A program made the translations under genes and the position numbers. A stretch of 33,312 bases of DNA from Planctomycetota bacterium. GTDB taxonomy: Bacteria; Planctomycetota; Planctomycetia; JALXBF01. The notes under the pieces are model-generated. The model was not told the origin of the DNA. It made no database searches and saw only the letters and a program-made list of their open reading frames with translations. Position 1 is the first letter of the stretch; the number at the start of each line of letters is the position of its first letter. Location of the stretch: the NCBI GenBank assembly GCA_026991575.1, contig JALXBF010000188.1:1-33312 (forward strand), given 5' to 3'. Shown here in pieces: positions 1 to 33,312 of this stretch.

Positions 1-44
1 GTATTCTACTTGTGCTACGGGAGTCCCTGGCCGGAGGACAAGGC

Positions 45-626
45 GTGGCGAAGGCACGAATCTACACTGGCACAGGCGATGACGGCACGACCGGACTGAT
101 CGGCAGGACACGCGTCTCGAAGAGCGATCCGCGTATCGAAGCATACGGTGCGGTGGACGAGCTCAACGCGTTGCTCGGCTTGGTCGTGGCCCACGGTGCG
201 GGCGAGCTGGATGAGGCGACGCTCAGTGGACTACGTGACGTGCAGGGGGACCTGTTCTGTATTGGAGCCGTGCTCGCGTCGCCGGAGGGAGCCGTGCCCG
301 GCTGCGAGGTGCCGGCCGAGCAGGTCCGGAAGCTGGAGCGTTGGATTGACCGGGTCGAGCAAGGCCTGGAGCCGTTGCGTTCGTTCATCCTGCCGGGAGG
401 AACCCGGCTGGCAGCCTGGCTGCATCTGGCCCGCACCGTGTGCCGTCGGGCGGAACGGCGTGTGGTCGCGCTGGCCGAGCGTGCGGCCGTGCCAGTTGTG
501 GTGATCCAGTACCTGAACCGGCTCAGCGACCTGCTGTTCGTGCTGGCCCGAGACGCCAACGCCCGCGCCGGGCAGTGCGAAGTGCGCTGGCAACGCCCCG
601 CGGCAGATGCCGAGAAATCGGCGTAG
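45..626 (+). CDS. Cob(I)alamin adenosyltransferase, PduO type
   Basis: The protein (193 residues) is predicted to transfer the adenosyl group of ATP to cob(I)alamin, making coenzyme B12 in the cytoplasm. The N-terminus carries the PduO ATP-binding signature (ARIYTGTGDDGTTGL), followed by the SDPRIEAYGAVDELNALLG stretch. Near the C-terminus are GGTRLAAWLHLART, CRRAERR and YLNRLSDLLFVLAR, the conserved helices of this trimeric family. Length is normal for the family. I chose the GTG at 45 because GGAGG lies 7 bases upstream and the family motif begins a few residues later; an in-frame GTG at 12 would add 11 residues without a good ribosome binding site. The purine nucleoside phosphorylase gene starts 47 bases downstream on the same strand, so the two may be co-transcribed. 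Family assignment is firm; the exact start is less so. Confidence 0.92.
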   Translation: MAKARIYTGTGDDGTTGLIGRTRVSKSDPRIEAYGAVDELNALLGLVVAHGAGELDEATLSGLRDVQGDLFCIGAVLASPEGAVPGCEVPAEQVRKLERWIDRVEQGLEPLRSFILPGGTRLAAWLHLARTVCRRAERRVVALAERAAVPVVVIQYLNRLSDLLFVLARDANARAGQCEVRWQRPAADAEKSA

Positions 627-673
627 AATGGCGACTCCGACAAGCGAACCGGGCGAATGACTGGAGGCGCCGA

Positions 674-1498
674 ATGCGTGGCCTGTACGAGCGAATCCAG
701 CAGGCAGTTGCGGCTATCCGAGAACGCTGGCAGGTGCAACCAAAGGTAGGCATCATCCTGGGCACGGGGCTGGGAGGTTTCGGACAAGAGATCGACGCCG
801 ATGTCGTGATCCCCTACGAACAAATCCCGCACTTCCCACAAACCACCGTCATGACCCACACCGGCCAGCTCATCTGCGGGTCGCTGGCCGGCGTCCCGGT
901 TGCTGCCATGGAGGGCCGGTTCCACTACTACGAAGGCTACTCGATGCAAGAGGTGACCTTCCCGGTCAGAGTTTTTGAGGCACTGGGGGCGGAAGTACTG
1001 GTGATTTCCAGCGCCTGCGGCGGCATGAACCCCGAGTACGCCAAAGGCGACATCGTGCTCTTGGACGATCACATCAACCTCATGCCCGAAAACCCGTTGC
1101 GCGGCTGGAACGATGAACGTCTCGGACCCCGCTTCCCGGACATGTGGCGCCCGTACGACCAGGAGCTGATCGAGGCAGCCGAGGCGATCGCTCGGCAGGA
1201 AGGCATCCGCGTCCACCGAGGCGTGTACGTGGCCGTGCCGGGCCCCAACCTCGAGACACGCGCCGAGTACCGCTTCCTGCGAATGATCGGTGCCGATGTC
1301 GTGGGCATGAGCACCGTGCCAGAGGCGATCGTCGCGGCCCACGCCGGGCTGCGCGTGCTCGCACTGTCCGTGGTGACCGACATCTGCCGCCCGCTGTTCC
1401 TGCAACCGATCGACCTGGACGATATCATTCGGACGGCAAATGAGGCAGAGCCCAAGCTGCGCACCATCGTCCGCGGCGTCCTGAAGAAGCTCGCGTGA
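674..1498 (+). CDS. Purine nucleoside phosphorylase (trimeric PNP family)
   Basis: The 274-residue protein belongs to the trimeric PNP/MTAP family, which cleaves purine nucleosides with phosphate to free base and (deoxy)ribose-1-phosphate for purine salvage. Visible family motifs are ILGTGLGGFG near residue 28 (phosphate loop), MTHTGQL, MEGRFHYYEGYS, SACGGMNP, VPGPNLETRAEYR (with the base-contacting Glu) and VGMSTVPEAIVAAHAGL. At residue 236 the usual Asn of the TN motif is replaced by Asp (VVTDICRP). In human PNP the equivalent Asn243 helps select 6-oxopurines, so substrate preference may be broader here. The ATG at 674 is preceded by GGAGG with 6-base spacing. The gene follows the adenosyltransferase closely; no pathway link between the two is obvious. 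The family is firm, the substrate uncertain. Confidence 0.93.
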   Translation: MRGLYERIQQAVAAIRERWQVQPKVGIILGTGLGGFGQEIDADVVIPYEQIPHFPQTTVMTHTGQLICGSLAGVPVAAMEGRFHYYEGYSMQEVTFPVRVFEALGAEVLVISSACGGMNPEYAKGDIVLLDDHINLMPENPLRGWNDERLGPRFPDMWRPYDQELIEAAEAIARQEGIRVHRGVYVAVPGPNLETRAEYRFLRMIGADVVGMSTVPEAIVAAHAGLRVLALSVVTDICRPLFLQPIDLDDIIRTANEAEPKLRTIVRGVLKKLA

Positions 1499-1595
1499 CA
1501 AGTACCGTCAATTGCGCCACGCGCTTGCTTGCGTCGCAGCGGCTGCGCGCAGGAAACCTTCAGCCCGGCCCTCCGTTGAACCGCAGTGCTCAGGA

Positions 1596-1625
1596 ACGCC
1601 GCTTGTAGCGGTTGCGGCGTGCTTT
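1596..1625 (+). terminator. Possible terminator after the PNP gene
   Basis: A perfect 7-base stem (ACGCCGC at 1596-1602 with GCGGCGT at 1614-1620) encloses an 11-base loop and is followed by GCTTTA. It lies about 100 bases after the PNP stop and before the beta-propeller gene. The T-tract is short, so this is a weak terminator candidate. Confidence 0.3.
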
Positions 1626-1671
1626 ACCGTCCTGCGTGAAGAAGCCATCGCACCGAGCCCACGGCTGCACC

Positions 1672-3246
1672 ATGACACAGCAATCGTACCGATGGCCGCC
1701 AGTTATTGCTGCCGTGTGCTGCGTCCTGGCAGTGGCGACCGGTCGAGACGGACTGGCGCAATATGAGATTGCCTTCTCCACGTATGCCGGGGGAAAACGA
1801 TGGGAGCATGCGCGCGACGTATGCACGGATCAGGCCGGCAATGTTTACGTGGTCGGCGGCACAGCCTCGTCTGATTTTCCGACAACCCCGGGCGCATTCG
1901 ACCGCACGTTCGACGACACGGGCCGGCGACTGGGCGACGCCGGGCCGTGCGATGCGTTTGTCATGAAATTCTCCCCGGAGGGGCGGCTTGTATGGTCCAC
2001 GTTGCTGGGCGGCCCAAACTATGACCGAGCGTACGCTGTGGAAGTGGACAAGTGGGGCAACGTGTACGTGGCCGGCCGGGCCGGCCCAGGTTTTCCCGTG
2101 ACCACCGATTCATTTCAACCGACGTTCGCCGGGAGCCGCTACAACGCCTTCTACGGCGATCAGAACGGGTTCGTTGCCAAACTCAGTCCCGACGGACGCC
2201 GTCTCCTGTGGGCAAGCTACGTCGGCGTCGGCGAGCTATGCCGCGATCTGGCAATTGACGCCGCCGGCAACGTGTACCTGCCGATGGGTTGGAACGCGCA
2301 CTCGCACCGGGTGCCCCTTCCGGCGTGGATGCGAACCGCTCTTGCGCACGCTTACCAGCCCAACCCGGCCGGCGACATCGACTGCGGTATCGTCAAAGTG
2401 CGTGCCGACGGCAAGGCAGTCTGCTGGGCGACCTGGATCGGAGGCTCGGGGAAGGAAACCCAGGAGGCAGCCATCCGGGTCGATTGCCGCGGCCGCCCGG
2501 TGATCCTGCTGAACACCCGATCCGATGACATTCCGACAACGCTCGATGTCACCTCCGGTGAGCGCGGCGATGAGGATGCTTACGTGGCAATGTTCTCTGC
2601 CGACGGGTCGCGAATGCTGTGGTCCGTGCGGCTCGGCGGCCCGGGCGACGACTGGGCACTGGGCACGCACAACCTGGCGGTGGATCGGTCAGGCAACGTC
2701 TACGTGGCCATCACAGCAGCAGCCGGCTTCCGCGCGCCAGGACTGCGTCGGATTGGGCCGTGCGGTGGGGCAACGGACATTGCTGTCGTGAGACTATCGG
2801 ATGGCGGCAGCGTGCTCGGATCGGTGCTTGTTGGGGGCAGTCGCAGCGACAGCGTTGACGGCATCACCGTCGATCCGGCAGGCAACGTGTTCGTCACCGG
2901 TGCCACCGCGTCGCCAGACTTTCCCACGACCGGCGGCGCCGCGCAGCGGACGCCGGCCGGAGGCCAAGATGCGCTGGCAATCGTGCTGACCCCTGATCTC
3001 CAAGCGCCGCGGTACATGACCCTTCTGGGCGGATCCTCGGACGACCGGGGCCGATCAGCGTGCCATGGGCCTCAGGGTCGCCTGTACCTGGTCGGTGCGA
3101 CCACTAGCGTGGACTGGCCGGTTAAGCGGCCGTTCCAGGCCCGTTTTGCCGGTACCAATGACCCCCGCTGGGCCAATGGCGACTGCGTGCTCGTGTGCTT
3201 GCGGCCGACCGTCGCCGACCGCAAGTCGGTCATTCAGCGCGATTGA
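1672..3246 (+). CDS. Secreted SBBP/NHL-type beta-propeller protein
   Basis: The 524-residue protein begins with a signal peptide (hydrophobic stretch IAAVCCVLAVATG followed by GLAQ). The rest is built from propeller-like repeats. Each has a core resembling D-x-AGNVYVxG, often followed by SxDFPTT and then a FSPDGRLLWxxxLGG strand; I count six to seven copies, at intervals of roughly 60-80 residues. This is the SBBP (beta-propeller repeat) pattern seen in many planctomycete and delta-proteobacterial exported proteins, usually of unknown ligand. No catalytic residues are apparent. I chose the ATG at 1672 because it places the signal peptide at the N-terminus; the in-frame start at 1612 would put 20 unrelated residues before it. 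The last 17 bases overlap the 3' end of the convergent ArsR gene. Function is unknown beyond probable extracytoplasmic location. Confidence 0.85.
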   Translation: MTQQSYRWPPVIAAVCCVLAVATGRDGLAQYEIAFSTYAGGKRWEHARDVCTDQAGNVYVVGGTASSDFPTTPGAFDRTFDDTGRRLGDAGPCDAFVMKFSPEGRLVWSTLLGGPNYDRAYAVEVDKWGNVYVAGRAGPGFPVTTDSFQPTFAGSRYNAFYGDQNGFVAKLSPDGRRLLWASYVGVGELCRDLAIDAAGNVYLPMGWNAHSHRVPLPAWMRTALAHAYQPNPAGDIDCGIVKVRADGKAVCWATWIGGSGKETQEAAIRVDCRGRPVILLNTRSDDIPTTLDVTSGERGDEDAYVAMFSADGSRMLWSVRLGGPGDDWALGTHNLAVDRSGNVYVAITAAAGFRAPGLRRIGPCGGATDIAVVRLSDGGSVLGSVLVGGSRSDSVDGITVDPAGNVFVTGATASPDFPTTGGAAQRTPAGGQDALAIVLTPDLQAPRYMTLLGGSSDDRGRSACHGPQGRLYLVGATTSVDWPVKRPFQARFAGTNDPRWANGDCVLVCLRPTVADRKSVIQRD

Positions 3247-3598
3247 GCACGCACTCCAGAAAACAGTCACACTGCTTGTAGTGCCCCTCTGGCTGCAGTG
3301 CCTGCATCAGCCGCCGGAACACGGAGTAGTCAACGCTGTAGTAGTTGAACTTGCCCCGCTGGTCGACGTTCACCAGGCCTGCCAACCGCATCAGGCCCAG
3401 ATGGCGGCTGACGGCCGGCTGGCTCTGCCCGACCCTCTGGCAGATTTCGGTCACGTTCAGCTCGCCGTAGCGGCTGAGCAGCAGGACGATCTTCAGCCGC
3501 GTTTCGTCAGAGAGCAGTCCGAAGACGGTGGACAGGTCACGAAGCAAGCGTGGATCAACGTGGCCGTTGCCCGTGGCAGGCTCGTTGTCCCGGAGCAT
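3230..3598 (-). CDS. ArsR-family winged-helix transcriptional regulator
   Basis: The 122-residue protein is a small dimeric DNA-binding repressor type. Residues 20-45 (LSTVFGLLSDETRLKIVLLL) are the classic ArsR/SmtB start. The recognition helix region is VTEICQRVGQSQPAVSRHLGLMRLAGLV, followed by the wing (VDQRGKFNYYSV). The usual metal-binding ELCVCDL motif in helix 3 is absent (here ELNVTEIC). Instead the C-terminus has three clustered cysteines (QCDCFLEC, about residues 109-116), which could bind a metal or sense redox state. GAGGAG lies 6 bases before the ATG. The gene has its own AT-rich upstream region with a palindrome, suggesting autoregulation. It is convergent with, and overlaps by 17 bases, the beta-propeller gene. 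The target genes and inducer are unknown. Confidence 0.9.
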   Translation of the reverse strand: MLRDNEPATGNGHVDPRLLRDLSTVFGLLSDETRLKIVLLLSRYGELNVTEICQRVGQSQPAVSRHLGLMRLAGLVNVDQRGKFNYYSVDYSVFRRLMQALQPEGHYKQCDCFLECVLNRAE

Positions 3599-3605
3599 AG
3601 CTGTC

Positions 3606-3645
3606 TCCTCAATGAATCTATTGTTTACATGTTAAGTTTACTCAT
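3606..3645 (-). promoter_or_regulatory. AT-rich promoter/operator of the ArsR gene
   Basis: This 43-base gap is strikingly AT-rich compared with its surroundings. It contains an imperfect palindrome, TTTACATGTTAA at 3624-3635 (one mismatched pair), flanked by direct repeats of GTTTAC at 3623-3628 and 3636-3641, 13 bases apart. ArsR-type repressors usually bind such AT-rich dyads over their own promoter. I could not assign convincing -35 and -10 hexamers. Confidence 0.5.
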
Positions 3646-5720
3646 TTTGATTGCTCCGGGACAAGCCGGATCGCCGGGCTCCAGACCATCACCTGCTTCT
3701 TCTGCACGGTTGCCTCACCCTGGATCACTACCTGAACCGGGTGGGCGGCATTCTTCGGCGTGGTCACCGTCAGCTTCCCTTCTGTCTGGTCCGGCGCGAC
3801 GGTGACTGCAGTTGCCGAATAGCCGCGTGGCAGCCCGAGCAGCGAAAGCTTCACCGGTACCTTGGCACCCTCGGGCCGGTCCACCTTGACGGTCAGCTCG
3901 ACCTTTGCGGTCGGCTTGAATTTGACCTCGGTCGCCGCTGCTGTCAGCTTGATCGGCGGAGCAATGGCGGCTGCCATGGCGGTCAGCCGGACAGGGTACT
4001 CCTGACGTTGATCGGCAATGTAGCTATGGCTTTCACGTGGCCGGGCGGTACGCACAATCTCACGGTCGCCCACCTTCGCCTTGCCCTTCAGCGTGAAACG
4101 GACGAGCGTTCCCGGCGTCAACTTCTCATCGGCAGTCAGCGTGACATAGGTCTCGTTCTGACCCGGTGCGATGGTGCCACCGGAGAACCGCACGCCCTCC
4201 GGCAGGCCATCGACCACCAGCTCTACCGGACCGCCGAAGCCGTCGAGCCGCGAGAGCCGCACGCGAAGGTACGCGGTACCGCCCACCGGCAGGGCACGGG
4301 CGATGGTCACGGCAATGTTCAGACGCGGGTTGGTGATGAACGGATCTGTGGGCACAAGCGCCAACTCAAAGTCAGGCTGGGACAAGTACAGTTGCAGCCG
4401 GTAACGGTAGTCCGGGCCGCCGATGCGGGCGGTGTCCCGCAGCCGGATGCGATACGTGCCGTCGGCCGGCAGCCGGTAGCGGATGCGAGCATCGGCCGGA
4501 TGGGGAAAACCGGCACGGTACACGGCGTCATCATTGGCGGCCAGCCTCCTGCCTCGGGCGTCGTACAGCTCCAGGTAAGGATCCAGCGGCGATCCGACTC
4601 GGCGTGCCACCGTTTCCACTACGATCACCTGGCCTTTCTTCCCGTCAAAAGTGAACCAGTCCGATTGGCCACGGGCGTGGATGGTGCCGTTGACGGCCTG
4701 GCCAATCTGCAGCGGCTGCGCCTGATCCGGCCCGTCGTTTGGTTCCTTCTCTGCTATCCCGTCGAAGGGATCGACCCAAAGCTCGATCTCGTTCGAGAAC
4801 TGATCGCCCACCGGCAGACGGAACGCATGCACGTCGGGGCGTTCGGCAATGGCCGGTAGCTTCACCTTGACGTCGGCAGGCAGGTGGACGCCGAACAGTT
4901 TCAGCGGCAGCTCTGTGCCGGCCTTGCCGCCAACCGGGAACCAATCGACTGCCAGCGGCAGTTGTCCAGCACGGAGCACGTACACGAAATCCCCCCGACC
5001 CCGGTAGGCGGTGTCTCGGACGCACAGGATGTACTCACCGTCGGCAGGCACCTCGTAGATGAGCACAGCGTCAGGCCGGTAGCGGAAGTCGTCGGCGCTG
5101 GCCACGAGGTGGCCGTCGGAACGGTACAGTTCCAGTGCCGGGTCAAACCAGCCGATGCGATCGTCGATGCGCAGGAACGGCAGCAATTCTCGGCCGATGG
5201 CCTGGAACACCAGTTTCTGGCCTGCCTTGGCGTAGAACCGGAAGAAATCGCGGTCGGCTCCCGTGACCACGCCGGTTATCGCCACGGGCAGTTGCTCCAG
5301 CGGCTGCGCCTGCTCTGGCAGCGTGTTCGGTTCCTTCTCCGCGATTACCGGCAGGTAATCCACGTAGAGGTAGCGGCAGTTTGACAGCCCGTGCTTGCCG
5401 ATCAGACGAATCTCCTGGACGCCAACCGGTGCGTCCTTGGCTGCGGTGATCTTCAGCTTGACGGTCGAGGCGTTTGGAACCTGCTCGAGTTTCGCGTTGA
5501 GCCCCTTGCCCGAGAAGACAACGCCCGTGATATCGACCAGGTTGCTTCCGGTGATCGTGATCAGCTGTTCGGTGCCGCGCTGGATTGCGGCCGGGGACAC
5601 AGTGCGCAGCTCCGGCGGAGGGACGGGGGCCGGAGGTGGTGCTGTGACGGCAGCATCTGTCGGGAAGAGCACGCACGCGGCAAGCCACAAGAGCTGGGGC
5701 AGCAGCTTCGACCTTTTCAT
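3642..5720 (-). CDS. Secreted TIG/IPT and double PPC-domain protein
   Basis: The 692-residue exported protein has a signal peptide at residues 1-24 (KRSK then LLPQLLWLAACVLFP). A TIG/IPT-like Ig domain follows (about 38-121, with VSPAAIQRGTEQLITITGSN). Two bacterial pre-peptidase C-terminal (PPC) domains come next, at about 127-250 and 324-445. Each opens with EKEPN and has the D-x-F-x-F/D-W-F-x-F strand and a late LPADGxYxIxLRDT strand. The remaining 240 residues look like Ig/beta-sandwich repeats, including a DGLPEGVRF strand. No protease domain is present, although PPC domains are often attached to secreted proteases. The ATG at 5720 is preceded by GAGGTG and starts the signal peptide. The gene lies downstream of a DUF1501 gene but is separated from it by a strong hairpin. 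It is probably an extracytoplasmic binding or structural protein; function is unknown. Confidence 0.85.
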   Translation of the reverse strand: MKRSKLLPQLLWLAACVLFPTDAAVTAPPPAPVPPPELRTVSPAAIQRGTEQLITITGSNLVDITGVVFSGKGLNAKLEQVPNASTVKLKITAAKDAPVGVQEIRLIGKHGLSNCRYLYVDYLPVIAEKEPNTLPEQAQPLEQLPVAITGVVTGADRDFFRFYAKAGQKLVFQAIGRELLPFLRIDDRIGWFDPALELYRSDGHLVASADDFRYRPDAVLIYEVPADGEYILCVRDTAYRGRGDFVYVLRAGQLPLAVDWFPVGGKAGTELPLKLFGVHLPADVKVKLPAIAERPDVHAFRLPVGDQFSNEIELWVDPFDGIAEKEPNDGPDQAQPLQIGQAVNGTIHARGQSDWFTFDGKKGQVIVVETVARRVGSPLDPYLELYDARGRRLAANDDAVYRAGFPHPADARIRYRLPADGTYRIRLRDTARIGGPDYRYRLQLYLSQPDFELALVPTDPFITNPRLNIAVTIARALPVGGTAYLRVRLSRLDGFGGPVELVVDGLPEGVRFSGGTIAPGQNETYVTLTADEKLTPGTLVRFTLKGKAKVGDREIVRTARPRESHSYIADQRQEYPVRLTAMAAAIAPPIKLTAAATEVKFKPTAKVELTVKVDRPEGAKVPVKLSLLGLPRGYSATAVTVAPDQTEGKLTVTTPKNAAHPVQVVIQGEATVQKKQVMVWSPAIRLVPEQSK

Positions 5721-5769
5721 GGTCACACCTCGTTGTCCACTCGGGCGGGTGCTGGGCAAAAGGGTAGCA

Positions 5770-5829
5770 CGCCTCCTGCTAAGCCGCCCGCAACTCCGGA
5801 TGGTGTCTTAGGCGGTCGAGCAGGAGGCG
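5770..5829 (-). terminator. Strong hairpin after the DUF1501 gene
   Basis: An 11-base perfect inverted repeat (CGCCTCCTGCT at 5770-5780 with AGCAGGAGGCG at 5819-5829) continues, after a 3x3 internal mismatch, with a further 5 pairs (CCGCC/GGCGG). The loop is about 22 bases. It begins 22 bases past the DUF1501 stop, read on the minus strand, and is followed a few bases later by CTTTT. It is probably a terminator or an RNA-stabilising 3' hairpin that separates the DUF1549/DUF1501 pair from the PPC-domain gene. Confidence 0.6.
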
Positions 5830-5851
5830 CGCCCGGTGGGGGGGTACTTTC

Positions 5852-7204
5852 CTAGAGCAGCTCGTCCAGCAGGCCGCCGCTGGCGATGGTACCCTGCGCC
5901 AGGGGCGTGATGTAAGCCACGCGGCCCTGCGGGTGCGGCAGCCGCTTCTTGTAATCGATGCCAAGCTGGCGGTAGATGCTCGCACACAGGTCCCACGGGT
6001 AGCAGGGGCGGTCCTTCACGAACTCTGCCCGCTCGGTGCTTTCGCCCACGATGCGGCCGCCCTGGAAGCCACCGCCGGCCAAGGCGACGGAGAAGACGTT
6101 TGGCCAGTGGTGTCGGCCGCCCTGCCAGCGGCTCGACCAGTCGATCTTCGGTGTCCGGCCAAACTCACCCTGGACAACCACAATCGTGCTGTCCAGCAGA
6201 CCGCGCTCGTAGAGGTCTTCCAACAGCGCCGAGAGGGCGCGGTCCAGGTCGGGCAGGAGATTCTTCAGGGCCTCGAAGTTCTTGAAGTGGGTGTCCCAGC
6301 CACCTCGATGTACCGTGACGAACGGGACGCCGCGCTCCACCAGGCGGCGGGCCAGTAAGCAACTCTGGCCGAACGTCGTCTTGCCGTAGCGCTCACGCAG
6401 CTTGGGGTCTTCCTTCTTCAAGTCGAACGCCTCGCGTGCCGAACCGAGCACCAGCCCGTAGGCCCGCTCATAGTAGGTGTCCACCACCTCGAAGAGCCGT
6501 TGCTGCTCGAACTTCCGAGCGAACGTGTCGATCTGCTGCATGAGCGTGCGTCGCTTGACGGCGCGCTCGGGCGTCAGCCCCGCAGCAAGCTCCAGGCCCT
6601 GAACCTTGAAGTTCGGCGACGCCGGGTTGCCGCCGGTTGCAAACGGCTTGTAGCGGCCGCCAAGGAAACCGGCTTCGCCATACCATGGCGGCGCGCTGGG
6701 GATGGCCACAAACGGCGGGATCTCACCCTTGTACCCGGCTTCGTAGCCCTTCTCCAGAGCGACCACCGAGCCCATCGACGGGTAGACAAGACCGCCTTGC
6801 AACACGTTACCCGTGTTGACAATGTGCGTTGCGATCTCGTGAGCGGGCGATGGGTGCGTGAAGGCGCGGATGATCGAGAACTTGTCAAACGTTTCAGCCA
6901 GGCGAGGCAGATACTCGCTCAGATAAACGCCGGGAACCTTGGTGCGAATCGCCTTGTACGGCCCGCGGAAATCCTCAGGAGCATCCGGCTTCGGATCCCA
7001 GCTATCGATGTGCGACGGCCCGCCCGACAGCCAGATCTGAATGACGCTCTTGGCCGGTGCGTCCTGGACCGCACCTTCGGCTTTCAGACGGAGCCATGCG
7101 GGCAACGATAGGCCCAAGGTCGTGATGCTTCCAACACGCAGGAAATCGCGGCGGGTCCATCCGTCGCACGTTGCATGTTTGCTTCGGAATCGCAGGTCCA
7201 ACAT
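5852..7204 (-). CDS. DUF1501 protein with Tat signal (first pair)
   Basis: The 450-residue protein is a DUF1501 member, a family within the alkaline-phosphatase/sulfatase-like fold that is greatly expanded in Planctomycetota. Residues 17-40 carry a twin-arginine export signal (TRRDFLRVG followed by a hydrophobic stretch), so it is probably exported folded, with a cofactor or metal. Conserved family motifs are WLSGGPSHIDSWDPKPDAP near residue 58, HRGGWDTH near 300, VVQGEFGRTPKI near 345 and GRHHWPNVFSVALAGGG. The Asp/His residues in these blocks correspond to likely metal ligands by analogy with the fold, not by proof. The ATG is preceded by AGGAGG with 8-base spacing. It lies 91 bases downstream of the DUF1549/DUF1553 gene, the usual partner arrangement. 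Its substrate is unknown. Confidence 0.92.
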   Translation of the reverse strand: MLDLRFRSKHATCDGWTRRDFLRVGSITTLGLSLPAWLRLKAEGAVQDAPAKSVIQIWLSGGPSHIDSWDPKPDAPEDFRGPYKAIRTKVPGVYLSEYLPRLAETFDKFSIIRAFTHPSPAHEIATHIVNTGNVLQGGLVYPSMGSVVALEKGYEAGYKGEIPPFVAIPSAPPWYGEAGFLGGRYKPFATGGNPASPNFKVQGLELAAGLTPERAVKRRTLMQQIDTFARKFEQQRLFEVVDTYYERAYGLVLGSAREAFDLKKEDPKLRERYGKTTFGQSCLLARRLVERGVPFVTVHRGGWDTHFKNFEALKNLLPDLDRALSALLEDLYERGLLDSTIVVVQGEFGRTPKIDWSSRWQGGRHHWPNVFSVALAGGGFQGGRIVGESTERAEFVKDRPCYPWDLCASIYRQLGIDYKKRLPHPQGRVAYITPLAQGTIASGGLLDELL

Positions 7205-7295
7205 TGCGGCTACCTCCTGGCTGCTAGCCCGAGCAGCTTTGCGAAACCAACCGCTGACGCACCGTCATGTCACCGACGCCGACTGGTCGCGGGCA

Positions 7296-9764
7296 CTAGT
7301 GGTTGAACAGGAACTCTTTGGTGTTCAGCAACGCCCAGAGCACGTCCTGCAACGCTAGCTGACGGCCTTTCTTGCCGGCAGCCGCAACGTAGCCCACCGT
7401 GGCCTGAAGCTCTTCGGCGGTAGGCCGCCGACTGAGTGCGGCCAGGAAGAGCTCTTCGATGATCTGCTCATCGGACAGCCCTGCCTGGATCAGGCGCGTG
7501 ATCCGCCGGCCGCTCCGCAGCTTGCTCTCCATGTGGTTCGTGTTGATCAGATACAGAGCCTGGGACATGGAGGTTTCCTGTTTCCGTTCGCACTCGCATG
7601 TGATGTCCCGCGCCGGACGGCCGAACAGGTCCAGGAACGTGGAGCGGACCATGTTGTGGGGAAGCTGGATCGCACGCATGCCAACCGGCATGCCCGGAAA
7701 CCGCTCCGGCGCCTCGCACACCTGCGACACTGCATCGAGCAACTGCTCAGCCGTCAGCCGCTTGATCGGGTAGTGCGAGAAATGGACCGTGTCGTGCGCG
7801 TTCCACTTGTTGGGAATGCTCGACAGCTGGTAGACCTTCGAGTTCAAGATCAAGCGGAAGATGTGTTTCAGGTCCCAGTTGTTCTTGACGAGCTCTTCGG
7901 CCAGGTAATCGAGCAGCTCAGGGTTCTCCGGCGGGTTCGTGGCCCGGAAGTCGTCCGGTTCGTGCACGATCCCTCGGCCCATGAGCCAGTACCAGATGCG
8001 GTTGACGATACAGCGGGCAAACCACGGGTTCTCCGGACTGGTGAGCCACTCGGCAAGCACCTCGCGCGGATCCTGTTCCGGGCCGATCTGTGGCTTCTCG
8101 CCGGTGAGGAACTTTGGCTCGACGATCTGGCCTGTCTTCGGGTGGCGAACCCGCACGCCGGGGTCAAAGTAGACCACGTCTTCTCCCCACTCACGGGTGC
8201 GCTTGATCCGGACCTTGAAGAACGCTGCCAGCCCAAGGTTATCGTCCCAGGTCCAGGCCTCGAACGGGTGACTGTGGCAGTGAGCACAGTCGATGCGAAT
8301 ACCCAGGAACGTTGTCGCCGTCATTTCGGCCCAGCCCTGCGGGTCTCTCATCGTGGTGGCGCGGTAGTAGTTGGCGGGGCCAACACGGTAGGCGCTGCCG
8401 GAGGCAGTGATCAGCTCGCGCACGAACTGGTCGTACGGCTTGTTCTCCGCAATGCTCCGGCGGATCCACCCGTAGAAGGCAGCCACCCCCTTTGGCCAGA
8501 GCTGGATCGGGAACTCAGGCTTCACCCGCAGCAGATCCGCCCACTTCAAGGTCCAGAAGTCAACGAACTCGGGGCGCTCTAGAAGCCGGTCGATCAGCTT
8601 GGCACGCTTCTGTGGATCCGGGTCCGACAGGAACTGCCGCACTTCGTCCGGTGTGGGCAGAGTGCCAATCGTGTCGAGGTAGACCCGGCGAAGGAACATC
8701 TCATCGGTGGCCAGGTCCGAGGGTGGGATACCGAGTTTGCGAAGCTTGGCGAAGACCAGCTCGTCGATCCGGTTGTTCGGCTCAATGTCCGGAAAAGGCG
8801 TGGGCAGTCGCTGTGGCACCAGGATGCGGGCAGTGCCAAACTGACCACCGTAGCCGACAATGATGACCGCCTCGCCGTGTGAGACCACCTCAACCCGGCC
8901 CTGCTCATCGACGGTCGCAATGCCTGCTTCCGTGCTCGTGTAGTTGGCCAGGTGCGTAACGTCACGAGTGGTGCCGTCGGAGTAGTACGCGGTGACAAGG
9001 ATCTGCTGGCTCTGACCGATGTCCAGTAGCTGCTCGGCCGGGAATACCTCGATCCGTTCCAGCCGCACGTCGGCTGCTTTCTGTGGAGCCCCGCGGCGCA
9101 CCCATTCCAGCAGAAGCTGGTAGCTGTCCGAGCCGACATCAAACCGCTTGCCACCACCATGAGCGACCGTGGCCGTAGCCTTCAGCAGGAACAGACTCTT
9201 CTCCGGCTGCACCGGATCGATCAGGCGCGAGAACCGGTCCCGTGTCATGGCCACGGCATCCTCGTCAGGCTCGGCGCCAAATAGCGACAGGCGGAAGCCG
9301 TTCTTGCCACGGGGTGAGCCATGGCAACCGGTGATGTTGCAGCCGGCCTTGCTCAGCACAGGCAACACATCGCGACTGAAATCGATCGCGTCATCAGCAA
9401 GCTTGGCTACCGTGACCGTCGCGGTGGCACGCAGCGCCCCGACCTCCGCCACGATCCTGGTCTTGCCTTCTCCAACCGGCCAGACCACACCTTCACTGTC
9501 GACACGAGCCACCGCCTCGTTCTCACTGCGGAACCGCAGCCCGGTAATCACCTGCTGCGTACGACCGTCCGGCCGCTCAGCCATCACCACCAGCCGTTGG
9601 CGGCTCCGTGGCCCGTACAGCGAGAACTCCGCAGGCACCAACCGGATCGCCCGCCACGGTTGAGAGCCCGAGGGCTCTTCTGCCCACAGACCGGATGACA
9701 ATGTCAGCGGTAGCGAAAGGCTAAGAATAGCAGCTAGCAACAGGCACCTTGGTGCACGCCTCAT
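7296..9764 (-). CDS. PSCyt/DUF1549-DUF1553 secreted protein with BIG2 domains
   Basis: The 822-residue exported protein has a signal peptide (residues 1-28). An Ig-like BIG2 domain (about 38-120) is followed by a cytochrome-like segment (about 125-235), whose GCNITGCHGS gives a CX4CH haem-type motif at residues 142-148. A second BIG2 domain lies at about 240-325. DUF1549 (PSCyt2) runs from about 330 to 535 with a CAHCHSHPFE motif (CXXCH). DUF1553 (PSD1) occupies the C-terminal third and ends in the family hallmark ALLNTKEFLFNH. These proteins are typical of Planctomycetota and are almost always followed by a DUF1501 gene, as here. They are presumed to act at the cell surface or in the periplasm; whether they truly bind haem or degrade polymers is not established. 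GGAGGG precedes the ATG. Confidence 0.93.
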   Translation of the reverse strand: MRRAPRCLLLAAILSLSLPLTLSSGLWAEEPSGSQPWRAIRLVPAEFSLYGPRSRQRLVVMAERPDGRTQQVITGLRFRSENEAVARVDSEGVVWPVGEGKTRIVAEVGALRATATVTVAKLADDAIDFSRDVLPVLSKAGCNITGCHGSPRGKNGFRLSLFGAEPDEDAVAMTRDRFSRLIDPVQPEKSLFLLKATATVAHGGGKRFDVGSDSYQLLLEWVRRGAPQKAADVRLERIEVFPAEQLLDIGQSQQILVTAYYSDGTTRDVTHLANYTSTEAGIATVDEQGRVEVVSHGEAVIIVGYGGQFGTARILVPQRLPTPFPDIEPNNRIDELVFAKLRKLGIPPSDLATDEMFLRRVYLDTIGTLPTPDEVRQFLSDPDPQKRAKLIDRLLERPEFVDFWTLKWADLLRVKPEFPIQLWPKGVAAFYGWIRRSIAENKPYDQFVRELITASGSAYRVGPANYYRATTMRDPQGWAEMTATTFLGIRIDCAHCHSHPFEAWTWDDNLGLAAFFKVRIKRTREWGEDVVYFDPGVRVRHPKTGQIVEPKFLTGEKPQIGPEQDPREVLAEWLTSPENPWFARCIVNRIWYWLMGRGIVHEPDDFRATNPPENPELLDYLAEELVKNNWDLKHIFRLILNSKVYQLSSIPNKWNAHDTVHFSHYPIKRLTAEQLLDAVSQVCEAPERFPGMPVGMRAIQLPHNMVRSTFLDLFGRPARDITCECERKQETSMSQALYLINTNHMESKLRSGRRITRLIQAGLSDEQIIEELFLAALSRRPTAEELQATVGYVAAAGKKGRQLALQDVLWALLNTKEFLFNH

Positions 9765-9879
9765 CGCGCACCCTCCACAAGCAGCGTGTTTTCGAAAGGC
9801 TCAGTCCTTACGGCAGGCCAAGTCTAAGCAACGGCGGGTTGCGTAGAGTGGGCAACGGCGTTGGTGGGCAGGTCAACAT

Positions 9880-9895
9880 ATCAGCGATCACTGAT
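9880..9895. promoter_or_regulatory. Operator-like palindrome upstream of the 822-residue gene
   Basis: ATCAGCGATCACTGAT pairs with itself at 7 of 8 positions. It sits 116 bases upstream of the minus-strand DUF1549/DUF1553 start, in a locally AT-richer spot. It resembles a dimeric regulator site, but no cognate regulator can be named. Confidence 0.35.
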
Positions 9896-10363
9896 CTATC
9901 CTAGCGGCCCCCTGGCCGGCCTGTCAACCCCGGTTCCGCGTCCTGGCTCTTCGGCTCTCGTAGCGTGCATGGTGGGGTGATCGCGGGTCAGGATGCTCCG
10001 GGCAGCCCACAGCATGTCGAGTCCGGCGTCCGGGGGGGGTGGTGGGAATAGAGGAGGTATGGCCACGCAATAGCTTGCGCGCACCGGGTGGGCGGCGGCG
10101 CTTCATGCCCCCGGCCACCAGGCTGCTTCTGGACCGCGCCGTCGGCACGGCCCGACGCGCGCAGTGCGGTCGATCGTCCTGATTGGCCGGTTGCCGCGAT
10201 CGGGACGAGGACGCAAACCGGGTCGGTGCGGCGTTGAGGGACGATGACGCTGGCGGCGTGCATCGTGGTGCCCGCCTGGGGCCGTTGCTCTCCCGCACAG
10301 GGCGGCCATTGGGGGGCTGCCACAATCTGCCGGGGTGGCATCCTCTGGAAGCATCGCGCACAG

Positions 10364-10422
10364 AAAAGGCCCGACCGTGCCGCTGGACCAAAGTCGCTCG
10401 ATCCAGCCGCAACGCTCGGGCC
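10364..10422 (-). terminator. Hairpin terminator after the second DUF1501 gene
   Basis: Read on the minus strand, GGCCCGA and TCGGGCC (10416-10422 and 10368-10374) form the base stem. GCTGGA/TCCAGC (10402-10407 and 10382-10387) forms an upper stem. TTTT follows directly at 10367-10364. It begins about 44 bases after the DUF1501 stop and is a good candidate for intrinsic termination of that operon. Confidence 0.6.
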
Positions 10423-10465
10423 AGAACCGGCGCGCTACGCTAACTCACCGGTCCAGCGGTGCGCG

Positions 10466-11926
10466 TTAACCGAACAGACCGGTGACTACGTGGCCTTTTA
10501 CCAGTTCACGTGGCTGGTTCAAGTGGTTGTAGATGATCCGGTCGGGCTTGATGCCGAAGCAGTGGTAGATGGTTGCCAGCAGGTCCATCGGGTGCACGGG
10601 GTCCTTTCGAGGACTGGAGCCGGTCTTGTCGCTTTCGCCGTAGACGGCGCCGCGTGCAATCCCCGCACCGGCGATCAGTGCGGTGTAGCAGTACGGCCAG
10701 TGGTCGCGACCGTCGGCGGAGTTGTTGTTACCCGACGTGCTGACGCCCTTCTGCGGGCTACGGCCGAATTCGCCCACCGCAACCACGAGCGTCTCGTCCA
10801 GCAGGCCGCGTTGGGCCAGGTCCTCGATCAGGGCCGACATGCCCTGGTCGAACATGGGGGCCGCCTGGTTCTTCATCCGGTGGGTCAGGCCGACGTGCAC
10901 GTCCCAGGAGTGATTGTCTGAGTTGGCCACCTTGGGCCAGATGACCTCCACGACCCGGGTGCCGGCCTCAACCAGCCGACGCGCAAGCAGCAGGCTCTGA
11001 CCAAACGTATTTCGACCGTACCGATCGCGAACCTTTTCCGGCTCCTGTTTCAAGTCGAAGGCGTTCCGGGCACGGCGCGAGATGATCAGCTCCAGAGCAC
11101 GGCCGTAGTACTCGTCCAGGTTGTAGTTCTCAACGACCTTGTCCAGCCGCGACATACCCTTCTCAAGGATTTCCCGGAGCCGAGCGCGGCGCTGCATGCG
11201 CAACGCGTAGAGATGCGGCCTTAGGTCGAGGTCATCGACGCGGATGCGCTCCATCTTGTTCATGTCCATGTCGTCGCCTTCGGGGAACAGGTAGTATGGG
11301 TCGTACGCCCGGCCGAGGAAGCCTGCCGTCCCGCCCTTGTTGACCACGTTGCTTTCCTGCAGTGGCCTGGGCATCATGACAAACGGCAGCATCGGCTCGG
11401 TGACCGGCTTGAACTTGGTGATCCATGCGCCGAAGTTCGGGAAGTCCTTGGGGCTGGGCGGCTCCAATTGGCCGGACGGACTGACCTTGTCGGTCGTATA
11501 GCCGGTCATCATCTGGTAGATGGCTGCCGTGTGGTTGAACAGGCCAACCGGCGTGTAGCTCATGGACCGGATCAGCGTGATCTTGTCGGTCACCTGAGCC
11601 AACTGTGGCAGCAACTCCGTGAACTTAACACCGGGCAGCTTGGTCGAGATCGGCTTGAACACGCTGCGGATGTTATCGGGCACATTCTCTTTTGGGTCCC
11701 AGAGGTCCAGGTGGCTCGGCCCTCCTTGCAGAAAGATCATGATGATGTGTTTCGCCGAGTTCCAGCCGGGACCACCGCCTTCCGCCGCACTGGCCTGCTG
11801 CAGTCGAAGCATGGAGCCGAGGGTCATGCCCAACAAGGCGGACCCACCGACCCGAAGCAGTTCGCGGCGCGACATGTACTTCTCGTCACATAAGTCTCGG
11901 CCTGCAGGTCCGGGAATCACCAACAT
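10466..11926 (-). CDS. DUF1501 protein with Tat-like signal (second pair)
   Basis: The 486-residue protein is a second DUF1501 member, partner of the 1729-residue gene directly upstream (66-base gap). The export signal has [10 protein letters not shown] at about residues 19-28, followed by a hydrophobic stretch, consistent with the Tat pathway. Family blocks are [19 protein letters not shown] near residue 68, [25 protein letters not shown] and [17 protein letters not shown]. It differs from the first DUF1501 protein in length and in the central region, which has many charged residues ([19 protein letters not shown]), so the two are diverged paralogues rather than recent copies. The ATG is preceded by GGAGA with 7-base spacing. 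It is predicted to be extracytoplasmic; substrate unknown. Confidence 0.92.
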
Positions 11927-11992
11927 GGCTAGGTCTCCTGCTGCCTGATCGCACCGAGCAGCTTACACACGGTCCAGCGCTCACACGCAGTG

Positions 11993-14900
11993 CTAGTGGT
12001 TGAACAGGAACTCGGACGTATTCACTAGCGCCCAGACGATGTCCTGGGCAGCGGTCAAGCGGTACCGCTGAACGTCCTTCTTGCTGAGCTCGACCGCTCG
12101 ACGAAGATCGCGGAGCTTCGGATCGATCGGAATCGGCTTCTTCGCCTCGGCCAGTTTCCGTTCAAGCTCCACGAGTTTCGGATCGGCCGGCAGCGGTTTC
12201 TTGGCTTCCGCAAGCTGCTTCTGAAGTCGGCGGTACTCCAGGTCTGCCTCTTTGTAGAAATCGGCCAGTTTCTGCCACTGCTCCTCGGTCAACTTCTCTG
12301 GTGCCGACGCGGTCAGCTTGCGAACCTCCTCGGGCAGCTCCGTGAGCACGACCGGTGCTGTCTGGCCCGTGACACTCAGGCGGAACTTACCCAGTGAGTG
12401 CTGACCGCTAGTGAAGTTCTGGTTCAGCTCGATTACCAGCACGACACCTTCGTCGAAGCTCACCGGTTCGGCTAGCTCGAAGACGGCCACGTGGTCCTTG
12501 CCCTGCTGTGGCGCGATGGCCCAGCCGTTTTTCTGTCGGTCTAGCTTACCGTCGATAGCGGTCTCGACCGAGTAGTCCTTCTGGCTGAAGTCGGCGCGGG
12601 CGTGCATCAGCTGCAGCCGCCGTCGCTGGTCCGGCTTGCCCTTCGGGTACGCGTACACGATGAATTCGGTCAGCACGAAATTGCCGTCCGGAGCCCGTCC
12701 GGGTCCCTTGCGGCTGAACCGCTTGTCGGCCAGTGCTTCCAGTCGGATTGCCGTCACGCGCGGCAGCGGCACTTCGGCCGTGACGCGGTAGACGCCTGCC
12801 CCGTTGCCTCCTTCTGAGAGGATGACACCGTTGCCGACGTGCTTCAGCTTAAACGGACCGTCTGCTGCCAGCTTCGCCGGTTCGAGCACCGTCCAGGCGG
12901 TGCCGGGGCTGCCCGCGGCCAGCCAGCCCTTGATCCGCGCGCGGAGCTCTTGCTGATACGCAGCCACCCGTTTTTCGGCGGCGGCAATTCGTGCCTGCCG
13001 TTGCTTTTCTAGCTTTGCGCGCTGCGGGGCGATCTTCTTGCGGTAGGCTTCCAGCTCAGCCTGGGCCCGCGCGATCCGCTCCTGCCGCTGCTTCTCCAAC
13101 CGCTCCATGGTCGGCCGCAGTTTTTGCTCATACGCGGCCAACTCTGCGACAAGCCGCTTGTGCATTTCGGGCGTGCGTCGGATGTAGTCCACGCACCGCT
13201 CCACTTCTTGCTCGGTGGGTGGTCGGTTGAGCACGCGGAGGAACAGTTTCCGGACCAGCTCGCGATCGTCTTTGGTCTCGGCGACCAGTCGGGCGATCGC
13301 GTTGTTCGGGTCGACGATCGCTTCTTCAACGACTTCGCTGCTGACCATCGACAGTACTGCACCCAGGTCGATACCGGTGGAGCGTTCGCACTCGCACGGG
13401 CTCTCGCGGGGCGGACGACCGAACTTCTCGAGGAATCCGGCGGGGTCCTTTTCGGCCGGGTCCAGCAGTGCTGCGGCGCGGCCACGCGGCAGCTTCGGCT
13501 TGGCGCCCGTGACCGTGTAGATCGCGTCCAGAAGCGCTTCAGCCGGCAATCGCTTGGGCATGTAGTGCGAGTAGTTCAGCTTGTCGTCTTCGTTCCAGCG
13601 GTTGGTCGTGCAGGCAAGCTGGTAGGTGCGCGACTTGCAGATCAGCTTGATCAAGTGCTGCACGTCCCAGCCGCTGTTGATGAACTCTTCGGTCAGCCGA
13701 TCAAGCAACTCCGGGTTCGTAGGCGGGTTGCCCGCACGGATGTCGTCGATCGGCTCAATGAAGCCACGGCCCATCAGGTAGGCCCACACGCGGTTAACGT
13801 AACTACGTGCGAAGTAGGGGTTGTCGGGCGACGTGAGCCATGCGGCCAGCTTTTCGCGGAGGGTTGCGGTCTCCGATACTTCATAGCGACACTCGAAGGG
13901 GAACTTCGGTGGCGCTACTTCTTGAGTCTCGCCGTAGTACACCTTCCCGTCGGGCACATCCTCGACGATCTCAAACAGCGGCTTGGCGCCTTCAACCGCC
14001 GTGCCTCCAATTTTCTTGTTGCCGCTGGCCGGATCTTTCTTCAGCCGGACGCCACCGAAGAACGCGGCCAGCTCGTAGTACTGCCGCTGGTTCCATCGTT
14101 CGAACGGGTGATCGTGGCACTTGTTGCAGTTGAAACGGATTGCCAGGAACAGGTGCGTGGTGGTCTCGACCAACTGATCCGGAGTACGGTGGATCTTGAA
14201 GTACGCTGCAGGCGGGTTGTCCTTGTTGGAGCCGCGTGCGGTGATTAGCTCGTACACGAACTCGTTGTACGGCCGGTTGTTCTTGACCTGCTCGCGGATC
14301 CAGTCGCGGAACTTGCGGGCGCCTTCCACACCCAGGTACTTGCGGTTCACCTGCAGCAGGTCGGCCCACTTGTTCGTCCAGTACTCGACGAAGGCATCGG
14401 AACCGACGAGTCGGTCGATCAGCTCGTCGCGTTTCTGCCTTGATGGCCGCTTGTCTGCCAGGAACTTTTCGACTTCCTCCAGTGTCGGGGGCACGCCGGT
14501 GAGGTCCAGGTAGACGCGTCGGATGAACTCAGCGTCGTCGCAGATGTCGGACGGTAGCGTCTTGATCTTGCGCAGCTTCTTGTAGACGAGTTCGTCGATG
14601 AAGTTGTATGCGGGGGGATCGTTCCAGACGAAGCCGGAGCGGTCGCCCATGACGAAGAGCGTCGTGGAGGCGTACTGGCCCTCGTACCTGGCCAGCACCG
14701 GCGCCTCGCCGCGGCGCACCGCAACCAGCAGGGCCTGGCCGGCTTCGACGGCCACCTCTGTATCACCACTGGTCACAAACGCCTGATCCGTGACGTCGCG
14801 TCGGGTACCATCCGGATAGATGGCAACCACGCGGAACTGCTGCTTACCGCCCACGCGCCAGACGATCGGATCACGCGGCTCAATTTCCAGCCGGGCCACA

Positions 14901-17182
14901 CGATCGACGCCCGTGTCGATGTGAGCGCCTTCTTCGATCCAGCGCCGGATGATTTCATAGCCGGGCGAGCCGGGCCGCAGAGCTCGTCCTCCCATGTGCG
15001 GCACCTCGGCCGTGGGCTTCAGCAGCATGAGCGAATCCTCTGGAGCAGCCAGGTTGATGCGCCTTCCGGCCAGATCGTCCGTCAGGGCGCGATAGTCGAA
15101 CACCGGGTCATTGCCCCGCAACGAGAGCTTGAAGCCCCCCTTGCCCTTGGCCGCCCCATGGCACGTGCCCGTGTTGCAGCCCGCTTTGCTCAGCACCGGC
15201 ATCACGTCACGCACGAAATCGACATGGTAATCAGTGGCGAAGGCCGACACGTACACGGTCGCCTGCACCGCGTGCTTACCGTAAGTGAACGTCAGGTTGG
15301 CCCGACCGTTCGCCTTGGGCCGAACCAGCCCGTTGGGCATGATCGCCACGTTGTCGTTGTCGCTAACGATCTTCACCACACGGGTGATGTCATGAGCAGC
15401 GCCGTCGGGAGTGAACGCGGTGACCACGAACTGGACCGTGTCAAACGGGAAAGACACCGTGAACTCGGTGGGAGTGACCGAAATCCGCGCCACCTGCTCC
15501 GGTGCCGGTACAGGCTCCTGGTCCTTGGTGGCCAGTGTCCGCAGATCATGCTCAATCGCCTCTTTGATTGCATCGGCAGCCCGCTGCTGCTGCGCAAGAA
15601 CGCCGCCGTCGACCACCGACTCTGGCGGCACCGGCGAGAATTCCTTGAGCACCTTCGCGCCATTGGCGTCGATGACGCGCACCAGCCCATCAGCACCCGC
15701 GGCTATCACCCACCGACCCGACGGATGGAAGGCGACCGCATACAGAGCCGATGCGTCCAACTGCAACCGTGCGACGACCTTCACGTCCTTGGTACGGTAC
15801 TGTTCCAGCTTCTTCTTCTCCTCCGCCGTCCGGCTCATCACCGTCTTTTCCGAAATCTTCTTGATCTCGGGCGGAATGTCCTTCTCAAAGCGGAACTCGT
15901 AAATGACCAACTCCCCGCGTCCATCCAGACTGCTGACCGCGACCGCACGTTTCCCGTCCGGGCTGACGTCCACCGCAAAGATCCGCCCTTTCAACGGTGG
16001 GAACCGGCGGATCAGGTTCGCATCATCGCCGATAACCCGCTTCGTTTGCCGGAAGACGCGGTACAGCTTTGGTGTGCCGTCGGCGCCGCCCACAAGGACG
16101 AAATCGCCGGCAGGATGGCGCACAACCGCCTGCACGCCCCCTTTCAGTGCCCCCGGCGTGATCGACGTGATGTTGTCGATGAACCGCTGAGTGGCCACCT
16201 CGGTCAATTTCACCGATCGGTCCCGGCTGACGGAAATCAGATGCGAACCGTCCTTGGAGAAGACCGTATCTAGAACCCAGTCTTCATGCGCCCCCTGATA
16301 CAGCACTTCCTTGCCCGTGGCTACCTCGATCGCCCGGACCGTGTTGTCCGCACAGCCGAAGGCAACGAGCTTCCCATCCGGCGACCAACTGACGCCGTAG
16401 ACGGTGTCGTAGGTAATCGGCACGGAGCGTGCCAGTGTCTTGTTGGCCACATCCCAGATCTGAATCTCGCCCAGCCGGCCGGGCTTGCCTGCCGCAACGG
16501 CAAGCAGACGGCCGTCCGGGGAGAAAGCAACCTTCTGAATCCGTGGCGACATGCCTACCAGCCGGGCTACCAGCGTCGTGCCGGGTGCCGCATCCGTGTC
16601 GGCCTTGTCGCCCTGCTTGGCTTCTGTTTCCTCGAAGCGGTACACGAAGACTTCGTGATAGCCGGCAATGGCCAGGAGGGAGCCGTCGGGCGACAGATCC
16701 AGTGACGTGATGATCGGAGGCCGGGTGTAGACCGGCGGGTTCTCGGGCGTGAAGCGCAGCTTTTCGGTGGGCGGGCTGTCGTCGCGAGCTCCCTGTTTGA
16801 TCCACAGCTTGATCAGCTCGATCTGCTCGGGCTTCAGTGGCGGCTTGCCTTTGGGCATCTCCGCTGTGTCGCCCAACGGCGTGATCAGGTCAACCAGCGG
16901 GCTCTCGTCCGGCTTGCCCGGCACGATCGCCGGCTCACCGCTCTCGCCCCCCTTCAACAACGCCTCGAACTCCGTCATCACATACCCGCCCTTGGCCTGA
17001 GCAGGCTGGTGGCATCCCCAGCACTGAGCCTGAAAAATCGGGCGGATCTGCCGGTAGTAGCTGACCGGGCCGCTCTCCGCATCAGCCGCCACGGCGACTG
17101 TTACAGAAAAGCAAAGCGTCATCAGGAGGGAAAGCAGAGAGAACCAGCTCAGGAGGTCGGATACGAAGCGAGGCACTCGCAT
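11993..17182 (-). CDS. Giant PSCyt1-WD40-BIG2-DUF1549-DUF1553 exported protein
   Basis: The 1729-residue protein starts with a signal peptide (residues 1-33). A planctomycete cytochrome domain (PSCyt1) follows, with QCWGCHQ giving CXXCH at 54-58. WD40-type beta-propeller repeats cover about 150-540 (repeated FSPDGRLLAVA-like strands). A BIG2 Ig-like domain is followed by a second cytochrome-like segment with CNTGTCHG (CX4CH). DUF1549 contains FNCNKCHDHPFERW (CXXCH). DUF1553 then follows, ending in WALVNTSEFLFNH. Between the DUF1553 body and that terminal motif lie about 350 extra residues: Lys/Arg/Glu-rich coiled-coil repeats, a beta-rich domain and a second helical repeat. The ATG at 17182 has GGAGGAG upstream and begins the signal peptide; an in-frame start at 17257 adds 25 unlikely residues. 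The protein is probably surface or periplasmic, and possibly haem-binding; function is unestablished. Confidence 0.92.
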   Translation of the reverse strand: MRVPRFVSDLLSWFSLLSLLMTLCFSVTVAVAADAESGPVSYYRQIRPIFQAQCWGCHQPAQAKGGYVMTEFEALLKGGESGEPAIVPGKPDESPLVDLITPLGDTAEMPKGKPPLKPEQIELIKLWIKQGARDDSPPTEKLRFTPENPPVYTRPPIITSLDLSPDGSLLAIAGYHEVFVYRFEETEAKQGDKADTDAAPGTTLVARLVGMSPRIQKVAFSPDGRLLAVAAGKPGRLGEIQIWDVANKTLARSVPITYDTVYGVSWSPDGKLVAFGCADNTVRAIEVATGKEVLYQGAHEDWVLDTVFSKDGSHLISVSRDRSVKLTEVATQRFIDNITSITPGALKGGVQAVVRHPAGDFVLVGGADGTPKLYRVFRQTKRVIGDDANLIRRFPPLKGRIFAVDVSPDGKRAVAVSSLDGRGELVIYEFRFEKDIPPEIKKISEKTVMSRTAEEKKKLEQYRTKDVKVVARLQLDASALYAVAFHPSGRWVIAAGADGLVRVIDANGAKVLKEFSPVPPESVVDGGVLAQQQRAADAIKEAIEHDLRTLATKDQEPVPAPEQVARISVTPTEFTVSFPFDTVQFVVTAFTPDGAAHDITRVVKIVSDNDNVAIMPNGLVRPKANGRANLTFTYGKHAVQATVYVSAFATDYHVDFVRDVMPVLSKAGCNTGTCHGAAKGKGGFKLSLRGNDPVFDYRALTDDLAGRRINLAAPEDSLMLLKPTAEVPHMGGRALRPGSPGYEIIRRWIEEGAHIDTGVDRVARLEIEPRDPIVWRVGGKQQFRVVAIYPDGTRRDVTDQAFVTSGDTEVAVEAGQALLVAVRRGEAPVLARYEGQYASTTLFVMGDRSGFVWNDPPAYNFIDELVYKKLRKIKTLPSDICDDAEFIRRVYLDLTGVPPTLEEVEKFLADKRPSRQKRDELIDRLVGSDAFVEYWTNKWADLLQVNRKYLGVEGARKFRDWIREQVKNNRPYNEFVYELITARGSNKDNPPAAYFKIHRTPDQLVETTTHLFLAIRFNCNKCHDHPFERWNQRQYYELAAFFGGVRLKKDPASGNKKIGGTAVEGAKPLFEIVEDVPDGKVYYGETQEVAPPKFPFECRYEVSETATLREKLAAWLTSPDNPYFARSYVNRVWAYLMGRGFIEPIDDIRAGNPPTNPELLDRLTEEFINSGWDVQHLIKLICKSRTYQLACTTNRWNEDDKLNYSHYMPKRLPAEALLDAIYTVTGAKPKLPRGRAAALLDPAEKDPAGFLEKFGRPPRESPCECERSTGIDLGAVLSMVSSEVVEEAIVDPNNAIARLVAETKDDRELVRKLFLRVLNRPPTEQEVERCVDYIRRTPEMHKRLVAELAAYEQKLRPTMERLEKQRQERIARAQAELEAYRKKIAPQRAKLEKQRQARIAAAEKRVAAYQQELRARIKGWLAAGSPGTAWTVLEPAKLAADGPFKLKHVGNGVILSEGGNGAGVYRVTAEVPLPRVTAIRLEALADKRFSRKGPGRAPDGNFVLTEFIVYAYPKGKPDQRRRLQLMHARADFSQKDYSVETAIDGKLDRQKNGWAIAPQQGKDHVAVFELAEPVSFDEGVVLVIELNQNFTSGQHSLGKFRLSVTGQTAPVVLTELPEEVRKLTASAPEKLTEEQWQKLADFYKEADLEYRRLQKQLAEAKKPLPADPKLVELERKLAEAKKPIPIDPKLRDLRRAVELSKKDVQRYRLTAAQDIVWALVNTSEFLFNH
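12115..12214 (-). repeat. 60-base tandem repeat within the giant gene
   Basis: Two units with a 60-base period (20 residues) encode LAEAKKPLPADPKLVELERK and LAEAKKPIPIDPKLRDLRRA. The DNA copies match most closely around the GATCG(A/G)(T/C)CGG and CGG(C/T)TTCTT blocks at 12121 and 12181. This is an in-frame duplication that extends a charged helical segment just before the C-terminal DUF1553 motif. Confidence 0.7.
12940..13110 (-). repeat. 87-base coiled-coil repeat within the giant gene
   Basis: Two copies, 87 bases apart (29 residues), each contain LEKQRQ-x-RIA followed by a heptad-like helix ending in AYRKKI or AYQQEL. A third, degenerate AYEQKL copy precedes them in the protein. The pattern indicates a long charged coiled coil built by internal duplication. 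Confidence 0.6.
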
Positions 17183-17266
17183 GCAGATCTCCTCCCGGCA
17201 CAATGCGGGAAGCAAGGCGGTGGGTTCGGATGGCGTCCAGTCGTCTGGGTGGATCAACGCATGTTT

Positions 17267-17297
17267 ATTCTAGCAAGCCCCGCCCCTGCGGGTGCAA
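17267..17297 (-). promoter_or_regulatory. Candidate promoter of the giant gene
   Basis: On the minus strand an extended -10 (TGCTAGAAT; hexamer at 17267-17272) lies 19 bases after TTGCAC (17292-17297). The site is an AT-rich pocket about 85 bases upstream of the ATG. The -10 is good; the -35 is moderate and its spacing somewhat long. Confidence 0.45.
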
Positions 17298-17449
17298 GCC
17301 CAACCGGCCGCAAACGGCGCCTATGGAGACGCCCGATCGGCCCGATGTCGCACCGCGCCCAGGGAGGGACCGCGATGACGGTACGCCCCGACTTCCCCCC
17401 GAGGGTCTTCCTGTGCGGCCCGCATTGGCTCCGCGGCGCACAAAAAAAG

Positions 17450-17538
17450 CGGAGAGGGTGGGATTCGAACCCACGGGCCCCGAAAGTGGGGCCACCGGTT
17501 TTCGAAACCGGCCCAATCGGCCGCTCTGGCACCTCTCC
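17450..17538 (-). tRNA. tRNA-Ser (anticodon CGA)
   Basis: The reverse strand folds as a serine tRNA. A perfect 7-pair acceptor stem (GGAGAGG with CCTCTCC) is followed by a D arm and an anticodon stem CCGGT/ACCGG with loop TTCGAAA, giving anticodon CGA, which reads UCG. A long GC-rich variable arm (GGCCCC...GGGGCC) and the T arm GTGGGTTCGAATCCCAC complete it. The discriminator base is G and CCA is not encoded. A run of seven T residues follows within two bases of the 3' end and may act in termination or 3' trimming. The gene stands alone, 104 bases after the DksA-like gene. Confidence 0.96.
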
Positions 17539-17642
17539 GTTGCGCTGAATTCTCCGGTGGAAACCGGTCCAGGTGAAGCCCTGGCGTAACCAGGATGCCA
17601 TCTGGTCGGCTCACACGCCAAGCGCCGCCCGACAGGCGACCG

Positions 17643-18311
17643 TTACTCTTCCTCCACCTCCTCGTCTGTCGGTTCCTCGAGCACCTGTTCCTCTTCTTCC
17701 TCAAGTTCTTCCTCAAGCTCTCCGCCAATGCCGCTCTCGGCGGTTGCTTCGGGCTCTTCTTCTTCAGCCAGTGCCTCCATCTCGACGGCGCGGCTCCAGG
17801 CGCTCGGGCCGGTGTATACCGAGCCTTCGCCGTACTCTTCCTCGTACTCAGCCTGGCATTTGACGCACAGCGTCGTGTACGGCAGGGCCTTCAGCCGCGC
17901 GGCCGGGATAGGCTGGCCACACTCTTCGCAGATGCCGTAGGTCCCTTCGCGAATCCGCTGCAGTGCGTGCTCAATTCTCCTCAGCTCCTGACTCTCCAAC
18001 TCCGCCAGCTGTGAATAAAGATCCTCCTGCATGATGTCCATTGCGACATCGGCGGAATCGCCCGTGGGGCTGGCGGCGTCCTTGCGTAGCGAGCCGATGC
18101 CGCCCTGCAGTTCGCGCAGCAGCTCTTCGCGCCGCTGCAGCAGCTGTTCTTCGAGCTTTTTCAGCTCGTCCTTACGGCGCTTGGCGGTCTTGCCCGCAGT
18201 CTTGTTACGAGCCGCCGGCGTCTTCTTCGCGCTGCGCGAGGCGCTGCTCTTGGCCGCTTTCTTCGCCCGGGTCGTCCCCTGCTTCTTCGTTGTCCGCTTC
18301 TTGGCGCTCAT
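17643..18311 (-). CDS. DksA/TraR-family zinc-finger protein with charged tails
   Basis: The 222-residue protein has three parts. Residues 1-48 are Lys/Arg/Ala/Thr-rich (TTKKQGTTRAKKAAKSS), like bacterial histone H1-type tails. Residues 48-160 are a DksA/TraR-like core: a coiled-coil hairpin (KKLEEQLLQRREELLRELQ), an acidic DIMQEDLYSQLAELESQEL segment, and a four-cysteine zinc finger (C128-x2-C131 and C149-x2-C152, with YGICEECGQPIP). Residues 176-222 are almost entirely Glu with hydrophobics. DksA-type proteins bind the RNA polymerase secondary channel and alter initiation. The basic tail suggests additional nucleic-acid contact, which is an inference. The ATG at 18311 has GAGGAG upstream; the frame is open further upstream but without family sequence. 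The tails are much longer than in typical DksA. Confidence 0.85.
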   Translation of the reverse strand: MSAKKRTTKKQGTTRAKKAAKSSASRSAKKTPAARNKTAGKTAKRRKDELKKLEEQLLQRREELLRELQGGIGSLRKDAASPTGDSADVAMDIMQEDLYSQLAELESQELRRIEHALQRIREGTYGICEECGQPIPAARLKALPYTTLCVKCQAEYEEEYGEGSVYTGPSAWSRAVEMEALAEEEEPEATAESGIGGELEEELEEEEEQVLEEPTDEEVEEE

Positions 18312-18432
18312 GGTGCCGCTCCTCGCGTTTGCGTTCCCGCCCTCTCCCTTCCGACTCCTCAGAAGGTGTTCTCGGTGACCAAGCCAAGTTCTGCAACTTC
18401 GACCACCAGCCTGCCGGATCGTTCCCTGCAGG

Positions 18433-19359
18433 CTAGCCGTCGGCCAGGCGGGCCAACTCGGCTGCCAATCGATTCGCAGAACTATACCTTTCTTCCGGTT
18501 GCTTTGCCAGTAGCCGGCGCACCAGTTCACGCACCTGCTGCCCCACGGCGGAGTCTCGGACAGCCGGGTCTGGTACAGGCCCGCGGGCGTGCAGGTAGAG
18601 CATCTCCATTTCGCTGCCGGCCTCGTACGGCAGCCGGCCTGTCAACAGCTGGAACAGCACGCAGCCCAGCGCGTAGAGGTCCGACTTCGGCGACCACTCT
18701 CCCGAGCCGTCGGCCAACTCCGGCGCCAAGAACGCCGCCGTGCCCGTCAGACGCTCAGGGGCTGGTCGAAGCGGCTCATCGCTTGGTATCGCCAGCCCGA
18801 AGTCGGCCACTTTAAGCCGCTCTGGGCCCGCTGCCATCAAGAGGTTCTCCGGCTTGATGTCCCGATGAATGACTCCCGCGGCATGAACGGCTGCAAGCCC
18901 TGCCGCGGCGGCCGCTGCCAGGCGCAGCGCCTCGCGGAGCGATGGTCGCCAACCCTCAGCCAGGACGTTCTCCAAGGTCTTCTGGGTCGACACCCACTCC
19001 ATGGCCACCAGGGCGCGGCCCGCATCGATCGGCGCCACCGCATAATGCCGTACGACGTTCGGGTGCTGGATAGCTAGCACGCGGTTCAGCGCGCGCAGGA
19101 GCCGCTGGCGGGCCTGGTCATCGGAGGGTAGATCGAGCAGCTTCAGCGCAACCGGCGTGCCGCTGGCTCGGTCCCGTGCTCGATAAACCTGTCCGCGGGC
19201 TCCTAACCCGATGAGCTCTTCGATTTCGTATCGCTCGAATTCGGGCCGATCAACGTCGTGTACCACCGAATCTCTACGGTTCCCAGTACAGTGCCTTTCC
19301 GGCGCGGCGCCTGCGGATGCAGCACGTTGGCCCAGCCGCTTGCCGCCGCGACCGGCCAT
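18433..19359 (-). CDS. Soluble Ser/Thr protein kinase (Hanks type)
   Basis: The 308-residue protein is one complete eukaryote-like kinase domain with no transmembrane or sensor domain. Visible motifs are the glycine loop GLGARGQVY (51-59), the ATP-binding Lys in VALKLLD (about 73), the catalytic loop HRDIKPEN (166-172, Asp167), the metal-binding DFG (186-188), the activation segment LTGTAAFLAPEL and the later DLYALGCVLFQLLTGRLPY helix. It should phosphorylate Ser or Thr on cytoplasmic proteins. The first 35 residues are basic and low in structure; a GTG at 19266 could be the true start, since neither has a clear ribosome binding site. It lies 36 bases after the MFS gene and 121 bases before the DksA-like gene. 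Targets cannot be told from sequence. Confidence 0.92.
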   Translation of the reverse strand: MAGRGGKRLGQRAASAGAAPERHCTGNRRDSVVHDVDRPEFERYEIEELIGLGARGQVYRARDRASGTPVALKLLDLPSDDQARQRLLRALNRVLAIQHPNVVRHYAVAPIDAGRALVAMEWVSTQKTLENVLAEGWRPSLREALRLAAAAAAGLAAVHAAGVIHRDIKPENLLMAAGPERLKVADFGLAIPSDEPLRPAPERLTGTAAFLAPELADGSGEWSPKSDLYALGCVLFQLLTGRLPYEAGSEMEMLYLHARGPVPDPAVRDSAVGQQVRELVRRLLAKQPEERYSSANRLAAELARLADG

Positions 19360-19395
19360 GCCATCTGGAAGGCGCGGCTCGGTTCGGCAACGGCG

Positions 19396-20661
19396 CTAGC
19401 CGGCTGCCGGGGCACGGCCGACGGTGGTGCTGCGTCGCCGGCCGGTCAGCCGTGCGAAGATGACCGCGGCTGCCAGCATTGCCAGGGCAAAGCCGGCGAT
19501 CACCAGGAAGACGGGGGCCAGCGATCCGGTCCGCTGCCAAACTTCCCCCGCGACTGATGATCCGAGCGCACCGACGCCAAAGCCGAGCACGAACTTCAGC
19601 GAGTAGTAGGTGCTCCGATGCCTGGCTGGTGTGACATGGGCGATAATCGCGTTTTCCACGGGCTGCTCGGCGAACTGAACCAGCGCCAGCAGCGACGCCG
19701 CCGCCACCGCAAGTGCCGTGGTGGGGGCCAGGGCTACGCCGATGGCTGCTGGGATCGACAGCGCGATGAGCAGGACGTAGAGCCGTTCGGGCCGCACCCG
19801 GTCCGCCCATCGCCCCCCAAAAAACTGCCCTACACTGCCCAGCGCAAGCGGCACCATGGTCAGCACAATCGCCGCCCACGCTCCGAGTGCCGAGGTGGCC
19901 AAGCTCTGCTTCAGCAGCGTCGGCAGCGCGGTCGTGAATGACCGGTAGCATAGTCCCCCCAGGAGCACGGCTGCGTATAGCGGCAGCAGGTAGCCGAGCA
20001 GTGAGCGGGTGGAGTCGGCCGGCTGCTCGCCGGGCTGCCGGGTACGGTCACTGCCTGGCCGGCGGCCACCGATGCCCCGTCCGGCACCGGAGCAGCTCAG
20101 CAGCAAGGCGGCAGCGCCGGCTACGGCCGCCACGGTCAGGTAGGCCCACCGCCAGTGCCCGAGCTGGGCCATCCACAGTCCGAACGCCGGGCCCACGGTG
20201 ATGCCTACGCTGCCGGCAACGCCGTGGATTCCCATGGCACGCCCCTTGCGTCGGCAGCCAAGCGACAGCAGGGCGAGCCCGGCCGGATGGTATAGACTCA
20301 CTGCTGCCCCCATGACGGTCAGTCCGGCAACCAGTCCCCAGACGCTACCGCTTGCCGCGCACCAGAGCCCTGCGCCGGCGACGGCCGCGAAGTACGCGAT
20401 CAGGATCGCACGGGGGGAGTAGCGGTCGGTTAGCAGGCCGGCCGGGATGGCACCCACGCCCATGAGGATCCAGCCCACGACGGGGATCGCGGTGGCCAGC
20501 CGTTTCGACAGCGCGAACTCCTGTTGCACCGCCACCAGCACCCCAGTGAACAGCAACTCCGCTATATGGCACAGCGCGTGACCGGTGCTGGCCAACACAA
20601 TCAGCGGCCATTCTGCGGACCGAGTCGGTGTTCCGGTCGCAGGTTCCTGGACCAACGTCAT
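19396..20661 (-). CDS. MFS transporter, Fsr (fosmidomycin resistance)-like
   Basis: The 421-residue protein shows about twelve hydrophobic helices and a hydrophilic loop near the middle (GRGIGGRRPGSDRTRQPGEQ), the standard MFS 6+6 plan. The first cytoplasmic loop has GLLTDRYSPRAIL, matching the MFS G-x3-D-R motif. Helix 4 has SLYHPAGLALLSL and helix 5 HGVAGSVGITVGPAFG, which resemble the Fsr subgroup of drug-exporting MFS proteins. It probably exports small molecules from the inner membrane, but the substrate cannot be assigned. The gene starts 17 bases after the tadA stop, so it is probably co-transcribed with the translation genes upstream. GGAGAA precedes the ATG. Confidence 0.87.
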   Translation of the reverse strand: MTLVQEPATGTPTRSAEWPLIVLASTGHALCHIAELLFTGVLVAVQQEFALSKRLATAIPVVGWILMGVGAIPAGLLTDRYSPRAILIAYFAAVAGAGLWCAASGSVWGLVAGLTVMGAAVSLYHPAGLALLSLGCRRKGRAMGIHGVAGSVGITVGPAFGLWMAQLGHWRWAYLTVAAVAGAAALLLSCSGAGRGIGGRRPGSDRTRQPGEQPADSTRSLLGYLLPLYAAVLLGGLCYRSFTTALPTLLKQSLATSALGAWAAIVLTMVPLALGSVGQFFGGRWADRVRPERLYVLLIALSIPAAIGVALAPTTALAVAAASLLALVQFAEQPVENAIIAHVTPARHRSTYYSLKFVLGFGVGALGSSVAGEVWQRTGSLAPVFLVIAGFALAMLAAAVIFARLTGRRRSTTVGRAPAAG

Positions 20662-20678
20662 GATGGCATGTTCTCCGT

Positions 20679-21173
20679 TCAGCGGCGCTCGCGGAAGAAG
20701 CGGCGCAGCAACTCAGCCGCCTCCTCAGCAAGCACACCGCCTCGAAGCTCAGCTCTGTGGTTCAGCCGGGGGTCGTTCACCAGACGGTACAGCGACTCGC
20801 ACGCGCCTGCTTTCGGATCGCGTGCTCCGTAGACGACCCGAGCGATGCGCGCCTGGACGATCGCCCCGGCGCACATCGGACAAGGCTCCAGGGTGACGTA
20901 CAACGTACAGCCTTCCAGGCGCCAGTCGTTGCGGGCGGCGGCCGCCTGAGTGATCGCGATCATTTCCGCGTGAGCGGTCGGATCACGTAACTGCTCGCGC
21001 TGGTTGTGCGCTGCCGCAAGGAGGCGGTCTCCCTGAACGATGACGGCCCCGACCGGCACCTCTCCCTCAGCCATGGCCGCTTCCGCCTCGCGTAGCGCCA
21101 GCCGCATGTAGTACTCGTCACGCTCGTGCCGCTGCTTGTCCCGCTCCGCGCCGTTGCGGCCGTTCTCCCTCAT
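20679..21173 (-). CDS. tadA: tRNA-specific adenosine deaminase
   Basis: The 164-residue cytidine-deaminase-fold enzyme converts A34 to inosine in tRNA-Arg(ACG) so that one tRNA reads several Arg codons. The zinc site is visible: H68-A-E70 in TAHAEM, and C98 and C101 in [17 protein letters not shown] near the N-terminus, [16 protein letters not shown] and NHRAEL further on are TadA-specific. Length is close to that of the E. coli enzyme. The first 18 residues are charged and variable; the ATG at 21173 lacks a strong ribosome binding site. The gene lies 12 bases after rsmA and 17 bases before the MFS gene, consistent with one operon. Confidence 0.93.
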
Positions 21174-21185
21174 CGGGCACTAACC

Positions 21186-22112
21186 CTACTCGTTTCCGAT
21201 GCCCCGAAGAAACAGCTCCACGAACTGCACCACCGCCAGCCGTTCCACTCGCTGCTGCGGATCAAATCCGATCGCTTTCAGCCGTTCGGCAGCGTCGTGG
21301 ATGCCAAGCAGCTCACGGCACGCGGTTGCCAGTTGTTTGCGGCGTCCGGCCCAGAGCCGATGCACGAACCTGCGAAACGCCTCCCGATCAGCGATCCTGC
21401 CGTAGCGTTCCTGAGCCGGTTCGATCAACAGCATGGCCGACTGAACATCGGGCTTGGGCCAGAAGACCGACCGGCTCAGCCGCCGCAGGATCCGGACCTG
21501 CGCAACGGCTTGCACCAGCACCGAGACGGCGCCGTAGTCCGGATCGCTCGGCCCAGCCGCCATCTTCTCAGCCAGCTCCCGCTGGACCGTTACCACGAAT
21601 CGCTGCCACCGCTCGGCCTCGGCATACAGCAGGTTGAGGATGAAAGGCGTGGCGATGCTGTACGGCAGGTTCGCCACCAACTTCCGTGTGCTGCAATCAT
21701 AGCGCCGGTAGCAAACGTCCACTGCCGCGGTCAGCAACGGGTGGATCCGGTGCTTGCCCTGCAAGGCGTCGGTGCAGAGGACCAGGACGTTCGCTCGCGT
21801 AGCGAGTACGTCGCGGCGAGCCAGGTCGTACAGTCGCGGGTCGATCTCGACGGTTACCAGCACGCGGGCCCCGTCGGCCAGAAGCTCGCTCAGCGAGCCG
21901 GTCCCCGTGCCCACTTCCAGCACCAGCTCCGTGCCGTCCAGTTCCGCATGCTGGACAAGCAAGCCAAGCAGGTTCAGGTCGATCAGGAAGCACTGCCCCA
22001 GCGACTTGCTCGGGCGGATCCCGCGCGCAGCAAGCAACTCCTGGACGCGCCGCCGTGTCTGGCCTCTTGTCGATCCTGTCTCCTGTGACACGTTACCTCG
22101 CCGTCTGCTCAC
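21186..22112 (-). CDS. rsmA: 16S rRNA dimethyladenosine transferase
   Basis: The 308-residue SAM-dependent enzyme dimethylates two adjacent adenosines in helix 45 of 16S rRNA (A1518/A1519 in E. coli numbering), a late step in 30S assembly. Motifs present are SKSLGQCFLID (about 36-45), the SAM loop EVGTGTGSLSELL (about 66-78), EIDPRL, a CTDAL acidic motif, the catalytic NLPYSIATPF (148-157) and, later, VFWPKPDVQSAMLLI. The usual N of LGQNFL is C here. The GTG at 22112 is used; another GTG at 22091 follows a GAGG and would remove seven residues. The gene lies 163 bases downstream of ribE and 12 bases upstream of tadA. Confidence 0.93.
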   Translation of the reverse strand: MSRRRGNVSQETGSTRGQTRRRVQELLAARGIRPSKSLGQCFLIDLNLLGLLVQHAELDGTELVLEVGTGTGSLSELLADGARVLVTVEIDPRLYDLARRDVLATRANVLVLCTDALQGKHRIHPLLTAAVDVCYRRYDCSTRKLVANLPYSIATPFILNLLYAEAERWQRFVVTVQRELAEKMAAGPSDPDYGAVSVLVQAVAQVRILRRLSRSVFWPKPDVQSAMLLIEPAQERYGRIADREAFRRFVHRLWAGRRKQLATACRELLGIHDAAERLKAIGFDPQQRVERLAVVQFVELFLRGIGNE

Positions 22113-22275
22113 CCACTCAGGACTGGCAAGCGCTCATCGACTGGGCGCCACCGGCAGCCTAGCACGGGGGGACCGTGAGGATCGAGGGCTCTCGTTGGCT
22201 GATGGCCACGACCGGGATGCGAACGGCTCGGCCGCGGCGGCAGCCGCGGAAGCTGGAGCCAGAACCACGCTGTGG

Positions 22276-22878
22276 TCAGCGTCCCAGGTCCAGCTCACGC
22301 ACGAGCCGCAGGACGTACTTGCCCAGTACGTCGGTTTCGATGTTGACCCGGGCCCCCTCCGGCTTGCTGCCCAGCGTCGTAACCGCAAGCGTATGCGGAA
22401 TCAACGCTACCGAGAAGCGATCCTGTTCCAGATCGACGATCGTCAGGCTGACACCGTCCACGGCGACAGAGCCTTTGCGCACCATTTCCAACGCAAGCTC
22501 CGGTGGCACGCGGAACCAGACCCGTTCGTATTCCCCTTCTTGGTGTCGCCGCTCGAGCACGCCCACGCCATCGACGTGACCCAGCACGAAGTGTCCGCCA
22601 AGCGGGTCCCCCACACGGAGAGCCTGTTCCAGGTTGACCACATCGCCGGGTTGCAGTTCTCCCAGCGTGGTACGCTGAAGCGTTTCAGGGCTGAGGTCGA
22701 AAGTGAGCTTATCGCCGTGACGTTCGACCACTGTCAGGCACACGCCACTGACTGCAACCGAGTCGCCAATGCGTTGACGTTCGCCCAGCGGTCCGGCGGC
22801 CACGACCAGCCGGCTGCCGTGCCCGGCAGGCTCGTGCGCAACAACCGTGCCCATCCGCTCCACAATACCCGTGAACAT
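22276..22878 (-). CDS. ribE: Riboflavin synthase, alpha subunit
   Basis: The 200-residue enzyme dismutates two 6,7-dimethyl-8-ribityllumazine molecules into riboflavin and a pyrimidinedione. The N-terminus MFTGIVE is diagnostic. Two homologous lumazine-binding halves are clear: GDSVAVSGVCLTVV with GGHFVLGHVDGVG around the junction, and GSVAVDGVSLTIV with IPHTLAVTTLG in the second half. Length is typical. No other riboflavin genes are adjacent, so the pathway is dispersed. It is the first gene of the minus-strand cluster and is divergent from the glycosyltransferase gene. I saw no FMN riboswitch in the 157-base upstream gap. Confidence 0.95.
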   Translation of the reverse strand: MFTGIVERMGTVVAHEPAGHGSRLVVAAGPLGERQRIGDSVAVSGVCLTVVERHGDKLTFDLSPETLQRTTLGELQPGDVVNLEQALRVGDPLGGHFVLGHVDGVGVLERRHQEGEYERVWFRVPPELALEMVRKGSVAVDGVSLTIVDLEQDRFSVALIPHTLAVTTLGSKPEGARVNIETDVLGKYVLRLVRELDLGR

Positions 22879-22957
22879 CGCCCGCTACTCCTTACGATCG
22901 CCGCGACGCAGTGCATGGGGGGTTCACTCTAACCGAACTGTATCCCGGCCCGGCCAC

Positions 22958-22986
22958 TGGTGAAGAGCGTCTCGACCGGCTATAGT
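22958..22986 (+). promoter_or_regulatory. Candidate promoter of the glycosyltransferase gene
   Basis: TGGTGA (22958-22963) and TATAGT (22981-22986) are separated by 17 bases, placing a start site about 45 bases before the GTG. The -10 matches 5 of 6 consensus bases and the -35 only about 3. An imperfect palindrome, GGTTGGCTAACC, follows directly. Confidence 0.4.
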
Positions 22987-23035
22987 GGTTGGCTAACCAA
23001 GGCTCGACGAGGTGCAAGTCGGAGAGGGAAGAGTG

Positions 23036-24730
23036 GTGAGTGCGCACGAGGGTGTCACGTTCCGAGGGAGCCTGACCCGCGGTCGGTCCGTCGCGGCGGC
23101 CTGCTGGATCGGTCTGTTCACGGCAGCGGCGATCGTCCGCTTCGCCTCGCTCGATGTCCGCACGCTATGGTACGACGAGGTGGCTTCGTGGCGTACGCAG
23201 TCGTTCTCGGTGGCCGAGATGCTGCGAAGCTGCCGTATGAACGTGCATCCCCCGGGCTATTTCCTGCTGCTGAAAGCAACCGTGGCCGTACTCGGTGACA
23301 GCCCGTGGGTGATGCGCGGTTTCTCCGGGATCTGTTCCCTGCTTGCGATGCTCTACGCCGCGCTTCTGGCATATCGCTTCGGACCCAACCTGAACGGGCA
23401 CCGGGCGTGGGCGGCGGCGTGTGCGTTGGCAGCCAGTCCCGTGATGATCCTCTATGCGCGTGAGGTGCGGATGTACGCGCTGGGAACGTTGGTGTGCCTG
23501 GGCGGCAGCTACCATGCCCTGCGCGGGGTGACCGAGGAGAACGACCGGCACCTGCTGGCCGGGTCGCTCTGGTTTGCCTTCGGCTGCTACGTGCACAACT
23601 ACCTGTTGTTCCACGCCTACGCGTTCGGACTCGTCGCCACCTACGAGGCGGCGTTCAGGCGTCGCTGGCGTTGGCTCGTTCTCGCCGCGTTGCCGGCAGT
23701 GATCTACCTGCCGTGGGTCGGGGCGCTGTTGAAGCAGACGAGTCAGGTGGCCCAGGACTACTGGATTCTGGCGCCAACATGGGTCTCAGTCGGCGAGATG
23801 TTCTGGCAGCTCTGGTGCGGTGACCTGGGCCAGCAGGGTCTGGCCGAAGCGATTGCCGGCTACGCCATGACGGCTCTGCTACTGGCCGTGGCGTTGTGCT
23901 CAGGGCCTCTGGGTCGTTTTGCTGCGCTGCAGTTCCTCTGCGCGTTTGGTATCGCGCTGGCACTATCGATCTGGTGGAAACCGATCCTGTTTGTCCGCTA
24001 CCTGGTTCCGGCATTCGCGGTGTTGTTGACCGCAGCGTTTGCCACCTGGCTGGTTACCCCACGCTGGGACGTCCTCGGCTGGCTGCCGGTCTCATGGCTC
24101 GTGTTGTTCTTCGCCGCGTGGATCTGGCAGCTCTGGCCTCAGTGGACGCTGGACGGGCAGAAAGGGCTGCAGGGGGCCGTGCAGCATGTGCGGAGTCGCC
24201 GCAGTGAAGGGGAGCTGGTCGTGTCCGACAACGTCTTCATTGTGCTGCCCTGGATGTACTACGACCGGGACGGTCAGGTCTACCTGTACCGTCCGTCGGG
24301 ATACGAGCGGATGCGGCACTATCTGGGCAAGGCGCTGTTCCGGCCCGAGGAGGTGCTTAGCATGGAGCAGATGAAGCAAAAGATGACCGAAGCGTCGGGG
24401 ATCTGGGAGGCCGGGCCAAGCATGGTTACGATGCTGTTGGGCGACGATTTCGTGTTGGTCACAGACGAGACACGTTCCTTCCTGGGCGATTCGTTTCCCC
24501 CGGCGCCCTTCATGCGCGAATTCGTCGTGCAGCACTGGCGTCGCGGTGAGCAGAGCGAGGGGCCGACCGGATCAGGATCCGAGCAGCACCGCGGCCAGCG
24601 TGGCGGTACCGACCAAGGCGCAGTAGACGGCGAACGGCAGCAAGGATCGGGCGGGGACCAAGCGCAGCAGCCAGCGCAGCGCCCAGAACCCGGACAGGAA
24701 CGCAGCCAGGAAGCCGACGGCCAGCGGTAG
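23036..24730 (+). CDS. GT39/PMT-type membrane glycosyltransferase
   Basis: The 564-residue integral membrane protein has about ten hydrophobic helices. After the first helix it carries LWYDEVASW, the acidic (DE) extracytoplasmic loop motif of the GT-C/PMT_2 class, then HPPGYFLLLKA, another hallmark. YAREVRMYAL follows. These enzymes use polyprenyl-phosphate sugars to glycosylate proteins or lipids on the outer face of the membrane. A soluble domain of about 170 residues follows the helices. GGAGAGGG lies upstream of two adjacent GTG codons (23033 and 23036); I use the second. The last ~53 residues are Gln/Gly/Glu/Arg-rich low complexity and lie antisense to the end of the UppP gene, an unusually long convergent overlap. 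The acceptor is unknown. Confidence 0.86.
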   Translation: MSAHEGVTFRGSLTRGRSVAAACWIGLFTAAAIVRFASLDVRTLWYDEVASWRTQSFSVAEMLRSCRMNVHPPGYFLLLKATVAVLGDSPWVMRGFSGICSLLAMLYAALLAYRFGPNLNGHRAWAAACALAASPVMILYAREVRMYALGTLVCLGGSYHALRGVTEENDRHLLAGSLWFAFGCYVHNYLLFHAYAFGLVATYEAAFRRRWRWLVLAALPAVIYLPWVGALLKQTSQVAQDYWILAPTWVSVGEMFWQLWCGDLGQQGLAEAIAGYAMTALLLAVALCSGPLGRFAALQFLCAFGIALALSIWWKPILFVRYLVPAFAVLLTAAFATWLVTPRWDVLGWLPVSWLVLFFAAWIWQLWPQWTLDGQKGLQGAVQHVRSRRSEGELVVSDNVFIVLPWMYYDRDGQVYLYRPSGYERMRHYLGKALFRPEEVLSMEQMKQKMTEASGIWEAGPSMVTMLLGDDFVLVTDETRSFLGDSFPPAPFMREFVVQHWRRGEQSEGPTGSGSEQHRGQRGGTDQGAVDGERQQGSGGDQAQQPAQRPEPGQERSQEADGQR

Positions 24731-25354
24731 CGGTCGGAGCGCGGCGGTGGAGTGAGCGTAGAACTGAGGCAACTCGAACACGAACGCGCCGCCGATGACC
24801 GGAATGGCAACCAGGAAGCTGTAGTATGCGGCTACGGGCCGAGCCGTGCCGAGTAGCAGGGCTGCTGCGATCGTGATCCCGGACCGCGATATGCCGGGCA
24901 GCAGGGCAAGGGATTGTGCCAGGCCCACGAGGAATGCCGTCCGTAGTGACATTTGCGGTCGGGGGCTGGTGCAGCGAGCCAGGGTCCACTCGCCCAAAGC
25001 CAGGGCAGCGGCTGTGACCAGAAAGCAGGTGCCAACGACAGCGGTTGATTCAAACGCTTCGTGGACGTAGGGGCGAACCAGCAGGCCGATCACTGCGGTA
25101 GGCAGGAAGCCGGCAAGGACCAGCAGGATCAGGGCACGATCGCCCCGGGCCATCCGCCACAGTTCCGCACGGTAGACCCAAACGACGGCCAGCAGCGTGG
25201 CACCATGCAGCCAGAGCGTGAGCCCGAGCTGGCTGTCGGTGATGCCGAGGTAGTGGGCGGCCAGCGCAAGGTGGCCGGAGCTGGAGACGGGTAGGAATTC
25301 GGTTAGCCCCTGGACGAGGCCCAGCAGCAGCGCTTTGACGGTGTCGGTCAGCAA
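24572..25354 (-). CDS. uppP: Undecaprenyl-diphosphatase (BacA/UppP family)
   Basis: The 260-residue multi-pass membrane enzyme dephosphorylates undecaprenyl diphosphate, recycling the lipid carrier for wall and polysaccharide synthesis, and can give bacitracin resistance. Family motifs are LVQGLTEFLPVSSSGHL at the N-terminus and LLPGISRSGITI in the second half, together with several hydrophobic helices. I use the TTG at 25354 because it is preceded by GGAG and gives the normal family N-terminus and length; an in-frame ATG at 25405 would add 17 residues without a ribosome binding site. The gene lies 121 bases downstream of the PP2C gene on the same strand. Its 3' end overlaps the glycosyltransferase gene by 159 bases. 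A polyprenyl-carrier enzyme beside a GT39 enzyme fits shared lipid-carrier use. Confidence 0.92.
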   Translation of the reverse strand: MLTDTVKALLLGLVQGLTEFLPVSSSGHLALAAHYLGITDSQLGLTLWLHGATLLAVVWVYRAELWRMARGDRALILLVLAGFLPTAVIGLLVRPYVHEAFESTAVVGTCFLVTAAALALGEWTLARCTSPRPQMSLRTAFLVGLAQSLALLPGISRSGITIAAALLLGTARPVAAYYSFLVAIPVIGGAFVFELPQFYAHSTAALRPLPLAVGFLAAFLSGFWALRWLLRLVPARSLLPFAVYCALVGTATLAAVLLGS

Positions 25355-25475
25355 CGGGCCGTTCTCCGTGCACCACCACCTGCTAACCCCTCTGAAGCGT
25401 AGCATGCCGTACGTCGCTGCGTAGCGGGAGTTGACCGGGCTCGGTCCGATAGGGAAGCAAGCGTAAAACGGCCGC

Positions 25476-26786
25476 TCAGCGAACCAGCTCCTCCTTGCGA
25501 CGCCGCCGTTGAGCGTCGGCCAGCAGCCGGATGCACTCGGCAAACTCGCGAACCGCCTCCGGGCTCTTTCCCTCCTCGAGGAACTGGCGGAACCGATCGC
25601 GGTGGCTGTAGTACTCGTCCCATTCGACCTGCCAGCCCTGACCGATCGCCTCGTCACGCACTTCTTCCAACCACTGCAGCCACGGTCGGAGGAACTCGGG
25701 GGTCAGTTCGAAGTCGAACCGCGTGTACGGCTCGCTGTGCAGGATCCGCTGGCGTACGTTGCACCAGCTTGCCGTCACGCGTGACAGCGCCAGCGCACCG
25801 GCGCCGAGTGCCGCAAGCGCCAGCCCACAGATCAGCGGCACGTACCAGCTGCTCCATGCGATCCACCGAAGCACCACGCCCGCAGCCAGCGAAATGCCTC
25901 CAGTCACCAGTGCCCACATGCCGCCGCGATGCAGGCCGACCGGGTCGAGCAGGTAGCGGAAAGCGAGCCGTAGGGCCCAGCGACGCAGCCGCGTGCCCAG
26001 CCCCTCGCGGCCCCGCTTGCCGAAGGACCGCGTTGCCCGCACGATCATCACCGTGATGTTGTCGGTACCGCCACGGAGGTTGGCCAGGTCGATGAGCCGG
26101 TCGACGGCCTCTTCCTCGGGCAGGACCGAGGCAAGAATGGCAATCTCCGGTGCATGCACCAGCCCGCTGAGCCCGTCGCTGCACAGCACGAAGACGTCCC
26201 CCTCCTGCACCTCATACGGCCCTTCCACGTCGACCTGCACCTCGGGCTCAGGGCCGAGGCTGCGGGTGATGACGTTGGACGGTACCAGTGAGCGTGCTTG
26301 TTCTTCGGTCAGATCCTGGCGACGGATCAGCTCCCAGGTGAGGCTGTGGTCGCAGGAGAGCTGCTCGATCTTGTTGCCACGGATTCGGTATGCCCGGCTG
26401 TCGCCGACGTGACCGATGATGGCTCCCAGCGGGCTGAGTACCAGAGCGGTGGCCGTGGTGCCCATGCCATGAAAGTCAGGATTTGCCCGGCCGCGCTGAT
26501 GGATCGTCCGATTCGCTTCGGTGAACGACTCTTCCAGCGCATCCAGCGGATCGAGGTGTTGTAGTTTTCGATAGGTGTGTACGATGGTCTTGGCGGCCAG
26601 CTGTGAGGCCAGCTCGCCTACTGCGTGTGCTCCCATGCCGTCGGCCACAACGAAGACGTGCCCCCGCGTCTCCCAGTCCCTTGCCGAGCTTGCCGGGGAC
26701 GTCAGCAAGAAGTCCTGGTTATTGGGCCGACGCATGCCGACGTCGGTCTTACCAGCAAATTGGACGACGTCCTGTGCGGCGGTCAC
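25476..26786 (-). CDS. PP2C-family protein phosphatase with membrane anchor
   Basis: The 436-residue protein has an N-terminal PP2C (PPM) catalytic domain of about 245 residues. Metal-binding and family motifs are DVGMRRPNNQD (15-25), VVADGMGAHAVGE (Asp49), GMGTTATALVL, GHVGDSRAYRIR, LCSDGLSGLV and GGTDNITVMIV. Two hydrophobic helices follow at about 287-335. The C-terminal 100 residues are Trp/Glu/Arg-rich (WLEEVRDEAIGQGWQVEWDEYY). It should remove phosphate from Ser/Thr on proteins, acting at the inner face of the membrane; the kinase at 18433-19359 is a possible counterpart but is not adjacent. The start is GTG at 26786, with AGAGGT 13 bases upstream. Only 36 bases separate it from the divergent YihY gene. 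Confidence 0.92.
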   Translation of the reverse strand: MTAAQDVVQFAGKTDVGMRRPNNQDFLLTSPASSARDWETRGHVFVVADGMGAHAVGELASQLAAKTIVHTYRKLQHLDPLDALEESFTEANRTIHQRGRANPDFHGMGTTATALVLSPLGAIIGHVGDSRAYRIRGNKIEQLSCDHSLTWELIRRQDLTEEQARSLVPSNVITRSLGPEPEVQVDVEGPYEVQEGDVFVLCSDGLSGLVHAPEIAILASVLPEEEAVDRLIDLANLRGGTDNITVMIVRATRSFGKRGREGLGTRLRRWALRLAFRYLLDPVGLHRGGMWALVTGGISLAAGVVLRWIAWSSWYVPLICGLALAALGAGALALSRVTASWCNVRQRILHSEPYTRFDFELTPEFLRPWLQWLEEVRDEAIGQGWQVEWDEYYSHRDRFRQFLEEGKSPEAVREFAECIRLLADAQRRRRKEELVR

Positions 26787-26822
26787 GGTATCGATGGTAC
26801 CTCTGTAGCGATTTTATCGATC

Positions 26823-28373
26823 ATGGTCCAACTACCGAGGCAAGAACCGGCAGCATCAAGATCGCGCATCGGGCTCGCGCAGCTGCGTGCCCTGGGCAGG
26901 TTCTTCTACTTTGCAGCCCAAGAGTTCTCGCGCATCCGTGGCTTCGAGAAAGCGTCGGCCCTGGGCTACCAGACCGTCTTCTCCCTCATCCCCGCGATGG
27001 TGCTGTTCCTGAGCGTACTCCAGATCTTTGGCACTCTGGAGGGCCTGAGCGACGACATCACGCGCTTCATTATGCACCAGCTGAACCTTGATCGCATCGA
27101 GGTTCGGGTGTCGGCGGAGGCGGCGCCGGAGAACGACGCCCGGGAAAAGTCGTCGCCCGCCGCTTCCCCCCGTGACGCCAACCGGCCCGGCCAGGCTCAG
27201 CCTGCGACCATCCCAGCAGGCAAGACCGGCACCCCCCAGCAACCATCGCCGTCACCAGGAGCAGACGCTGCAGGCGGCTCCCCGATGACTCATCCGATCT
27301 CCGTTCGGCTTAGCGACCAGGTGAACCGCTTGGTCAGCGAGCTTATGCAGAAAATCCGCTCACGCAGCGTCAACGTCATTTCCCTGCTCTGGTTTGTGGC
27401 CGCCGCCATGTCGCTGGCCATCACGCTAGAGACCGCGCTGAATGACGTCTGGGGCGCCACCAGCCACCGAGCATGGGTCCATCGCTTCGTCGTTTACTGG
27501 ACCGTGCTGACCCTCGGTCCCCTGCTGATCGGTCTGCCCGTCAGTCTGGCTCGTCGTGCGGAGATCCCGCTGGAAGGGCTGGCGGTGTCGGCCCTCAGTT
27601 CGACGGTCGCGTTTTTCCTCATTTACTACTGGGTGCCCGTTGCCCCGGTCCGACCCTGGTGTGCGCTGCTCGGCGCCGCCTGCGCGACGACTGCCTGGGA
27701 AATGGCCAAGTACCTGTTCGGACTGTACCTGGAACACGCCGTGGGCTACGGGCGGATCTACGGCAATCTGGGCCTGCTGCCGCTGACGCTGTTCTGGCTC
27801 TGGATCTCGTGGATCATCGTGCTGGGCGGTGCTGCCATTGCGTACACGGCCCAGAATCGCTCGCGGCTGGAAGCCGCAGCTCGGGGCCTGCTGACCCAGG
27901 CCAACCTGAACGTTGGCTGGGTACTGCTGGCCCTGATCCTGCGCCTTGCGCGCGCGTTCCGCTCCGGAGAAGGTCCGGTCTCTGCGGAACGGCTGGCTAC
28001 GGCCAGCGGACTGCCTGATCGCGACTGGCTCCAGCTGGTGGCATTGCTTCAGAAGAAAGGCATCGTCGTCACCGTCGGCACGCAGGAAGAGGCCTTCCAC
28101 CTGGGCCGGGCTGCCGACGAGCTGTCGGTAGCCGAGCTGTTCGGCATGCTGGAACAGCAGCTCCCTCAGTACTTCGAGGAACAGTGGCCGGCAGAAGCCC
28201 CCAAGCTGCTATGGGTATTCAACAAGTGGCGAGCGGCCCGGGACGGCGCGCTGGGTGGCGTCACCATCGCGCAGCTACTGCGTCAGCCCCAGGAAGAGCC
28301 AGCCGTGACCGAACCACCGCCAACCTCATCGCGACTGCCCAGATGGCTTCGCCGGTGGCTGGGTAGCAGCTAG
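26823..28373 (+). CDS. YihY/BrkB-family membrane protein
   Basis: The 516-residue protein matches the YihY/UPF0761 (BrkB) family: an N-terminal amphipathic helix, KASALGYQTVFSLIPAMVLFLSVL in the first transmembrane segment, ETALNDVWG and WISWIIVLGGAAIAY motifs, and about six membrane helices ending near residue 345. The last 165 residues form a soluble, winged-helix-like region. A segment of about 65 residues (96-160), rich in Pro, Ala, Gly and Gln, is inserted after the first helix and is not typical of the family. The role of the family is not firmly known; it was once called RNase BN by mistake. The ATG at 26823 has no recognisable ribosome binding site. It is divergent from the phosphatase gene across a 36-base gap with two TATCGAT copies. 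Confidence 0.88.
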   Translation: MVQLPRQEPAASRSRIGLAQLRALGRFFYFAAQEFSRIRGFEKASALGYQTVFSLIPAMVLFLSVLQIFGTLEGLSDDITRFIMHQLNLDRIEVRVSAEAAPENDAREKSSPAASPRDANRPGQAQPATIPAGKTGTPQQPSPSPGADAAGGSPMTHPISVRLSDQVNRLVSELMQKIRSRSVNVISLLWFVAAAMSLAITLETALNDVWGATSHRAWVHRFVVYWTVLTLGPLLIGLPVSLARRAEIPLEGLAVSALSSTVAFFLIYYWVPVAPVRPWCALLGAACATTAWEMAKYLFGLYLEHAVGYGRIYGNLGLLPLTLFWLWISWIIVLGGAAIAYTAQNRSRLEAAARGLLTQANLNVGWVLLALILRLARAFRSGEGPVSAERLATASGLPDRDWLQLVALLQKKGIVVTVGTQEEAFHLGRAADELSVAELFGMLEQQLPQYFEEQWPAEAPKLLWVFNKWRAARDGALGGVTIAQLLRQPQEEPAVTEPPPTSSRLPRWLRRWLGSS

Positions 28374-28406
28374 CAACGGCCTTCAGGCCTTAGCGTTCCC
28401 GCGCTG

Positions 28407-28628
28407 CTAGCCGCCGCGCATCCACAGCGAGCGGATGAGCCTGCGCCGGACCGCCTGCCCCAACGGCATTCGCCGACCTTGTGGCACGGATTCCCCGCGG
28501 ATCTGCCAACAGCCGACGCGTTCGCGCTCGTAGCAATCGCATGGGGGAAGACCAACACGCCTGCGGTCAAGCTCTGGCCAGGCCTGGCAGGATGGCCGCC
28601 ATGAGGCGTAGACCGAACGTAAGGCCAT
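28407..28628 (-). CDS. Possible small hypothetical protein
   Basis: A 73-residue frame starts at ATG 28628 with GGAG 8-9 bases upstream. It contains three cysteines around CDCYERERVGC and a basic C-terminus (VRRRLIRSLWMRGG). I do not recognise it, and it has no signal peptide or membrane helix. Its composition is only moderately gene-like, and such frames arise by chance in high-GC DNA. It is listed because the ribosome binding site and position are reasonable. Confidence 0.2.
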   Translation of the reverse strand: MALRSVYASWRPSCQAWPELDRRRVGLPPCDCYERERVGCWQIRGESVPQGRRMPLGQAVRRRLIRSLWMRGG

Positions 28629-28706
28629 GCTTGCTGCTCCATTAGCGGAGCGACGGCGTTGCCGGCCCTGGCGCCGCTCGGCCGGTCCGTTCCCCCGTGA
28701 GCCGGA

Positions 28707-28735
28707 CTGTACCCGGACGGCCGGCAAGCTACAAT
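28707..28735 (+). promoter_or_regulatory. Candidate promoter of the metallopeptidase gene
   Basis: TACAAT (28730-28735) matches 5 of 6 bases of the -10 consensus and lies in the AT-richest spot of the gap, about 130 bases before the ATG. The -35 region 17 bases upstream (28707-28712) is poor. Confidence 0.3.
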
Positions 28736-28862
28736 TTTGCGACAGTGAAGGCGAATGTCTCTTTGCAACGGCATTCCGCGGTCTGAAACAAACGGGCGCT
28801 CCTTCGAGACCTCCAAGTTAGACGCGAAAAGGACATCAGCTCGCTAACCCGAGGTCGCAGTC

Positions 28863-29579
28863 ATGCTCTGGTTCGACCCTGTTTATCTCCTGTTCGTGGC
28901 ACTACCGTTGATGCTGCTGTCGCTGCTGGCCAGCGCCTGGGTGCGCATGGCGTACGCGCAGGCGGCGCGTGTCCTGAACCGCAGGGGGATCACCGGGGCC
29001 CAGGCAGCCCGCATGATCCTGGAACGCGCAGGCCTGTTCGATGTGGCCATCGAAGAACACCACGGCTTCCTGTCGGACCATTACGACCCACGTGAACGTG
29101 TCGTACGGCTGTCCCCGGACGTTTACCATCGGCCCACGCTGGCAGCCGTGGGCATTGCAGCTCACGAAGTCGGTCACGCGCTCCAGCATGCTAGCGGATA
29201 TGCACCGCTCGTGATCCGCAATCTGGCTGTGCCGCTTGCGTCCATCGGCTCGAACCTCGGATACTTCGTGATCATGATCGGGCTGTTCATGTCCTTCGGC
29301 GGTGCACCGGTACTGAACGTCTTTACCGGCTTGGGGCTGTTGTTGATCGGTGCTGTGGCGTTCTTCCAGATTGTGAACCTGCCGGTTGAAATCAACGCCA
29401 GCACGCGAGCCTTGAGGCTGCTGACCGACATGGGCATCGTTGACTACGACGAGCTGCCCACGGTGCGCAGCGTGCTGACGGCCGCCGCATTCACCTACGT
29501 TGCCGCCACGGCCGCCGCGCTGCTGGAGCTTTTCTACTGGCTCTGGCGGCTGGGCTTGATCGGCGGGCGAGACGAGTAG
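28863..29579 (+). CDS. YugP-like membrane zinc metallopeptidase
   Basis: The 238-residue protein belongs to the putative neutral zinc metallopeptidase family (YugP, Pfam Zn_peptidase_2). One N-terminal membrane helix is followed by the zinc motif HEVGH (101-105) and ALQHASGYAPL. The upstream segment HYDPRERVVRLSPDVYHRPTLAAVGIAA is highly characteristic of the family. Two or three further hydrophobic helices (about 120-175 and 205-230) flank NLPVEINASTRAL, where the Glu in VEINAS could be the third zinc ligand. It is probably a membrane-embedded or membrane-associated protease; substrates are not established. The ATG follows GAGGT by about 8 bases. It converges on the TolC-family gene. Confidence 0.92.
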   Translation: MLWFDPVYLLFVALPLMLLSLLASAWVRMAYAQAARVLNRRGITGAQAARMILERAGLFDVAIEEHHGFLSDHYDPRERVVRLSPDVYHRPTLAAVGIAAHEVGHALQHASGYAPLVIRNLAVPLASIGSNLGYFVIMIGLFMSFGGAPVLNVFTGLGLLLIGAVAFFQIVNLPVEINASTRALRLLTDMGIVDYDELPTVRSVLTAAAFTYVAATAAALLELFYWLWRLGLIGGRDE

Positions 29580-29835
29580 GACGCGATGGTGGGCGCAGTC
29601 GGCTGCAGAGTGTCTCGGTGGCGTTGCGGCTCCGGGGCAAGCTGATCCGCTCTGCGGGTTGGTAGCCATAGAGGCGCTTCGGGGACCCTGGGCGGTCAGC
29701 CGGTTGCATTCGGCGAGCTGGCGGCCGCGTCCGTTGCCGGAGTCTGTGTCGGTGCGGATGGGGTCTGGCCCTTGGGCCGTCGATCTGCCTGTTGGCTGCT
29801 AGCTCATGCGGCGAACCCTCTGCAGTGGGCAACGA

Positions 29836-31239
29836 TCACCGCCCCAGCCAGCGGTAAACATCAGCCACCGCCCGATGCTCGTTGGCCAATTCGCGGTAGT
29901 AGCGCACCTCTTGATCGATCAGCTGTCGCCAGAGCTGGATGTACTGTTCGAAGTCGATCCGATTGACGCGGTAGGCAACGCGCGCCAGATCGATACTTTC
30001 GCGCAGTCGCGGGAGGATGTCGTCTTCGATACGCTCGCGTTGGTCCCGGGCAGCCCGCAGGCGGGCGTAGGCAGCGGTCAGGTTGGCAGTGACGGTCTGT
30101 TCCGCGCTGGTGACGAGCCGAGCGGCCCGCACCGCTTCGGCACGCGTCTCGATCCGGGCGGCCTCAATTCGCTCTGTGTAAATCGGCAAGTTGACACCGA
30201 TCGTCACCGCCACGGCGTCGCGGCCGTTGGCCACAGGGCTGATCCCAGACGAACTGATCGCCGACCACTGGGTTCCTAGCGTCAGGTCCGGAACGTAACC
30301 CAAGTCGGCGACACGGATGCGGTGTTGCCAGAGGTCAACCACGTAGCGGGCGGCCCGCACCAGCGGGTGCGATTCGACCGCCTGGGCTAGGGCCTCCTGT
30401 AGCTCCGGCACCTCATAGTCTGGCAGCTGCTTGACGGTTGTTATCGAGCGGTTCGCGGGTAGGTTGAGCACGGCCAAGAGCCTCGCCTCGGCCCCTTCCC
30501 GCGACTCTTGCAGAAGCACGATCCGATTACGGAGGTCTTCAAGTGCAACCTCGGCTTCGTAAAGCGTCTCGAGCCCGACTTGGTTCTGACGCACCTTCTC
30601 GCGGACGTCCGGAATCAGTTGGCTGGCGATGAGTCGCTCCAGCGACCGGAGCGCTTCGACCGAGCGGTCGTAGAAGAAGAGGTCCAGGTACAGCGTTTTC
30701 GTCTGCTGTTCAACCTGCAGGCGGGTATCGACGTAGCGTGCCGCGAGTGCGGCAGCCCGGGCTGCTTCGGCGTTGCCTTGTTCGACAAGCTTTTCAAACC
30801 AAGGGAAACGCTGCGTCAGCGAGAGCACGAGCTCTTGCTGGCCCGCGGCTGTTTGGATCTCCTCCAGGAACGCGTTGATGGTCAGTTGTGGGTCTGGCAA
30901 CGAGGAGACCTGCGGGATCCGCTGTAGGGCCGCTTCGACTTCCGCCCGCGCGGCGAGGAGCTCGGGGTTCCGTTCGACGGCGATGCGCACGGCCTCGTCC
31001 ATTGGCAGCGGATCCGGCAGGCCGGGCTCGGGGCCTTCTTGCGGCAGCTCGGGCACGAGCTGCGCTGCAGCCTGCACCGTGTTCCGGTCCGGTTCGACGT
31101 GAACCAGCGTGGGACCCTCCTTGCCGGGACGGGCAGTCAGCGACGGGCTGTGCACCAGACTGCTGCAGCCGGCGGTGAACACCAGCAGTGCCAGCGCCGA
31201 AACAGCGGGGCTTGACAGGTTGTGTGACCAGCAGAGCAT
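29836..31239 (-). CDS. TolC-family outer-membrane efflux lipoprotein
   Basis: The 467-residue protein begins with a lipoprotein-like signal (LALLVFTAGCSSL), with Cys about residue 24; the -3 position is Thr rather than Leu, so lipidation is likely but not certain. The rest is alpha-helical and matches outer-membrane efflux proteins of the TolC/CusC type, with two repeated halves of long coiled helices. MDEAVRIAVERNPELLAARAEVEAA, SLPDPQLTINAF, GVNLPIYTERIEAARIETRAEAVRAAR and the closing LWRQLIDQEVRYYRELANEHRA are typical. It would form the outer-membrane channel of a tripartite exporter; no membrane-fusion or inner-membrane partner lies in this window. The ATG at 31239 directly precedes the signal peptide. 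The frame extends upstream to 31455 but without plausible sequence. It is divergent from the HNH gene. Confidence 0.9.
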   Translation of the reverse strand: MLCWSHNLSSPAVSALALLVFTAGCSSLVHSPSLTARPGKEGPTLVHVEPDRNTVQAAAQLVPELPQEGPEPGLPDPLPMDEAVRIAVERNPELLAARAEVEAALQRIPQVSSLPDPQLTINAFLEEIQTAAGQQELVLSLTQRFPWFEKLVEQGNAEAARAAALAARYVDTRLQVEQQTKTLYLDLFFYDRSVEALRSLERLIASQLIPDVREKVRQNQVGLETLYEAEVALEDLRNRIVLLQESREGAEARLLAVLNLPANRSITTVKQLPDYEVPELQEALAQAVESHPLVRAARYVVDLWQHRIRVADLGYVPDLTLGTQWSAISSSGISPVANGRDAVAVTIGVNLPIYTERIEAARIETRAEAVRAARLVTSAEQTVTANLTAAYARLRAARDQRERIEDDILPRLRESIDLARVAYRVNRIDFEQYIQLWRQLIDQEVRYYRELANEHRAVADVYRWLGR

Positions 31240-31368
31240 GCGTATTACCCCCGGGCAACTTCCAGTTCTACCGCTGGTATCGGCACGACGATCGGAGCGG
31301 CTCAAATCGTTGTGTGGCTGCAAGGACCGCCGCGCGGCGGCACGGGGGTGGTCGGAAGTTGTTGGCGG

Positions 31369-31385
31369 CCGTTCCGGGGGAACGG
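31369..31385. promoter_or_regulatory. 17-base inverted repeat upstream of the HNH promoter
   Basis: CCGTTCC-GGG-GGAACGG is a perfect 7-base inverted repeat. It ends 4 bases before the candidate -35 of the HNH gene and lies in the divergent TolC/HNH gap, a position suited to a regulator of either gene. It could equally be an RNA hairpin in the TolC leader. Confidence 0.4.
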
Positions 31386-31389
31386 TTAT

Positions 31390-31418
31390 CTGACCGGTTG
31401 AAGGACCGCGAGTAGAAT
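31390..31418 (+). promoter_or_regulatory. Candidate sigma-70 promoter of the HNH gene
   Basis: CTGACC (31390-31395) and TAGAAT (31413-31418) are spaced by exactly 17 bases, about 54 bases before the ATG. Four of six and five of six bases match consensus. Confidence 0.5.
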
Positions 31419-31471
31419 GTTGGTGAAGGCGCTGGGTGCGCCGCGTTGCCAGCACGGGCAGGAGCAGATTG

Positions 31472-32104
31472 ATGCGGCGAAGTGGCCAGTCGGCCCTTGA
31501 AACAAGTGTGCTCGTGCTGAACCGCCTGTTCGTCGTCGTTCACATCATTCCGGCACGACGGGCGTTCGGCCTTCTGTACAAGGACCTCGCCGAGGTGATC
31601 GACGTCGAGGACGGGGGTTTTGCGTCGTACGACTTCGATGGCTGGATTGAGCTGAGCCAGTTACGGCGGTTGGAGAAGAAGCCGGATGACGATTGGATAC
31701 GCACCGTAAGGTGCGAAGTGCAGGTACCTCGCGTGATCCGGCTGTTGACCTACGACCGCGTGCCAAAGGATGGTGTCAAGTTCAACCGAAGGAATATTCT
31801 TGCCCGAGATCATTTCCGCTGTCAGTACTGCGGCAAGCAATTCTCCGCCCACCAGCTCACGCTTGACCACGTCGTGCCGCGTAGCCGCGGGGGGCGCACC
31901 ACGTGGGAGAACGTGGTCACCGCGTGCGTGCACTGTAATCTGCGCAAAGGGGACCGGACACCGTCAGAAGCGGGGATGAAGCTCCTGAAGCCGCCGCGGC
32001 GGCCCGATCGCAACCCGGTCCTTCAGTTGAAGCTGCGCAACGTCAAGTATCAGTCCTGGCGGATGTTTCTGCCTTCCACCGGCAACGGTGATGGTAGGGA
32101 CTGA
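31472..32104 (+). CDS. HNH endonuclease
   Basis: The 210-residue protein has a C-terminal HNH nuclease domain: FRCQYCGKQFSAHQLTLDHVVPRSRGG, with the C117-x2-C120 zinc knuckle, catalytic Asp132-His133, Asn147 in WENVVTAC, and a second knuckle C152-x2-C155 followed by NLRKGDRTP. The N-terminal ~105 residues (LVLNRLFVVVHIIPARRAFGLLYKDLAEVID) match the region preceding HNH in a stand-alone family common in Planctomycetota and cyanobacteria. It should cut or nick DNA, using a divalent metal. No methyltransferase, toxin partner or phage gene is adjacent, so a restriction role is unlikely from context. GGAG lies 7 bases before the ATG. The biological role is unknown. Confidence 0.92.
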   Translation: MRRSGQSALETSVLVLNRLFVVVHIIPARRAFGLLYKDLAEVIDVEDGGFASYDFDGWIELSQLRRLEKKPDDDWIRTVRCEVQVPRVIRLLTYDRVPKDGVKFNRRNILARDHFRCQYCGKQFSAHQLTLDHVVPRSRGGRTTWENVVTACVHCNLRKGDRTPSEAGMKLLKPPRRPDRNPVLQLKLRNVKYQSWRMFLPSTGNGDGRD

Positions 32105-32171
32105 AGAGGCCTGTTGTCGTGCGCGTAGTCGAACCCAGTTCGTAGAAGACCACTGCCGCAACCCGACGGTA

Positions 32172-33125
32172 TTAGAGCTCCTCGATCTCCAGGCGGTGCT
32201 CCCGCAGGAACGCGTCGCATTCGGCCCGGGTGAACACGCCGGGTGTCGTACCTACGGCCCGAACGCAGCTGGCGCCTAGAGCGCTGGCGAGTTCCAGGCA
32301 GCCGCGTTCGTCTTTCCCGGCGATGATTCCTGCGATGTAGCCGGCGTCGAAGGCATCGCCGGCACCGGTGCCGTCGACAAATTCGACCGGGAACGCTCCG
32401 GCCCGCAGCCGGACGCGCTCGCTGATCAGCACCGCGCCGCGTCCTCCCATCGTGATCACCACGGTGCGGGCACCGCGGGCGCGAAAGAACTCGGCTTGAG
32501 CCACCGGATCGTCCAGGCCGGTCAGCAAGCGTGCTTCGTCGTTGTTGGGGAGGAAAACGTCGGTTTCGGCAAGCACCGGCTCAAGCTGCTTCAACAGGGC
32601 GTCCGTCTGTGCCGAGGCGGGCACCACGATGTCCAGGACCGTGACCGTTCCGTGCTGTCGGGCGTCGCGAAACAGTGCGGCGAGCTGGTCGGCTGCCAGG
32701 GAGGGCATGATCAGATAGCCACCCACGTACAAGACGCGCGCTTCGCGCACGGCGTCCGTTGGGATGTGTGCGACGCTGAAGGCAGCGTTCGCACCGAAGC
32801 AGTGTACGAACCGGCGGTCTTCACCGCGTACGTTGATGATCAGCGTCTGGCTGGTCGGCAGCTCGGGCACGACGGTCAGGTACTGGCTGGCCACGCCCCG
32901 TTCGCGTAGCGTCTCGCGCACGAACCGCCCGAACACGTCGTCACCAACGCAGCCGGCGACATCGCAGTGGACGTCCATCTTGGCCAGATCAATAGCGACG
33001 TTGCTGGCACAGCCGCCGATTTCCAGCACCAATTCATCGGCCATGACCAGCTCGCCAGCTGCCGGCACGTGATCGATCGGGGTCGACAGATGGTCGGCTA
33101 CTACAACGCCTGCACAGATAACCAT
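32172..33125 (-). CDS. PfkB-family carbohydrate kinase (ribokinase-like)
   Basis: The 317-residue enzyme belongs to the ribokinase/PfkB superfamily, which phosphorylates sugars or nucleosides from ATP. The N-terminal motif GGCASNVAIDLAKM (PfkB signature 1, normally G-G-x-x-N-x-A) and GCVGDDVFGRFV are clear. Near the C-terminus is VDGTGAGDAFDAGYIAGI (signature 2), with the catalytic Asp of GAGDAF. FLPNNDEARLLTG is the usual Asn/Glu ATP-Mg region. Substrate cannot be assigned: it could be ribose, fructose, adenosine or a derivative. GAGG precedes the ATG by 8 bases. It converges on the HNH gene across a 67-base gap. Confidence 0.92.
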   Translation of the reverse strand: MVICAGVVVADHLSTPIDHVPAAGELVMADELVLEIGGCASNVAIDLAKMDVHCDVAGCVGDDVFGRFVRETLRERGVASQYLTVVPELPTSQTLIINVRGEDRRFVHCFGANAAFSVAHIPTDAVREARVLYVGGYLIMPSLAADQLAALFRDARQHGTVTVLDIVVPASAQTDALLKQLEPVLAETDVFLPNNDEARLLTGLDDPVAQAEFFRARGARTVVITMGGRGAVLISERVRLRAGAFPVEFVDGTGAGDAFDAGYIAGIIAGKDERGCLELASALGASCVRAVGTTPGVFTRAECDAFLREHRLEIEEL

Positions 33126-33312
33126 CGCGATTGCCTCACCACACAGGCTCTCGACTCATCAGGGGCGACGGTTGCTCGTGGGCTGCTAGTGCCGTTTCAA
33201 GTTGAGAAGTTTCCCCTTCTTGGTGGTCGCTTGGGATCGGGGCGAGTCTGGTTCGCGCGTTGTCCGGTGCGGGGTTTGCCGCAGGCAATCGGCCGTTCGC
33301 CGTTATGCCATG

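Follow-up and report, generated by a model that had tools for sequence, protein, structure and literature searches.

The giant DUF1549/DUF1553 protein encoded in the window, that is, the whole stretch of 33,312 nucleotides of Planctomycetota DNA analysed here, carries near its C-terminus an insert which is a real, conserved and previously undescribed accessory arm. This arm is probably rigid, with a length-matched antiparallel stalk holding a lectin-like, putatively glycan-binding head at a set distance from the DUF1553 core. The insertion point, the fold of the head and arms, the antiparallel 20:29 register, the joint arm lengths, the deep conservation and the recurrence of the head at another site in other DUF1553 proteins were all established by computation.

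The order of parts in the giant is signal peptide, PSCyt1 (residues 79–136 by Pfam), WD40 repeats (about 183–530), Ig-like and CX4CH segments, PSCyt2, PSD1, the stalk–head insert and the C-terminal motif (Table 1). Residues are numbered from the TTG; a typical signal peptide begins with the ATG found at residue 26 (position 17182), the likelier start codon. Both curated Pfam cut-offs are passed, with 174 bits for PF07583 (cut-off 29.8) and 158 bits for PF07587 (28.5). According to the sequence and its homologues, the region between WD40 and PSCyt2 consists of an Ig-like segment, the CX4CH segment (694) and a second Ig-like segment, the Ig-like ones being Big_2-type. The first of them, between WD40 and CX4CH, is absent in L174, L142, L205 and L086 and in L190 and L261; homologues lacking it show a PSCyt1-to-CX4CH distance of about 485–500 versus about 595 otherwise, and the domain appears to have been lost independently in several lineages. 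Haem-type motifs occur at CWGCH (79), CNTGTCH (694) and CNKCH (1044), and CECER (1288, in PSD1) is near-invariant, so that the giant looks like a putative multihaem or metal-binding protein. The homologue consensus of the C-terminal core helix is WALINSPAFLFNH.

Table 1. Features of the giant gene and its neighbours in the window (residues numbered from the TTG).
Feature	Position	Strand	Basis
Giant DUF1549/DUF1553 CDS	11993..17257	(-)	1754 codons counted from TTG; Pfam PSCyt1, WD40, PSCyt2, PSD1
PSCyt2 / DUF1549, residues 887-1070, contains CNKCH	14048..14599	(-)	Pfam E 4.8e-51
PSD1 / DUF1553 (Pfam limits), residues 1134-1358	13184..13858	(-)	Pfam E 3.1e-46
Insertion missing from 822-aa paralogue, residues 1360-1731	12065..13180	(-)	BLASTP break at 1359, restart at terminal motif
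Outgoing arm, single unbroken 99-residue helix, residues 1349-1447	12917..13213	(-)	AlphaFold2 (model 463-561), pLDDT mostly 85-94
29-residue unit 1, residues 1373-1401	13055..13141	(-)	Autocorrelation, pairwise gaps
29-residue unit 2, residues 1402-1430	12968..13054	(-)	Autocorrelation, pairwise gaps
Beta-sandwich head, residues 1449-1631	12365..12913	(-)	AlphaFold2, Foldseek; without Pfam or NCBIfam match
Return arm, residues 1632-1731: cap helices by the head, then short helices with Pro-rich linkers	12065..12364	(-)	AlphaFold2
20-residue unit 1, LQKQLAEAKKPLPADPKLVE, residues 1678-1697	12167..12226	(-)	Autocorrelation, pairwise gaps
20-residue unit 2, LERKLAEAKKPIPIDPKLRD, residues 1698-1717	12107..12166	(-)	Autocorrelation, pairwise gaps
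C-terminal core helix, RLTAAQDIVWALVNTSEFLFNH, residues 1733-1754	11996..12061	(-)	AlphaFold2 and paralogue BLASTP
DUF1501 gene, directly downstream of the giant, conserved partner	10466..11926	(-)	Pfam E 1.1e-103
822-aa DUF1549/DUF1553 paralogue without insert	7296..9764	(-)	Pfam, BLASTP

First of all, the insertion is defined by the 822-aa paralogue in the same window. BLASTP matches residues 592–1359 of the giant to residues 40–793 of the paralogue (40% identity over 777 residues), and the two are next aligned only at the C-terminal WALVNTSEFLFNH. Since the alignment breaks at 1359 and restarts at this motif, about 370 residues have been inserted at a single point, in agreement with the large insertion before the C-terminal motif that the initial annotation had proposed; the paralogue, which was said to close the gap with 30–50 residues, in fact does so with about 6. 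It could be argued that the segment is normal DUF1553 fold and only looks inserted because Pfam PSD1 stops early, considering that PSD1 ends at 1358 by Pfam and the core goes on in the last 22 residues. However, a paralogue of such identity bridges the gap almost directly, many DUF1553 proteins do without the segment, and the head folds alone; the paralogue alignment, the core tree and the isolated head fold refute this reading, which is hardly credible. Most DUF1553 proteins lack a segment of that length at this place: among the roughly 20 DUF1553 genes of the host genome, the window giant alone has it after PSD1. The idea that the module is unique to this subfamily did not survive, as 56 of 59 genomes from the same class contain this head (1–14 copies each), mostly between DUF1549 and DUF1553.

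An AlphaFold2 model of residues 887–1754, built with 32 homologues, places twelve beta strands (1460–1630) between both arms, which gives the separately folded beta-sandwich between two helical arms that had been anticipated. The outgoing helix is about 148 Å long if straight. The return-arm helices are predicted at 1643–1649, 1658–1671, 1673–1685, 1693–1706 and 1713–1730 (757–763, 772–785, 787–799, 807–820 and 827–844 in model numbering), and then comes the terminal core helix. The long stalk suggested at the outset is therefore borne out, with the helical arms coming from AlphaFold2 and their antiparallel pairing from coevolution and indels; as the pTM of the whole model is 0.59, the angle between stalk and core is not fixed by it.

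Both repeats of the initial annotation hold as well, because the autocorrelation at lags 29 and 20 rises above that of all 2000 shuffles, and both lags are seen again in most orthologues. The 29-residue repeat has two units and a partial third, the 20-residue repeat two units and a degenerate third. No DNA tandem repeat lies behind the units of either length, so the duplications must be old. In the 79 GTDB loci from two phyla, the arm lengths are near constant, with medians of 99 and 120, and they differ by a few residues only across Planctomycetota and Verrucomicrobiota. These observations make it very improbable that the charged repeats are low-complexity filler, that is, flexible linkers or slippage products: the composition is charged and in places rich in alanine and lysine, as filler would be, but the missing DNA repeat, the narrow range of arm lengths over two phyla, the high pLDDT along the 99-residue helix and the inter-arm couplings in antiparallel register all speak against it.

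Moreover, the two arms change length in step. Among 151 distinct homologues that have the module behind PSD1, arm lengths (outgoing/return) take three joint states of about 41/68, 70/87 and 99/107 residues (ranges 36–50 with 55–69, 69–70 with 87, and 95–104 with about 104–112); mixed states, in which a unit is missing from one arm but kept in the other, do not occur among the 151. The return arm alone differs by about 13 residues in L206, L220 and L248, and the value of 120 for L038 is artefactual, the head match being truncated there. When the two-unit L178 is aligned with the one-unit L190 (Planctomycetales bacterium ZRK34), the gaps are exactly 29 and 20 residues. In the PSCyt2-to-PSD1 tree, whose columns leave out both arms, the zero-unit form branches at the base and the two-unit form has a single origin. 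The one-unit form lies within the two-unit form, so that one unit was lost there from both arms. The 29-residue and 20-residue units thus come and go in pairs, and the changes amount to two evolutionary events rather than 151 independent ones. The stalk would thus be modular, each 29-residue helical unit pairing with one 20-residue helix-plus-linker unit, and with such pairing both arms must change length together. The geometry would fit, as 29 helical residues span about 43 Å (29 × 1.5 Å) and a helix of 14 residues with about 6 extended ones spans about 41 Å.

The antiparallel pairing was examined by mean-field DCA of 125 two-unit sequences (effective number 103), with the band slope of -20/29 set from the indels before the test. 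For the arms touching ANTIPARALLEL, the antiparallel band of this slope scores 6.69, against a null of 2.53 (SD 0.53) from 300 return-arm column permutations, none of which was as high, and parallel slopes score 1.7–2.8 (best 2.75). Seven of the 10 strongest pairs and 11 of the top 20 fall inside the band, which occupies 6.2% of the cells. A first statistic, the position correlation in the top 40 pairs, was uninformative and was replaced by this band test. The DCA, the AlphaFold2 topology and the joint indels together describe an antiparallel stalk, in which the arms of a single chain are paired in fixed register.

Modelled on its own in AlphaFold2 with 78 homologues, the head attains a pLDDT of 95 and a pTM of 0.90. 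Pfam yields nothing for the window head even at E 0.1, NCBIfam has no match to it either, and sequence searches of the PDB, run with the isolated head as well as the 78-row profile, gave no match even at E 1 and 5. Of the 78 heads, 18 match PF00754 weakly (best E 0.0013), none of them near the Pfam cut-off. The head defines a domain family missing from Pfam and NCBIfam. Foldseek with the head alone returns CBM6, CBM32, legume lectins, CBM27 and factor VIII C2 at E of about 0.003–0.03 and TM of 0.3–0.5, with no fold match at E < 0.001; the whole C-terminal model gives mixed, long, low-TM matches, and the head alone is cleaner, though not significant. Since no fold or Pfam match is significant, the head is called lectin-like and is not assigned to CBM or F5/8C; from its predicted model it would be a lectin/CBM-type sandwich, not provably CBM6, CBM32, legume lectin, CBM27 or factor VIII C2. 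Homology of the head and F5/8C is not claimed, the F5/8C-bearing segment of L006 reaching only 15% against the head profile A3 (hhalign).

In terms of distribution, a survey of 392 genomes from across the phylum finds the head in at least 147 of them; 8 candidates per genome were scored, so that copy numbers are lower bounds. Its proteins are of two classes. Class A has the order PSCyt2–PSD1–[stalk, head, stalk]–terminal motif, either as WD40 giants of about 1560–1830 aa or as smaller proteins of about 1100–1250 aa; class B, the site of most other heads, has PSCyt2–[arm, head, arm]–PSD1 and about 900–1100 aa. In the core tree, class A is one clade (100%) and class B lies in a separate clade, which means that the head was inserted at two different sites. 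The complete giant arrangement is found in 79 of the best 80 GTDB loci, the 80th being a partial ORF with PSD1 and head. Across Planctomycetota and Verrucomicrobiota, the WD40 giant is conserved together with its full-length stalk. It is also seen in MAG records labelled Akkermansia muciniphila or Candidatus Kuenenia (L136, L140, L165, L196, L203), and these species labels on environmental MAGs are probably wrong.

The class-B gap between PSCyt2 and PSD1 serves as a plug-in site for varied domains among the paralogues of the host genome: F5/8C domains occupy it in L005 (2263–3345) and L006 (2242–3219), and a beta-rich domain in L001 (2263–3282). At the same site, L004 has a divergent head (hhalign against profile A3, 91%), and L003 and L009 have arms without a recognisable head. 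Two tandem heads within one reading frame were seen in G055:C1:3793182-3794594 (1221 aa) and G234:C60:34109-35719 (1249 aa).

With regard to gene neighbours, a DUF1501 gene lies directly downstream of the giant in 55 of the 74 named orthologue loci with room for it, and the window itself contains the two-gene unit WD40-DUF1553–DUF1501 on the same strand. A second DUF1549/DUF1553 and DUF1501 pair at 5852–9764 makes two such units in tandem. Upstream of the giant, on the same strand (17643–21173), are genes for a DksA-type zinc finger protein, a Ser/Thr kinase, an MFS transporter and a deaminase. In those orthologue loci that were checked, no homologue of the last three was seen next to the giant.

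The conserved DUF1501 neighbour raises the main alternative, a protein–protein docking arm, whose head would bind no glycan and would keep either the DUF1501 partner or the WD40 propeller at the N-terminus of the giant itself at a fixed distance. The checked zero-unit (n=0) proteins are without PSCyt1, WD40 or a DUF1501 neighbour, n=1 proteins and giants both carry WD40, and a stalk length near constant over two phyla is what a fixed partner distance would lead one to expect. Nevertheless, this alternative seems unlikely, as other DUF1553 proteins bear this head type between different flanks and the WD40 link amounts to one event only. A candidate relation between stalk length and the loss of the first Ig-like domain was also rejected, for the n=1 clade is without the domain and four n=2 giants likewise, and this too counts against docking.

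For the glycan-binding arm, the proposed mechanism is that the 99-residue helix leaves the DUF1553 core and holds the jelly-roll-type beta-sandwich head about 15 nm out, while the return arm, with its short helices and proline-rich linkers, would lead back beside it in antiparallel fashion as far as the terminal core helix. The head may bind a glycan, either a substrate or an envelope polysaccharide, and the stalk would set the distance of the head from the haem-motif core of the secreted giant. Because the fold matches lie only at E of about 0.003–0.03, we infer glycan binding from several pointers: the CBM6/CBM32/legume lectin/factor VIII C2 fold matches, the weak PF00754 matches, the true F5/8C domains that paralogues carry at the alternative site, and the CBMs carried by published PSCyt proteins (PMC5615132). 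A stronger form, put forward tentatively and somewhat doubtful as a whole, is that the stalk acts as a molecular ruler of a previously undescribed kind, an antiparallel coiled coil whose repeats are unequal (29 out, 20 back), which changes length only by whole paired units and has kept two of them over two phyla because the head needs a fixed distance from the haem-motif core, and that the head founds a glycan-binding family reused at two sites.

The core family is already known from the examined text of PMC5615132, as are the CBMs found in some of its members. PSCyt2–PSD1 proteins with carbohydrate-binding modules were presented there (He et al. 2017, Fig. 8, groups I–III), and the added domains are thought to bind glycan. 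They share with the giant the DUF1549/DUF1553 core and the added CBM or F5/8C domains, as well as WD40, Big_2 and an occurrence in Verrucomicrobia in addition to Planctomycetes. The domains listed in that text are named Pfam domains only (LamG_3, NPCBM, CBM_6, PA14, F5_F8_type_C, Big_2 and WD40), and the nameless head, the stalk and the insertion after PSD1 are not described in it. Nor was a description of the head, stalk or insertion site seen in the few papers on DUF1549, DUF1553, DUF1501 and PSCyt2 retrieved from the mostly freely accessible literature. Many planctomycete genomes encode dozens of DUF1549/DUF1553/DUF1501 proteins, for which no function is known (He et al., PMC5615132). The conserved head and its length-controlled arm offer a concrete approach to the giant member. 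The head, an isolated high-confidence domain, can be expressed and screened for ligands as one handle on the giant, and the stalk, whose length can be altered by exact paired units, offers a second.

F5/8 type C domains carry the signature 'A.DG..T.W'. The F5/8 type C (discoidin, galactose-binding-like, PF00754) and CBM6/CBM32 jelly-roll domains are beta-sandwiches like the head, whose 'AxxAIDG..tGWA' resembles that signature; however, the window head has no significant match to them, contains an extra conserved loop GPGR-x-x-(N/D)GN and, at about 180 residues, is longer than most CBM6/32. The dynein stalk and the SMC/Rad50 arms are antiparallel coiled-coil stalks with a tip domain. As in these systems, the chain of the giant is predicted to go out and back with its arms in fixed register and to carry a domain far from the core; unlike them, it has asymmetric arms, in which a continuous helix with a 29-residue unit is opposed to a helix-linker arm with a 20-residue unit.
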